Positions 1 to 64,000 of a stretch of DNA of 64,000 nt are shown here, piece by piece (position 1 is the stretch's first letter; the number at the start of each line of letters is the position of its first letter). The position numbers and the translations under genes were made by a program. Under the pieces are notes generated by a model. It did no database searches, was not told the DNA's origin, and saw only the letters and a program-made list of their open reading frames with translations. Source of the stretch: Symbiodinium natans. Taxonomy: Eukaryota > Sar > Dinophyceae > Suessiales > Symbiodiniaceae. The stretch covers positions 78,155 through 142,154 of the forward strand of contig CAJNDS010000432.1 of NCBI GenBank assembly GCA_905221605.1. The letters run 5' to 3'.

Positions 1-1
1 G

Positions 2-132
2 CTTGGTCACGTGGAGAATCGCCGGAATGTCGACATGAAGGCTGCGTTGGGCACAGTGGCGCAGTGGGCATGGATTACCGACAGCAAAGTGCTGAACGGA
101 CGCAGGTCTCACGCGAAGTGCGAGAATCCATA
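2..132 (+). CDS. partial terminal exon, unknown protein
   Basis: An open frame enters from the left edge and reads about 43 codons (LGHVENRRNVDMKAALG..., ...WAWITDSKVLNGRR) before a TAA at 130-132. Amino-acid usage is balanced and looks coding, but the piece is too short to assign to a family. It may be the last exon of a gene lying mostly outside the window, or an exon that is spliced before the stop. Confidence 0.35.
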
Positions 133-225
133 AGCTGCAGCAGGCAACCAGAGAGCGAGAGAAACATGCAGAGGCATGCAGAGGTTCCCAGGTCCACATG
201 TTTGGAGTAGTGCCGGAGAATTCAG

Positions 226-300
226 GCCATTCTCGATCACGACGAGGCTGGATATGTCGGATATGTGAGCGTGACAGACATGTTGCACGACGTTGGGATG
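226..300 (+). CDS. exon with CBS-domain motif
   Basis: After an acceptor-like TTCAG at 221-225 the frame reads AILDHDEAGYVGYVSVTDML followed by HDVGM. This matches the core of a CBS domain (strand 'D.dG.yvGyvsv.Dml'), an adenosyl-ligand-binding regulatory module normally found in tandem pairs. A GT lies at 301. Only half a CBS motif is visible; the partner motif and the catalytic or channel domain it might regulate were not found. A frame at 1165-1245 ending in ...ELLKSNAAEDS plus stop may be the last exon of the same gene, but that link is a guess. Confidence 0.45.
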
Positions 301-840
301 GTCAAGTTTTCTCAGGAGCGGCTGGCATCCATTGCTTTGGGAACTTTCCCTTTGTTGGGTGCTCGAGGCTCACACAAGCTGCTATGGGGGGCCCTTGTCT
401 GCAGACCTGGAATTCCGAAGATTGACAGGGCAAGCAGTTTTGCCAGTACCTCCTCTGCCTGCGGAGGGCTTGAGGCATCTTTCGGCAGTGAGGAAATACG
501 CGTTGTTGCCCAAGCTCGCGTGACTTGATATAGGATGGCCTTGCCACAGCGACTCCGGCTTGCCACATCCAACAAGATTGCGAAGGGATCGACAAGGCAG
601 TTGTATCAAGTTGTGTTTCAGGTCACGGATGCCTTAGTTTTCGTGCAACAGGTATGAGCTGATGGAAAGCCAAGTACGTGCTGCTGAGGCTCCCGTTCTG
701 AGTCCTGAGTTCTTCGTGTGCTCTCAGAAAAAAGAATATGCCCCCAGGTGCGCGACCTACCATTGCGACATGCCGCAGTGGAGGCCTTGGACAGCTTCGA
801 TTCCTTCGACGCCTCTTGGATTGCACACATGGGGGGAGGG

Positions 841-930
841 GTTTTCCGAAAACAGGGGTACCCTTCTTGGGGGTCCCTTTAAGGGGACTCTTTTCCATCT
901 GGGGGATAAACGGGGTGCCCCTATTTCGCA
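841..930. repeat. dispersed repeat family, copy A
   Basis: A stretch reading TTCCGAAAACAGGGGTACCC, then GGGGGTCCCTTTAAGGGG and ending near ACGGGGTGCCCC. It aligns by eye over about 85 bases with 47945-48035 (copy D), and more loosely with 5690-5780, 23320-23425 and 49165-49270. It sits outside recognised exons, so it is probably an intronic or intergenic dispersed element. Confidence 0.55.
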
Positions 931-1164
931 TCTTCGCCCAGTCACACAACGTGTAATGATGCGTGGTGTCAGGCTGTCATGCCGCAAGGGCCAGGCCACA
1001 GCAGACACTCTTGTGCCACGTGTGCACGACTTCGAAAATGTTTAGAACTCGGTCTTGTCAGGCACCATCTTTCCGAAGCCACCGTACGAGCTGAAGCGAG
1101 CGTGCCACACGACACAGGAGAGTGTTTTTCTGAGCGTTCTCGAGTTTGGAGTTGCGACTCGTTT

Positions 1165-1245
1165 TTTGGGGGACGGGGGTGCGACGAGGACATCCTGCAA
1201 AGGGCCAGCGAGCTGCTGAAAAGCAACGCTGCCGAGGACTCATGA
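1165..1245 (+). CDS. possible terminal exon, unknown
   Basis: The frame reads GCDEDILQRASELLKSNAAE plus DS and a TGA at 1243-1245. The amphipathic helical pattern and acidic C-terminus look like the end of a protein. It could close the gene that carries the CBS exon upstream, but no splice chain was traced. Confidence 0.35.
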   Translation, partial: FGGRGCDEDILQRASELLKSNAAEDS

Positions 1246-1365
1246 AGCATCACTGTCGAAACATAGAAATATCAGACAGGGGAGACAGGAATGAGACAGA
1301 ACCATCGCCACATAGCAGAACGAAACATGTACAAATGTTTTTGTCTGTTAGCACACTCCCCAAGC

Positions 1366-1366
<1 letters not shown>

Positions 1367-1424
<58 letters not shown>

Positions 1425-1548
1425 GTGTGTGTGTGGTGGGTGGGGGTGGGTGGGTGGGTGGGTGGTGGGTGTGGTGGGTGTGTGCGCGTGCGCGTGCGCG
1501 TGCGCGTGCGCGTGCGTATACATAGCATGGGTGTGTGTGTGTGTGTGG
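1367..1548. repeat. compound TG / G-rich / CGTGCG tract
   Basis: (TG)n runs from 1367 to about 1422. Then come several runs of three or more G separated by T (about 1435-1475), then repeated GCGTGC up to 1515, then a second short (TG)n at about 1529-1547. Reading frames through it (poly-Cys/Val, or Thr/His on the other strand) are repeat artefacts. Confidence 0.95.
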
Positions 1549-2720
1549 CAAAGTTTACAGAGAACCTTGTTGCGCTTCGCATGGTCAGTCACAGATTTGT
1601 ATTTCTGAACCGTGCGTTATTCGCTCGTTGGAATACGTTCCTGTACGGTTGCCGTAATCTGCTACTTTGCCAGTCATGTCAGCCTCCAGCAACATGGCAG
1701 ATCCTTTTATGCCTTAGGGTCGAGGCTTACCGTCCTGCAGGGTAGCCTGGGGAGCGCATGACCCTCATTCATGCGTCAGTGTGACACTTGCGAATGTTGA
1801 GGACCGATGGATTCCTCTGGCGTGGCGCATGGCTTCAGCCGCCTATTACGCTGCTTGGGCCGAAAAAAAGGCCTGACAGGGCCAAGCCTGCCGAAGCGAA
1901 GCACCATTCAAAGCACCAAGGCAGAGCCGGAGGAGGTCCTCCGCATCGCACGCCCGGGGTCTCGGATGATTCTTGGGTCTCAGGGCGTTTCCGCAGCCTC
2001 TCGTGAGTCTCGTCGCACCAAATCATTCGTGGTGTGCTTTCTAATCTTTCTAGGCGTCCCGGACAATGTGAGGTCTTTTGGCTCAACTGGCCCGGAAGCA
2101 ACACGGCTTTACTGCTGCCACCAAGAAGGCGCCCGGACCGCACTCCATGGGCGTCATCTTACAATTGCCAATATAGGTTGGACTGGGAACAAGCCCTGAA
2201 CAACGAAGCCTGCTCTGATCACAGGTCTTTAGCACGTCTGCCACGTTTACGTTTCAGACAGGGGACATACAACTTGTGCTCTTAAATTTGGTGTTCAAGT
2301 TTCTTCTCGGTACTTTATGCAAAGCTTGACCGAAGCTTTCAAAGCTGCACGGCCGCGGACTTCTCGCATTGATCCACAAAGAGGAGGTGTCCGTGAGATG
2401 CTTGTCATATCTCACTACAGGTATATACGGTACAAGCTGTGGAAAGGCATGCGAAAGGAAAAAGGCTTCTTCAAAGTTCAAAGCACCCAAATACCGGATG
2501 AAGGATTCTTCTTCTTTGCCGAAAGAGATGTCTGAAACTGCAGCGTCGCAGCCCTCCATGCCGGGGATGGGGAGGATTTTTGGCAGATGGCCAACTCTGC
2601 GCTGCACTCCCTGACGCACCGCTTGAAGGAGACATGCAGGGGTTAGTTGAAGGGTGTAGGGTTGGGATGTTCCCCCTTATACCACATCCCAAGTTTAGGG
2701 AGTTTCAGGGGAATCCGTGT
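1549..2720. other. no recognised gene; weak open frames
   Basis: No family is recognised. Two frames have passable coding character: 1807-2199 (+), which begins with an ATG and reads MDSSGVAHGFSRLLRCLG..., and 2369-2614 (+), rich in Lys/Ser. Either could be an exon, but neither has a partner or clear splice context. Confidence 0.25.
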
Positions 2721-2721
2721 G

Positions 2722-3290
2722 CATGAGTGCGAGGAGCTCGGCGTGGAGCTGCTCATCGACATCTTCGAGTCGATGGGTGAGATGCGGTTTGGGAGCCAGG
2801 CCATGTCAACTGTGTCCTCGTTCCAGAGGGTGCTTGTGAAGCAGTCTAGAAGGTCGAAGGTCCTCCCCCCGATGTGCTTTGAGGCCTTCTTGGACTCGCT
2901 GTTGATGCAGCTCTTGGCCTGCCATCGTCAAGACCACGAGGCCATGGCCGGGTCCGGAGTGGCTTCGCCACAACTGCGCCCTTCAGGTGCCCACGGCGCA
3001 GCAGGCGGTCCGCCTCTGCAGTTCCCTGGCGCAGATGCAGCGCGATCCCCAGCGTGCCGGCGGGAGTGGCGGGGCCCGCCGCGGCGAGCGCGACTCGGCG
3101 CCCTCCTCCCCGCTGAGCGGCCTGGGCTCCCGGCGCCGAGGAGCGCACAACGCAACGGAGCTTTCGACCTTCCTGAGGGTTCAGAAGGAAGATGTTCAAG
3201 CGGGCAATGTTCGGGTGTGCATCTGTCGTGCCGACGGCTACGCTATTGAGCCCTTGGTGGGTACGGATGCACCTTCCAGGAGCCGCGAAC
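2722..3290 (+). CDS. unrecognised gene, two frames joined by intron or shift
   Basis: From about 2722 one frame reads VHECEELGVELLIDIFESMG... to ...LLACHRQDHEAMAG near 2950, with good acidic/hydrophobic periodicity. From about 2960 the next frame continues as coding: ...LRHNCALQVPTAQQAVRLC..., a Gly/Arg/Ser-rich stretch, then RVQKEDVQAGNVRVCICRAD... to about 3290. The change of frame within some 20 bases means either a missed very short intron or a frameshift. The opposite-strand frame here is a GC-driven shadow. Function unknown. Confidence 0.45.
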
Positions 3291-3539
3291 ATGAGCGGCT
3301 TGCATCGCAGAGCCCTCAGCATGGGAGTCCATGGGATCCATGCGGTTGAACTCGCAAGCTTCGAGCAAACGGAGGAGTCTCAGCTCTGCAGAACCAACAG
3401 ATCTTGGCCATCCTGCCTGCGCCTGAGTGGAGAGACTTCCATGCTTTTTTGCATGGTCATGATCGGAGGGGCTCTGATCAGCAATCAGCAGCCCTTTCCC
3501 TCCTCGAATGTTTGTCAGACAAAAAGGCAAAGCAAAACA

Positions 3540-3835
3540 AATCGAACACACGAGCACACAAACACACAAACCTACCTACCTGCGCGCGCACACGCACACA
3601 CAGACACACAAACCTACCTACCTGCGCGCACGCGCGCACATGCACACGCGCCTGCGCACACGCACCCACCCATGCACGCAGGCATGCACGCACACTCACT
3701 CACTTACTCACTCACACTCGCACTCTCGCACTCTCGCACTCTCGCACTCTCGCACTCACACTCACGCTCTCGCACTCTGACACTCACACTCACACTCGCG
3801 CTCTCACACACTCACATTCTCGCTCACACATCTGC
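3540..3835. repeat. CA-rich and CACTCTCG-type low-complexity array
   Basis: The stretch begins with ACACA-rich sequence containing two copies of a segment around CAAACCTACCTACCTGCGCG (near 3568 and 3609). It passes through ACGCA-type runs into repeated CTCGCACT and CTCACACT units. Overlapping open frames (Thr/His or Leu/Ser/His repeats) are artefacts. Confidence 0.9.
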
Positions 3836-5811
3836 ATGAACGAATCTGGATTTGCGGCATTCGGCTGCTGTTTGAGTGTGTTTGTTGCATGTCAGAAGTT
3901 GCTGCAAAAGGGGGCTGATGGTTTAGGAACCTGAGAAATGTGAGAGAGGGGAGCAAGGAGGTCCAGTTGGGCGGTCTCGATGCCTGGGCCGAGGCAGCAG
4001 AGAGCACAGCCTCAGGAGGATCAAGCCGAAGCAGCTTCAGCCGAGGCTGATGAGTTCCATTCAGTTGCGCAACTTTGTGAGAATTTGACTTTTGCGGATC
4101 CTGGCACAGCGAGTGCAGGAGATGGCAAAGGACGATAGCTCCCACAGATAGACTTTCCTAGACTTGGAGACTCTCGAAGAGAACTCTTCAAGGAAGCTTT
4201 CCCCTAGCACAGTCAGCAAACAGTGCTGATGTTGCTTCCGTCCGTGCGCTGGAATAGGGTGATGCGTGTCAACGACCTTGATCAGAGCCAGGGAGTAGCA
4301 CCAAGACAGGGAAGCAACACGAAGAACGCCTCCCGAAATCTCCAAAGAGCGAGCCTTCAGGAGGCACTGTTCCGTTTAAATGCGGGACATAAAAAGGCGG
4401 AGCAGAGCGGAGTCAGCCGAGCTGCAGGAGGCCCGCGAGAATGCCGCAGACTCGCAGCACACCGCAGCACCTACGCAGAATCCCGCTTCAGGTTCCCTTG
4501 CCGACGATCCACATACTGTAGTAACCATCGACAGCGCGCTTCACGCTGGTGTGTGTGCAACTGTTGAATCAGTCCTCGCACTTTGACCCTTCTGCGCACA
4601 GCGATATGCTGCGGTAGGCTGATAATGTGCACCTTGTACAACGATTGAAGCAAACGCCATGTAAACCAAAGCATGGGAGATCGACAGCCAAGGTTTGCAG
4701 TCTTAGAGAGCATAGCTCTGCGATGCTGTGGCCATGTGGCCATGCACTCCCAGTCTCGGGTGGCGACCTGTGACATGCTCAGGCTTCCGCGCTCAAAAAT
4801 CAGAATCATAGTGCAGTAAGAAGGCATGCAGGGCACGACAGAGCATGACTCGAGTCGAGTCTTGTGGAGGAAAGCGTCGCCTAAAGATGGGCAGCTCGCC
4901 TATACTAGTGAAGATGTGGAGGCCCGGCAATGACATTGGGCCGTGCTCTTGAATCAAAGGTCGGAGATCGCCCGGGTGTACTTGGCCACCTGGCGCGCGC
5001 ACGGCTCACTGTTGTTGAGGACATTCGTGGGTCGGAGGGAAGAGAAGCCATGAGAAGCTTTGCCCAGCCGTCGTACGATGGCAGGACGGAGGCCGTCGTC
5101 GCACCTGATTCTACGCCGGAGGACGAGGAGGTCACACCGATGAATCTTGCGACTTTTCCTTGCCTTCCGGTAGCTGGGCTGAGGCTCTACAACAACAGAT
5201 TCAGCGCTGGTGGTCTCAGGATGTTAAAGTGTCCATGCTCGTTCTTGGTTGAGGAGTTCGATTCAGAGAGTGGCCTGAGGCTTCACTTCTTTCCTGGAGT
5301 CAGGACAGCGCCGCTTCGTTGCCGACTGAGTCTTCGTAAGTCTTGCATCATGTGTTTAAGTCTTGCCTTGAAGCAGAGCTAAACTCCAAGATTGTCGCCG
5401 AAAATGACACCAACCCAGAAGAGCTGCACCCTTGGGGAAAGCAAGTTTGCAGGATACAGACAGAATCGTGATTGTTGGTCAGCTGGCCATGCAAACTTAG
5501 GCGCAGCCTATGTGCTTTCATCAGCTTCGGGCCGGCTAACCTGAGTACAGTATGCCAGTTGAGCAATGTCAGAAGTGTGACCGCGCAAGTGCTTTCCACG
5601 AGGCCAAGCTACACTCGCGACGGCTTTGGAGAGGCAGAAGCGAAGTCTTGGGGGAGGATCTTTCCAGAACATGTATGGGTGTTTCCTCAATTATGGGTAC
5701 CTTACTCGGGCTCAGAGCTCGGCCTATTTGGGGGTTTAGATGGAGGTCCTCCTATTTTCGTAAACCCCCACATAGAGCATCCTGAGGAGAGCGTCTGCAA
5801 AACGTGTCAAG
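3836..5811. other. no recognised gene; weak open frame 4930-5382
   Basis: No family recognised. The frame at 4930-5382 (+) has an acidic central part (APDSTPEDEEVTPMN) and could contain an exon of the GNAT gene just downstream, but no GNAT motif is visible in it. 5690-5780 holds a dispersed-repeat copy. Confidence 0.3.
5690..5780. repeat. dispersed repeat family, copy B (weak)
   Basis: Contains GGGTACCTTACTCGGG, TATTTGGGGGTTTAGA and TATTTTCGTAAACCCCCA. These share the GGGTACC and TTTCG/GGGG words of copies A and D but with lower similarity. Assignment by eye only. Confidence 0.35.
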
Positions 5812-5905
5812 GTGATGCAGCTCTTTGTGCACCCCGCCTCCCAGCGCCGCGGAGTGGGGACCAAGCTCCTGCAAGCGGCGTGCGAAGCTTGGGAAAGAAG
5901 ACTGA
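5812..5905 (+). CDS. GNAT-family N-acetyltransferase exon
   Basis: After GTCAAG (AG at 5810-5811) the frame reads VMQLFVHPASQRRGVGTKLL followed by QAACEAWERR. This is GNAT motif A: a beta strand ending in V.P..., then the acetyl-CoA pyrophosphate loop Q/R-x-x-G-x-G/A (QRRGVGTKLL) and the following helix. The family transfers acetyl from acetyl-CoA to amines or proteins; the substrate cannot be told. The rest of the fold must be in other exons. A frame at about 6236-6280 reading GNPANRVYEQAL resembles the motif-B end ('N..A...Ye..GF') and may be the next exon. The telomere-like array 5914-6088 would then lie in the intron. Confidence 0.6.
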
Positions 5906-5913
5906 AGCAACGC

Positions 5914-6088
5914 TCTAAACCCTAAACCCTAAACCCTAAACCCTAAACCCTAAACCCTAAACCTTAAACCCTAAACCCTAAACCCTACACCCCAAACCCT
6001 AAACCCTAAACCCTAAACTGCACCCCCAAACCCTAACCCTTAACCCTGAACGCTAAACCCTAAACCCTAAACCCTCTCAAACCCTAAA
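5914..6088. repeat. interstitial telomere-like array (CCCTAAA)n
   Basis: About 24 mostly intact CCCTAAA units on the + strand, with scattered variants (CCTTAAA, CCCTACA, CCCCAAA). It starts within about 20 bases of the GNAT coding block. This is the plant-type telomere unit TTTAGGG on the other strand. Confidence 0.95.
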
Positions 6089-6235
6089 TACCCCGCTGAT
6101 TGAGGTGGCAGGAGCTTCGGGGCCAGCCGTGGTCAAGAATGGGCTGCCATGTATGGTCCTAGCCTTATCTGAGTCAAGCCTCTTGCTTTGCATATTTTGT
6201 CAGCTCGTATAAATCTATTGTTGGGTTCCGACAGG

Positions 6236-6300
6236 TGCACGAAAGGCAACCCTGCCAATCGTGTTTACGAGCAGGCTCTTCACAGTTCAGCGATTCGCGA
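6236..6300 (+). CDS. possible second GNAT exon
   Basis: After an acceptor-like CGACAG|G the frame reads CTKGNPANRVYEQALHSSAI. 'NPANRVYEQ' resembles the N..A..lYe segment near the C-terminal end of GNAT domains. Short and uncertain; it relies on its position downstream of the motif-A exon. Confidence 0.3.
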
Positions 6301-6912
6301 TTGCAGATCTGTGCCAATCTGTCAATCTAGCAAGGCAGGCTGGTTCCGAACCGGCAAGGAGAAGAGCACCGGGCTGATCATGCAAGGGCTTGTCACGCCA
6401 AGTACCAGGTTGATGGCGGTTTTCATGCATTGACAATTTGACCATGACCAACGGTTTTTTCGTCCGTGCGATGCCGCCGCTAGAAGCGTGCCCTCCTTGT
6501 CTGAGGTTTGAAACCGACCCTGAGCAAGGAACCAGTCGTCCGAAGCCAAGAGTTGCATGAGGCGTCACGCATTTGACCGAAGCAACAGAATCAGTAAAAT
6601 GTTGCCAGTGATAGTGTGCTTTTTGATGGAACTCCAATCCTTCAAGTGCAAGCGATCGCTGCCTTGCAGTATTCAGCAATACCCAGCCCATCTTGAATGG
6701 CGAGACTTCAGGTTCTTTTGTACCCATCGTGACATGCATATTAGGCATGAAAGGCTGCAGCCTCCGCAAGGCTCTGTCCGCGGCTGCCATGGGTTGTAAC
6801 AAGATGGTCGTTACAGACGTTCATAAGTCGCTCACATGCAACCCTACTGGCCCTACCGATGAGCGGTTTATGTGGGTGAGGATTGCTTCTCACTCTTGGT
6901 GACCGTTGGACG
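6301..6912. other. no recognised gene
   Basis: Short frames occur on both strands (for example 6287-6802 minus and 6557-6799 plus) without family similarity, splice context or clear coding bias. Nothing further is seen. Confidence 0.3.
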
Positions 6913-7053
6913 ATGGAGTTCGGCCCAGGAGGTGGAGGAGTACCAAGCGCCGGAGCCGGAGAAGTGCCAACGCGTGGACCTTTGGAGGCTTCGGACCGTG
7001 ATCGCGTGGCGAGAGTACTCGAGTCTTCAACGTTTAAGCTTCCAAAGCTGTAA
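6913..7053 (+). CDS. small ORF, 46 residues, unknown
   Basis: The frame begins with an ATG and runs MEFGPGGGGVPSAGAGEVPT, then RGPLEASDRDRVARVLESS and a basic end before TAA. It has a Gly-rich start and a charged helix, and looks coding. It could be a first exon or a small gene. No family is recognised. Confidence 0.3.
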   Translation: MEFGPGGGGVPSAGAGEVPTRGPLEASDRDRVARVLESSTFKLPKL

Positions 7054-7249
7054 CCATACGCGCTGCACCGTATCGCCAGTACTTCCTGGTGGTCTTTAGG
7101 GTCCGAGCCTTGGAGACCTCTTCATTCAATGCAGCAGCTGCCGGGCTCTGGGGGTGGGTTTTGTTCTTGTGCAAGGTCTGCAAGCTAGGTAGCTAGGTCT
7201 GCTCAGCAGTTTTGTGCAGCCTCTGAGGTTAGCCATGGGGATTCTGGTG

Positions 7250-7365
7250 AGCGCCTTTTGCATGAAGGCCTGAGCCAAGTCGCCAGCCTTGTACACAAAA
7301 TCCTGCACAGCCCAGAACCCAGTCTCGAGGCTCGCGCGGCTCCAGCGACCCGATCTGATTGCTTC
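7250..7365 (+). CDS. possible exon with amphipathic helix, unknown
   Basis: The frame reads ERLLHEGLSQVASLVHKILH followed by SPEPSLEARAAPATRS. It runs straight into a short telomere-like tract (7366-7386), which is followed by an acceptor-like TCTGCAG near 7402. The minus strand is also open here (FVYKAGDLAQAFMQKAL), so the strand is not certain. Confidence 0.3.
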
Positions 7366-7386
7366 TAGGGTTTAGGGTTTAGGGTT
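7366..7386. repeat. short interstitial telomere-like tract (TTTAGGG)
   Basis: About three units of TAGGGTT sit between a coding-like block and an acceptor-like site. Orientation is opposite to that at 5914-6088. Confidence 0.85.
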
Positions 7387-7402
7387 CTGTCTGCAGGCAG
7401 CC

Positions 7403-9536
7403 TTGCAGCGCCCAGGCCTTACACCTCGACCAAACATGTGACGTTGTGTAGCAGGCATGGAGCGCCCAGCGTAGTGGAGGCATTCATGTGACCCGTTGTG
7501 CACACACCCTGGTGGGCTGCAGCGCTCGATGACTGAGGCCGGAGCCCGTGATGGGACTCGACAGTTGCAATGTGCTATGTGCAGGGCCTTTCCGACAGGG
7601 TAGTCCGTAGTCCGTAGCCCAGTGAGCAGTCGGAGATCGCGGACAAGGTCGCGGATGAGTCGTCGAATGGCTGCCCAATGAACGGCAAGCTGCTTCTCGG
7701 AGCTTCTCGCAGCAGTGCCACACTGTGGTACACGGACGTGGCCTTCAAGTCCTGGAAACCCAGGATTGACGCCATTTTCCCACAATGCCAAAAAGCTAAA
7801 GTGCCCAGAAAGCCCACCAAATCTGGGAACACCCCAAGTTTCGCCCTTTAATTTAAAGTGGAAACATACACACTCACACACCATCGCATTTGTTATTGCG
7901 AAAGCACCCCCTCAAACTTGAGGGTAGCCTTTCGTTTAGTACCCAGCGTAAGCTGATCTGTGCTAGGGGGCTTGGGGGGGAACCCCATTTTGGGAGCAAT
8001 TTTCGGTCCGGATTTCGTGGCTAGTCCCGGCGGTGTGCTGGGTTTTGGGGCTTGGTCCGCTGGGCCTTTTTGCCAGCAGCTTCCCTGGCGGCATAACGAG
8101 GGCCCGATGCGCGGGTGCTGGGGCTCCCTGCGGGTGGGGGAGGGAATCGGAGCGCATTTGGCTGGCAACAAGTGTCCCCACTAGTCTCACCAGCTCCCCT
8201 CTCCTGAATATCCGATCTACTGCACATTGAAGCCCTGAGCTTTCGCCCCCCCCCCCCCTCCCCCGTGGGCGCCAGTTGACGGTCATCTATCTTGGATTAT
8301 CTTGGGTTATCTAGGTGCTGTGGTGGTTTTCCAAGGCCTGTCCCACAAAACTGGCTCAAGAAAATCGTTGAAACATAAGCATACAGCCTGTTGGCTATCG
8401 CCAAGCGCACAACAAAGCGTGCTGTCTCATGTCAACACGATATGATGGCCCAGCTGGTCCTGAACCCGATTCAGAAACCTGCCCAGCTGGCGACAGACAT
8501 GTTGCAACAAGCAGGAGATTACAAAGTAGCTTACTGGCCATGATGGATGGCAGCAGCACATCTTTGCTAGGCACCGTGCAGAGTTGCATGTTTTCGCTAC
8601 CAGGTTTCTGCGCCATGCCTCTTATGGTATGGGCTTACCGCGCTCCAATAGCAAATGCATATTCTTGCATTGAGGTGGCTGCCCGAGCTCCACATGTGAG
8701 ATCAACGCGGACACAAGCTTCGTGCTCCCAGTTCGGCCATGCGCCGTGCCACGGCGAGTAGGGAGCGGAAAGCAAGTTGATGAGCGCTTCTGGCCGTCCA
8801 GTTCCCTTGCAGGCGGGAAATATGAACTGAACGGCACTTGGATCATGTTTTGGGTCCCGGACGGTACTCCGGGCTGTCGGGTGCAAGGCCTGTGCCTGGG
8901 GGCGGCCGGTGTCGCTACAAAGCGCTGCTGCCCCAGTGCTCCAAAAACACTGGTGTTTAGTTTGGTGTTCAAGATTCAAGGGCTGCAACACACTACGGCC
9001 CTAAAAGATAGTTCGGTTTCGCTCCATAAGACATGTTCGTTTCTTTCAGGTGGTCGTCGACAGCTCCAGAGAAGACTTGTGCCTCGGCTGTTAAGGATCT
9101 CGTTGTGTAGAGCTATTGTGGGCTCCACTACGAATGATCTTTGATCATTCTATGGCCTTTCTCACCCTTCCGGCTGTGCATTGTGCAAAACTTTGGGGCT
9201 TGAAGCCGGGCCTGATCCAAGGACCAGACGCATTCCCTCATGCTCTCAGCTAGTCCCATAGCTGCACCACGCTGTACCTCCTACAATGCATAGCATGGCT
9301 TGGGTGTTGTGCGGTGGGCCTTGAGGTATGCTGCCTGAGGGCGCCTTGGTCAAGGAAGGGCGCAGTGCACCTGGAAGGCCTGGAGAGGGAAGATTGGCAT
9401 AGGATGCACTCTGCTGAGCTCTGCTGTTCCTGAGGCTAGGCTATTCGCAGGTTTATGCGGATGAGGACGAGGATGAGGCGCGAGCATAATTACCAGAGAA
9501 GCGAAACTGTTTACCTTCTTAAACTGGACGGCCCAG
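7403..9536. other. no recognised gene; one small ORF 8442-8543
   Basis: At 8442-8543 a frame begins with two ATG codons and reads MMAQLVLNPIQKPAQLATDM to ...KVAYWP and a stop. It has coding character but is only 33 residues. 7960-8230 is G- and C-rich. No family was recognised in the stretch, although a first exon of the G3E GTPase gene may be hidden here. Confidence 0.3.
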
Positions 9537-9678
9537 GAAGAAGGTCCTGTGACAACCATCCTAGACTTCAACAATACTGAGGAGCGCCTTGAACGAATCA
9601 AGGACTGGAGAGCTGTTGCCCCGTCCCTTCCCCCCCCCATCTGCGTGGACAGCCTGTTAGGATGTAACAAGAACGCCG
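9537..9678 (+). CDS. G3E GTPase exon: N-terminal strand and start of P-loop
   Basis: The acceptor is GGCCCAG (ends 9536). The frame reads EEGPVTTILDF... to SLPPPICVDSLLGCNKNAG with the last codon split; the donor is CGCCG|GTTACG. Joined to the next exon this gives LLGCNKNAGKTS. The family normally has GFLGAGKTT, so about four residues are extra between the first Gly and AGKT. Confidence 0.65.
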
Positions 9679-12643
9679 GTTACGCTGCTCACTGGCTTTC
9701 TAGGCTCAGGATCGCAGCCGCTGAGTGCAGCAACATTGAGCTCGAGAGTGTTATGCTCTTTTTGGCGGGCCAGAATCGACTGAGTTGTAGGCAAGACCTC
9801 CTTGCTGAAGCACATACTTGAGAATCAGGAGGGAGTCCGCCCAGAGCCAAGCACGGCCAAGCATTTGCACTTTGGGGGGTGTTGCGGACGATGTTTGTAG
9901 AGAGAGAGGGAAAGTGGACCAAGGAATTGGGGTGGTGGTCAACGACGTCGCTGCTGTAAACATCGATGCCCAACTGATTCAAAGGCCGCCTTGATATGAG
10001 TGGATGTGGAGGGAGCTGTGTTTCGCTTGCAATCGGCTATGAGCACACTGCACGCCAAACCCTCCCCATCATGGTTGCCTTCGTGGAGGTATGAAAAGAA
10101 CGGTGCAATTGAGATTGCAGAGCTCGCGAATGGATGTGTCGGACTCTTACTCTAGCATATTCTTCACGCCCTGTTTCCTGAAGCCGCTTCGACGCCGTTG
10201 CGTCGGTTGAGGTTTGCTGCACCGCATCTGATGATTTGGTCGCATCAGTCCAGGAGCTGGTCAACAGGACTTATGGCAGGCAGATGTACAGGATACACAA
10301 TGCAAGATGAGAGACGGCGAGTGATGCGCCCCGGGTCTGCACTCGGATTTTCTTGTGCAGGCCTTTTCACCATGTGGTGATTGAAATGAGCGGCGTTGGT
10401 GAGCTGGCATCCCAGCATTCGGTAGAGGGGGTGGTGGGGCTCTGGGCTCGGGGGTCAGGCCGAGAGAACCAAATAGGGATGCATCCCTGATGTTCTCCGT
10501 GCCAAGCATCAGCCAAGATCTCTCGAAGTACTGTTACCCTTTCGTTTGGCGACGCCAATGCGATGTGAACTTCACCCAAGCTTCGGCTGCCACTTGGTTA
10601 GCCTTTTGGCATGTGAGCTTTAAGGCTTTAAGTCCTGGCGCGCAACTAAATCTACCTGTCCCAAACTTTCGGGGGGGGGGGGGGGTTGGATGTTCAACAG
10701 CAGACAGTCGCATCTCTAGGGTTCTCCACGGCCCGGATGAGTTTGGTGTTAAGGCCAGAGGCCATCCGACGGCATTGGGACATCGGCGTTGAAGTGGGCA
10801 GAAGATCTCAGATGGCACCATTTCGATGCGCTCCGCGGACCTCTGCGCCTCTGTGCTGATCTGTGCTGATCTGTGCTGAGGCATGCCTGCGACTCTCCTG
10901 ACGGAGATCAAGAGGACCATTGCCGTTGTGGATGCCAGCCTGTTCGGCAACGACTGGATCGACAGCCGAAAGGTCCCTGCTAGATGCCTTGTGTAGGGAA
11001 ATGTGGGGAAGTTGGTGAAACGAGAGGCATCTGTCAGGAACGAGCAGGGGATGCCGCTGCCACATTCGGGTGGGACTCGAAGACCTCCGCTTTTTTGCTT
11101 GTGCGAGCGTTCCAGAGTACGTAACCAAGGTTTCGAGACGGTCGGCCAGCTTCTTGCAGAGCAGGTGGAGAAGGCGGATCTTGTGTGCCAACCTCAGGCA
11201 CATCTGATGCAGTAGGGATGTCCACCTCATGCACTTCCTTCCAGCGAGGTTGATGAATAAGATCGACTTGGCAACTGATGAGGAAGCCAAAACCACTGAG
11301 GAGGCCTGTGCATTCCTGTGCACTCCCGTTTGGGGGAGTGCGCTAAATAGGGGCCCCTTCCAGGTAAGTTTGTAATGGAATCCTTGCAAAAGTCTTTAAG
11401 AGGACTTTAGTTTAGCACAGCCACCATGTGATATCATGCCCCTTCATCCTTGTCTGTCACAGTGCAGGTCCTCAAAGCCATCAATGGCGAGGCGGAGGTG
11501 ATTCGCTGCACATACGGGAAGGCTCAGTATGCTCCTGGTACACTCTCCGTGCTACGTGACTTCAACATTCCCAGCTCGTCTTTGAGTCTTCGTGGTGGCA
11601 CAGGTTAGCCCAATCGAACTACTACCGGAGATACCGGAAGGGATCAAGTATCCGGAGTTTGGGCGAGGATGCGATGCTGTGCGCGCAGTTGCCGGCTGCC
11701 GAACGGCCTTGTGAGTGACACCTGCCAGCATAACACATCGGTGCAAGGACGGAACTATCGGTGGGCGCAAAACCCTCAGGTTCTGCAGCTCCGCGTCAAG
11801 GCTGTGTGATTACTCATCTTTTGTGGACTGTGGAGTTGCTCGCAGCGTTCGCCAACCTCCAGCCAGGTTCCAGCGAACACCAAGTCGAAAGACGTCAACT
11901 TTGACATTGGCCGAACGTGGCTGCAGATCTGGGTGAGCCTCCGATCGGCTTCCGCTCAAAGCTTCAGTGATGAGCTTGGATGAATTTCCCTGGCCCGAGG
12001 TGCAGGGCGAGCAGGTTCCCCGACTTCAAGGAAAGCTCTTCGGCCGGCTGAAGGCAGAAAGCCTGCAGCCAATTGTCGCAGCCAGCAGACAGGTTGAAGC
12101 TCGCTTGGAAGCCTTCTGGCAATGACATCGCGGTAGTGTTGCATGTTTTGCTCTTTGTGAGACTTGTCTGCTCTCTCTCACCCGGGTTAGGAACGCCTCT
12201 AAAGACTCAGCTGCGCTGATTGTTCTGTGATGGCCCTCGCCACGGAGGGCCAGTTCCTGCACTGTTCTCCATCACTACTCGGTAGTGAGTGATCCAAAAG
12301 TGCTGAGAACTTTAAGAGCTGCCACTTCCGCGACTGATGGATCTGAACTTTGCGCGGCACAATCTGTAAACCGAAGTTTGGATGCACGTTTGCATTTTGA
12401 GCTTGGGCCGATGAGCAAGAATGACTTGAAGCCCCAAACCCTAGACCCTAAACCGTAAATCCTAGCCCCTAAACCTTAAACCCCTCTGCCCCTTTGTTGA
12501 GCATATGCGCAGGGGATCGAGGAGTGGATTTGGGAGTTGGACGGCGAAGGCGTAGCGACGTGAGCAGCGCAGTTGACAGGGCCTTGCTTGCGGCTGTGTG
12601 CCCAGAAAGCTACTGCGAATCGCTACTGTCGTCGTCGTCATCG

Positions 12644-12681
<38 letters not shown>

Positions 12682-14809
12682 GGAATGATCATTCTTGTTT
12701 TTGTCAATTCACAGCGCAGCTTCCCTGTAATCTGTTTGAGTAAGCTGCGGGGCTCAGGCTTGTGAAGTTTGGGCATGCTTGAGAGCTTTGATCAGTTCTT
12801 TGCAGGTGACGACCGTCACGTCGCTGTATTCCTAGAGAAGAGCCAGGAGGCCTTGGAGAGCCAACATCCGAGTAGCTGTCGCTCAGAAGCTCACGATGCT
12901 GGCGCGAGAATTGCAAGAACTGGCGATTTTGTGCAGGCCATGTGGGAGGACCTGTGGGAGAAAGAGCAGGGGAACCAGCCGGCGCAGTGCTCCAAGCCGA
13001 CGGACATAGGGGAGACACATAGCTAATGTTTTTTTTTCTTCCTCATTTCCTGTGGCTCAGGCAAGAGCACGAGCCGGTGGCGGCAGCTGAAGAGGCCGCA
13101 GTTCTGGAGGGAAGAAGCCAGGTCCCTAGAGCTCAGAGCAGCGCTGGAGAGGCACAGGGATGTGACTTCTCTCTAAATTGAGAACTGCACGTTTGTGCGT
13201 CATGGCCTCCACGAAGATGTCATTGGGAGTGTGGCGGGTGTGGAAGAGACCGGATGGAAGCGACACAGTCCAAGAGCCCTCGGAGCCCTAAACTTCGGGT
13301 TGCCTACAGTGCCCATGTGTTCTTTGACCGGGTCCAGGCAGGCGCCCCTCAACACAAGCCCATTGCCAGAGCAGAGATGAGTTGCTAGGACCTGGTGCCC
13401 GCCAGGTGCTACGCGAGCGCCAAGCCACGTGCGGAGGCGAGTAGCACTTGATTTTGCAGACTGTCAACTAGAGATACGCCGGCAGGAACTCTCGGGCGGC
13501 TGGCAGAAGATTTGGCATCCAACCTAGCTCACGTTTCTGCGTGAGATTGATAGCTCTTTGGATGGTTGATAAAGTAGAAGGTCTGTTATAACTGGTATGA
13601 TATATTGTGGTATGTTCAAGACTGTTTGTTTGCAGTGCAAGGCATCCGAACTTTCACCTACGAGCGGCGCAGGCCCTTCAGTGCCGCCCGCTTGCAGAGG
13701 CCTCTCAAGTGTCGTCTTGCACACCATCTTATGCGCACCATTGCGCACCTCCGCCTCGTATCCTTAGTTCCTGAATGTGACTTCTCCCCTTGTAAAAAGC
13801 GGCGAGATTTTTCAGTTTTGGCAGTGACAGGTTGATCGAAGACTGGCCCTTGCCGAGGAAGCGGGCTTTCGGACTTGACGAGCTGGAGGCCGAAGTTCCT
13901 CGTCACCTTAGAGAAGCCACTTACGCTGAGGGCCGCCCATTGCGCAGATGTGAGTAGGCCGGTGATGCAGACGAAGGACTCCAGGCGCCCACATCAGCCC
14001 ACATCTCTCTTAGAGCACCGTAGCTGAAGGTAAGAGCATGGAAGAGCCGCCGAGGCGCTGAAGCCGATTCTGCGGTCCAAAGGGTTCTGCTGGGTGGACT
14101 CCGAACCCTTTCGGGCACCCTGCTTGTGTTTGATGACTTTTAAACATTGAGCATGCTTGATCTCTTACTCTCCAGAAGCTTCAGCCCACAAAATCTCAAA
14201 TTGTCTCGAAGGTCAACGAGTGGTCACACGCAGGAAGATCCCTGTCAGTTCTTCCGAAGGCCGGATGCATGCTAAGGCCCTCGTTACACGGACAGACGAC
14301 GTTGAGAGGACTGGTGGTGGTCCGTCTTAAAGCCGGACCAGCTGAACTTCCAGATCTGCACCTTCCTTGATGTCGTCACTGTAGTCAGTGAGACCTCGTG
14401 TAGGCCCTGTATCATGAGGCTACCCCGGCGCAAAGGCACAGTTTGAGCGAGCGCGCCGGGAGAAGTGGCAGGCCTTGTGTCGTGTTTTGCTCGTATTTCG
14501 ATGCACGCGTGCTCATCACTCTAAAACCTTGTTAGGAACCGGTGTATTGCACAGGATCCCTGGGGGGACAGACGACAAGAACTTGTCTTCATCGGTGGGC
14601 CTGATATGCGCCAGCAACATATCACCAAGCCTAGTTCCCAGTGTGCCACCGCACTCTTTGATGCGTGGAGGCGGATTTGAAGGCTCATCTTCATCCTTCG
14701 CATGCTGGTACTGAGGATCCTGGACGACTGCTTGCTGCAAGACTCCGAACTGGAGCAGTTCCGAGAAAGTACGCTTCTGAAAGATGGGGTTGTGGTCCAG
14801 ATCTCTTGA
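9537..14809 (+). CDS. G3E-family GTPase (CobW/COG0523), multi-exon gene
   Basis: Motifs of a G3E P-loop GTPase occur in family order on the + strand: GKTSLLKHIL (Walker A), VVVNDVAAVNIDA (switch region), NGC|VCC (CxCC metal motif, split by an intron), HHVVIEMSGV|EPN, TIAVVDASLF, LLAEQVEKADL|VLMNKIDLA (NKxD base motif), and AINGEAEVI. The CobW C-terminal domain follows: YERRRPFSAARL, ILRSKGFCWV, EWSHAGRSLSV, DRRQELVFIG and ILDDCLLQDSE, then TGA at 14807-14809. Such proteins are cytosolic or plastid metal chaperones or insertases that use GTP. Introns start with GT or GC, and acceptors are mostly AG|G. The N-terminal start is not found. The middle region, about 11604-13635, is poorly resolved. 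Confidence 0.85.
9791..9834 (+). CDS. G3E GTPase exon: Walker A lysine and helix 1
   Basis: After TTGTAG the frame supplies the rest of the GKT codon and reads KTSLLKHILENQEG. The donor is GGA|GTCCGC. The phase fits both neighbouring exons. Confidence 0.75.
9905..9984 (+). CDS. G3E GTPase exon: VVVND...NID switch region
   Basis: The frame reads RGKVDQGIGVVVNDVAAVNI then DAQLIQ. It matches the conserved 'viVND.a..niD..li' block. The donor is CAAAG|GCCGCC, a GC donor, and the split codon AG|G completes as Arg in the next exon. Confidence 0.8.
10088..10136 (+). CDS. G3E GTPase exon: ...ELANGC
   Basis: The acceptor is GTGGAG|G and the frame reads YEKNGAIEIAELANGC. The donor GT follows directly after the TGT cysteine codon at 10134-10136. 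This is the first cysteine of the CxCC metal motif. Confidence 0.75.
10212..10279 (+). CDS. G3E GTPase exon: VCC... and following helix
   Basis: The acceptor is GGTTGAG|GTTTGCTGC. The frame reads VCCTASDDLVASVQELVNRT then YG. The VCC completes the GCVCC motif begun in the previous exon. The preferred donor is GGCAG|GCAGAT (GC); a GA donor at 10268 is also in phase. Confidence 0.75.
10361..10398 (+). CDS. G3E GTPase exon: HHVVIEMSGV
   Basis: The acceptor is TTGTGCAG|G; the frame reads PFHHVVIEMSGV and the donor is GTTG|GTGAGC. It matches the family block 'fDhIviE.sGv.eP'. Its continuation EPN lies at 10467. Confidence 0.75.
10467..10496 (+). CDS. G3E GTPase exon: EPN... (3' end uncertain)
   Basis: After CCGAGAG the first two bases complete a Glu codon, and the frame reads PNRDASLMFS before a possible GT donor at TCC|GTGCCA. 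The frame stays open to about 10580, so the end is not fixed. Confidence 0.5.
10881..10972 (+). CDS. G3E GTPase exon: TIAVVDASLF
   Basis: The acceptor is TGCTGAG|G. The frame reads MPATLLTEIKRTIAVVDASL then FGNDWIDSRK, with donor CGAAAG|GTCCCT. It matches the 'vvtVVDa..f' strand. Just upstream an 11-bp unit CTGTGCTGATC is repeated three times near the acceptor. Confidence 0.7.
11107..11184 (+). CDS. G3E GTPase exon: AEQVEKADLV
   Basis: The frame reads FETVGQLLAEQVEKADL plus two bases of a Val codon; the donor is CTTGT|GTGCCA. It matches the 'EQ(V/I)EFAD' helix that precedes the NKxD motif. The 5' border is uncertain (11107 or nearby). Confidence 0.7.
11249..11303 (+). CDS. G3E GTPase exon: LMNKIDLA (NKxD)
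   Basis: The acceptor is CAGCGAG|G. The frame reads LMNKIDLATDEEAKTTEE. The NKID is the guanine-recognition motif. The best join to the next exon uses the GC donor GAGGAG|GCCTGT. The frame also stays open to a strong CAG|GTAAGT at 11373, so an alternative longer form is possible. Confidence 0.75.
11468..11603 (+). CDS. G3E GTPase exon: AINGEAEVI
   Basis: The acceptor is CAGTGCAG|G. The frame reads VLKAINGEAEVIRCTYGKAQ and goes on to ...LSLRGGT; the donor is CACAG|GTTAGC. It matches the family block 'R.INp.A.i....g.v' at the end of the GTPase domain. A GT inside (CTCCTG|GTACAC) could end it earlier. Confidence 0.65.
11870..12125 (+). CDS. coding-like blocks between the two G3E domains
   Basis: Two blocks read as coding: ANTKSKDVNFDIGRTWLQIW with donor GTGAGC at about 11933, and SLDEFPWPEVQGEQVPRLQG through ...EARLEAFWQ to about 12122. 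They lie between the GTPase and CobW C-terminal motifs and may form the linker, but no conserved motif confirms it. A further short block, GIEEWIWELDGEG, is at about 12513. Confidence 0.4.
12430..12482. repeat. degenerate telomere-like tract (CCCTAAA)
   Basis: The stretch reads CCCAAACCCTAGACCCTAAA, then ...AATCCTAGCCCCTAAACC. It ends about 30 bases before an acceptor-like GCGCAG|G followed by the coding-like block GIEEWIWELDGEG. Confidence 0.8.
12618..12681. repeat. (TCA/TCG)n trinucleotide microsatellite
   Basis: TCGTCGTCGTCATCG passes into about 13 ATC units. It would give poly-Ser on + or poly-Met on - and is taken as noncoding. Confidence 0.9.
12769..13170 (+). CDS. coding-like blocks in the G3E gene interval
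   Basis: At 12794-13024 a frame reads DDRHVAVFLEKSQEALESQH through ...VQAMWEDLWEKEQGN; an alternative frame in the same stretch reads ANIRVAVAQKLTMLARELQE. At about 13060-13173 the frame reads GKSTSRWRQLKRPQFWREEA, then RSLELRAALERHR. They may be exons of the G3E gene or intronic chance frames. Confidence 0.35.
13636..13708 (+). CDS. G3E GTPase exon: CobW C-domain, RRPF block
   Basis: The acceptor is TGTTTGCAG. The frame reads QGIRTFTYERRRPFSAARLQ then RPL. It matches the start of the CobW C-terminal domain ('gI.sfvyr.RRPFhp.Rl'). The donor is probably CTCAA|GTGTCG. Confidence 0.75.
14035..14120 (+). CDS. G3E GTPase exon: LRSKGFCWV block
   Basis: The frame reads HGRAAEALKPILRSKGFCWV then DSEPFR. 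'LRSKGFxW' is a signature of the CobW C-terminal domain. Borders are approximate. Confidence 0.8.
14175..14260 (+). CDS. G3E GTPase exon: EWSHAGRSLSV block
   Basis: The acceptor is CTCTCCAG. The frame reads KLQPTKSQIVSKVNEWSHAG then RSLSVLPK, with a GC donor CCGAAG|GCCGGA. It matches the 'WS.aG..l.l' segment of the CobW C-domain. Confidence 0.75.
14555..14617 (+). CDS. G3E GTPase exon: WGDRRQELVFIG block
   Basis: The acceptor is TGCACAG. The frame reads DPWGDRRQELVFIGGPDMRQ then QHITK. 'GDRRQELVFIG' is a hallmark of the subfamily. The frame remains open past 14617, so the donor is not fixed. Confidence 0.85.
14716..14809 (+). CDS. G3E GTPase terminal exon: LDDCLLQDSE
   Basis: The acceptor is GTACTGAG|G. 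The frame reads ILDDCLLQDSELEQFRESTL then LKDGVVVQIS and TGA. It matches the C-terminal 'LD.CLLtd.E' helix, so the gene ends here. Confidence 0.85.
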
Positions 14810-14834
14810 ATGTCGCTTGGTGGTGTGATGCAGA

Positions 14835-15075
14835 TTGCCAGGTACAGCAGAAACGTATCCACCCGACACCTATTTTGGCGTAGAGGACCGAGCCGAGTGC
14901 CATCTTTGCAGAATAGCTGTAAAGAGAAGGCAACGGGATGGCGAAACACTCTCGATCTACCACAGTTGCGAGATGTTGCGGGCATCCTGCGCTGCGAGGG
15001 CTTGCTTCGCCAAATGGGGGAAGACCCGGCAACCTTTGCGCAAGGTGCGGCTCGAGCTTCGCACCGTTGCATGAC
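14835..15075 (+). CDS. possible exon, unknown
   Basis: The frame reads ...TYFGVEDRAECHLCRIAVKR, then ...SIYHSCEMLRASCAARACFA and ...KWGKTRQPLRK. It is rich in Cys and basic residues. No ATG begins it, so it would be an internal exon. A second frame (DLPQLRDVAGILRCEGLLRQ) overlaps, so the true frame is unclear. Confidence 0.25.
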
Positions 15076-15420
15076 TCCTTTTGCATGCTGCAAGCCTGAC
15101 GATGTGGCCTTTGACAGGTTCCCAAGCTCAGGACCCTGGCTCTAGTGATGCCCGCAGCTCACAAGCCAATGCAGAAATTCTGCATGTCGGTGGAAGAAGC
15201 CCGTGAGGCGAACCTTCTGCAAGCCGCCGATGGAGAGGTTGATTCGGAACCTGCGTAAAATACACGTTGGCCCCGACGTTTGCCATGTTTGCGCAGGCAC
15301 CATACGTGCCCACTCTGACTTTTGAACGGGTGATGCAGTTGTAGTGAAATGCATCGGCCAGCCCGCTTGGCTCAACATGACTCGGGTCTAGTGCCTTCGC
15401 AGCTTGGGAGTACGGGGCAT

Positions 15421-17600
15421 ATGGGGCCCATGTGGTGGCAAAAACACCGATGGCTAAGCCTTGTCTTTCTACCACTGAGCGCGGGGCGAAGTTGTGACCT
15501 GAACATCCCGCACAGACCCCGACAAAGGCAAACATTGAGGCTCATCAAGCGTGACTGGCCTTCGCATCAGTTGGTCACACAGGTCGCTGCCATTCTACTG
15601 GAAGAGATTCTGATGTACGATATTGAAGTCGTGCATCCGGACCTGGGCCCGGTGCACGATTTCAGAGCCATTTCTTTCGGTGATGTGGATGCAAACTTCG
15701 AAGTTTGGCGAGGAGGCAAGGAGGCACAGATACAGGATTGGGTTCATAACGGCAATGCCATCGTGGCGAACTCTCACAGTGCCGTTGCTTCTAGTGGTCT
15801 CTACACGCTGAAGCATACCGTGGATCGCTTTCCTGAGACAGCCTTCTATCAGTACTTGCAGACGCCGCGAGTTCAATGGATCTTTGCGAAACCGCTGGAC
15901 GCAGGTGAGGTTGCTGCTGATCCCACAGGCTTGTGTGCGCAGCCCGAGTGGAACTGCACCAATTTCACATGGCAGCCCCCTGCCTGCCGCGAACGTGCCA
16001 TGCGATGTTTGGGCGTTGTCCTCCATGACCAAGTCCAATACACACAAGGCATGCTGGAGAATCTTGGCAGTCCGAGAGAAATGATGCTGTGATAAGAACA
16101 GGCTGCATGCGTGGGATAGTAGCTGGTGTCATAGGCGCTCGGTTTTGTTCCACATTGCTTCGCACGAAGGGCTTGAGTGGGATTCATGTGATGCGACTCA
16201 ATGGGGCAGGCCTTCAACTGAATCTTCAGACGTCCCTGCAACTCAATACACATTGCGCTTCAACAGATACCTCTTCGGAATCAGCAGAAGCAGATGCCGG
16301 CTGTGATATGTTAGGTGCTTATAGATTACGGTAGGCTGTTCAAACCCTCACCCGAAAAGGCCATGAATGCAAGGAAGCTGGTGGTCGCTGCAACGCTCCC
16401 CCTAAGGCCCTAAGGCCGTTGACACACACATGTCCAACGAGCAGAGTACGCTCTTACCACGACACTGTTTAGGTGCACGTTGACAAGCTTTGCAACTGCG
16501 GCGACAAAGTTTTTTCTTACACTGACAAGGGTTTAGGGTCAACCCTGCCAGTCTGTCTGCCTAAACCCTACACCCTAAACCCTGCCTACACCCTAGACCC
16601 TAAACCCTGCCTACACCCTAAACCCTGCCTACATCAGTGGTAAGGCGATTTGGGGAGGGGGAGGGCACTGGCGGGAATCACCATTTTGGTGGTTTGGGCC
16701 GCCTGGGAAGGGGGGGGGGGGCACGCGTTAGGGGCGCTGAAAACGCCAAAAACTTGATTCCCCCACATGGGGAGGGGGTCGGGGGGGGCGGGGGGCGGGG
16801 GTTGGGGGCGGGGGGGGCCACGCGCGGGAATCACAATTTTGGCTTAGGTTTGGCTTTCTCCAGGCCGTGGCGAGGTTTTCATTCTCTGTCGTGTTCAGGT
16901 TTCATTCGCTGTCGTGTTCAGGTTTCATTCGCTGTCGTGTTCGGGTTTCATTCGCTGTCGTGTTCAGTGGTGCCGAAATTTCCTTGTCATGGTGTGAGGC
17001 TTTTTTTATTGTCGTGGTAGCAACGCCTTCTCGTCCAACGAGTGGGGAATGGTTCGCAACCTCCCCTCTGGCTTTCGGTTCAGAGTTGAGGAATTTAGGA
17101 TTTTTTTCAAGCAGATTCCACCCGTGGCCTTAAGGCAGCAGATTGCCAACAACGACTTGCCTTTGGCCGTGCAGTACCTCAGCACCACCTCCAAGGAGCG
17201 GGAGATTTGGGAGGCGCATGCCTCCAAACGCGACATCCTCTTCCAGCACCATTCTCCAGCAATCGGTGTGGATGGTGTTCCTTCTACAGACTTTGTTCCC
17301 ATCCAGTTCGCTCCGAAGAAGTATGGATGCAACTCCACAGAGAGCCGCTTTCCTACCGGGGGTTTCAGCTGCCGTCTCGAGGGCCAGCCGCTGCAGGTCC
17401 TCGTGTCGCCGAAACTAAAGTCCTCGCACGATGCTTTTCACTTCGCTCGAAGGTTCACTTTGGATGAGTCGGACTACGAGAACCTTTTCCAAGCTTGGCG
17501 AGATGCGGACGGCGATGCCAAGTTGGCGGCTTGCAGGTGGCTACAGCGTGAGGGTACATCTCGATGGGGCAGCTGGATAAGGTTCAGCAAGCAGGTGCGA
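15421..17600 (+). CDS. secreted OpuAC-like (glycine-betaine-type) substrate-binding protein
   Basis: Exon 1 starts at the ATG of MGPMWWQKHRWLSLVFLPLS (signal-peptide-like) and reads to about 16050. RDWPSHQLVTQVAAILLEEI followed by FGDVDANFEVW matches the N-lobe of OpuAC/ProX-type binding proteins ('lg.Gd.D...e.W'), and SSGLYTLKHTVDRFPE matches their hinge region. Exon 2, about 17100-17590, reads NNDLPLAVQYLSTTSKEREI, WEAHASKRDILFQHH, then SPKLKSSHDAFHFARRFTLD and ...FQAWRDADGDAKLAACRWLQ, the C-lobe and final helices. The ~1-kb intron carries repeats. In bacteria such proteins deliver quaternary ammonium compounds to an ABC importer; the role in an alga is unknown. Further exons may follow 17600. 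Confidence 0.68.
16528..16633. repeat. telomere-like array with CCCTGCCTACA variants
   Basis: Units of CCCTAAA alternate with an 18-base variant CCTAAACCCTGCCTACAC. The array lies inside the intron of the OpuAC-like gene. Confidence 0.9.
16640..16830. repeat. G-rich intronic stretch with poly-G runs
   Basis: Several runs of 5-11 G occur with the words CGGGAATCACCATTTTGG and CGGGAATCACAATTTTGG at the two ends (near 16671 and 16825), so the block may be a partial direct duplication. No gene. Confidence 0.75.
16875..16966. repeat. 23-bp tandem repeat, about four copies
   Basis: The unit AGGTTTCATTCGCTGTCGTG plus TTC is repeated four times (first and last slightly changed). It lies about 130 bp upstream of the second coding block of the OpuAC-like gene. 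Confidence 0.9.
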
Positions 17601-17699
17601 ATGGTTGAGGAGTTTCCTCCCATGACGGGCTGCTTTCCGACGTTTTACATCTTCTTTCTCTTGCCCTTTGCCAGCCTGAGATCCTCACGGTTTTGCTGA

Positions 17700-18270
17700 T
17701 TTTGTCCTATTCTGACTTTCTGGGGGCAGAAGTTTTCAGAGGTACAAGCGCCATATCATAGTTTTACAGCTGTAGCAGCAGCAAAAAGTCCGCACCAGTG
17801 CAATCCCACAAACGATGTGAGTTTTTGGAAGCTAATCTGAATGTGATGAGACTCGGTTTGAAGAAAGCCCACGTGCTAGCAGTGTAGGGTCGCCGTCCGG
17901 TGCTGCTTTTAGCGGTCATCTGAAGTTCTTCCGGTATACAAGTACTCTATTGACTGCCACGTCGAGTTGAACTTGAACTTGTTTTTCCCCGTCGGAACGA
18001 AATGCAAAGCTCTCGTGAATAGATTTCACAAGGAACTCTGATCAAGGTTGCTTGGCTTGCAACTTCGTCGATACAATCCGCCGCTATCGGACTGCAGGTT
18101 CCAAGCATGATCGAAGTTGTGCGTTTCAATCTTCATGTCGTCGCAACTACGCTCTTGGTTAAGCTTGAGTCTGGGAATCATTGCTGTGGGACTCATTGTT
18201 TGTGACTGTTGGTGGTCTGTTCTGTCTGTCCATGTAGGTGTGTCTGTTTTCTGTATACACCATGCTGCAG
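17700..18270. other. interval between the OpuAC-like and bestrophin genes
   Basis: No coding motif was recognised. The interval is somewhat AT-richer than its flanks. It could hold the 3' end of the OpuAC-like gene and the 5' end of the bestrophin gene. A single larger gene cannot be excluded because both are on the + strand. Confidence 0.35.
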
Positions 18271-20324
18271 ACGGCAACAAAAGCGAAGCAACAACAAATT
18301 GAAAACGCAGAGCGCTCAGTTCGAACTTAAAAATGACCGGGGCACTCCTGCACTGAGGACCTTGGGAACAGCAGTCCTCTTCAAGCTGCCCAGGATGCTG
18401 TGGGCCTGTAGAAAGCGGCTCCGTTGGACATGTCAGTCCTTCAACAATCCGAATTGGGAACCCACAGACTTGTCCGACATCGAGCGGCGGCAGAAGGATC
18501 GCGCTCACTACACCCGGGCAGACTTCACCTCCAAGCTTGTCGCTTGCAAGCATGTCCAATTCGTGGAGGTCAAGATGGCGCTTCTACGAGGCTCCATGGG
18601 CTTCGCGAGCTTCTATCGCGACGAAGAAGAGTTCCTCTTGGCGAATGGAGAGAGTAGGCTTCCCCCGCCTGCAGGATCGTGTTTCCGGCAGATGTACACC
18701 TCACCCATGCAGGTCTTGGTCTACATCATGACTTCCGGTTTGATGCGGACTGCGTTCAGTGCCTTGACCTTTGCATTCGCCTCGGGGATGGTTGGGGCGC
18801 TCCTTGCAGAGGTGAGATCGACGATTGCCAAGAACAAGCAGGTGGACCCCACTCTTCAAGACGAAGACTGGTACACGCTCTTCTTGATGAACATGCAGAC
18901 CGTGGCTGGAATCATGGACGATTTCAAATTCCTACCTACCTTCTTCATCACGTATATGATAGGGCAGGATGTCACCCGCTGGCTCAAATGGCTTCAGACC
19001 ATGCGCCTTAGCCGCAGGAGCCAAAGCACTGGATCCTTCTAGGGTTTGGGCGTCTGACCCCCTTTTGCAAAGTCATTGGCATCATAGGAGCCAGCTGACT
19101 GTGGATTTGTAGAGCCAGACAGATTGCAGCCTCTTCCGGACATGCTCATCTAGTCATGTGGCTGTTCATGCAATGCTTGTTGCAAGCTCCTTCTGAGGTT
19201 CAGCATCCAGGGCCGACTGCATGATGTTACCTTGGTGGTTGCCAGCTCGTACCGGAAACTGAATGATCCGCAAGTGGGCAAGCAGCAGCGACAAATGCTG
19301 TTCAAGTGGTACAGGTATCTCAATGCGATACATTATTTGGCCTATTTCAAGCTCGACCCGCGCATAGGAACATCTCCAGATCAGGTTGTACAGGACTGTT
19401 GGGGCTTGGAGCGGCAACCCGCCCCGTGGTGCTCTGTAAAGTTGCACTTGCTTGGTCGTTTTTTTGCAAGGAGTAAGCTTTATTTGCCACTAACGGTGAG
19501 CACGAGATGCTATCTGCGCACGTTCTTATTTGCAGGACCTTCGGACTATGGGATTGCTCTTGGATAGTGAGTGCCAGCAGATACTTATGGCCAGTGCGAA
19601 GCTCCGGGACACCCTCGTATCCTGGCTTGGTACTCTCCTCAGTTGCTGAGTATTTCTTGTTCGACTTGCCATCATGTACTGATCCCAGAGGGTGTCTGCT
19701 GTTGTTGTATAAGACGTGAATGGCTTACACTGCCGTCGAGATGCAGGTATTCTCTGGCATGACGAGCTCGAGCGCGGATGGGTTCAAGCAGTAGACTCGG
19801 ATGTATTTATGCGAAAAGTTTGTGACCTTCGTGGCATCTTAGCATCCCTTGCGGATATGCCAGATATGCAGACGCCGGAGTCTCAGTGTTCACCTGCGGC
19901 TACAGTGTAATACTTGCAAGAAAGGCAGGCTAGCCCGCGTGACTTTGTAAGAGCAGATCTGATCAGGAGCCAGCTGATTCGGGTCATGATGGTGGTGGTA
20001 ACGGACATCTTGCTGGCATTGGCTCTGGTTGGTTACCCGACAAAGATGTACGAGGAGACCAAACAGTGCTTCCAATTTTGGCCTTTGGTCGCCTCCTATC
20101 TGTACTATGTGTGCTACAGGGGCATGCTCCATGCCATGTTCGTGTTGGACAAGGGGCCTTTCTATGGCAAAGGGGACTGTGTCAACGTAGATGCTCTGCT
20201 TGTCAGCACAGAGCGCTTTGCCTTCCATGTGTTCCGCACATCCTTTAAGACGCTGAAGTCCGACTTCAGTCGATATGCCCCAAAACCTGATGAAGTTGGT
20301 CCTGTTAGGGCAAGCTCACCTTAA
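18271..20324 (+). CDS. bestrophin-family anion channel
   Basis: Five exons join in phase: 18271?-19017, 19198-19384, 19536-19629, 19747-~19905 and ~19925-20324. The first two introns are GA-AG (CGCAG|GAGCCA) and GT-AG. Family blocks in order are FLPTFFITYMIGQDVTRWLK (helix 'iplsFvLGFyV...RWw'), SIQGRLHDVTLVVASSYRKL (cf. 'GtVhG.d..gr..rrt'), LFKWYRYLNAIHYLAYFKLD ('Ry.nL..vl..R.vs'), MGLLLDSECQQ ('aGlmtedE'), and FWPLVASYLYYVCYRGMLHA then MFVLDKGPFYGKGDC ('F.fl.ffFYvGWlkvAe.l.nPFG'). Bestrophins form pentameric chloride/bicarbonate channels. Here the acidic run after PFG is missing. Stop TAA is at 20322-20324. Confidence 0.65.
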
Positions 20325-20409
20325 AGAGGTCTTTGTGCCATGCTGCGCAAGAGTTTTGTATAGATGCATTGCGAAAATTCGATTGCCACAACGCTAGCTA
20401 GTCGGCTTC

Positions 20410-21200
20410 CTTATGAGGCCTTGCCCAGATTCTGATAATGACGACCCAGCAATCGCCGGTTGCCTAAGAAGGCAGGGGCGATTTGATTTGGCGATTTGGT
20501 ACCTGGTATAGTATTGATACAAATTGTACATTTGAAGCACAGAACGACCACGGTTGAACTGTTAATGGCGACACAGCTCCAATGACAAACATGTTGAGCT
20601 GTATCGAATTCTTCGGGCCATGAGAGCCGCTGCATGCAGACCCTGGAGACGCTTCCACGCTTCAAGTTCAAAGAACTCCACCACGAAGTCAAGGAAATCA
20701 AGGCGAGCACCATTCCGCTGAGCACGGAAGCATGGCATGATGTTTGAGCCTGCAGCAACGTGGGGCTCACCAGGGAGGTGCCTCCCACCGAGCCCCTTTT
20801 CCGTCTCAATGATGCGAGCCGTGTGCCCAGAAGCAGAGCTGCTTGTGTAAGCAGAGCGTCCCCCCTTGTCCCAAAGCCTAAAAGCCAATAAAAGCCCTGG
20901 ACCCTATCTGCCCAGACCGCAAATTTTCGTGTTGCGGGTTTCTTTGCGCTGCTCAGATGCTGAGCTGGGCATTCCTCGGGCTTGCCCTGGGCGCGCAGGC
21001 CACCTTGCTGAGACTTTCCAGGTTCTCTCAAGCAAGTAGGCCTAGGGGGTTTACGCGTGGGTGCTAACCATGTGAGCAAATTACCAGCTAGAAGAAGCAC
21101 TCTCAATCTCCCCAGCATCCTCCTCAAGCTGTGCTGCTTGTGGTGTGAGCAGGAATGGGTGCTTTTGCTTTTGCACCTGACAGAGTCCCGCAGCATTGAT
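20410..21200 (-). CDS. possible minus-strand coding block, unknown
   Basis: Two overlapping minus-strand frames are long for this window. One (20562-20888) reads RLWDKGGRSAYTSSSASGHT, then RLDFLDFVVEFFELEAWKRL; the other spans 20411-21196. No family was recognised. If real, this would be the main exception to the + strand gene direction; it could equally be chance open frames in the 3' region of the bestrophin gene. Confidence 0.3.
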
Positions 21201-21679
21201 CGTAGAAGCCCGACACTAATGTCCTATCCCACCTATCCATGACTACTTCTGGGGGCATTTTCAGGGGTTTAAGGTTCCAGTTCAGACTCGTGTGCCCCAT
21301 GTCAACCCTCTATCAAAACCCCTCAACCAACCACATTCAACCACCAAATTAAATCGTTCCTGGTATATTATCATAGGGCTTCTGTAACCGTCCAGGGCGA
21401 CAAGGGACCATCATGTAGAGGGCAAGTGAAGGAACCTCAGAGGTGTAGGTTGCTCTCCATCTGGTGATGGAAAGCAAACCCGGGTTGAGAGCCGCAGCTC
21501 CCTGAAATGCAGAGGCCAGCCCCGTTCTCCGGAGTGGCTCCCTCAGTACGGTGACGATTTCAAACATGGAGCAAATTTGGAGTTGTCAGAGGGGAGAGAA
21601 GCTCTTTCAGGGCCGTCGAAACTGGATGACGACGCCGGGCTCCCGATTTCGTTGCAAGCTTTCTGTGTTTTCAGTGGCT

Positions 21680-21795
21680 CCGCGTGGCTGTGCCATTATC
21701 ATCCTCAACCTTATCACGCCATCAGCACAACAATCACCACCGTCATTCCCACCATCACACTCGTCGTCGTAATCGCCATCATCATCAGCATGGTT
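21680..21795. repeat. CAC/ATC-rich low-complexity tract
   Basis: Interspersed CACCATCAC, TCGTCGTCG and ATCATCATC words. The open frames through it (His/Arg or Asp-rich) are compositional. Confidence 0.7.
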
Positions 21796-22146
21796 TCTTT
21801 CATTGTTGCGGTGGTCGGCATACATTCTATCAAGGCGTGTTAATGGGGGGCTCTCTGAGCCTGTGGGAGGTTTCGATCCTGACTTTTGCTAGGCTTTTGC
21901 TAGGCGTCTTTGATGAAGTTCAGGAACTCGGGGGCGGTTATTGCGCCCTTCTACGCCCCATACAGTAGGCGTCTAACCGCCTTCTGAAGGCACCGGGATG
22001 GCTTGGCCTCCACGGCCTGTACGCCAGAGCGGAGGCGTCCCTCGCGGGACTCCTGATGCCTGGTTCAGCTCCCCACGAGGTGTGGGGGTTTGGGCCAAAC
22101 GGTTTGGGAAAAGGGCTTTCACTGCTTCCAGCCTGCGCACCCACAG

Positions 22147-22686
22147 GAGAAGCAGGAGAAGCAGGAGAAGCCAGAGGCTGCTACTAGCACCAGCGACACT
22201 GGCGCTGATGCTACCGACGCGCGACATGATGCTGGAGTTGTGGTGGAGACCAGGATTCTGTCCGTCAATAACAACAGGACTTCTGCTGAGAAGCCGGCTA
22301 TCCAGACGCGGCAATCGACGGGGGAGAGCGGAAATTTCACCGTGCACATGTTGTCGAACGACGTGACGCCCAACAAATCCACCGACCCCAAGGTGAAGGT
22401 AGTTCCACGGCCGACCAAAGCTCCCAGCAAGGACGACTTTGTGATTCACATCAAGTCTTTGGAGCGGGTGGATGGGAAGAAGCCTTTCAGGCGATCCAAG
22501 TCCAAGAGCACCACAATGCCTTCTGAGAAGCGCGCGGCCACAACAACCAAAGGCAACGTTCAGATCAACGTGTGGACCATCACGGAAGCCCCGCAATCCG
22601 AAAGCAAAGTGAAGCCTTCACGCTTGGAGTATGACAACGGTCCATGGGCCAACGATTGGGGCGCAGAGCTCAGTTACTTAACTTGA
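22147..22686 (+). CDS. unknown protein with three beta-strand-like repeats, last exon
   Basis: After an acceptor CCCACAG the frame reads EKQEKQEKPEAATSTSDTGA and continues 180 codons to a TGA at 22684-22686. It is Ser/Thr/Lys-rich and probably disordered, with three spaced hydrophobic strands preceded by Gly or Asp and a polar residue: GNFTVHML, DDFVIHIKSL and GNVQINVWTI. It ends in a Trp-rich segment, GPWANDWGAELSYLT. No family is recognised. The length and composition make it convincing as coding. Confidence 0.55.
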   Translation, partial: EKQEKQEKPEAATSTSDTGADATDARHDAGVVVETRILSVNNNRTSAEKPAIQTRQSTGESGNFTVHMLSNDVTPNKSTDPKVKVVPRPTKAPSKDDFVIHIKSLERVDGKKPFRRSKSKSTTMPSEKRAATTTKGNVQINVWTITEAPQSESKVKPSRLEYDNGPWANDWGAELSYLT

Positions 22687-23319
22687 CATGCCAAGTGATC
22701 GAACTCGAGCGCTGCCACGAACCAAGGAGATGAGTGGAAATTGGAGGCGGACGAGCCTAAACAGCAACGGAAAGTGAAGGACCCCCTGTCGCTGTTTTAT
22801 GGAGTATATATGCTATCAGTGTACAAAAGCGAAGGCGCAGAAGCATGCAGAAACTCTTCTTGTACTTCGAGAAATTTGAGAATCAAGCCTCAACTTCCCG
22901 CAACCTGGCATCAGGAGCTGCCGGTCTACGAGCAGTCCTTTCAAGGGTGATCACATGTATGCGCTGTGCAGATTGATTGCCGTAGGATGCCGTAGGTAGA
23001 ACTGGCTACGTCATTCTGAATCAGCGTGGGCGTGTTCACTCGTAGAGAGGCAGCAAAAAGAGGGCTGCCACTGCTCTTTACATTGTTGTTGTTTCGGGCA
23101 GGGTTGGGTCATTCCATGGTTCATTGGTGTTCAGTCACTTCTGAGATCAAGTTTCTCCTCAGGTGCAGCATGTTATGCTGTCGTGATACATGTGTAGGAT
23201 GGGGGCCTGACACGAAGCTGTTCGAGAATTTTCGCTCTGTCTGCTTCTTGTGCCTGCTCTGCCACAATCTGCATGTGGGACTGTTGACGGGGGAGTGTAT
23301 GTCCCATGGAGCCCTATGG

Positions 23320-23425
23320 GAGTTTACGAAAACAAGGGACCCAAATATGGACCCCCTAAATAGTAGGATTCTCTTATACAAGGACCCCAAAAGCGTACCC
23401 CAAATTTCAGGAGTTCCCCTAATTA
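23320..23425. repeat. dispersed repeat family, copy C (weak)
   Basis: Reads TTTACGAAAACAAGGGACCC, then GGATTCTCTTATACAAGGAC, then AGTTCCCCTAATTATTGG. Words are shared with copies A and D (CGAAAA.AGGG, ATTCTCTT). It ends some 30 bases before the ATG of the glucosidase II beta gene. Confidence 0.4.
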
Positions 23426-23453
23426 TTGGTAATCTCGCACGTGCGGTTCAAGC

Positions 23454-25912
23454 ATGCCCTGGTCGCTTTTGCTGTCATGGTCTGTCAGTGCATGGGCCAG
23501 CCAGCAGCCCTTTGGATATCATTCACAAGTTGTTTCCAAGTACGTGGACGCCTTGCGAGAAGGGAAGTTCCATTGCTTTGATGGATCCGCTACCCTGCCT
23601 GCGACTTCTGTGAACGACGACTTCTGCGATTGCGCCGATGGATCCGATGAACCTGAAACAGCTGGCTGCGCGGGCAGCGGGGGTACCACTTTATTCTACT
23701 GTCCAAATGTAAACTCCATCCCCCGGCTCATCTACACGTCACGAGTCGGCGACGGCATCTGTGACTGCTGTGACGGTACCGACGAGAGATTTTCAAGCTG
23801 CCCCAACACCTGCAGTCTTGAAGGGCCTACGCTGTATGCTCGGCAGCCACTCGACCGCTTGATGGCTATAAGTTAGAATGCTGCTGCAACCATCACATTG
23901 GCTGTGTGGGATGAGAAATCTTCCGCCAAGTAGCAGCAAAGCCTTTCCTTGTTGCTAACACTCTGACTTGACAGCATCGCATTCCCACCTAGCTGAGCAG
24001 GGTCGATAGTTGCTGATTGCTTTTTGCAATTGTTTGCTGCACCCCCCCCATGCTGAATGTGCTGGCTCCGCTATCGTCACTCTTTTCTACTACAACAACT
24101 GCTGCTGCTGCTGCTGCTGCTCCTGCTCTGCTGCTCCTCCAAGACCTGCGCGTATTGCACTCGTTTTTGTTGTGGGCAGCGCTGTGTCTGCGTACGTGCA
24201 CAGTTCCGGCACCTCCCTCAGAAACACACTGTGGCTCACGTCCTCTCAGTAGGGCTTCGGAAGGCCTCTTCGTCGCAGCTTCGACTCTCCGGGTTAAACT
24301 ACGTTATGCTACGTTCGCGTAAGAACTGCAGCAGGCAGGCACGACAAGCGGCTCGGGAGCGGGGCCGAGAAGTGCGCCGAAGTGGCGAGGCGGAAGCCGT
24401 TGAGCAGGCCTTAGGGCCTCTGCAAACTTCTGCTAAGGACCCTAAGGGCGCACCAGTGTGTCACTCTGAGGGCTTATAACTTGAGGACATTTTGTGGGTC
24501 AAAAGAGACTTTGGCCAGTGCTCAGAAGATATCACCCGATAGTGAGGTTGATTGCCAGCCTAAGCTGTACATCTCCATTCCGGGCCCTGGGCCTTTGTTG
24601 GAATTGGAACCCTGAAGTATAAGACTGGAGTGTACCGTAGGTTCCCAGGCAATGGGCAGTTTCAGAGAGCTAACAAGTCGCAGGGGCTTGTTGATCCCTT
24701 GGGATTGAACGCGTGTTCGTGGATGTGTCGGGATATTGGGGGCAGACCTAGGTGATAAGGGTTTGGTTCTCACTTGTCGTGTGCTCCTTATAGTTTAGGG
24801 CCGTTTAGGGTGCGCAAGATCGCAAATGAAGCACAGCCGGCCTACCCGAGATCACCGTTCAATGTTGGCAGAGTCGGCCTGAGATCAGGTTGCAAAGTGG
24901 GAAGAAGAGCGGGAAGGCCTCGGAAATGACCCAGAAAGTGCAGCACCTTAGCCCAGTTTATCTCTCTTCTCCGAAGGGACCCGAGATCTCATGGCAGGTC
25001 TGAAGCAGCAGCTGGCTTTGCTGAGCGCTGGCTCGGTGTCCGAAAGCCCGGAGAGTCTACCGAGGCCAGGGGCCTTGGCGCCCTTGGCGCCCTTGGCCTC
25101 GGAGACAAAGGGGACCTCGGGCATCTCGGAGTATGCCCAATGGGCCTTGCAGGATGCCTTACAGGATGCCAAGGAAACCTCTAAGCCCACTGTGGATTCT
25201 GGTGTCCAGTGTTGGACTGGAGCTTTCGCAAACGCGAAAGACGTCTGCTGTGACAGGAGCCAGGGGCCCACTGGAAGGTCGGACTGCTGGGACGGTGTGT
25301 ATACCTTCAAGACATGCTGTGACACTGACAGGCCCACCGACATAAGCGGATCACAGAGGCAAGGCACACCTGAAGAGGTGTCGAGGCAATCCCGGAAAGT
25401 CAAAGGCAGACTCTTCACCATTGAGAGGAAGCTTGCAGCCATGGAAAGTGGCCTTCGCTGGTTTTCCTTGGTAGAGAGATGTGTGGAAGGGCGCTTCACC
25501 GGCAAGGATTTCAAGCTCTGCTTTTTCCAGGATGCACGACAAGCCTCCGTCCACGTGGGCAGTTTCGATGGCTGGGAGGGGAACGCCATGTTATACACTG
25601 GAGGCCAGAGGTGCCCAGCCGGGCCGTCAAGGTCAATGAAGGTCTGGCTGACCTGCGCAGGGGATGTGGAGTCCCTCACCCTAGTTCATGTGTGCCATGC
25701 TTGCAGCATTTGCACGTGCTCATTCACATTGATGATATTGATGCTTACTGATGTGACCTGTCCGTGCCCGCTGTCATCTCAGGTTGCTGGATGTTTCAGA
25801 GGTCTCACTTTGCACCTACGAGGCTGTTGCGAGCACCCCCGGAGCTTGCGAGTTGGTAGACGTTTCGGAAACGAAGGATGAACACATTCTTATGCCTCGT
25901 GACGAGTTCTGA
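23454..25912 (+). CDS. glucosidase II beta subunit (PRKCSH-like)
   Basis: Exon 1 (23454-~23826) starts with a signal peptide (MPWSLLLSWSVSAWA) and two LDLa-type modules: VNDDFCDCADGSDEP and VGDGICDCCDGTDER, ending CPNTC as in the family. A possible coiled-coil exon is at about 24310-24400 (RQARQAARERGREVRRSGEA). The 24991-25692 block carries a paired CW...CC module and then the MRH lectin domain: FKLCFFQDARQASVHVGSFD, RCPAGPSRSMKVWLTC. The last exon (25783-25912) reads LLDVSEVSLCTYEAVASTPG then ACELVD, and ends PRDEF. The four mannose-contacting MRH residues (Q, R, E, Y) are all present. The protein partners glucosidase II alpha in the ER to trim N-glycans and to hold it there. Confidence 0.9.
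24095..24140. repeat. (CTG)n trinucleotide microsatellite
   Basis: About eight CTG units followed by interrupted CTGCTC words, inside the presumed first intron region of the glucosidase II beta gene. Confidence 0.85.
24991..25692 (+). CDS. glucosidase II beta exon with CW/CC module and MRH domain
   Basis: The frame reads MAGLKQQLALLSAGSVSESP, a Pro/Ala-rich linker, then CWTGAFANAKDVCCD and DCWDGVYTFKTCCDT (two similar Cys-Trp...Cys-Cys units). Next are a coiled-coil-like stretch (VSRQSRKVKGRLFTIERKLA), then RWFSLVERCVEGRFTGKDFK and the MRH body to ...LTLVHV. The donor TCATGT|GTGCCA joins in phase to the 25783 acceptor TCTCAG|G. The 5' border is upstream of 24991; the frame is open to about 24955. 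Confidence 0.8.
25783..25912 (+). CDS. glucosidase II beta terminal exon, ends RDEF
   Basis: Completes the MRH domain: glutamate and tyrosine ligands in SEVSLCTYE and the last cysteine in TPGAC. An acidic tail ending MPRDEF follows, then TGA at 25910-25912. RDEF occupies the place of the HDEL/KDEL ER-retrieval signal found in animal and yeast homologues. Confidence 0.85.
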
Positions 25913-26500
25913 GGGGCGGCAAGACATGTGCAGGCTGTCCATGTGTCAGACTTCCCGTTTGAAGCTGTGCCCAGTGCCCGTAGTGGTCCAGTCTGTATAG
26001 TTGCATGATGCCGCGCGTAGTTGCGACGACCTACTGATAACTGTGATGCTACATGCGAGTGATGTGACAGCAGAGCTATGCATGACAAGCTTGCGATAGC
26101 TCGTGTTGAGGTTTGCGGGCCTTTCGTTTTTATAGTTGCTGCAACAACTCGGCTGGCTGGCAGTTGGATGGAGATCTAGGTCTAGGTAGAGCATGCATCG
26201 GCAGATATCGGCAGACACATTATCCTGCAAGCACGTGCCACCCAGCTACTTGATGCGGATAGAAGAATACATTGATCTTAGCTTTGATCTTGTGGGCCCG
26301 CATTTGTTTTTGCCAGGTGGGTAAGGCTCTTGGGCACGTACCTGAGTTGAGTTGCAGCACTCTACTCACCCAAGCTTGGCTTTCCCCCATCTCATGTCTT
26401 TCTTATCTCCATGACTTCGAGCCATTAGCATCTCCGATGGCGGATGCCGATGAGGACACGCAGCTGCTGGGTTCGGGAAATCATGAGGGGCATGTCAATG
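25913..26500. other. no recognised gene
   Basis: 3' flank of the glucosidase II beta gene and the space before the next coding-like block. Short frames occur on both strands with no family similarity. Confidence 0.3.
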
Positions 26501-26504
26501 TGTG

Positions 26505-26935
26505 GGGTCTTTGCACTTAGCCATGGCAAGCTGCCTATGAAGGCCAGCATGGAAGCTGAATTGCACTTAGAGGATGTTGATTTGAAAGGAGGAGGACACA
26601 CTGGGGAAGCTCCGGCAACCGGCACCCCCAAGGCCTTTTCTCAGCAGGGCGTAGATTCCCTGGAAGCAAAGCTGAAGCTGGGGGATTCAGATGTCGCCGT
26701 TTCGTCCAGGCCGCCCTCGGAAAGAGCAGACATCTCAGAGAGTGCCCAAAACGAGGACAGGCCCACAGCTGGCGTTGAAGGGCTGGTCTGTCAGAAGCTG
26801 CAAGCAAGATTTGCTCGACTGCCCCCTCCCTCCCCTCCTGTGCCCTCCACGCCGGCACCGCACGGCACCGCACGGCACCGCACGGCATCCACACGGCATC
26901 CACACGGCATCCACATCAAGTTCAAAAGGTTTTGA
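26505..26935 (+). CDS. coding-like block, acidic low-complexity protein
   Basis: The frame reads HGKLPMKASMEAELHLEDVD, then LKGGGHTGEAPATG, ...SLEAKLKLGDSDVAVSSRPP and a Pro-rich end running into a tandem repeat. It is probably a disordered segment encoded by one exon. The repeat-coded tail after about 26850 may not be translated. No family is recognised. Confidence 0.4.
26851..26913. repeat. CGGCACCGCA / CGGCATCCACA short tandem repeats
   Basis: Four CGGCACCGCA-like units pass into three CGGCATCCACA units. A short minisatellite. Confidence 0.85.
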
Positions 26936-27139
26936 ACATGGTCCCTTGCACCGGCTCCAAAACGATAAAGCCGAGGCGATGTCGAACAGAACCATAAATT
27001 AGGATACAGCAACTACAAAGTTATAAGCACTTTCGCTGAGCAGGCCCCTCATTCATGCCCTCTCCCCCGCAGGGCGGGGTTGGGCGCCAGAACTTGGGAC
27101 TTCGGGAGTTCTACGTGCCACGATACCACCCAGGGACAG

Positions 27140-27424
27140 CAGCTTAGGTGTCACCTTTGTATCGCATCATTCAAGAGACAGTCTCCAGGCTGACGCCGAC
27201 CCGGGGGAGAACCGTGAAGAGCCGAGCCGCCTTGTCCAAGACAACGGCGCCCAGGCGCAGCGTGGCCAGGTTGCCCAAGCAAGCCCAAGTCCCTTGCGTG
27301 TGGTTAGTAGTTGTGGTTAGCTACAATGCAAGCTAATCAGGACGACAGCCTGAAGCATCGCTCGGCGCTCGACGAACTTCTGCAAAAAGCAGAGGCCAGG
27401 GCATGCAAAAAACGCCGACTGTAG
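27140..27424 (+). CDS. two coding-like blocks, basic and coiled-coil
   Basis: At about 27165-27290 the frame reads QETVSRLTPTRGRTVKSRAA then LSKTTAPRRSVARLPKQAQ (strongly basic). At 27326-27424 a frame beginning with ATG reads MQANQDDSLKHRSALDELLQ then KAEARACKKRRL and a stop, a helix with heptad-like spacing. They may be 5' exons of the coiled-coil gene that follows. Confidence 0.35.
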
Positions 27425-27904
27425 CCTTTCAGTTTCCGATACGCTGAGGTACGGCACAAATGCGGGTGCGTGGGTGGGTGTGTGGGGTGGGTGCGACATG
27501 CATCGAAGGGGCATGAAGCAGCAAACTGCCTCATGTCAACCTCGGTGCTCCCGCCCCGCATTGCATGACTAGAGGTCACGGCGACCTTTCCTACTGTCCT
27601 GTGCCAAAAACGTATCAACAGAGCTGAAACCCAGCAGGCTTCGTGGAACAAGGCGAGAGGCTTCGATGCTTCGCAACAACTCCCAGCGCATGACATGTTG
27701 GGTTCCACTCCTGGACGTATGCCGGAGTCCAATCTCCTTCCATTTGCATTCGGCCACGCGCAATTCGGAGCTTTAGCAGGGACTGCATGTCAGATTGCTT
27801 ACAGAGTCTTGTAAGTCGAGTTTCACAAGTGTTCGTACGCTTGTCTCATTTCGGTTTGCGCTTCTGTTCCGCCTGCGGCCTCTACTCACGTTCTCTGTGC
27901 AGGC

Positions 27905-30900
27905 TTCGCCCTTGGAGTCGCGAACAAGCGCGGCACCAGACCGCAAGCCTTCAACTCCGAACCTTCTTGACATCTTCGAGAAGGTCCAGCTGGTTGGTGT
28001 GTGGAATATTCGTGCTCTCGCACACTGTGCAGGACGTGCCTCGCCGCCCTTCCTTCTCGCCCAGAGTTTCCGAAGATGCGGTGACGGCGTCTCTCCCGGC
28101 GTCCCTCTCGACAGCCCTGGTCCAGGCGCGCGAGGCGCGCGCCGCGGCCACCGCAGAGCGTGCCGAGCGCACGGAGCGTGTCAGCGGGAGTCGCAGCACG
28201 AGCAAAGACTCTGTGCGAACGGATCTTTCCATGAATGTCGATTGGGCATCCAGCAAAGCCAAGGACGGGTGCTCAAGGGAAGAAGTCCTTTGTTGTCAGC
28301 AAGTCCGAGCTCATGGGTTGTGCGAAAAATGCTGCTTTCGCCTGAAGGATATGTTCAGGAAGGGCGTCATGTCGTCCAAAGAGGAAGCACTGAGTCATAC
28401 TCCACTGGTTGACATTCAGAGGAGCGGGTGCCGAATGAGACTAACCTGTCTTGCTAGGCCGCCGCTCGGTCTTCTTCATCATCTGCTCGTGCCAGGAACC
28501 GAGCCATGCGATATGCGAATGGCAAACAAGTGGCAAACATCGGGTTTCGGGACCTGAAGTTTCCTCCAGGCACTATGGGTCCAAGCATTTGTCCATCCAA
28601 GCTTTCAGATTCGTGGGTTAGCGAGGCCTTCCCCAAAGAGCAGCTCAAGAAAATTGGCCTGTCCTGCATGTTTGCTGTACCGCTTCGCACGGCTTTGCCA
28701 TGCCCTGAATCCTCATGAAGAATCCGCAGCATGAGAACCACTCTTGAACCAGCGATGCTAGCCAATCGTTAACGAGAGAGAAAGAGAGAGAAGCCCAGCA
28801 CGAGAAGAAGAAGAAGAAGAAGAAGAAGAAGAAGAAGAAGAAGAAGAAGAAGAAGAAGGAGAAGACAAAGAGAGAGAAAGAGAGAGGGGGCAAGGGAGGG
28901 AGGGTGAGTGAGGGAGTGAGTGAGTGAGTGAGAGAACAGATGCCCCGTTTGTTGGGTGCCGCTTGAAATCTACTAGCCGCTGTAGCCAGGTGATGAGCTC
29001 CGCGAGATGAGAGAGCGGTACGAGGCGGCACCGCTCGGCGGTGGCTATTTATCCTGACTCCGACCTGGACACTTTTGTTGCATTTTGTTGCGCCAGTCCA
29101 TATTTGTGGAGAAGCTGGATTTCTTCTCCGTGGCCGATCGCGTTGCCAGGCTTCGTCGTGTCCCGCAGTCTTAAAGGGTTAGTTATTTTGGCGTCAGGTT
29201 GGAGACCTCGTTGGAAGAGCAGCTAGGAAAAGGAGGCCGGGAGTTGTAAGGCTGCTGGACTGCTCTTGCCCAAACTTCCAGCCACAAGAGTCTCAGGCAA
29301 CTTGCCCACTGCGCTCTCAGCCCTCAGATCGGAGAGCAAGCCAGAGAGCTCAGGGTGTTGTGCGCCGTTGTGGCACGTAAGACGTAAGCTGCAATGGGCA
29401 CCCGAGAGCGGGAGGCAGCACCTGGTTGATCACCATGACGTCTTGGGAAAGATTGCAGAGATCAGCAAGTGGCTCAGAGATACGCGAGTAGCATGCAGAA
29501 ATCCTCATCCCGTGTCCTTTGCTCCGTCTGAGCAGCCAGTAGAAGGTAGGCAGTCTCTAGGCAGCACTGTGAACCGCAGGGCCATGGTCTCATGCCAAAT
29601 GAGTCAATCGCGCCACTTGCAGATGCTGCCACGGTCAACAACACGGCTCGCCTCCGCGATGTCTGCCTGGCTTGTTGTGTCGAAGCTGGTGGAAGCTGAC
29701 CATCTCGTGCACATTTCCTCGTGTTGGGCAGTGCGACCAGGCATAAACAGAGCCCCTGAACCCCTCCCCTGCCGCTGACAGGAACAACATCGCGTCGAGA
29801 ATGCCGCAGACCATGCGTTCCGCACGGCCAAGAATCTGGAGCAGGCGACTGGTCAGGTACTGTACTGTAGCCAACGTCTGTCTCCGACTGCGCTGTGCCA
29901 CGTTCATCAGCCTTCCACGCTAGTGACTAGTGTTGACACCAGTGAAGGTTAGCAACAGTCTCACGTTTACCAGGGAGGCCTGCACTTGCACAGCCTGGCA
30001 GCATTCGTTTCACATTTATCACAGCCGATATCAGCCCATGTTTGGGCTTCGGCAACTTGAGAGGCTTTGGGTGAGGACGTGACGCGCATGGCCAAGGCCG
30101 TGCAGGCCAGGGCCAGTCGTGTTCGGCCACGCTCGGCCATGGTCGGCGTCTGGATTCTGGATAGCCAGGCCTTAGCCACAGAGGTGAAAACCATCGATCA
30201 GGACGCTTGGGACGCTTTGGAAGCTTGCAGGGTATGCATGCGTAGACGCTCCCCAAAAAGGCATGTCCGAGCAACCCCGCGGCCCAGGAGCATCGGACCT
30301 TCCTCGCTCAGCAGGCCTCGCCTCAACAAGGGCAGCCAGCCTCGGCATGATTGGATAGCTCAAGCTTTAAGTACTTTGCAAGGCCAACGAAAAGGCGTCC
30401 ATGGAAGGCCTCGGCAAATGCGGATCTCAATGCCTGAGCATTGGCTAAGCCGGCTAAGCAGTGTAGGAGGCGATGGCTACCGGGGCTGGTTCATCAAGGC
30501 AGTGCTTGGCTTTCTGTGACGAACTCTTGTGCCACTTCCTGGTGCTCCTTTGCTGTGTCTGACAGATCAAGCAGCAAATGCAAGACCAGGAGCCGAACCC
30601 TCTTTTTGTTCTTCTTCTGTTTCTCTCTCTCTCTCTCTCGCTCTCTCTCTTTTTTGTGCTGCTTGGGAGGAGTATCTGCACTCCGTCATGGTGTGCGGCT
30701 CTTGGTCTGCACTTTCCTTCAAGCACCAGAGGCCTTCGAAAACTGGAAAGAAGCCCTAAGTCAACGGAGGAAAGGAGACGAGCTTCTAGACAACCCTTTA
30801 CCCCTCTTCCATGTGGATCTCCATGAGTGTCGTAGATTCAACATGTTTACAGCCTTCCGAATGTACAAAAAGGTTTCGGGCCACCGAGTGGTTGCAGCAT

Positions 30901-33534
30901 GAACGCTGCAGAATATGCCATATTTCATACCTACGGTTTTATCATAGGTGTGCCAGAATGCGCTGCTTACTCTTGTGCCCCTGAACATTTCCAACTCTCT
31001 GAGAGTCCTCGTAGAGATTCTTTCAATGGCCCTGGATCTGCAGATGAGTGCCATTTAAGGCCATTTAGGGTTTATCTCCCAGGCGCGACTTGCAGTATGT
31101 CAAGCAGCAGTTCGACTCCTGCGCGACAGAGGCAGAGTTGAGCCATGGTTCCACTGGTGAAGGAGTTCCTAAAGCAGCCGTTGGCCAGGCGGACCTGAAA
31201 ACAGTCCAGGAGAAGCTGCAAGACCTGGAGGAGGAGAACGGGAGGCCACTGTGCTACACTCTACTCACTTTTTTTGGAACTCTCCACCACCGTTTCAAAG
31301 TAGTTCGAGGCTTCAGGAATTCGTGCATGAGAAGTTCTTCGAAGTACAGCCCAGATCCCAGCGCTCGGTCGACAATTGCCAGTTGCCTTGAGCAGTTGAA
31401 GAAACTGCTCTGAGGGACCAAGAAAGACGGGAGATGATGGACAAGTTCGCAGCAAAGTGGGATCCGTGCGCCCAGCAGTTCATTGTGCACCAACACCGTA
31501 GACACAGCATATCACCGGAGGAGGCAGATCCTTGATCCTTGATGGCGGACAAATAAATCTCTTGCTTGATTGTTCCTCGCAGGTACAACAAAGGTCGCCT
31601 GCTTCGAGGAACGCTGGAGCACTGGGCTCTCGCCCAAGTTTATCTCTATAATGAAGCACTTTGATGTGTGCTTAGATTGGAGTGCAAGTGCTGGGTGGAC
31701 TGTGAGGCCAATTTCGTTCGACACATGAACAAAACAAGAGAGGCCAGCTATTTCATCAGCTCGTCCTGAGAAGCCATTCAGCAATGGATAGCAATGCATG
31801 TCTGGATTGCAAGGCTCTGCGACGAGTCAAGCAGGTGTACGTGAAAGGCTTAGTCAGTCGCCTCAACCACATTCAGATCCGCATGAGCTGCATTGCGACG
31901 TGTTGCGGGCTACGGTGAGACTGTCCTGACAAGGCCAAGACGCACATCACGTCCCGCTTGAGATCGTGGTGGTGCGTGGCAAGATCTCGCTAGTAAAGAG
32001 TCTACAGTCGCAAATCGCATGGGTCGCCTGAGTACGCAGCCGCTGAGCCCTTTCTGTCCAGGATGGCCTGTGTGAGCTTTGTATGAGGTATCTCATGCAG
32101 AGGGACCACACGGACAGCCAGTTCCGAAGCCTGTCTGAAAACCTGGAGACGCAGGAGGCACATGGCCCCTCTGGTTTCGATTTACTCAGAGTGTCCCTTT
32201 GCAGGCAAAGCTGGAAGGTGCTCGTGGAGCCCTTTTGAGACACGAGAAGGTTACGGCCGAGCAGGCCTGAAGTGTTGCTCCTTCTCTCCCCCTCTCGCTC
32301 TCTCTCGCTCTCTCTCGCTCTCTCTTCCCCTCCATCTCTCTGTCGCTCGCCGGTTTCACCGGACAGAGGGCTGTTTGTTGCTCCCTCTTGCTGCCGTGCC
32401 GCCAGAGCCGAAGTCTCCAGTACAGAGTTCTTGCAGTCATGCACTCGGGACCGCGTGTTCTTGGGGAATGGACAGTGGAATGCGTGCAACGTCGAATGGA
32501 CACTGCTTGCCCTCCGCTCGCTGGAGAGCAAGGTCGAAAAGGGCCTCGAGGCCGCCGAACGCGACAAGGTCTGCTGAGAGGGTTTAGGGTTTCGGGTATA
32601 GGGTTTAGGGTTTAGGGTTTAGGGTTTGGGGTTTAGGGTTCTGAGAGTGTCCGGAGAGCACGGCACGTTACGTGGAGTGATGACAGTCATGATGCCGAGC
32701 TCGAAACACGAGGCCACCAAGGAGGAAATGCACGAGAAGTTCAACGCAATTGAAGACCGATTGCAAAAGGAGACGTGGCAGAAGTGCTTCCATCGCTCCC
32801 ATGAGACTCAACCCCTTCTAGGCTTCAATATGCCGCGCCCTGAACCCAAAGTCCCTCAAACCCTGGGAATTATACCATCTTACATAGGAACATATTGCCA
32901 TGTTCTTGTATTCTTATATTACCATTATGTTACTCGTAGTGTGTGTATATTTTAAAGTGTTTGGTGTGGGTGTTTTTTCTTATAGGAGCTCTCCCTTGAG
33001 CCGATCCGCCAAGCCTTGGCCGAGCTCCAAGCGGATGTCCGCCGGCTTCAGGTGACTTGGAAAGGGTTTAGGGTTTAGGGTTTAGGGTTTATTGTTTGGG
33101 GTTTGGGGTTTAGGGTTTAGGGTTTAGGGTTTAGGGTTTAGGGTTTCGGGGTCTGCGCCCCCTTGCTTTCTTTCAGTTCATAAGAGGGAAATGGGGAGGC
33201 GGGGGGGCATGCAGCCCTTGGAGCACCAGAAAAGTCTTCAAAGTTCTTACGGCAGGCCCGTGTCAGCCCCAAAGCCCGAAAGCGAGGCTGTTGGCAAGAT
33301 ACACCGTGATAGACGATGCACGGCATGGGTATCAAAGTGACCGGAAGCTCGAGACAGTGTGGCTTGAGGTCTAGTAATGTTTGGTATGATGTGTAGAGCC
33401 CCGGTGTACTTTCATAGACATTTGGCGGCTGCATTTTTTTGCTTCCGGTTTCTATAGATGTTCATTGGTGCCAGGTGCAGAAACACGATGAAGCAGATGC
33501 TGCTGTGGACCGCGAGAAGGCCACAGAGTTGCTG
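27905..33534 (+). CDS. multi-exon coiled-coil protein gene
   Basis: A series of short + strand exons, each a charged helix with heptad-like spacing, flanked by splice sites: ~27905-27995 (...STPNLLDIFEK), ~28044-28264 (SLSTALVQAREARAAATAER), ~28990-29035 (DELREMRERYEA), 29782-29856 (EQHRVENAADHAFRTAKNLE), ~30064-30108, ~30735-30800 (ENWKEALSQRRKGDEL), 31083-~31240, ~31396-31535 (ALRDQERREMMDKFAAKW), ~32070-32160, 32205-32264 (AKLEGARGALLRHEKVTAEQ), ~32490-32568 (SLESKVEKGLEAAERDK), ~32700-32770, 32986-33051 (ELSLEPIRQALAELQADVRR) and 33475-~33531 (QKHDEADAAVDREKATELL). Several exons are multiples of three in phase 0. This suggests a long rod protein, for example cytoskeletal, centrosomal or Golgi. 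Whether it is one gene or more, its start and its end are unknown. Confidence 0.55.
28801..28865. repeat. (GAA)n microsatellite in a polypurine stretch
   Basis: About 18 AAG/GAA units continue into a GA-rich run up to about 28935. It is one strand almost purely purine for some 160 bases. Confidence 0.95.
29782..29856 (+). CDS. coiled-coil gene exon, 25 codons, phase 0
   Basis: The acceptor is CGCTGACAG and the donor GGTCAG|GTACTG. The frame reads EQHRVENAADHAFRTAKNLE then QATGQ. Its length is an exact multiple of three. Confidence 0.6.
30615..30656. repeat. (CT)n pyrimidine tract
   Basis: TTTCTCTCTCTCTCTCTCTCG and similar, upstream of the coding-like block ENWKEALSQRRK. It may serve as a polypyrimidine tract or be simple sequence. 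Confidence 0.85.
31083..31240 (+). CDS. coiled-coil gene exon(s)
   Basis: The acceptor is ATCTCCCAG|G. The frame reads RDLQYVKQQFDSCATEAELS and later QADLKTVQEKLQDLEEEN. A short TTTAGGG-like word (CATTTAGGGTTTA) lies just upstream of the acceptor. Confidence 0.5.
32205..32264 (+). CDS. coiled-coil gene exon, 20 codons, GC donor
   Basis: The acceptor is CCTTTGCAG. The frame reads AKLEGARGALLRHEKVTAEQ, and the donor is GAGCAG|GCCTGA (GC). Exactly 60 bases, phase 0. Confidence 0.6.
32275..32345. repeat. TCTC/CGCTCTCT pyrimidine tract
   Basis: Repeated CTCTCTCTCG words in the intron after the 32205-32264 exon. Confidence 0.85.
32580..32641. repeat. intronic telomere-like array (TTTAGGG)n
   Basis: Begins about 12 bases after the exon-end GACAAG|GTCTGC (donor GT at 32569-32570). 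Eight or so units with variants (TTTCGGG, TATAGGG, TTTGGGG). Confidence 0.9.
32986..33051 (+). CDS. coiled-coil gene exon, 22 codons, phase 0
   Basis: The acceptor is TTCTTATAG, preceded by a T-rich stretch. The frame reads ELSLEPIRQALAELQADVRR then LQ; the donor is CTTCAG|GTGACT. Exactly 66 bases. The telomere-like array 33063-33147 starts some 12 bases into the following intron. Confidence 0.65.
33063..33147. repeat. intronic telomere-like array (TTTAGGG)n
   Basis: About twelve TTTAGGG units with TTTATTG and TTTGGGG variants, directly downstream of the 33052 donor. Confidence 0.95.
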
Positions 33535-33689
33535 CGAAGTCATTAGCAAGAAGAATTGTTCAGCAGAGTCGCATTTTTTTTGCGCGAATAGTGGCATGAT
33601 GTGGCATGCAAGGCAAGGTCGTGCTGACATTTTGGCTCTTCGGCAAATCTTCGTTGCTAGAATGCTAGAACCGCTTGGAATTTACTCAT

Positions 33690-34960
33690 GCTCCACTGCC
33701 GAGCCATGCGTTGGCCACAGTTGGCTGTTGCCCGGTGCCCAGTGAAACGGAGCCGTGCCTCGTGGAGCAACCATCCCGTCTATGCGATTCGTTATCCCGT
33801 TGCCCAGACGCTGGCCTTGTCCAGCACAGCTGGTGATGTTGGTGCCGGTGCAGCACGAGGATCCTCTGCAGCGATGCGCGTCGCATTTCTTCTGATCATC
33901 TTCCGGTCAGAGTGCTCAGGACTGGGCATCGGGCCTCTGTCACATCTCCTCCAGAATTGCCAAGGATGGCTGCCAGACTCTGCCATGGGAGTGAGAGTCC
34001 ATGTGAGCATGATTGCCGGACAGGAGGGCTTCGGGAAGCAAGACAGCAGGAGGGGCGGAATAGGGCCTATGCTAAACGGGGGGCTGCGTCGCGGGATTGC
34101 AGCGATTTGAAGTAGGCCTATAGAGTATATGATTGCAGCGCAGAGTGCTTTTCGGAAGGTGAGCCTGGCTGTCGACCTAGCGCAACGTGCATCCAGCTGC
34201 TGTGCGGAGCTCCCTACGGCCATGCCTGGATGTTTCGGGTTCAGGACTGCGACGGTGCTCTCTGCTTGCGTGGTCTTGCGTGCAGGCCTGGCTGGAGACG
34301 CGAAGCCAGAGGCCTCGTCCAGCTTTTTAAGTCGGGAGCATTGTCTTGTTCAGCACCCGCCACCGACGTGTCATATGTAATGGGAGATAATGGGAGTCAA
34401 TTGGCATCGCACGAGTTGATCAGAGTTGGTCACTACCTCCTTGTCTCGTGCCAGCTGGTGGCAATTCAGCGATGTGGAAAGCCTAGCGATAGCCTAGCGG
34501 GCCCGAGCTGTTTCAGGGAAAGAGACCACGAGAGAGCGCGCTAGAGGCATGGCCGCCCCACGTGGCGAAGCTTCTCACCTCTTTGACAGTACGCCGTTCG
34601 ATGTGTGTGAGAGAGCGTCGCCAGTCTAATTCTTCACAGTGCCGGTTTAGGGGACTTTGATATAGGAGGGGGCGCGAGAAGCCACGGAGACTTGCAAGGC
34701 GGGTGTACGGACCTCAGAAGAAAGTGCTGTCAAAGTCCTGTCAAACGGTTGAAAGTGCAAAAAAAACCAGAGCAAATCATAGGTCGCTGCTGCCCTTCGA
34801 TGGGCGGAAGCTGCTTCGCAGCCGTGTCAGTCTCCAGGCCGCGGCAGCGTGACTGCAGAAGAACGGATACATACGGATGCCTTGGCTCTGCTCAGACCCG
34901 ATTGCTTGGGAACCTTTTCCCCCATGAGGCACATCAACTTCCGAAGCAGAGGCCCGGACC
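33690..34960. other. weak open frames, no recognised gene
   Basis: A + frame at 33688-34110 and another around 34230-34380 are open but have no family likeness or clear splice chain. Minus-strand frames overlap. They may be introns of the coiled-coil gene. Confidence 0.25.
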
Positions 34961-34964
34961 CTAG

Positions 34965-35314
34965 GTGCACAGACTGGGTCGAGACTCGCATTCCAGTCTC
35001 CCAGGCCACGGCAACTCTGCACGTTGCGCTGGAGGCGGCAGAAACATTGGCAACTGCAAGGACGGAAGCGTGTTGCTTTCAAAGCAGGCACCGACACCCC
35101 CAGCCCGACCCAAAGCATGTACTACGATCAGGACCAATCTGATGCTGGTGACAGCAGAGCTGATAGAAAGACACTGGAGCAGCAGGCTGGGCCCCTGGGC
35201 CCTGGCCGAACCTTTTGTGGACTTGTCTGAGAAATACTTGATGTATGCTGAAGCGGCTCATGGTTGCTTGGTAACTCGAGGCCGCTTGCTCAACTTCTCC
35301 GAAGCCTCTCACTA
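34965..35314 (+). CDS. coding-like blocks, possibly coiled-coil gene
   Basis: At about 34965-35080 the frame reads TDWVETRIPVSQATATLHVA then LEAAETLATARTEAC, and at about 35215-35314 VDLSEKYLMYAEAAHGCLVT to a stop. Their helical, Ala/Glu-rich nature resembles the upstream coiled-coil exons. Linkage is not shown. Confidence 0.35.
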
Positions 35315-35674
35315 GGCACGCGTGGCGCCCCAGAGGCATATTCTCACGGCCGCTTGCGATCAGCGTGACCTGACTGTCATGATTGCACCTGATACAACCT
35401 GCGAGCCTGCCAGCCAAGACGTGTGACCTGGGCAAGCCAGTTCCAGGACACCGGGGCGATGGCCAGCTGCTGTCTAGTTGCCCTAAGCCAAACAACGAAA
35501 GCATGACTGTGTTATTGACGAAAGCTCCGCGAAGCCGGGAACTGGGTGGAACTCGACCTTGTTTCACGCAATGGACTGCCAACAGCAGTGCGGCAGGACT
35601 CACGTCAGAGGTTCAGGGTTATCGGATCTATGCTGTATTGGTTACCTCCAAGTCCTCCCACAGCAGTGCAGGAG

Positions 35675-35805
35675 CACCACCACCAACAACAGCAACAACA
35701 TCAAAAATGAGAATACACCGCCACCACCAGCAACAACAATTAACAACAACAATAGCAACAACATCAGCAACAACAACATTAGCAACGGCAAACGGCAACA
35801 ATAGG
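35675..35805. repeat. CAA/CAC-rich low-complexity tract
   Basis: Repeated CAACAA, CACCACCA and CAGCAACAAC words; an Asn/Gln/Thr-type frame. It resembles 37330-37510, 1.6 kb downstream. Confidence 0.85.
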
Positions 35806-36071
35806 ATCATGCAGTCATTCCAACGATAGTGTGACTACGTCCCATGCCTTGGCAGGCATCAGGCCACATCGTGAGGGTGGCTACTCCGTAGGCCCAAAAC
35901 ATCTGAATGCCCTCAAACATTGCCAGCCAATGTCAACAATGCCTCGTATTTGGCTTGTCTTGCTCCGCAGCAGCTGCCAACTGGACTTAAGACTTGCCGC
36001 GGCACAGCGTTTCGAGGATTCTGCCCGCGCGCAGCGGAGCAAAGTTACACCCTTGGTGTCGTCGCGTCGGT

Positions 36072-36097
36072 TCGAATTCGCAATCGTGCGAATTCGA
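36072..36097. other. perfect hairpin, 11-bp arms, 4-base loop
   Basis: Left arm TCGAATTCGCA (36072-36082), loop ATCG, right arm TGCGAATTCGA (36087-36097). No neighbouring gene end is assigned. Confidence 0.8.
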
Positions 36098-36411
36098 GTT
36101 CACAAAACATAGCTTATTAAGGCACTCGCAGGCGCGTGAGCCGGCCACAGGGCAAGCTCGTCGTTGTCGTTCATCGTCTTCGAAGAGAACCAAGGGCACC
36201 TCGCAAGAGCAAAATAAGATAAGACAAGTGAAGATGACGTAAGAAACCCGTTGAGCACGCGCAGCTTCCGAGGACCAGTACAAGGATTAGGCAGCACAAA
36301 GCACATTTCCCACCCACAAGTGCCGCAGCGAAGACTACGGAGAGCGCGTTGACCTAAAGACTTGGAGCGGTGAGGCCACTGCAGCTGTTGATAGTCCGTT
36401 GATGCGGAAAG

Positions 36412-36684
36412 TTGAAAACATATCGACCTTCGGAGCTCGGCAAGTTTCGCAACCGCCCCAAAATGCTGGTGAAGGAAAGTTACCATCTAATGCATCGGCC
36501 GCATAGGCATTGGCCAGCGCTATCCGACTTCAACTTCCGAGCACCAGGCTTTGATTTCGGAGAAAACCCTGCCCACTTTGCCACACTACGCGTTGGCCAA
36601 CACCATGAGATTTCATGCATCCCCCGGCTTTTTCTCAGTTTGGGTTTGGAATGTAATTTTTTAGCACATGCGCTTTGCCCATAA
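36412..36684 (+). CDS. possible exon, unknown protein
   Basis: The frame reads KTYRPSELGKFRNRPKMLVK, ...HRHWPALSDFNFRAPGFDFG and ...HFATLRVGQHHEISCIPRLF to a stop at 36684. It is rich in His, Arg and Phe and looks globular rather than coiled-coil. The overlapping minus frame (36100-36486) is less protein-like. No family is recognised. Confidence 0.35.
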   Translation: MKTYRPSELGKFRNRPKMLVKESYHLMHRPHRHWPALSDFNFRAPGFDFGENPAHFATLRVGQHHEISCIPRLFLSLGLECNFLAHALCP

Positions 36685-36910
36685 CGGGGATGATCAGCTC
36701 ACGAACCGCGTCAGGTGATAGCATCTGTAGACATGCATGTAAAGAAGAGAATCGAGTGCCCTGTTGTGCAAGCCAACGTGATATGGCCATCATGTATTAT
36801 GCGCAGCTCGCCCAGATTGGGTGTTGTTCTTGAAGTATCTAGGTGCCCTGAGCAGGCCCTGTGAGATTGCTTAACGTGGCCCGCCGGATTGGCGGTGTTC
36901 GCCTTGCAAA

Positions 36911-37175
36911 GCCCTTTGGGCCCCTTCGTGGCGCGCCCCAGCCCAAGCCCTCTCTAAGCGCTCTCCAAGCTCTCCAAGCCCTTTGGGCCCCTTCGTGGCG
37001 CGCCCCAGCCCAAGCCCTCTCCAAGCGCTCTCCAAGCTCTCCAAGCCCTTTGGGCCCCTTCGTGGCGCGCCCCAGCCCAAGCCCTCTCCAAGCGCTCTCC
37101 AAGCTTTTCAAGCCCTTTTTGGGCCCCTTCGTGGCGCGCCCCAGCCCAAGCCCTCTCCAAGCGCTCTCCAAGCTC
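36911..37175. repeat. 67-bp minisatellite, about four copies
   Basis: GCCCTTTGGG begins copies at 36911, 36978, 37045 and 37112 (last with two extra T). Each unit carries CGTGGCGCGCCCCAGCCC and repeated CTCTCCAAGC words. Because 67 is not a multiple of three, all frames on both strands stay open and give spurious 90-150 residue frames. Confidence 0.95.
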
Positions 37176-37329
37176 ACTTTCTGTGCCCTGCACAGGAAGC
37201 AGTATGGAGGTTTCCGGACAGCATTGTTGCAACGCGCACAAGGGACCCATTGGCCCATTAGCAGGGTCAACTACACAAAAGGGAGAGCTTGGGGGGCCCT
37301 CCGCTAGCTGAGCAAAGGTGGTTTGCGGG

Positions 37330-37510
37330 CTAAGCAGCGGCAAAAGCAGCAGCAACAACACCAGCAACAACACCAAGGACACCAACAAGCAACAAGACCA
37401 AGGACAACAACCTCAGCCAGCAGAAGCAGCAGTGACAGCAACAGCTCCAAACCACGCGGACAGCGACAGCGACAGGGGCAGGCATCAACCTCAACATCAC
37501 CTAGCATCCA
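37330..37510. repeat. CAGCAACAAC / CACCAA-rich tract
   Basis: A Gln/Asn/Ser/Asp-coding low-complexity stretch on the + strand (GQQPQPAEAAVTATAPNHAD in one frame). It may be translated as part of a polar linker or be intronic simple sequence. Confidence 0.75.
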
Positions 37511-37731
37511 CAGCAACAAGCAACTTCCATAGGTAACCCCTTTCGCTTTCATCCACGAATTCAAACCTTATTGATTTCGTTGCCTGGCCTTGGCTCGGCA
37601 AGTGGTGCAAGTGGTGCAAGGATGCAGAACCAGCCCTTCTGGTCCGCTTTTTCTGCGCAGCGGCCTCGTCATAAAGAACCCTTGTGCCACGCCGCTGGCG
37701 GCGGCCCTCCACACCCCTCCACATAAGTTCA

Positions 37732-38029
37732 CAGACGGTGCCGAGGCCGCCGCATCTACCGCCTTGCTGGAACTGCGCACGATCAATTTGGTGAGATGCT
37801 GAGCAGAGCAATAGTAGAGCTGTACAGAGCTGTGCTGCAAGACTGGTGCTTTCTCGATCTTTCTCGGCAGCTTTCACGTCAGGCCGCACACGTGACGTGG
37901 ATGGGGCACGAGGATGTTGCAGCAGAAGTGCAAGAGCCAGAAGTCATGACGCCCAAGCCTCGGACTGAATCTGACCGAATCTGCGGAAGTCGCACAGCGC
38001 GCTACGTCAATTCACAGGGAGATCCGTAG
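37732..38029 (+). CDS. coding-like exons, unknown, possibly coiled-coil gene
   Basis: 37732-37791 reads GAEAAASTALLELRTINL between an acceptor TTCACAG and donor TTTG|GTGAGA. About 37860-38029 reads RQLSRQAAHVTWMGHEDVAA then EVQEPEVMTPKPRTESDRIC to a stop. Both have good coding character. Confidence 0.4.
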
Positions 38030-38332
38030 CAGGTACCTGCGTACGGCCGGCAGCTACTTGCAACTTGAGGCCGCCCCGCATCGGTTTGGGAGAGTTCCCG
38101 TTGAGTACCTTTAAACGTTGAATGGCTACCGTTGGCTACCTGTCCATGCCGGTCATGAGTAACATTGTGTCATTGTGACATTGAGCAGATTCTGGGTTTT
38201 TGTAGGGCTGGTAGTCTACGGCGGTCTCCTGAAAGGGGGTTCATGGCGGGAATCCAAAGCGCAGCCCATTCCTGGAGTTGGGCCCTGAAAAACCCCCCTT
38301 TCCCAAGCCCTGGAGAGTTGCATTTAGGGGCC

Positions 38333-38510
38333 GTCAGACGAGGTCCTGGAGCAGGCTGATGTGTACCGCCGCCTTGAAGAGAGTCGTTGCAGCCTGAGAC
38401 GTCCTAGATGTTTCGGTGCAGAGCGCTTCTTCTGCCTGCATGGTCGCCTATGAAGACTCTGATCCATTTCGCAGGTGAGCCTAGAGGCAAACATCGCTGA
38501 GGTTAAGGTC
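38333..38510 (+). CDS. coding-like coiled-coil exons
   Basis: About 38333-38457 reads SDEVLEQADVYRRLEESRCS then LRRPRCFGAE; 38476-38508 reads VSLEANIAEVK between TTTCGCAG and a GT at 38509. The style resembles the 28-33.5 kb coiled-coil exons. Confidence 0.4.
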
Positions 38511-39860
38511 ATATGTGGTTCAATCTAGTGATGTTTAGTCTGGTGGCTACTCAAAGAATAGTGCTCCTGCATGAGTACTGCAGTGCTTTTGCAGAAACAG
38601 GTTGCGCTCAAGTCTCTACGCATTACATCCCCTAGGAAAACTAGAAGTGAACCCTCTTTTGAGAGGCTTCGAGAGGCTAAGGCTAAGCCCCAAACAGCAA
38701 GAGCGACCTGGGCCTAAAGTCCTTCAGCTTAAGCCGGAAGCCCTCACAGGATGTGTTCTTTGAAAAGTTTGGCTCCGCAGCGTCGCAGCGTGTTTGTTGC
38801 TTATTGCAGGGTTTGGCTCAGGTCGTTTTTGTTTCGAAAAGTGTTGCTTTGCTGAAAATCGTGCTCCCTTGTACGCACGGGCTTGATCACTAGGGTCACG
38901 TCACGGTTGCCCTCGAAAAGTATTCGTATAAGTCTTGCCAGCAGGGAAGTCGTTTCTCTCAGACTCTTGGATGGGCTTCGTGCGTTCATTTCTCGGGGAT
39001 CGGTCGGGGCCGTGCAGGTGTGTTTTTGCCTGTTTCTTCGAGTTTCTTTGAAACACTTCAGTTTCATTCTTAAACTTCCAAATCCAATGAACTGATATAC
39101 TCCAACATTGAAGTGCAGAACTGTCATCGCTGTCGGTCCTTGGATCGTGCTCCGCGTCGTTGCGGTCTTGCACTGTGTGTGCCAGCATCGTCTTCTTTTA
39201 TGGATGTCCCACTTTCCTTGTAGTGAAGTGGTGAAACAACTGCGCTCAGCAGAACCTCGAAGCACTTGCAATGCAGGCAAGGCGGCGTTAAACATGCGGC
39301 GGTGAGCTGTGAAAAGAAGCGTGCGGACATACAACCCTATTCATTCAGGGTTCAGTTTCATCCCACCTGCTTGCAGACATGACCCGGGCAAGCATGTAGG
39401 GTCGAGTACAAAGCAGATGGTGTTATGCGAAAAGTTCCAAGCATGCGCAGCTTCTCAAAAAGCCGGCCCCCCACCCCCCAATGGCAACCAAGACGCTTCA
39501 AGATGAGGAAACAAGTTAACCGTTTAAAACAAGTGGGGAGGGGTGGGGGGTGTGAGGCGAGCCAGTGCGCTTTAGTACAAAGCAAAGGGTTGTGAGATGG
39601 GGGGGGGGGGGGTGAGCACAAGCACCACATGATACAAGAGGAGCAGACCCACACTAGGGGTTGGTTTAGGCATGAGAGGTTTCTGCTTACAGGATTTTTG
39701 GTTCGGGGCTTGTTTGAACTGATTATAATTAGGGTTCTCGGATTAGGGACCCCCCGCTGGTTTCCAAAACTCTCGGCTTGATTTCCATTATTTTCAACCC
39801 CCCACCTCCATCTCATTTGCAACTTGCCTCCTTCACACGTTACCTGGTTTCTCTTGTGCT
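38511..39860. other. mostly without recognised gene
   Basis: Only a short coding-like piece at about 39226-39275 (EVVKQLRSAEPRSTC) after a TTGTAG. Poly-G and G-rich sequence lies at 39530-39615. Frames on the minus strand in this stretch have no family likeness. Confidence 0.3.
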
Positions 39861-39879
39861 CTTTCCGGGTTTCATCTGA

Positions 39880-39980
39880 TGTCCACATCGCACCCCGAGG
39901 CGAGCCCGCGTCACTGCGGAGGGCGCGTGCGCTCGGCCAAATTGGGCAGGTCGCAGCCAGCAATGAATCCGGGGAGGCAC
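39880..39980 (+). CDS. coding-like exon before telomere-like intron, GC donor
   Basis: The frame reads GEPASLRRARALGQIGQVAA then SNESGE and meets a GC donor-like GGGGAG|GCACAG. The following 75 bases are largely telomere-like and end in GGGTTTAG|GTGGTG, after which another open block begins. Confidence 0.4.
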
Positions 39981-39997
39981 AGGCAGAGTTGCCACTA

Positions 39998-40054
39998 GGG
40001 TTTAGGGTTTGGGGGTTAGGGTTTGGGGCTTAAGGTGTAGGGTTCAGGGTTTAG
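39998..40054. repeat. telomere-like tract forming most of a putative short intron
   Basis: Degenerate TTTAGGG units (GGGTTTAGGG, GGGGTTAGGG, GTGTAGGGTTCAGGG). The last TTTAG|G itself has the form of the local AG|G acceptor. Confidence 0.85.
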
Positions 40055-40257
40055 GTGGTGCCTGTGTATGGCTATGCGGGTGCAAGAAGATGTCTGGAGG
40101 CACTGCTGGTCATTGGCCTATCCCTGCACAACACCTACAGTCAAGCAATGCACTGCAAGGAGGAGGCCAGGCCGGCTCAGCAGTGTTCTGCTGCAAGGAA
40201 CCTCAGTTTGCCCCATATGCCTGCTTCGTTGCAAGAAGTTGCAACGATAATCTTGAT
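40055..40257 (+). CDS. possible exon, unknown
   Basis: Three frames are open; the one reading VYGYAGARRCLEALLVIGLS then LHNTYSQAMHCKEEARPAQQ is the most protein-like. No family is recognised, and the frame cannot be fixed. Confidence 0.25.
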
Positions 40258-40298
40258 TGAACTTACTTAGTATATGGCCATTGGCCATAGTAAGTTCA
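40258..40298. other. nested inverted repeat
   Basis: Outer arms TGAACTTACT (40258-40267) and AGTAAGTTCA (40289-40298) are perfect. Inside, ATGGCCA and TGGCCAT form a second stem around one base. It could fold as a long imperfect hairpin. Confidence 0.75.
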
Positions 40299-40454
40299 GG
40301 TGGAGAGTTTCATCTTAAGAAATATATCATCGTGCCCTATCAGTCCAGCCAGACATGGCACAGCCCAGCTTGCAACGCAGCCTGGAGCAAGGTGCGGAGA
40401 CATCTGCCTACAGAAGGCAGCTCAAATCAGCCAATGTAGGTGGTCGGTGAAATC

Positions 40455-41960
40455 ATGCTGTTGCTCGTATCTGTGCAGGTGTGAAGGTGCTGCTGCTGGA
40501 AGACTACTTCTTGAAGATTTCGTTATTGGCTCGGCCGACTTGACATCAAGTTCTAGGTTCACGAAACAATAATCCAGGCCGCAGCTATCGGTCGCCTTCC
40601 GTTCCAGCACGACAATAGTCCGCCTAGCTTGGTTGATAGATTCACTGTAAAAAGAAGCGGTGACACATGGGTCGTCTCGACTCTGCCGGGGTCCGGTTGC
40701 CAGGATCAGAAAGTCGAGCTGGCCGGCTGCCTAGTCGTAATCTCTCGTACAGCTCCGCAGGCTAAAGTGGCGAAAGCCCAGAGTAGCCTCGTACTGGAGG
40801 TGGCCAGGCCGGCATTTGGGTTGCACTTTCGCGACGCAGACCTGTGGGACCAGGTACGGCAGTCCCTGGGGCAAGGCATAGCTGTTGTATCTTTCATGAC
40901 AGCCAGCATTGTAGCTGAGGCCCCTTCTCTTGCAAGAGTAAAATGTGCCCAGAGCTGAGATCTCGTAACCGAAATATGCCAAAAGTTTCTGCCCCATGCC
41001 GCAGAGTCAAGATGGCACCGACTCGGATTCATTTTGAGGTGCAAGCCCGAGTCTGCTGGAGAATGCAACTGCGTGAGGCCACTTCAGGTTGAGGGCTCCT
41101 CCTTTGAACCTGTGCCCGTCTGCAGGATGTTCCCGGTGTGCCAAAGACTTGGGCGGTCGCTTCGGAACACTGAAGCATTCTTGACAAAGTGGTCTTGAAC
41201 ATCCCGTGTTCCTGCAAGTTTGCCGCCAAGGTCTCTCGAGACCTCCAGGGGCGACTACCCATCCGACCCAGGCTGTTGGCGAGGGTCCCAGATAGCCTTC
41301 AGTGTGCAGCGATGGCCATCCGATGGTTTTGAGTGCATTGAGTTACGTTACTCCGTACAGGATAGTGTCTCAAAAGTTCAAAATCGGTATTACCACGGCC
41401 GGCTTCAGGTATCGGCTCCCGAGCGGTTGTCCCACTTCGGCAGCTGCAGCCATAGCTGCCGTCGCTGCCGTCCCTGCGGTCGCTGTTGCGAAGCTGCAAA
41501 CTTGAGGACCTTCTCTTGCAGCAACGAGACTGGCGCCTCTTTCTGAGCACGTCGCACGGCATGTTGGTGCATGTGTTGCCGTAATACTGCGACATGATAT
41601 GCTCCCATGCAAAGCTGCAGGCAGAGACACCTGGGGTGAACAGTCCTTTGGAGCTGGCTCTGACGTGAGTTCCTGAGTCGCCCTTTTGTCCCGAGGATGT
41701 ACGCAACTGCCGCGAAGAAGCAAAACAAAAACAATTGCTCTCAGGCCAGAAGCTGCCTCGAGCTGCGAAGGAACGCCTTCAACCGGTGGTGTGGCATCGA
41801 GGATGCGTGCGCCTTTGCGGAGCAGCTTCGGCAGAGCAGTTCTTTGTTGCTTGTGTTCACTGCGCCGTGCTCGCTCCAGCCTGATTAGGTCCAAATGCAC
41901 TACGTGCCATCAGCTTCCATACCGCAAGCTCCAAGAGGACCGCGTGTTGCGGAGGTGCTG
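40455..41960 (+). CDS. scattered coding-like blocks, unknown
   Basis: Pieces with coding character: about 40486-40545 (VKVLLLEDYFLKISLLARPT), 40629-40958 (FTVKRSGDTWVVSTLPGSGC, ending at TGA), 41168-41295 (LDKVVLNIPCSCKFAAKVSR then DLQGRLPIRPRLLARVPDS) and 41740-41860 (SCLELRRNAFNRWCGIEDAC). They may belong to one or more genes upstream of the Ig/J gene. No domain is recognised. Confidence 0.3.
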
Positions 41961-41989
41961 CATCCTCAAAGGGGCAGACCTTATGTGAA

Positions 41990-42165
41990 CATGTGAACAC
42001 GATCCCTGAAGCTCTGGCAAGCATACTTGCTGCGCCGAGGCTCGATGCGCTGTCCAGGTCAGACATTGCGAGCATAGACGGCGTCGAACGCTTCGAAGCT
42101 GAGGTGTTCCGCATTCCACATTGTCTTGTGGCGGTCGTCAGCAAATATTGTAAGCAGTCAGCTCT
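41990..42165 (+). CDS. possible exon, unknown
   Basis: The frame reads NTIPEALASILAAPRLDALS, RSDIASIDGVERFEAEVFRI, PHCLVAVVSKYCKQS. It has well-ordered hydrophobic spacing and better coding character than the overlapping minus-strand frame. It may be a 5' exon of the next gene or a separate gene. Confidence 0.35.
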
Positions 42166-42329
42166 TGATCTGCCATGTTGAAGCCGAGCATGTCCGCACT
42201 GTGTGAATAGGAGATCTGAAAGCAAGTTTGATGGGGCCATTCTTGCCCGCCGCCCGTTTTCTCTCGAGAGGCATGCTTCCAGCCGATATGTCACGGGCAG
42301 GGCATGCCCAAAGATGAAACAGATGGGGC

Positions 42330-45300
42330 TTGCGGCGATTCTCCATGAGACCGCAACGATCAGAAAGGCAGAGCATCTTGATAGCGAGGAGTAGGAGGCC
42401 AAGTCGAAGACTTCCCTCCGACTCTGGGTGTGGAAGGAGATGGTCTTGGACGTTCTTCTTCCTGTTATTGGTAGCTGAGGAGTGCATCCTCAGCCATGCA
42501 TCAGCTCAATCCTTCGTTCCGTCGCATGCAAGCCACATAAGCCACAGCGAGGAATTCAAACGAGGCACGTTCTTTCACAATAGGTCCAACAGTGGCCCTG
42601 GTCGACGAGCCGCAGAAGACCTTGTGTTTGTCACTGCAGAAGAGAATGCAATACAGAGTGTCGAAGAGGTTGTTTATTGCACCATATACCTTACGGCCTC
42701 CCTCCCAATGGGCTTGATTGGCGAAATCGGCTTACTGCTGAACCGCGCAATTTCCCTGACCTTGGAGCTTAAAACGACCTGGGTCAAGACCACCGACCTC
42801 AAGAGCAGCCCTGCCCCTGAAGTTCCAGAAGGAGACACGACAAGTCAGGACTGGCAGAACTTTCAGTTCGACTTTGTGGTGCTACCTCCCCAAAGTGGGA
42901 GTGCGGGTGTGACTTACTTGCTTCAAGTTGCATCTGAGGGCTCCCTACTTCAGACATTCAAGGCGTTGGTGCGCGAAAGCCCTTCCATGACAAGCGTGCT
43001 CATCAGCCCGTTTTGGGTGCTTCTCATGCCCGTTCCACAGGTTCGTGCAGAGACAGTCACCCGCCCTGCCATCTTCGCCACTTGGTCGTCCACCCAACTG
43101 CCACCCATCTACATCCCTGCCATCACCACTACGCCAGTCCCTGTGGCACCCCAAACCTGCACCAGTACCAGTACTCCCTGTACTTGTGCCTTCATTTCGG
43201 GGTGTGAGTGGGTCACTGCTGTGGGCGGGGCCTCGTTTTGCCAAGACGGCCGTGGACGGGTGCCGTGCTCTGCATGCAGCGCACAGGAGCACTGCGCTGC
43301 GACCTCTTGCGCTGGTTTGACGTCTGCCTGTCCCTGCACTTATTCACCGCTTGGCTGCCATTGGGATGAAGCGAATGTGCGATGTCAGATTGGAACTTCA
43401 CCTGGAACACCTTGCAGCGCTTGCGCGACTCAGAGACACTGCAACCCACCAGAGATTGTTTCGATAAGCCCAGCCTCAGGCACGCGGCTAAAGGTGCCGG
43501 AACACAACAACATCCTGATCAACTTCAACCGAGCTGTGGTGATCACTCAGCTGGGGAGCGTTTCTTTCAAGTGCACGGGGCAACAGCTGCCATTCTTTGT
43601 TGCATGGGAGGGTGTTCAGCCAACCGCGTCAGGCACGGCAGGGACGGACCAAACACGTTTGAAGTTTAAACGTTTAACAAACACTTCCGGCGTTTAAACT
43701 GTTTGAACAGAGTTGGGGCTTCGGAGCGTGTTGACAGTTTCAACAGTTCGCAAGGCTCACCGTTTAAACATCTGGTGGGGCTCAGTGTGGGGCTCCGGGG
43801 CGTTTAAACATGAGAAGTTGTTGCCAAGTGAGTGAGAGGGTTCTCAGGGGGTTGGGAGCGAGGGTCCCTAGACCCCAGACCTAAACCCATAACTCCCAAA
43901 CCCCCAAGACCCCAAGACCCCCAAACCCGCACTCTTTTGCAGCCACTCTTTGTTTATGTTTAACCACATGTTTAAACATGTGCGCGTTTAAACATTTGAC
44001 AGTTTAGACACTTTAAAGTTCAAATCACGTTTAAACAGTTCAAACCGTTTAAGCATTCTGCCGCAAGGGCGCTGTTTGTTTCCACATTGTGCGTTTAAAC
44101 GCCGAAAGTTTAAGCCGGTTCAACACAACGCCCCGCGCAACCCTGAGGCACGGGCATCATGGTCAGCATCTCTGTTTTGTTGAACGCGCAGTTCACAGAG
44201 CTGAGGCAGTGCACCCTGGCGATAGGCGCTGGGGTCGTTGTTGACAGGTCGGATGTGCCCTTCACTGGCCTACAGCAAGGACTGTATATCTTCAACTTGG
44301 GTGACACGGTGGAGCCACAGCTGGTCCAGTTCGAGCCTTCAAATGGCAAGGCCGATGTGACACCGGGTGCTGCTGTGACCTTCACCTTTGATGAGGAGCT
44401 GGTACTGATGAACGGCGCGAAGCTCATCACCCTCTACGAACTAACTCAGGGCGAGTCGGCAGTGCGGGGCGGCGCCATCGCTGAATTCCAGATGTCCTCG
44501 CCGCAAGTTTCTGTCTCTTTGCGAGCGCTCAAGATTGAGTTAGTGGACCTCACGAAAGCCGGCATGGAGTACTCAATAGACTTGCCGGATGATGCCCTAT
44601 CGGACATATCCGGAAACATATTTCCAGGACTGCCATCAGGACTGTACACGTTCAGATGCACAGGCGTCGCCATTGTGCCGAGTCCATTGAATGATGGGAG
44701 TTTGCAGGAGTTTTACCCGGTTTTCATGGCAGCGGGTGCAGTGTTCGTAATGGGACCTGTGTGTTTGATGCTGTGGAGACTCTCCCGTCTTCGCAAAGTC
44801 AAGCATCTGCACAAGCCCAGTAGCATCAGCCCGCAAACTCTACCACCAGGCTCGCCAAAAGACCTACGGGAAGACGAGGACTTTGAGGACGAGCTAGACC
44901 ATTCTGCCACATTTGCCTCAACGTGGAGCTTTGGTAACAAATCCGAGCACAGTGGGGTGGATGAGGCACATGAGAGCAGCGGCAGAAGCTGGGCTCAGAA
45001 GGTCAAGTCACCGCAATCACCGCAGGCACAGTGGCAGGGAGCATTTGTGAAATCCTCAGTCGCACGGAAAGGCCTTGCAGGTGCAGGTGCCGCTGCTGCA
45101 ACCTTGAACAAGGATCGCAAGCTTGGCCCAAGATATGGGCCCGGGCCAGCGCCAGGGCCGACGCCAGGGACCGGGCAGACTGGGGACGCCTCTAAGGACC
45201 ACAAGAAGAGCTTTAGCAAGCAACGGTCTGCTTCCTCAAACAACCTTGGTTCCAGCTCAGCAAAGCCGGGCACTCCATTCAAGGAAGGGACTTCGAACAC

Positions 45301-45604
45301 TTCGAACCAGGCTGGCAATCAGTCGAACAGCCAGTCGGGCAACCAATCGGGTGGCCAATCGAAGAGCAAGCAGGCCAAATCTGATGCTGCTGACTTCAGT
45401 GGGGACACAGCAGAAGTGAAAGCCAAGAAGCTTGCCATCGAAAGGAAGCTGCGTGACATGATGCAGTCACCCTTGGCAGACCGAAAGAAGGCTTTGCGAG
45501 AGCTTATGCTTGAGTACCACCCTGACAAGAGCGCAGATCCGAATGCGAAAGAGGTGTTTCAATTTATCAACGCATCGCGGGGCTGGTTCGTGGCAGAAAC
45601 TTAG
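42330..45604 (+). CDS. membrane protein: Cys modules, SbsA/Big-type Ig domains, TM, J domain
   Basis: Exon 1 (42330?-~43672): a basic N-terminus, then hydrophobic WTFFFLLLVAEECIL and SHASA|Q, a good signal-peptide cleavage site. A luminal region of about 200 residues follows, then two Cys modules of the form CxC...GCxW...C...PCSAC..Q.HC (about 43150-43450), and an Ig-like start NPPEIVSISPASGTRLKVPE. An intron (~43673-44190) follows. Exon 2 (~44190-45604): end of that Ig-like domain (VVVDRSDVPFTGLQQGLYIF), a second one (VQFEPSNGKADVTPGAAVTF ... DISGNIFPGLPSGLYTFRC), a transmembrane segment (FMAAGAVFVMGPVCLMLW, ~44725), a disordered Gly/Ser/Gln tail, then a J domain: LRELMLEYHPDKSADPNAKE then VFQFINASRGWF. 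The HPD motif suggests it recruits Hsp70 on the cytosolic side. Stop is at 45602-45604. Confidence 0.8.
43664..44100. repeat. eight GTTTAAAC palindromes in the Ig/J gene intron
   Basis: The 8-mer occurs at 43664, 43692, 43762, 43802, 43970, 43986, 44029 and 44093. One is the core of a perfect 18-base palindrome, CACATGTTTAAACATGTG (43965-43982). Relatives (GTTTGAAC, GTTCAAAC, GTTTAAGC) lie between them. A G/C-rich stretch with CCCAAACCC words (43861-43925) separates two clusters. Confidence 0.9.
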
Positions 45605-46040
45605 CCCAGCCCAGCCAAGCACCGCTCATGTTCGCTCTTGGGAGGCATTGTCCTCTAGGATTTCATTCGCCCCTGGCGAATCTTTGTAATTGCTATCAAG
45701 GATCCTTCGATGGACTTGTTCATGCAGACTTTTTGTCAGGCACAAAGTGCCTGACGCACGGCACGCGATTGTTTTGCTGTTAGTCAGCTGCCTAAGGCAG
45801 CGGTTAGGAGTACAGCGTTGTTCCTCAACAGGTGTGCGAAACTGCTGCGGTCATCATCACTCTTTTTGAAGTCTTGCAGGGTGCGTTGGTACTGAATCAT
45901 TCATGGGAGGGGCTTCGCTTTGTCTCTGATAGCCATGCATTCTGCTTGTTACACATGATGGCGTGCTTGTTCATGGTTGCCTGAAGCAGTGCTTAGGCAC
46001 ACAGGGGGGGGGGGGGTCATCCACTGCGGTCTGTGTCATC
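45605..46040. other. 3' flank of the Ig/J gene with two hairpins
   Basis: A perfect 9-bp stem with AAA loop (45735-45755: GTCAGGCAC AAA GTGCCTGAC), then a 7-bp stem, GCTGCCT A AGGCAGC, at 45787-45801. A poly-G run is at 46004-46016. No coding block. The hairpins may lie in the 3' UTR. Confidence 0.7.
45735..45755. other. perfect 9-bp hairpin about 130 bp after a stop codon
   Basis: Arms GTCAGGCAC and GTGCCTGAC around AAA. It sits downstream of the Ig/J protein stop, so it may be a 3' UTR element or a processing signal. Confidence 0.75.
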
Positions 46041-46048
46041 GTCATGAA

Positions 46049-46500
46049 GGCTTCGGGCAAGTGCAGACTGCAGGCCCATCATCCTGGCCTGCCCCGTGCC
46101 TTTGAAAGCTACGTCTGGTGGCATGCAAACACCTTGGCCGTTGCCCTGGAGCCATACAATGGGAGTAGATGCTCTGGCAAAACCTATGCTGACCTCAGGC
46201 AAAGCTGAAAGCCCAGGGCTCTGAATTGGCTTCTGAAATCAGAAATGGGTTTCTAGCCCGACATCCCTGACGCGAAGGCGGGCGCTGAGACCAGCGTGAA
46301 GTTTCTTGCCGCCGCCTCAGTTCCCTTCGTCTCACAGGCCTTTACTCACAGGCTTGCTTCCATGGCAGCTTTCAGAAAGACCATTACCGCGCACATCCTT
46401 CGAGGTCTGGGCATGCCAGCCGTCTCTTCCTTGTGGAGGTCATGGCGATCGGCTAAAGGACTCAACACAAGTGCGAGCGCAGTGCATAACAAGCCGGAAG
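46049..46500 (+). CDS. coding-like blocks, unknown
   Basis: 46049-46208 reads CRLQAHHPGLPRAFESYVWW then HANTLAVALEPYNGSRCSGK to a stop; 46296-46500 reads KFLAAASVPFVSQAFTHRLA then AFRKTITAHILRGLGMPAVS and runs into the 10-bp repeat. Both have coding character; neither is recognised. Confidence 0.3.
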
Positions 46501-46570
46501 TGCAGTGAAGTGCAGTGAAGTGCAGTGAAGTGCAGTGAAGTGCAGTGAAGTGCAGTGAAGTGCAGTGAAG
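46501..46570. repeat. 10-bp tandem repeat TGCAGTGAAG x7
   Basis: Seven identical copies. The minus-strand frame gives a Leu-His-Cys-Thr-Ser-Leu-His-Phe pattern that is an artefact. Confidence 0.98.
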
Positions 46571-46699
46571 GGGAAGAGTAGCGGAGTAAGGACCGTAAGG
46601 ACCGTCGGCCTGATGCAACTCACCCCCATCGCCAGGGCATACTGGCGACCTTCGTCTTGGCGGTCCTCACTGGCCGCCTTTTCCTGCTGGACCGGGCAA

Positions 46700-46895
46700 A
46701 AACATTCAAAAACCATAAGGCGAGTTCATGCCGGGTTCCTCACGAGGCTGTCCTTACGCATCGCCTGAGAGAGGACTCCCCTGATCCCTGGGACTTGCGT
46801 TTGTTCCTGGAGCAAGGCACCCGGAAGCTGCTTAGCTTGGCTTCACGTCCACATGCTTCGCATGTTCTAGCTTCCCACGAAGCCTGGAAGTGTTC
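46700..46895 (+). CDS. possible exon, unknown
   Basis: The frame reads SCRVPHEAVLTHRLREDSPD then PWDLRLFLEQGTRKLLSLAS and RPHASHVLASHEAWK. Balanced composition, no recognised domain. Confidence 0.3.
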
Positions 46896-47040
46896 AAGAT
46901 GGATTTCTCAATGCTTTCTCATGCTTTCTCAATCTGGAGTACAACGCGTGCTGCAGCGGCGGTGCTGCAAGGAGGCTGTGCTGTCTCCAGTCTGCCCAGG
47001 CCCGCCCTCCTGGACTGGAGGTCTGCTTGCAGCTCAATTT

Positions 47041-47075
47041 CTCACAACTCACAACTCACAACTCACAACTCGACC
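47041..47075. repeat. 9-bp tandem repeat ACAACTCAC, about four copies
   Basis: Nearly perfect tandem units; no coding meaning seen. Confidence 0.9.
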
Positions 47076-47219
47076 CACATCCCGAAGCTTCAATGTCGCT
47101 ACACGCCCACACATGCTGATCCGAGGTTGGACTAGCCGGGTACGCAGCTGGGAAGCCTGCATCCCAGCAAAAAAATTCACAAGGGCTCGAGCTGGGAAGC
47201 TACAGCCTTGAGCCCCAGG

Positions 47220-47440
47220 CATGTCATCTGGGATCACGATCACTTCGAGGACTGGCGCCTGTTGCTCTTTCTTTTATTTTCTTTTCGGGTTTTCCCATTG
47301 CGATTGGCGATGGTCTCTGCGACCTTGGAGGAAACTTACTTGCAGCAGTTGCTGGAGACGGAAGACCCGATCTGGATTATGTACACGAACAAGAAGTCAC
47401 TACTCGGGCAGCAACCTTACCAAGTCTCCCAGCCTCCTTG
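47220..47440 (+). CDS. possible exon, unknown
   Basis: After CCCCAG|G the frame reads HVIWDHDHFEDWRLLLFLLF, then MVSATLEETYLQQLLETEDP and IWIMYTNKKSLLGQQPYQ. The second half looks like a folded protein. It is followed by a telomere-like tract and two further coding-like blocks: ~47625-47694 (SPLLTERAKSVGVLEIPHLT, donor AAGCAG|GTGGGC) and ~47818-47895 (VEVWSILFRPTPALEKQWRK). The three could be consecutive exons. Confidence 0.4.
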
Positions 47441-47461
47441 CGTGCTTTTGCCCGCAAAACA

Positions 47462-47600
47462 TTAATCCCCTAAGCTCTAAATGCCCTAAACCCTAAAGTT
47501 TCTAAAGCACTCATGAAGCCCTCAAGCCCCAAATGCCCTAAAACCCTATAAAAACCCATAAACACCCTATAAAAACCCTATAAACCTTGAACCCCTCAAG
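47462..47600. repeat. degenerate telomere-like tract (CCCTAAA / CCCTATAAAAA)
   Basis: CCCTAAACCCTAAAG and several CCCTATAAAAACC words, between coding-like blocks at 47440 and 47610. Confidence 0.8.
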
Positions 47601-47939
47601 CAAGCCCAAAGCCAAGGCCGATCCTTCGCAGCCCATTGCTCACGGAGCGTGCGAAAAGTGTGGGAGTGTTGGAAATCCCGCACTTGACCAAGCAGGTGGG
47701 CGAGTTTCATGAGATGGCCTTAAATCATTCTAAAGCCCTACCAGGAACTCAACCCTAGCCTAAAAACCCCCCCAAAAGTCAGGGCCCCTCAGAATCCCAA
47801 AGCCCCTTGGTGCCTCGAGTCGAGGTCTGGTCCATCCTCTTCCGGCCCACGCCGGCGCTGGAGAAGCAGTGGAGGAAGCTTCAGGATGAGCTTGGTGAAG
47901 GCTGGGCTTATGGGGATTTGGGATGTTGAGATGTTTTTT

Positions 47940-48035
47940 TTCTCCGAAAGTAGGGGGGTTCCCTTTTTTTGGGGGATCCGTTTAAGGGGGATTCTCTTCT
48001 ATTTGGGGTGTCGAAGGGGTACCCTGCTCATTAGG
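47940..48035. repeat. dispersed repeat family, copy D
   Basis: Reads TCCGAAAGTAGGGGGGTTCC, then GGGGGATCCGTTTAAGGGGG and ATTCTCTTCTATTTGGGG, ending GGGGTACCC. It is the closest match to copy A (841-930). Confidence 0.55.
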
Positions 48036-48284
48036 TCAGCTGTGGATCGCAATAGCATGTCCAACGCGATGTGTTCGGCGCAGTCTCATGAGGGGATCTG
48101 AATGTGGCTTGTCAAGGGTTCTGTAGCGCAATTTCTGGGTCTTGTTCTTCGTGTTTTGTTAGGGGCCTATGAGAGCGGAGGTTGGGTGGCTTCATAGACA
48201 GCTTTTACAAAGAATTTGGGTCCCGTTTTGGGCAACCTAAAAATCAGGCACCGCCGAATACAGCAAGGCTAGGATCTGTTTGCG

Positions 48285-48566
48285 TCAGGCTACATTGCTC
48301 TCCATTACCGTGCTGGCGACATCACTGCCGGTTTCGGCATGGTGAACGGAGAGGCGCGCAACATCACGCGGGAAGCGTTCTCACGGGGCACTATGCGAAC
48401 TCGTCATGTGTCGATGCAGGTGGACATCCGTTCTCCGGGCCACACGGAGGTGCTGAACCTTCTCTCCTGTGCTCACCACCTCGAGCAACTTTTGGAGCTG
48501 CCATCCTCGACGAGGCCGCTTGGCCGAAAGTCAAACAGAGCAAAACAGAAAACCCACAAGTCATAG
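48285..48566 (+). CDS. possible exon, unknown domain
   Basis: After CGTCAG|G the frame reads YIALHYRAGDITAGFGMVNG, EARNITREAFSRGTMRTRHV, then SMQVDIRSPGHTEVLNLLSC and HHLEQLLELP. It is well-ordered and very likely coding. The RTRHV word faintly recalls Copia RNase H ('RTKHIDIR'), but catalytic surroundings are absent. No family is assigned. Confidence 0.45.
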   Translation, partial: SGYIALHYRAGDITAGFGMVNGEARNITREAFSRGTMRTRHVSMQVDIRSPGHTEVLNLLSCAHHLEQLLELPSSTRPLGRKSNRAKQKTHKS

Positions 48567-49170
48567 TGAGCCATAGTGAGCCTCACTTAAGCTCAGGTGG
48601 TATCTGACTGCAGACACCCCAGCTGTGACGAAAGTGGCGCAGGCACGGAGCGAACAGGGGTCGCTCCAACTTGCCCCCCCCCCAAAGCCCCAAAGGCCAA
48701 ATGCCACCTGCAGGTGCAGACATGGCAGAGTTCCGGCAAGCTAGTCGTCCGCAACGTCAGCAGGCTGACCTGAAACGGGTCGAACTTGGAGATGCTGCCT
48801 TTGGAGAAACGCTGGGGATCGCGACACACACTTCAGCGCGAGGAGAGCACACTTGGTGAAAGAGGGCCTGGTTCCACCGTGTGGTTCCCTGGGAGAAGAG
48901 GTGGTCGCCTCAAGTCGACACTTTCCCTAAAAAAAGGATTTGGCGTGTGGGAAGCACCACTGCAATCTATGCTGCAGTCAACATGCTCCGCTTGCCTTTA
49001 AAGAGAGCATCTGGCTGAAAAGGCGGGGGTCCAGTGTTTTCCGGATGCCAAGAGCGAAAAAAAAGTCATCAAAGGCCGATGCAGGGCGATCTCCGCTGCC
49101 CCCGCCTCAAAGTGCACCACGGGCCAGGATGCCGGTGCAGGGCATGCATTATGCCGAATTATGCCCCATC
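48567..49170. other. weak open frames only
   Basis: A + block at about 48718-48830 (DMAEFRQASRPQRQQADLKR) and a Lys/Ser/Pro-rich one at about 49050-49130 are possible exons. Nothing is recognised. Confidence 0.25.
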
Positions 49171-49270
49171 CATAAATGGGGGTTTCCGAAATTAGGGGTA
49201 CCCTCTTGTTCGGTCCTGAAAAAAGAAGGGAATCCGACTATTTGAGAGTCTATGTTAGGGGACTAAGGGG
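49165..49270. repeat. dispersed repeat family, copy E (weak)
   Basis: Reads GGGGGTTTCCGAAATTAGGG, GTACCCTCTTG, ...GAAGGGAATCCGACTATTTG and ...AAGGGGTCCCC. It shares the opening and closing words of copy A. Confidence 0.45.
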
Positions 49271-49413
49271 TCCCCAGACATCTATAGGATGTTTGTGTGC
49301 ATGTTTAAGAAGCTGAAGGCATGCTCTTCCAGCTGCGGAGTCCTTGGCTCGTGTTGGCGATGCTTGGGCAGGAGCCTGAGTCTTGGAGCGTAGTCGCCAG
49401 ACGTAAGGGGCCA

Positions 49414-49704
49414 TCAGTGAAGCCTTTGTAAAAACTGCATGGACTCTTGCAGAAGCTCAAAAGATGTAGAGAAGGTGGACTTCCTCGCCATTTCCCGAGC
49501 AGCAGCCGCTGTACTCTCATCAAGTGCATTCAGCACAATGGCAGCTGAGGTCTGTTCGAGTGAGCTTTTTGCATGCCACACACGCGCTGCATCCTTGTGC
49601 TTACCTGAAGGCTTCTGGTTTGGAGCATGCCTTCCACTCGCACGGCTGTGTGCTCCAGCCCGATGTCTCTGCCAAACGACATGCTCTCTGAGCCTGAGAG
49701 TCAA
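49414..49704. other. ambiguous coding block, both strands open
   Basis: The minus frame reads SSLEQTSAAIVLNALDESTA then AREMARKSTFSTSFELLQES; the plus frame reads SSKDVEKVDFLAISRAAAAV then LSSSAFSTMAAEVCSSELF. Either could be an exon. The general + strand direction of the window favours plus, while the sequence quality slightly favours minus. Confidence 0.25.
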
Positions 49705-50299
49705 CCTAGTGGCACGAGTTGTCTCTTTCTCAGGTACGCGTCGACTTGCTCATCTGAGAATGACGACTGCAGAGCGCTACAGAGATCGGATTGCCAAGCG
49801 CACAAAGGGTGTCGGTGGGCAGTCATGCTGGCTCTCTGGATTCATCAGTAGGTGAGCTTGCAGGCAGCCTTGTTTCAAGCGGATCTGCTGGCTCCATGTG
49901 GATTGATGCGAGGTAGGCACACTTTGCTCGGAGTTCCGCAACTGGCTGGTGCGCCACGACGAGTCGCTGAAGCGGAAGGAGTGGGGCTGGATCCCACGAC
50001 TTCTTGGCTTGACTTTGTCCGTCTAGAAGTTTGCGCAGGCGGAGATCTCTGAAACCGACACCAAAGCGGATGCCCAGCTTGTGGAACAGGCAACTTGTTT
50101 TTTTTGAGCCGTGGGCCCTTCTTCTGGGCCATGCATGTACGTACTACTGGGCAGAGGTTTTGTTCACTTCGAGTGGGGCCAGACATGTAGAAACACGGCC
50201 TCGCAGTTGCTCACATCTTAGATTCAGACGTTGTCGGCTAGGTGCTGGTCCTCATGGCCAAGCAGGTCTGGGGCGCAGTTGGACTTTCCTCATTCTCCC

Positions 50300-50338
50300 T
50301 CGCCCTGTCTCGCTCCCCTGTCTCTGTCTCCGTCTCTG

Positions 50339-50376
<38 letters not shown>

Positions 50377-50378
50377 CT
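50300..50378. repeat. TCTCTC/GTCTCTGTCTC pyrimidine tract
   Basis: CTGTCTCTGTCTCCGTCTCTG, then a long (CT)n. Simple sequence. Confidence 0.9.
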
Positions 50379-51700
50379 GTTGCTTTCCTGAGGCGGATCA
50401 ATTGGCAACCATGGTGTCGAGCGATCTTGACCAACTGCGGCTGGCCCTCACCAGGTCTGTGAGCCGCAGCCATGACATGGGTCAGATGCACTTAGGGCCT
50501 TTGGCATTGAAGCCTTGGGGGATTTAGGGTTGCCTTGTCTTCCTGTCTTCTTCACGACTGATGTCAGCCAAGCAAGCTTTATGGGAGCCCCTAAAAGCTT
50601 TAGCTTATATTGCACGTGAAACATGACCTCGCAGTTGTCAGTGTAAAGAGAAATCAGCAAAATTTAGGGCATACAAGCAGACAGCAACCGACCAATCATT
50701 TACAGTACCCTTGTTCCAAACATCTCCTCTGCTACGGGGCAGAGTCAGCTTCTGGACTGGAGTTGAAACGCCTCAAAGCAGCTCCTGAGCACGACCCAGC
50801 AGCAGCAAATCCCTCTCTCAAGCCTCTGCTTCAGCCGTGGTTCAGGCTGAGCACATCTGGGTTGCTACTCCCACAGCTTTTGCATTGCTGCATGTCTGGA
50901 ACAAACATACTCTGCCCAAACGGTGGCGGTCGACGCACTGGTCTTCTCTTCTTGAGCTGGGCACTTCACATCGCCTACAGTTCGGGACAATGGCAGAAGA
51001 ACGGCAAGCCGCTGCAAAAGGATTACCATGCCTTTCCACACGCAAGCTTGCCCTCGCCACAGACCTCTTGCTTGCCAAAAAAGGTGGTACTGGAGTCCAA
51101 ATCCACACTCAGTGCAGGGAACAACGTTGACCCCAAAAAGGGGCGGCCTGGCTTCGAGTTCAAAGTGATGACTGTTTATTTCGACTTCTGCCTCTAGCAC
51201 CCCTAGAACGTCACGAGCAAAACAACGACGCTCTCCCAACGCATCTCAACTACCGCCCTCAACGCCCGACCATGCATCTGAAGAACGGAAGTCTCTCACA
51301 AGTCTCACCAGATGAGTGCAATGTGGTTTGGATAATTGCACGCCCATGAAGCTACGGCAACTACGGCTGTGGTCGCAGGTTCCTCGAGATCTCCCCTGAC
51401 TTCCGCAAAGCATCCTTGTCAATAGGCATGGAGCCCCAAGAGCAGCCCCGAGCTCAGAATTCTTGAAGCACCGCAACAGTAACCCAGAGCCATGTCTGTT
51501 CCTGTTGCCTCCATGGCATGTCGCCCTGTGTCCGTCACTCGTGGGCTAAGGCTCTGAATCGTAAACCTTGTTACCCTGAGAGTCTCAGGTGTGTCGCGTG
51601 CAGAGCCTTGCCCCGCAAAGTCGTCAACGACGCTGCAACAGGCCTGGCACGCAGGGCCAGGGTTCAAAAATGGCTCTTGGCAGCCTCAGGCGGAACGCCC
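50379..51700. other. no recognised gene
   Basis: Open frames on both strands (for example 50610-51197 plus, 50865-51239 minus) have no family likeness. 50515-50530 holds a single TTTAGGG-like word. Confidence 0.3.
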
Positions 51701-51702
51701 CC

Positions 51703-51822
51703 AAAATTTCAAAATGTACTCCAAAATATACTCCAAAGTACACCAAAGTATGCCCCCGCAAATATACCCGCCAAATATACCCCAAAATATGCCCCAAAAT
51801 GTACCCCAAAACCCAAAACGGC
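51703..51822. repeat. CCAAAATATACC-type minisatellite
   Basis: About ten imperfect 10-12 base units (CTCCAAAATATA, CCCCAAAATATG, CCGCCAAATATAC). Confidence 0.85.
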
Positions 51823-53275
51823 CAAGCCCCGAAACCCCAGAACGATAAAGCCAGGCTCAGACGGATCCGTCTACAGGATGGGCGTGGAGACCGTGCTCTC
51901 GGCGGCGGCCACTCAAAATCAACAGCCGACATTGAAACGTAGTTTGTTCTGTATCGTGGGGCTTTAGGAAATTTAGAATTTGGGCCTTAGAGCTTTAGGG
52001 GCCCAGAGGTTTTGAGGGCTTTGACTGAGAAATTTCTTCTGAAATTTTGTCTGGTGTCGCCCTGATCTCAGGAACAAACCCAGAAGGTGCTGGCTGACAA
52101 GCTTCGATTTCCACTCAGCCTCTCCAGCAGTCTGTTTGTGGCCTTCCCGGCAGGATTTCAGACTTCGTTGCATTTACCTTATCGCACCTCGCGAGATTCG
52201 TAGTTGTACATACCTAGCACTCTTCCTATAGTCAGATGTAAGGCGGCGGCGCAGAGAGTAGGTCTGAATCAAGTGCTGCTGCCGAAAGCATGGCACTCGT
52301 TCCTTTGGTATGCATGATGGCTCAAGTCCGTGCTTGAGCCATGCCAGGGTGTAGGCTTGTATGCCAGGAAACGGTTTGCTGCGGTACCTCTCCTGCTCTA
52401 CCTCTGTGATGTAGCTGTGGGTCGCAATACTCGCAGTCGCAGTCTCTTGCAGTGCCCAACAACAGCACGAAGCCCCGTCGATCATGCAATGCAGAGTCTG
52501 CTGGAACCGGCGGGCTGGCACTGCGGCAACTATGCCCGACTCCCAGATTTCCAGCACGGGCACCCTCTGAGTTTTAACTCGCTTGCAGACATGCATCAAG
52601 TGCATTCAGCTCGATGGTCTTACCGGTTTTCGCAGGCAGTCTTTTGCAAGCAGTCAGAATGTAGTAGCACCGACTAGAATGACCAGAAGCATCATTCCCA
52701 CCGTTGGTCAACTGATCAGACTTGTTCTCACAACTGCAGCTTCTTGGAAGACTGTGCAAGTCTGTGCAGTATGCAAGGCGCTCAATCGCCCGAGCTCTTG
52801 CACCTTGCTGGGGCTGCGCCGCTCTCAGCCCACGCCTGACAAGCTCAAACCGTGCCAAGACTGACTGGGAGGGGGGGGGTGTAGGAGCGCATGCAATTGC
52901 CAAGTCTATCTGCTGCCTACTGGGAAGACACCCAGTCCGGCAGAGGGCGTGTGACTTGCGCTCAGGATCATCCTCGGCCGAGCTGCGGGAGCCCCGGGGT
53001 CGGGCAAGGGTTGAACATGTTCCAAGAATTTTCAACATGCTTTCAACAGCCACCTTTCGGAAGCTGCCGTTCGAGGCCTTGGTCAGTGGCTACTCGGAGT
53101 ACATACCGCCCCAGGACACACCAGCTTCCTGCACATTGCAGAGTAGAGTCAAAGCTATAGGGAGTTGCTGAGTCGCCGGTCTCTGCAAGAGCACTCGTGC
53201 AGATCTACCGCGCGGGTGACTACCGGCCTGCTCGCCACGCATTGTGCGAACACTTGTCGAGCTCCTTCCTTGTAT
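51823..53275. other. weak coding-like blocks, no recognised gene
   Basis: Possible + exons at about 52490-52590 (QSLLEPAGWHCGNYARLPDF) and about 53025-53160 (STATFRKLPFEALVSGYSEY). A minus-strand frame at 52574-53053 overlaps. Nothing can be assigned. Confidence 0.3.
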
Positions 53276-53365
53276 AACATATTCCTATTTTTTGATATAA
53301 ATTTTTAATCCCGTGATTAGATTTTGTTATTGCATGATAATATTATTTGATCCTCCTTAAGCCAC
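53276..53365. other. short AT-rich island
   Basis: About 90 bases are strikingly AT-rich (TTTTTTGATATAAATTTTTA, ATTGCATGATAATATTATTT) within GC-rich surroundings. It lies upstream of the RCC1-like gene; it may be an intron core or an origin- or promoter-like element. No motif is recognised. Confidence 0.6.
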
Positions 53366-53441
53366 CTTTGCATGTCCCTCCAGGCACTCCTTCGAGCTCC
53401 GGGAGGACAAGTCGGATCGGACCTCAGCCCTTCCACGGTCC

Positions 53442-53507
53442 TAAGCCCTAAACCCTAAGCCCTAAGCCCTAAGCCCTAAACCCTAAACCCTAAACCCTAA
53501 ACCCTGT
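53442..53507. repeat. telomere-like array just upstream of an acceptor
   Basis: Ten or so CCCTAAR units (CCCTAAG then CCCTAAA), ending 14 bases before the RCC1-exon acceptor AACCTCAG (AG at 53520-53521). Confidence 0.95.
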
Positions 53508-53521
53508 GAAGTTAACCTCAG

Positions 53522-55280
53522 GTTTGGGCGAGGGGTAGAAATGACTTCGGCCAGCTCGGTGATGGAAGTGTCGCTCACCGAGAGACGCCGGTGGAGGCCA
53601 GAGCGGTATTCACCGTTGGTAGAGGATTGGAGATTCATCATCACTAAGATTCGGGTTGTTTTTTTTTCGCAGCTGCTGCAGCTCTTTGCGAGGTCTTCAT
53701 CAATGCGCTGCAAGCTTCTGCTGGTGAATGGCTGTGTCTGAGATAGTCAGATAGCCTGTGTTCCTTGAAGAGTCATCGCTGCTAAGTTCATGAGGCACAG
53801 CCTGTTCCTCCGCAATGATGGCGTCTGCCTCTCGGCCACGGCATGCGACGGGAAACTTCACAGCCAATTCCTGGCCATGCGCTGCTCAGGTCGTCTTCGC
53901 CTGTGGCAGAAACGACTTCGGACAACTGGGGGAGGGCACCAGGCTCCGATCAGCTAGAGGTTGCTAGACGTCTCGGATCCCTTGTCCCTCAGCTGTGAGG
54001 TTTGAAGAACTCCCTAAATCCGGAGGAGTGATCGTGTTTCCTGCCAGGGTCACGCGGATCTTCCCCATGCCACGCTCTCAGTGGTGACATTCTCGGCTTC
54101 TTGAACATGCAGCGTTTCCCACCTCCAGGCTGATTGCCAAGTACATCGTTGCTGTCAGCGGGGGTGGCTACCACAGCCTACTGCTTCGAGACGATGGAGT
54201 GGCGCAGGCATACGCAGCATGCGGGGAGGGTTCAGTGACCCGACCCGGTGGCAACAGGACATACTCACGGCCATACCCAACACGCCCGTATTCATCTGAT
54301 ATCTTTAGATATCTTTAGATCGTCACTGCTTGTTGCTGATGACAGGGCAGTCGACGCCAGAGTGTGTCCCGAATTATCCGTGAAGATTCGGTGCGCAGTC
54401 GCATTAGGCCATGGGGCACAATCGTTATGGACAGCTTGGGGATGACTCCTACGCCTTCGCCTCAATTCGAAAAGCGTTGAGGGGAACAAGTATGAAGAAG
54501 TGCTGGTGCAAGTGCAGAAGAATCGCCATCAATGATCATGGCAGTATCGCCATCTTGGCCGAAGGTGTCAAAGACAAAGCCTGTCTCAGCAAGGGGCTCA
54601 GGGAGTGGCTCAGAGGCCATGGCATGCCGATGCTACACGGAAACATGAGCGGAGGTCCTCGACAATGTGACTGCGATCGCAGCTGCTGGTCCCGCACCCT
54701 ACCACTACCATCACCTAACAGACCTAACATCGCCTACCCGCTTGGTGGTTAAGAACTGGCTTGCGGGCAGGACATCACAGCGTGTTCCTTCGTGGAGACG
54801 GCAGTGCCTGGACAGTAGGCCAGCATGTCCTGATTTCGAAGCTCGGTCTCATTCATGTAGTGGGCGAAGAACGTCCCCTGTTCGTCAGGACGGAACCACT
54901 ATGGTCAACTCGGTGACAGGAATGAGCGACAGTTTCATTTGCACTTGCTGACACCATGGGAGAGGAACCACAAACCTTGGGCAGGACAACCATCGACAAA
55001 ATCACCCCCATCCAGGTCCAGATCCTGACAGAGTGAACTTGATCAAGTGAATCATCTGATTTCGCGCTGCATGGAGGTGCTCACTGATGTGAGTCGCATT
55101 CTTGCCAAGGATGATTACAGAACCGCCGGCAAGCTTTCTGGGACCCAGGGCTTAAGACTGAAGCGCTCGGAGAGTTGCGTGGAATGCGTGGAATGCTGCA
55201 TTAGCCAGGCCTTTTCCTGTTGAACAACGGCAGCCTTGTGGCGGCAGGAGACTTTGAATCAGGCACGCAGGGTAAGAAGA
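53522..55280 (+). CDS. RCC1-repeat (beta-propeller) protein gene
   Basis: Blades in order: VWARGRNDFGQLGDGSV (53522-), VIAAKFMRHSLFLRNDGVCL (~53776-53840), VVFACGRNDFGQLGEGTRLR (~53888-53957, donor AG|GTTGCT), KYIVAVSGGGYHSLLLRDDG (~54130-54230), GHNRYGQLGDDSYA (~54411), NVTAIAAAGPAPYH (~54664), RVFLRGDGSAWTVGQ (~54782), SSGRNHYGQLGDR (~54880) and FLLNNGSLVAAGDF (~55215). The alternation of 'G.N..GQLG' with 'vsaG..HslLlr.DG.v.a.G' is the RCC1 repeat; about seven blades would close the propeller. RCC1-like proteins act as exchange factors or as protein scaffolds. The frame changes between blades are explained by introns. Start and end are not defined. Confidence 0.72.
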
Positions 55281-57385
55281 TGCTTCAAGATAAAAGAGCC
55301 AGCTTCGGCAGGGTAGTGAGACTGAGCACTTGTGCTGAAGAGTTGAGAAGTCTGAAATTGGCGGTTGTTTCTACATCAGCGTCCCTTGCAGGTGTCTAAC
55401 ATAGAACAAGCCACAATTGCAGACCCCTTTGCAGGGCTACCGAGAAGTCTGACAGATTGGTCAGGATCTCGGTCTGAAGCTTTCCTGCCTTTGCCTGTCC
55501 TTGCATAGCCCCCAAAGCATGCCAGCGCGGTTTTTTGAGCTACCCGGGTGGTGATCCATCAGCCACCCTGTACCTGGAAAAGCACTTTGAACTAAGCGCG
55601 CTTCGATCCATTGAATGCATCAAGAATCAAGATGACTCTCTGGCCAGGGATCCCATCCAAGTCTTCACTCCGGCTGAGGTCCGCAGTCAGACTTGCTGTG
55701 TGTGATCAATGCGTTGGCAGTCAGGGTGTGGAAGAGTTACAGATTTACAGTTGGCAGTGGCTGGAGGTTCAGACGATTCCGTTGACTGCTTGAGCTGAGA
55801 ACAACTCTCTGCCCCGTTGCCTTCTGGAACTTCAAGGTCAAGGAGAGCAAGGCAAAGTAGGTACTGCCAGTGCCTCCAGTAGAGCCCTGTTTCACCCCAA
55901 CTTGGACAACATCGGCGCTCTGCAGATGGACTCTACTCACCCAGTCAGATCCCAGCTTCGTTTGTTCAGCCAGCTGCCAGTTTGGGTGCACGCGATGCCA
56001 GGGATGCACGGGCGGTCCGCAAGCAGCAGAGGCACAGGCCCTCTGCACAATATGTCCATCAGCTTCAAGCATCAATGGTCTGCGCAAAACTGTGCAGTGT
56101 GCGACACAATGCGCTTCTTTGATTTCGCTTCAAGGCATCTGCAATACAGCCTCTACCTCTTCTGCGCCAAATGGTGGTTGCAGAATCTGGTTGGTTGACT
56201 GGCAAGGTGTGTCGCAGTGTCAGAGACCAACAAGCTGGAGAGTCACCAATTACTCCTACATGCTTGAAGCTGTGTTGCGGTTTGCGTGGCATGTGCTGGG
56301 AGCTCCGAAGCCCAAGATACGAAGGATCAAGACAACAGAAAGAAAGCCTTCCAGTTGAACAGCCCAACGTTTTATGATGTTAGGAGAGGATGTATGACAT
56401 AACGCCGAAATACAGAACCGCACAAGAGGCACAGGAAGAGCCATACAGGCCAGGACCAAGGCGCACATGCTTCTTAAGGCGGTGTATGGAGAAGGACGAG
56501 GAGGAAGTAACTCTGATAAGTGAAGACTTGGAGCAGGATCCGAAGGATGTCCCTGCGTTCCTCTGACTTTCAGGAAGTCCCAGACCCACAGTGTATTTCT
56601 ACAATCTTATTTCATGGGAACGGAATTGGAAATATGTGGCAGAAATTGGCAGCACATAGGTTCATTCTGAAGCTTAGTAGTTCCATCTACTTTGCCTGCA
56701 GGAGTCGGGGCAAGAGTCTGAGCGAGCTGGACAGCGCAAGTTGGTGCAGAGCCAGGCAATCTATCCAGTGGTACCTTTAGCCCTCAGCCTTCAGCCTTTA
56801 GGGCTTCAGGGTTTTCTGAGGCTAGGGTTATACATGTTCATGTTGTACCAAGTTTAGTATTGTTACCGTTCTACTAAGCGAAGTTCCGGAAGAGTACTTC
56901 GGGATACCCCTATTGGAAATGGTTACCCGCAATTGTGCGAAGTTCGCGGCCAGGGGATCCTGATTTGGGGGGAAGAACAGGTTGTGTTAGCTAAACAAAG
57001 AAGCTGCAGGATTGTTTCTGTGGTTTTGGCTGGGGCAACTACTACCACTACTACCAGTACTATGCTAGACCCCGTTCCCGTTCATAGAGGGTGAGCAAAA
57101 ACCCCGAAGTTGTTAGGGGGGGGGGGGGCCTCGATACGAAAGCGAGTGCAACATTACATTGATGATATGCAATCTGGAGTCCGGTCAGATGATGGTCAGA
57201 CAGGAGATACCAGTGCCGGTGGCCACACCTCGCTCCAAGCGGCGGCCTCCAAGCGCACAAGATCAGGAGTTACCATGGGAGTTTCAATGGAGTTTCAATG
57301 AAACATGTTGAGTCTCCAGATCACTTAGACATGTACTCGCAAGGGTCTTAAGGTAAGCTGCAGGAGCCACGCGACCGACCGCAAA
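55281..57385. other. no recognised gene; 3' region of RCC1-like gene
   Basis: Open frames at 55870-56358 and 55902-56198 (+) overlap and have no family likeness. A degenerate telomere-like stretch (TTTAGGGCTTCAGGGTTTTC) is at about 56795. A short ACTACCACTACTACC run is at about 57040 and poly-G at 57116-57128. Confidence 0.3.
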
Positions 57386-57946
57386 GTGTGCGCTCGTGCC
57401 CCACTCACGCGCCATGCAGGAGCTGTCAGCAACCTGTCAACTTTTGGAGAGCTCTTTGCTGTTTTCTTTTTGCAAAACCAGCAGGTACTTCCCCGCCGTG
57501 GATGTGCGAGGTCGAGAGCGCTGCATGCAATCGTGCAAGCAAGTGAAGAACAGCAACCCGGGCAGGGGCTATTCCCAATGGTCGCAGAAGCCGCTGATGT
57601 GAAGGAAGCGGTTATGAAACTGCACTCTCACCTAAACGCGTTCAGGCGATTGTGTTCCCTGTCAGGTCTTCACACGCCAGTGAAATATCCCGAATGTGGA
57701 AACCACATCGTGGCTCGAAAAGGGACAATCCATGCAGAGTTTAGACATTCGTTTCGGGGGCATGACGACGTGGATAGAATATTAACGGAAAAGGTGAGTT
57801 CTCAAAAAGCATGTTCTGATTTTTTAATAAAGAAGGGCAGACGAACCATGATCTATGCCAACTTCATGTCTTCGTTACGGGCGGCCCCCCAAAGCTATGC
57901 CGCGGCAATTGTTATGATAACACCTAAAATACCTCTGTCTCTGTAG
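57386..57946 (+). CDS. open frame of 186 codons, unknown
   Basis: The part from about 57484 (VLPRRGCARSRALHAIVQAS, then EEQQPGQGLFPMVAEAADVK and EAVMKLHSHLNAFRRLCSLS) looks coding. After about 57660 composition drifts towards AT-rich (EFRHSFRGHDDVDRILTEK, then ACSDFLIKKGRRTMIYANFM) and a GT donor-like AAAAG|GTGAGT lies at 57791-57796. The frame stops at 57946. It may be one exon ending at 57791. No family is recognised. Confidence 0.4.
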   Translation: MCARAPLTRHAGAVSNLSTFGELFAVFFLQNQQVLPRRGCARSRALHAIVQASEEQQPGQGLFPMVAEAADVKEAVMKLHSHLNAFRRLCSLSGLHTPVKYPECGNHIVARKGTIHAEFRHSFRGHDDVDRILTEKVSSQKACSDFLIKKGRRTMIYANFMSSLRAAPQSYAAAIVMITPKIPLSL

Positions 57947-58262
57947 CAGAACTCGGATCTCCTCGGCAATTCGAGTTCTATCTGAATTCTAATATATCAT
58001 TATCTAATATTCGTGAATTGAATTTTCTTATTTCATGGAAAAAATCTAAATCTTTCCAAAAACTAGATAACACGGAATATTGTTTCATACGTCGACAACA
58101 CTAATATATTGGTATCTCTAAATACAGGGAAACTTCTTCCATCCTTATGAAATGATCGATATGCATGTCTGATTTATAATATAAGGTTCTTCCGAATCTA
58201 AAGATTTCGTGAAAAGTATATCCCCATAAAAGGCTACGGGCTCGACCCCTATTTTCGCTCTG
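57947..58262. other. AT-rich island with sharp borders
   Basis: About 300 bases rich in A/T (ATTCTAATATATCATTATCT, TTTCATGGAAAAAATCTAAA) with a small hairpin near the start (AACTCG...CGAGTT). It looks unlike any other part of the window. No open frame is longer than a few dozen codons. Confidence 0.75.
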
Positions 58263-58338
58263 CGGCCGCCCTGTCGGATGCCCCGCCTCCTCTTCCGGTC
58301 CATTTGGCTGCTTGTGAGGGCCTTGCAGGGGAATCCTG

Positions 58339-58522
58339 AAAATTCCGGGAATTTTAACCCTTTTTGTCTAAAAATCCTGGGAATTTTGGGAATTACCCGG
58401 AGCTGAAAATTCCGGGAATTTTAGGAATTGTCCGGATTGAGGTTTGGGCTTTCCGGGTTGGATTTTAAGGTTCCAACACAACAATGATGACATGGGTGCC
58501 CTTTGAAAATTCCGGGAATTTT
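58339..58522. repeat. AAAATTC-CGG-GAATTTT inverted repeats, three copies
   Basis: Perfect 7-bp arms around CGG at 58339-58355, 58406-58422 and 58506-58522, with partial copies between. They are present again in duplication copy 2, where one carries an A-to-G change (GAAAGTTCC near 60318). Confidence 0.9.
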
Positions 58523-59835
58523 CGGGACCCGGGGATTTTTCGGTTAAGGTTTTGGGGTTTAATAGAAATGGTATAGGGTTTGTGTCCGGCGTTTTGTCGA
58601 GTTGTGGGGGTTTTTGTTTTTTGTTGTAATGGTTTGGGTTTTGTCGGGCGTGGTGGGGGATGGATGGTTTTGGGGGTTTTGTTCTTTCTGATTCATAAAT
58701 TTAATCTTAAGATTGATCGAGGACCCATCTTTTTTTTTAACCCACCAATTTTTTTCTGACCCCCCTCTTTTTTTGCCCCCCCCCCCGCTCTTTTTTGTTC
58801 CCACACCCCCCTCCCCCCGACTGGAGGGGGGGATTTTCGACATCTCCTTTTTGACCCCACCCCTCTCTTGCTCTCCTCCCGACCCCCCTTCTCTCTTTTT
58901 CGACTCCCTCCCCAATTGTCGTTTAATCCCCCCGAGCTTGTTTCTGATCCCCCCCCAACTCCTTGTTGACCCCCCCCCCCCCGAACTTTTGTTCGACCCC
59001 CCCTCCCCTCTTCTCGGGGTGACCCCCCCCCTCTTTTGACCTAATCCAACTCTTTTTTGCTCCCCCTCCTTTCTTCGTGGGCGAAGGGGATTTGAGGTTA
59101 AGGCACTCGGGCTTTCCCAATGGTCGTTATCTCATCCCACTATACGCTTACACGCCATTATTCGACCAGACCGCTTAGTGCTCACCATCTCCAACTTTGC
59201 TTGCTCCCATGACTGTAGCCGTCAAATGCCCACTATCGCCAACTACCATCCTTAGATTTCCTTAAACAAGCCCCGACCCGAAACCCGAACCACGATAAAC
59301 GCTACCCGAAACCTACAAACCAGATAAATGATGGGCTCTTCGCCTTCTTCCATGATGCCGACGTGTCATGTAGAGGTTACATGCCAATGAATCGGGCCTC
59401 ACAAAAAGCCAGGGGGGATGTCAAGAAGAAGAGTGGCCTGATGAACAATCACCACCGGTGCGATGACATTTGGGTTGAAGTCATGACATGTCTCCCGCCC
59501 CTTTTTATCTGACGCCAACTTTTTGTTGACATTGTTCCCATGAACTTCTAACCCCCCCGCCAGCACACCCTGTCCGAGCCTCCCCACCTCTTCCCAAAGC
59601 CGTTTTCTAACCCCCCCCCATCTCCTTGTTGACTTCTGTCTCCCGACGGGAGGCCGCTGCTGTTTTTGCGGGGGGATGGGAGGGGAGGGAAGGGAAGGGT
59701 TTGATTCGGCTGCGACACGGGCAACCCAGCCCAGCTTGAAATCTGCATCCACAAGGTACACACAATAATATATTCAAAATCCAAATTGATTCCATTGCTG
59801 CCGCACTACTGCACTTCAACAGGACTCGGGTGACT

Positions 59836-60174
59836 GACCCACCCTTGCCCACCACTACCCACCATAGTACCCACCATTACCCGCCATTGTACTATCGCCC
59901 ACCATTCCCATCATTTCCCACCATTACCCACCATTACCCACTACTCCACCCCCCTGCACCCTTCGTTCCCATTTCCCACCATTACTCACCACTACCCAAA
60001 ATTACCCACCTTTACCCGCCACTACCCAACATTCCCGCCATCATCCACCATGACCCAAGCATTACGCGCCATTTCCCAGCATTCCTACCACAACTTACGC
60101 ACCGTTCCCACCATTACCCACCACTACCCACCATTACCCACCTTTACCCACCTTTACCCACCATTGCCCGCAAT
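59836..60174. repeat. ACCCACCATT-type minisatellite in copy 1
   Basis: Irregular 8-11 base units (TTACCCACCA, CTACCCACCA, TTCCCACCA). They give a His/Tyr/Pro/Thr-repeat frame on + that should not be read as a protein. Confidence 0.9.
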
Positions 60175-62075
60175 CGGCCGCCTTGTCGGATGCCCCGCCT
60201 CCTCTTCCGGTCCATTTGGCTGCTTGTGAGGGCCTTGCAGGGGAATCCTGAAAATTCCGGGAATTTTAACCCTTTTTGTCTAAAAATCCTGGGAATTTTG
60301 GGAATTACCCGGAGCTGAAAGTTCCGGGAATTTTAGGAATTGTCCGGATTGAGGTTTGGGCTTTCCGGGTTGGATTTTAAGGTTCCAACACAACAATGAT
60401 GACATGGGTGCCCTTTGAAAATTCCGGGAATTTTCGGGACCCGGGGATTTTTCGGTTAAGGTTTTGGGGTTTAATAGAAATGGTATAGGGTTTGTGTCCG
60501 GCGTTTTGTCGAGTTGTGGGGGTTTTTGTTTTTTGTTGTAATGGTTTGGGTTTTGTCGGGCGTGGTGGGGGATGGATGGTTTTGGGGGTTTTGTTCTTTC
60601 TGATTCATAAATTTAATCTTAAGATTGATCGAGGACCCATCTTTTTTTTTAACCCACCAATTTTTTTCTGACCCCCCTCTTTTTTTGCCCCCCCCCCCGC
60701 TCTTTTTTGTTCCCCCCCCCCCCCTGGGGGGGATTTTCGACATCTCCTTTTTGACCCCACCCCTCTCTTGCTCTCCTCCCGACCCCCCTTCTCTCTTTTT
60801 CGACTCCCTCCCCAATTGTCGTTTAATCCCCCCGAGCTTGTTTCTGATCCCCCCCCAACTCCTTGTTGACCCCCCCCCCCCGAACTTTTGTTCGACCCCC
60901 CCTCCCCTCTTCTCGGGGTGACCCCCCCCCTCTTTTGACCTAATCCAACTCTTTTTTGCTCCCCCTCCTTTCTTCGTGGGCGAAGGGGATTTGAGGTTAA
61001 GGCACTCGGGCTTTCCCAATGGTCGTTATCTCATCCCACTATACGCTTACACGCCATTATTCGACCAGACCGCTTAGTGCTCACCATCTCCAACTTTGCT
61101 TGCTCCCATGACTGTAGCCGTCAAATGCCCACTATCGCCAACTACCATCCTTAGATTTCCTTAAACAAGCCCCGACCCGAAACCCGAACCACGATAAACG
61201 CTACCCGAAACCTACAAACCAGATAAATGATGGGCTCTTCGCCTTCTTCCATGATGCCGACGTGTCATGTAGAGGTTACATGCCAATGAATCGGGCCTCA
61301 CAAAAAGCCAGGGGGGATGTCAAGAAGAAGAGTGGCCTGATGAACAATCACCACCGGTGCGATGACATTTGGGTTGAAGTCATGACATATCTCCCGCCCC
61401 TTTTTATCTGACGCCAATTTTTTGTTGACATTGTTCCCATGAACTTCTAACCCCCCCGCCAGCACACCCTGTCCGAGCCTCCCCACCTCTTCCCAAAGCC
61501 GTTTTCTAACCCCCCCCCATCTCCTTGTTGACTTCTGTCTCCCGACGGGAGGCCGCTGCTGTTTTTGCGGGGGGATGGGAGGGGAGGGAAGGGAAGGGTT
61601 TGATTCGGCTGCGACACGGGCAACCCAGCCCAGCTTGAAATCTGCATCCACAAGGTACACACAATAATATATTCAAAATCCAAATTGATTCCATTGCTGC
61701 CGCACTACTGCACTTCAACAGGACTCGGGTGACTGACCCACCCTTGCCCACCACTACCCACCATAGTACCCACCATTACCCGCCATTGTACTATCGCCCA
61801 CCATTCCCATCATTTCCCACCATTACCCACCATTATCCACTACTCCACCCCCCTGCACCCTTCGTTCCCATTTCCCTCCATTACTCACCACTACCCAAAA
61901 TTACCCACCTTTACCCGCCACTACCCAACATTCCCGCCATCATCCACCATGACCCAAGCATTACGCGCCATTTCCCAGCATTCCTACCACAACTTACGCA
62001 CCGTTCCCACCATTACCCACCACTACCCACCATTACCCACCTTTACCCACCTTTACCCACCATTGCCCGCAATCG
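60175..62075. repeat. 1.9-kb tandem duplication, copy 2
   Basis: Head-to-tail copy of 58263-60174, differing at a few positions (for example CCTTGTCGG for CCCTGTCGG, CATATCTCC for CATGTCTCC, TTATCCACT for TTACCCACT) and in homopolymer lengths. Its end merges into a longer version of the minisatellite. Confidence 0.95.
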
Positions 62076-62440
62076 CACACCTATTACCTGCCCACCATTT
62101 CCCACCATTACCCGCCATTCCTATCACTACCCATTTATGCACCTTTATCCACCATTACCCACCAGGTCTCCATTACCCACCATCATTCCCATCATGGCAC
62201 GCCATTCCCACGATTACCCACCATCTCCCACCATTACCAATCCCACCGCTACCCACCATGCCCCAGCATTTACCCCCTGCCAGTACCTCCATTTCTACCA
62301 TTACCTACGCAACATTCCCGCCATTACCCAACGTTCCCCACCAATACACACCGTTTCCCAGCCCACAGAGTGATATCCTCCATTGCACACCATTGATCCA
62401 CCATTACCCACCACTGACCCAGGCTGCGCCCCCCCCCAAC
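61735..62440. repeat. ACCCACCATT-type minisatellite, expanded in copy 2
   Basis: Same irregular units as in copy 1, continuing about 350 bases past the duplication end, to the poly-C runs near 62432-62445. Confidence 0.9.
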
Positions 62441-62504
62441 CCCCCCGCTTTATTCTTTTTCGAACCCATCACGCGAGTGTTGTGCTTGCAAATCCCTATG
62501 CCCC

Positions 62505-62700
62505 AAACCCTGAAACCCCCTAACCCCCTAACCCCCAAACCCTAAAAAGCCCTAAACCCTCAACTCTCAAAACCCTTAAATGCTAAACCCTAAACCCTTA
62601 ACCCGGGAAACCCCTAAACCCTGAAAAACCCAAAAACTAAAGCCACTAAAACCTAAATCCTAAAGAAACTCTAAACCCTAAACCCTAAACGCTTAAGACC
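62505..62700. repeat. degenerate telomere-like tract (CCCTAAA)
   Basis: CCCTAAACCCT units with many variants (CCCCCTAACC, ACCCTTAAATGC, CCTGAAAAACC), between the minisatellite and the 57-bp satellite. Confidence 0.85.
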
Positions 62701-62939
62701 CCTGAACTCGTGCAAGCCCAGATTCCCAAATCTGAGACCCTCCACCTCATCCCAACAAACAATCACGCAAGCCTAGAACCCCAAACCCCAAACCGTAGAC
62801 CCACCTCATCTTCAACGTTTCAACGGTGCGTAAACGCGCCGAAAGGGCCGCTTTGTAGACGGCAAGGGCAAATAACGTGGCAGGGGCAGTATTTTTGAGC
62901 TTTGAGAGTCAGGGATGGTGAGAGTACAGGCCATTTGCG

Positions 62940-64000
62940 CGCCCTGGTAACACGAACGTTCTCATCGTGCGGGCATGGATGCTCTGGTCATTCGCACGCG
63001 CTGGTAATACGGACGTTCTCATCGTGCGGGCATGGATGCTCTGGCCATTCGCGCGCACTGGTAACAGGGACGTTCTCAGCGTGCGGGCGTGGATGCTCTG
63101 GCCGTTCGCGTGCACTGATAACACGGACGTTCTCCTCGTGCGGATATGGATGCTCTGGACATTCGCACGCACTGATAATACGGACATTCTCATCGTGGGG
63201 GCACGGATACTCTGGCCATTCGCGCGCACTGGTAACACGGACGTTCTGCTCGTGCGGGCATGGATGCTTTGGCCATTCGCACGCGCTGGTATACGGACAT
63301 CGCACGGGCGTGGATGCTCTGGCCATTCTCGCGCACTGGTCACATGGATGCCTCATCGTGCGGGCATGAATGCTCTGCCGCAGCCCATTCGCACGCACTG
63401 GTCACACGGACGTTCTCCTCGTGCGGGCATGGATGCTCTGGCCATTATAAGCACGTGCTGGTAACACGGACGTTCTCATCGTGATGCTCTAGCCATTCGC
63501 ACGCACTGGTAACACGGACGTTCTCATCGTGCGGGCATGGATGCTCTGGCCATTCAGCACGCACTGGTACCACGGACGTTCTCATCGTGCGGGCATGGAT
63601 GCTCTGACCATTCGCGTGCGCTGGAAACGCAGACGTTCTCATCATTGGATGCTTTGGCCACCTGCGTGCGCTGGTAGCACGGATATTTTTATCGTGCGGG
63701 CATGGGTGCTTTGGCCATTCGCACGCACTACTAATATCACGGACATTCTCATCGTGCGATCATGGATGCTCTGGCCATTCGCACGTATTGGTGGCATTGG
63801 TAATACTGACGTTCTCATCGTACGGGCATGGATGCTTTGGCCTTTCTCTTACACTATTAATGCGGACGTTCTCATCGTGCGGGCATGCATGCTCTGGCCA
63901 CACGCGCTGGTAACACGGACGCTCTCATCGTACGGACATGGATGCTCTGGCCATCCGCGCGCACTGGTAGCACGCACGTTCTCATCGCGCGGGCGTGGAT
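62940..64000. repeat. 57-bp satellite, about 18 copies, continues past window
   Basis: Unit of the form GGACGTTCTCATCGTGCGGG, then CATGGATGCTCTGGCCATTC and GCACGCACTGGTAACAC. GTTCTC starts at 62958, 63015, 63072 and 63129, giving a 57-base period; later copies carry indels. Because 57 = 19 x 3, frames stay open on both strands in the first 500 bases (19-residue periods). Stops and length changes later argue against coding. Confidence 0.95.

Follow-up and report, generated by a model that had tools for sequence, protein, structure and literature searches.

The window, the 64-kb stretch of DNA analysed here, carries on its plus strand a gene modelled as two open exons with a product of 914 amino acids (Table 1). 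From the N- to the C-terminus, the product contains a signal sequence, an N-terminal region, two Cys modules, two Big_5 Ig-like domains, a transmembrane segment, a tail, and a J domain. All the pieces named in the preliminary description (hydrophobic N-terminus, Cys modules, Ig-like domains, a transmembrane segment with basic residues, and a J domain with an HPD loop) were present. The longest stop-to-stop frames of the window were 485 codons (44147–45601) and 459 codons (42318–43694), whereas the longest frame of 30 simulated 64-kb sequences (first-order Markov) had a mean of 262 and a maximum of 353 codons. Ig domain 2, the transmembrane segment, and the J domain share the unbroken 485-codon frame. 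The splicing that joins the two exons is something we infer.

Table 1. Features of the gene and of the element within its intron (positions in the window).
Feature	Position	Strand	Basis and remarks
Exon 1	42345..43632	+	Residues 1–429 and one base: signal sequence, N-terminal region, Cys modules, start of Ig domain 1
Signal sequence region (putative)	42345..42512	+	Long basic n-region; hydrophobic core TFFFLLLVAEECIL, residues 36–49; possible cleavage after ASA; sequence and hydropathy
N-terminal extracytosolic region (predicted)	42513..43148	+	Residues 57–268; no recognised fold
Two tandem Cys modules	43155..43442	+	C.C....GC.W...C....PCSAC..Q.HC
Big_5 Ig-like domain 1, first part	43443..43632	+	Pfam profile
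Target-site duplication AGGCACGG, left copy	43631..43638	+	Gives the AG|GC donor
Intron (inferred)	43633..44147	+	515 bp, GC-AG, acceptor AG|G; created by the inserted repeat element
Dispersed transposon-like element	43639..44145	+	Ends CAGGG...CCCTG; rich in GTTTAAAC palindromes
Target-site duplication AGGCACGG, right copy	44146..44153	+	Gives the acceptor AG|G
Exon 2	44148..45604	+	Remainder of Ig domain 1, Ig domain 2, transmembrane segment, tail, J domain, stop
Big_5 Ig-like domain 1, second part	44148..44302	+	Ends GLYIF; boundary approximate
Big_5 Ig-like domain 2	44303..44653	+	Ends GLYTF; 29.7 bits
Transmembrane segment (predicted)	44711..44776	+	Residues 618–639; hydropathy
Basic residues after the transmembrane segment, RLSRLRKVKHLHK	44777..44815	+	Net-charge count
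Low-complexity Cys-free tail	44816..45409	+	Residues 653–850
C-terminal J domain (sacsin-like by profile)	45410..45601	+	Pfam profile, three predicted helices
HPD codons	45518..45526	+	Sequence (EYHPDK)

The non-coding gap falls inside the first Ig domain, as it might if an Ig-protein gene and an adjacent J-protein gene had been joined only on paper. This reading is very improbable and nearly refuted: the transmembrane segment and the J domain lie in the same uninterrupted 485-codon frame as Ig domain 2, Ig domain 1 passes the Pfam cut-off only when both exons are used (16.6 bits for exon 1 alone, 26.1 bits for the joined exons), and a paralogue shows the same order of parts. The frame and the paralogue support the earlier proposal that the Ig part and the J part belong to one gene. 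Among eight candidate junctions scored against Big_5, the best one (43628/44166) reached 28.9 bits and the adopted one 26.1 bits; therefore, the choice of junction was not decided by the profile score. An earlier splice model (GT 43657/AG 44147, 922 amino acids) was dropped, as copies of the repeat element showed its start at 43639 and AGGCACGG at both flanks.

The element gave 53 matches in the genome, its own copy and short pieces counted. Its target duplication is perfect here (8/8 bp) and matches at seven of eight positions in each of three other copies that were read. The 8-bp duplication reads AG|GC and yields both a donor and an acceptor, with the reading frame restored exactly. Judged from its sequence, the element is probably an introner. 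Introners of Symbiodinium microadriaticum are described in PMC9860276 as DNA-transposon-like elements in which a splice site comes from the target duplication. The example given there has 4-bp duplications, with the 5′ site taken from the duplication and a 3′ site of the element's own, whereas here an 8-bp duplication supplies both splice sites of an element of about 507 bp. Alternatively, a plain transposon, never spliced, may have disrupted Ig domain 1, so that the window copy would be dying and only the paralogue on contig C1782 would work. The dispersed nature of the element and its perfect 8-bp duplication fit such a disruption, and so do the frames joined across the three other copies, 9/9 of which held stops within about 150 bases on either side (at earlier, slightly-off boundaries); these copies therefore do not resemble introns that interrupt open frames. 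We nevertheless consider a disrupted gene unlikely, given the exact frame restored by the duplication, the introners with target duplications in S. microadriaticum (PMC9860276), and the flanking frames of 459 and 485 codons, which remain open.

Ig domain 2 exceeded the curated cut-off of Big_5 (PF13205, 23.6 bits) with an E-value of 1.1e-6. Except in the J tail, the predicted structure of exon 2 was poor (mean pLDDT 41.1), and the Ig fold therefore rests on sequence profiles. A Foldseek search with the full exon 2 model yielded no useful information, and PDB searches with Ig domain 2 or with exon 1 gave nothing significant. Profile and PDB searches with residues 57–268 revealed no significant family or structure; the weak PsaL matches of this region (E 0.12 and 0.35) were treated as chance. 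NCBIfam returned nothing beyond weak DnaJ-type matches, far under the cut-off, and a single weak match to DNA ligase D. In viral contigs, two stretches matched the pattern of exon 1 and 44 that of exon 2, none of which was confirmed as a relative. The two Cys modules resemble each other well above chance (alignment score 81 vs. 30.5 ± 5.7, maximum 53, in 500 shuffles). A genome search with the paralogue's module as the query (two matches, eight candidates scored) detected the module only in the window gene and in the C1782 paralogue.

Topology and the signal region were judged by hydropathy and charge rather than by a trained predictor. The transmembrane segment contains the most hydrophobic 19-mer of the protein (mean 2.12), and the 15 residues that come next carry a net charge of +6. 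The hydrophobic segment with basic residues noted earlier corresponds to one strong predicted span with positive residues on the tail side. Of the cysteines, 22 precede this span, including two in the signal region, one lies within it, and none follows. Hydropathy and charge both agree with a type I protein that crosses the membrane once, which we consider the most likely arrangement, but two weaker hydrophobic stretches, at residues 114–132 (mean 1.63) and 215–233 (mean 1.46), could also be membrane spans.

The J domain scored 26.4 bits against PF00226 (DnaJ, curated cut-off 27.8 bits) within the whole exon, 30.7 bits when the tail was cut out, and 29.5 bits in the genome-wide search. The match covers only Pfam positions 18–48 of 63, that is, helix II, the HPD loop, and part of helix III. 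Profile searches, proposed as a check in the preliminary description, thus placed Big_5 over its cut-off and the excised J domain over its own, but the J domain reported there with an intact HPD was matched only in part. The EYHPDK motif sits between the second and third predicted helices. The first helix was predicted but lacks Y..LGV, which we take to be the canonical helix I motif of J domains; there is no helix IV, the equivalent of DnaJ R27 is E, and the protein ends 25 residues past the HPD. The structure prediction that had also been proposed was informative for the J tail alone, which folded into three helices with a mean pLDDT of 86.8, but not for the rest of exon 2. The first 25 of its 37 Foldseek matches were J-domain proteins, each with an E-value of 0.6 or worse and a TM-score of 0.5–0.6. 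The J domain of the window gene is divergent. Among prokaryote genomes, 64 stretches matched the pattern of the J tail, and none was confirmed as a relative.

A diverged paralogue lies on the minus strand of C1782, another contig of the same genome. It repeats the landmarks of the window gene (Cys modules, Ig fragments, transmembrane segment, J tail) in the same order and on one strand over about 5 kb, with different introns. Its Cys modules match those of the window gene with an E-value of 2.9e-12 and 38% identity over 112 residues; about 5 kb past them, on the same strand, follow the end of Ig domain 2, the transmembrane segment, basic residues, the tail, the J tail, and a stop. The two J tails align gaplessly with 29 of 56 residues identical (score 180 vs. 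22.6 ± 4.4, maximum 46, in 1000 shuffles). The Cys blocks scored 220 (shuffled 51.7 ± 8.9, maximum 92), and the blocks comprising the Ig domain 2 end, transmembrane segment, and tail scored 75 (shuffled 33.8 ± 5.7, maximum 67). In the 56 J-tail codons, the first, second, and third positions are identical in 35, 42, and 21 cases, respectively, the third being nearly randomised, a pattern such as would be expected for two copies that have long been under protein constraint. The C1782 J tail reached 28.0 bits against Pfam DnaJ. Introns interrupt the Ig domains of the paralogue: five pieces searched singly gave no Big_5 match, a composite of four manually selected pieces with X between them gave 19.2 bits, under the cut-off of 23.6, and C1782 was not among the matches of the genome-wide Big_5 search. 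We regard this paralogue as the strongest evidence that the fusion of Ig and J parts is real.

Five C-terminal J tails in the genome form one subfamily, three of them on otherwise unrelated proteins. The carriers are a helicase-associated protein (C203), a WWE protein (C81), a protein without an assigned family (C2359), the window gene, and the C1782 gene; no ectodomain was seen in the first three. When each tail was left out in turn, it scored 39–76 bits on the profile of the others, compared to 24–34 bits for the best other frame; the rows came from the five-tail alignment, which slightly favours the tail being left out. The HPD is present in 5/5 tails, although those of C81 and C2359 had been chosen by a pattern demanding an HPD-like triplet. 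At the positions that we take to be R22 and K26 of DnaJ, 5/5 tails have K or R. The C203 tail had no Pfam DnaJ match.

Against the PDB, the five-tail profile scored best with 1iur (49.6 bits, E 2.7e-12; next best 33.2 bits), the KIAA0730 protein, which we take to be sacsin (DNAJC29); a literature search found no paper naming both KIAA0730 and sacsin. The profile of three tails also ranked 1iur first (32.5 bits, next 27.3). The window tail alone placed it sixth (21.2 bits), with 2cug best at 25 bits, and 1iur was absent from the 37 Foldseek matches of the J tail; kinship with sacsin therefore rests on the profiles. The tails share with sacsin the pattern P...R+K..R.L.L..HPDK....A.EVF and a J domain near the C-terminus. 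PMC9779362 describes sacsin as a protein with Hsp90-like repeats and with a HEPN domain following the J domain; Hsp70 binding by a sacsin J domain is reported there, and a co-chaperone role is suggested for it. In the window protein, by contrast, the J domain forms the very C-terminus of a predicted membrane protein, and neither exon had a Pfam match to HEPN or Hsp90-like repeats at E-values up to 5. A search for literature on dinoflagellate sacsin returned titles concerning corals and one mussel.

The HPD loop is the means by which J proteins stimulate Hsp70, and membrane J proteins that face the cytosol, such as DNAJB12 and DNAJB14, recruit cytosolic Hsp70. The J domain of DNAJB12 (2ctp) came second in the PDB search with the five-tail profile, and the predicted position of the window J domain on the cytosolic side of the membrane is a further likeness. 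DNAJB12 and DNAJB14 are ER proteins with the J domain before the membrane span and no known Ig or Cys ectodomain, whereas here a large extracytosolic part is predicted and the J domain stands at the end. Auxilin and GAK (DNAJC6/DNAJC26) likewise have the J domain at the C-terminus, and in their case it acts on clathrin coats (PMC4086201). They are not known to possess a membrane span or ectodomain. Kinship with auxilin was unsupported, no chain of that name being found among the 52 PDB matches of the three-tail profile (E up to 10). With Ig-like surface proteins of the Big_5/SbsA type the window protein shares its Big_5 domains. Other Big_5 proteins of the genome are encoded on C517 (a 4569-codon frame) and C41; no J domain was seen within 3.3 kb around the C517 match, and no HPD in the three plus-strand frames of C41:5000–22000. 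Literature searches found no paper on a dinoflagellate DnaJ with an Ig-like domain, a dinoflagellate C-terminal J domain with ankyrin, eukaryotic transmembrane SbsA Ig-like proteins, or a C-terminal Hsp70 J domain as the cytoplasmic tail of a type I transmembrane protein. Membrane-tethered J proteins are known, but to our knowledge, none ends a protein with an Ig-type ectodomain.

With moderate confidence, we propose that the gene encodes a type I membrane protein whose J tail tethers cytosolic Hsp70, with the ectodomain setting the site. The Cys modules and the two Big_5 domains would lie outside the cytosol, at the cell surface or in the lumen of a secretory or thecal vesicle, and a flexible Cys-free cytosolic tail would end in the sacsin-like J domain. 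The tail would then serve as a tethered J protein, its HPD loop docking on Hsp70-ATP in the cytosol and triggering ATP hydrolysis. Hsp70 would thereby be loaded onto presumed clients beside the membrane, for example, coat or cytoskeletal complexes or partners of the tail itself, and the ectodomain would determine where this loading happens.

A short sacsin-like J module could instead have been shuffled onto many proteins in this lineage, the window protein being merely one of its carriers, and serve the folding or turnover of its own carrier. The tails of one subfamily on C203, C81, C2359, and the two receptor-like genes point that way, as does the occurrence of DnaJ in 408 gene families, reported in a Symbiodinium study (PMC5670126). 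The same tail is, however, kept under strong constraint on both receptor-like paralogues, which suggests a role tied to the carrier, and we hold the shuffled module as a tentative possibility. The preliminary description had suggested that an outside or luminal binding event is linked to Hsp70 activity: a putative ligand on the Ig/Cys ectodomain would cluster or reorient the protein and so raise cytosolic Hsp70 activity. Such a receptor would have the same anatomy as the tether proposed above, and the Cys modules and the J tail are indeed kept together in both genes. No ligand, dimer, or regulation was seen, however, and tails of the same subfamily end proteins without a seen ectodomain, so control of the tail from outside is not a requirement; coupling to an external event is therefore only one of several possibilities, and we regard it as improbable. 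If it were true, Hsp70 would be directly controlled by an outside or luminal event, a short path from the environment to protein folding; the heat response of such algae matters for coral bleaching, if this one is a relative of coral symbionts. It is doubtful whether dinoflagellates possess a class of transmembrane chaperone receptors sensing the outside or a vesicle, in which the J tail would directly set local Hsp70 activity without a kinase or second messenger and which would be one of several carriers of a plug-in C-terminal J module. The J-tail subfamily offers a defined set of candidates for studying the spread of a co-chaperone module over unrelated proteins.

No copy of the spliced leader, as a relict, was found in the 64-kb window at up to three mismatches. 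The 12-base core of the leader had one match, with one mismatch, at position 2076 of the window.

The two longest open frames of the window, 42318–43694 (459 codons) and 44147–45601 (485 codons), follow one another on the plus strand; in Markov simulations (n = 30, 64 kb each), the longest frame averaged 262 codons and never exceeded 353. Translated from its ATG (42345) through its stop codon (45602–45604), minus 43633–44147, the gene gives 914 residues with no internal stop. The N-terminus resembles a signal sequence, its n-region being long and basic and its hydrophobic core spanning residues 36–49. Residues 57–268 gave no significant match in family and PDB searches. Two tandem Cys modules (residues 271–366) scored 81 against each other vs. 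30.5 ± 5.7 in shuffles. Both Ig-like domains were recognised by the Big_5 profile (cut-off 23.6 bits), domain 2 at 29.7 bits and the intron-split domain 1 at 26.1 bits when joined and 16.6 bits from exon 1 alone. These scores bear out the preliminary description, which had named both modules. It had also described one hydrophobic segment followed by basic residues. The strong span after Ig domain 2 (19-residue mean hydropathy 2.12) and the net charge of +6 over the 15 residues directly after it agree with this; its being the only span is less certain, since weaker stretches of the N-terminal region, at residues 114–132 (1.63) and 215–233 (1.46) might conceivably be extra membrane spans. Cysteines number 22 before the transmembrane segment (two within the signal region), one inside and none after. 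The basic stretch is followed by a low-complexity tail of ~200 residues, and a profile search placed the J domain in the final 64 residues.

In the genome (759.4 Mb, 2543 contigs; window, C432:78155–142154), exon 1 matched one other place, on contig C1782, and the J tail matched the same contig weakly (Table). Read in order, this paralogue shows Cys modules and DPPQLASYFPQRG, then TNPPILIDFDPNS, resembling the start of Ig domain 2, and KTYTLELPEGAV and DMAGNPSAHLPAQAYNF, resembling its end. The order is completed by a transmembrane segment (mean hydropathy 2.62) with basic residues directly after it, then low-complexity tail sequence, then a three-exon J tail with WFLVET as its last residues before the stop; the J exons were read as joined via GC donors and AG|G acceptors. 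The two J tails aligned without gaps (29/56 identical; score 180 vs. 22.6 ± 4.4 in shuffles), with 35, 42 and 21 of 56 codons identical at positions 1, 2 and 3, respectively, and an NG86 dN of 0.37 (dS not computable). The Cys module of the paralogue found only itself and the window gene in the genome (8 candidates scored). Against the parallel, none of five single Ig/transmembrane pieces from it matched Big_5, four pieces chosen by eye and strung together reached 19.2 bits, under the cut-off, and the genome-wide Big_5 search returned C517, the window and C41 only, C1782 being absent. Because the paralogue repeats the landmarks, the Ig/Cys–J fusion is old and common to two genes with different introns, and it is very unlikely to have arisen through faulty assembly or annotation. 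The earlier assignment of the Ig and J parts to one gene therefore stands.

The intron query had at least 53 genomic matches, a figure that counts the self-match and numerous short fragments (40 of 78 candidates scored); among the matches listed, five other copies aligned to query bases 1–489 at 71–77% identity. Three of these five copies, read with their flanks, placed the start of the element at 43639, 18 bases upstream of the donor considered first. The ends CAGGG...CCCTG are present in the window copy and one of the three others, the left end of the remaining two differing by one base. The target duplication AGGCACGG is intact at the window copy (8/8) and 7/8 in each of the three. It holds AG|GC, so that a GC donor comes from the copy on the left and an AG acceptor from the one on the right. 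Going by the 8-bp duplication and the CAGGG ends, the element may be hAT-like. A rival reading is a disruptive insertion, not an intron of the gene: joined flanks of the three other copies, at slightly different boundaries, carried stops in 9/9 frames. At the window copy, removal of the element restores the insertion site exactly and in frame. As a putative intron, presumably spliced, the element resembles the introners reported from diverse eukaryotes, Symbiodinium microadriaticum among them (PMC9860276). Dispersed and GTTTAAAC-rich, it possibly belongs to an introner family of about 490–510 bp. The GC–AG introns with their AG|G acceptors and this introner-like element would suit a dinoflagellate of the Suessiales, as the preliminary description assumed.

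Modelled alone from its single sequence, the window tail formed three helices (pLDDT 86.8, pTM 0.70), and Foldseek gave 37 matches to the model, the top 25 being J-domain proteins, with none significant (best E 0.62). Similar tails end a helicase-associated-domain protein (C203), a WWE-domain protein (C81) and a protein of no recognised kind (C2359) of the same genome. Scored with a profile of the other four, the five tails gave 75.6, 75.4, 50.6, 45.4 and 39.3 bits; among 2524 frames taken from 50 loci that had been retrieved for J domains, the top score was 24.2–33.6 bits. At E ≤ 0.01, the five-tail profile matched 37 PDB sequences, headed by 1iur, the KIAA0730 protein (49.6 bits, runner-up 33.2). 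It was also first with three tails (window, C1782, C203; 32.5 bits, runner-up 27.3) and sixth with the window tail alone (21.2 bits; best, 2cug, 25 bits). We take KIAA0730 to be sacsin; no paper naming both came up in a literature search. One paper reports that a sacsin J domain binds Hsp70 and that H-to-Q in its HPD abolishes the binding (PMC9779362). HPD and two basic positions of helix II are retained in 5/5 tails, two of which were selected by a pattern requiring an HPD-like triplet. In the window gene and its paralogue, E replaces the equivalent of R27 (DnaJ numbering), which may mean a weaker or redirected Hsp70 choice. The WWE protein has the N-terminus MGCGAS, which may be myristoylated.

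The Pfam DnaJ model had at least 152 genomic matches at E 1 or better, some of them below the model's own threshold (150 of 320 candidates scored). DnaJ is present in 408 gene families according to a Symbiodinium study (PMC5670126). Ordinary J domains also lie near frame ends (L030, L045, L055), so that being C-terminal is not in itself distinctive. By topology, the Cys modules and Ig domains would be extracytosolic and the J tail cytosolic, and the protein would tether Hsp70 at the membrane, a role that we consider fairly probable. A serious partial rival, to which we give somewhat less than even chances, is a generic shuffled J tag. A ligand-controlled receptor is possible but less probable. 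The three readings overlap. Membrane J proteins, J domains at a C-terminus and surface proteins with Big_5 have each been described before. The order Ig/Cys ectodomain, transmembrane segment, J domain was not found in searches of open-licence full texts.

Table. Coordinates of the features (without contig: window positions)
Feature	Location	Strand	Remarks
Paralogue, exon 1 match	C1782:172667–173011	-	38% identity over Cys modules and Ig1 start, E 2.9e-12
Paralogue, J tail match	C1782:167801–167893	-	E 0.022
Helicase-associated protein J tail (L003)	C203:115888–116067	-	HPD present, no Pfam DnaJ match
WWE protein J tail (L071)	C81:96172–96360	+	Same tail kind
Possible further J-tail member (L073)	C1896:350824–350982	-	
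Possible further J-tail member (L074)	C2328:43538–43642	+	
J-domain gene (L043)	C653:75336	+	Very similar to L044, inverted, ~6 kb apart
J-domain gene (L044)	C653:81197	-	
Big_5 domain (L037)	C517:53950–54249	+	
Big_5 frame (L065 with L066)	C41:12377–14777	+	
Element with target duplications	43639–44145; duplications 43631–43638, 44146–44153	+	Comparison of copies
Exon, glucosidase II beta subunit-like protein	24952–25878		PRKCSH_1, 48 bits
Repeat units	58730–58774, 60642–60686, 59837–60169, 61736–62238		
Telomere-like CCCTAAA/TTTAGGG arrays	5915–6075, 12432–12483, 32579–32640, 33063–33150, 53440–53505		Interspersed
Tandem array	62929–64000		57-bp unit, ~19 copies, reaching window end

The Big_5 domain on C517 lies in a 4569-codon frame, preceded by a hydrophobic segment, and the frame is predicted to encode a giant surface-type protein. 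On C41, an 800-codon frame holds repeats of the form QWTVQ.GG....A.AL..D..GN..V.G.T.SSLDGN.NAG, then one Big_5 domain, with a transmembrane-like segment 3' of the frame. The repeat units of the window recur ~1.9 kb apart, as if by tandem block duplication.
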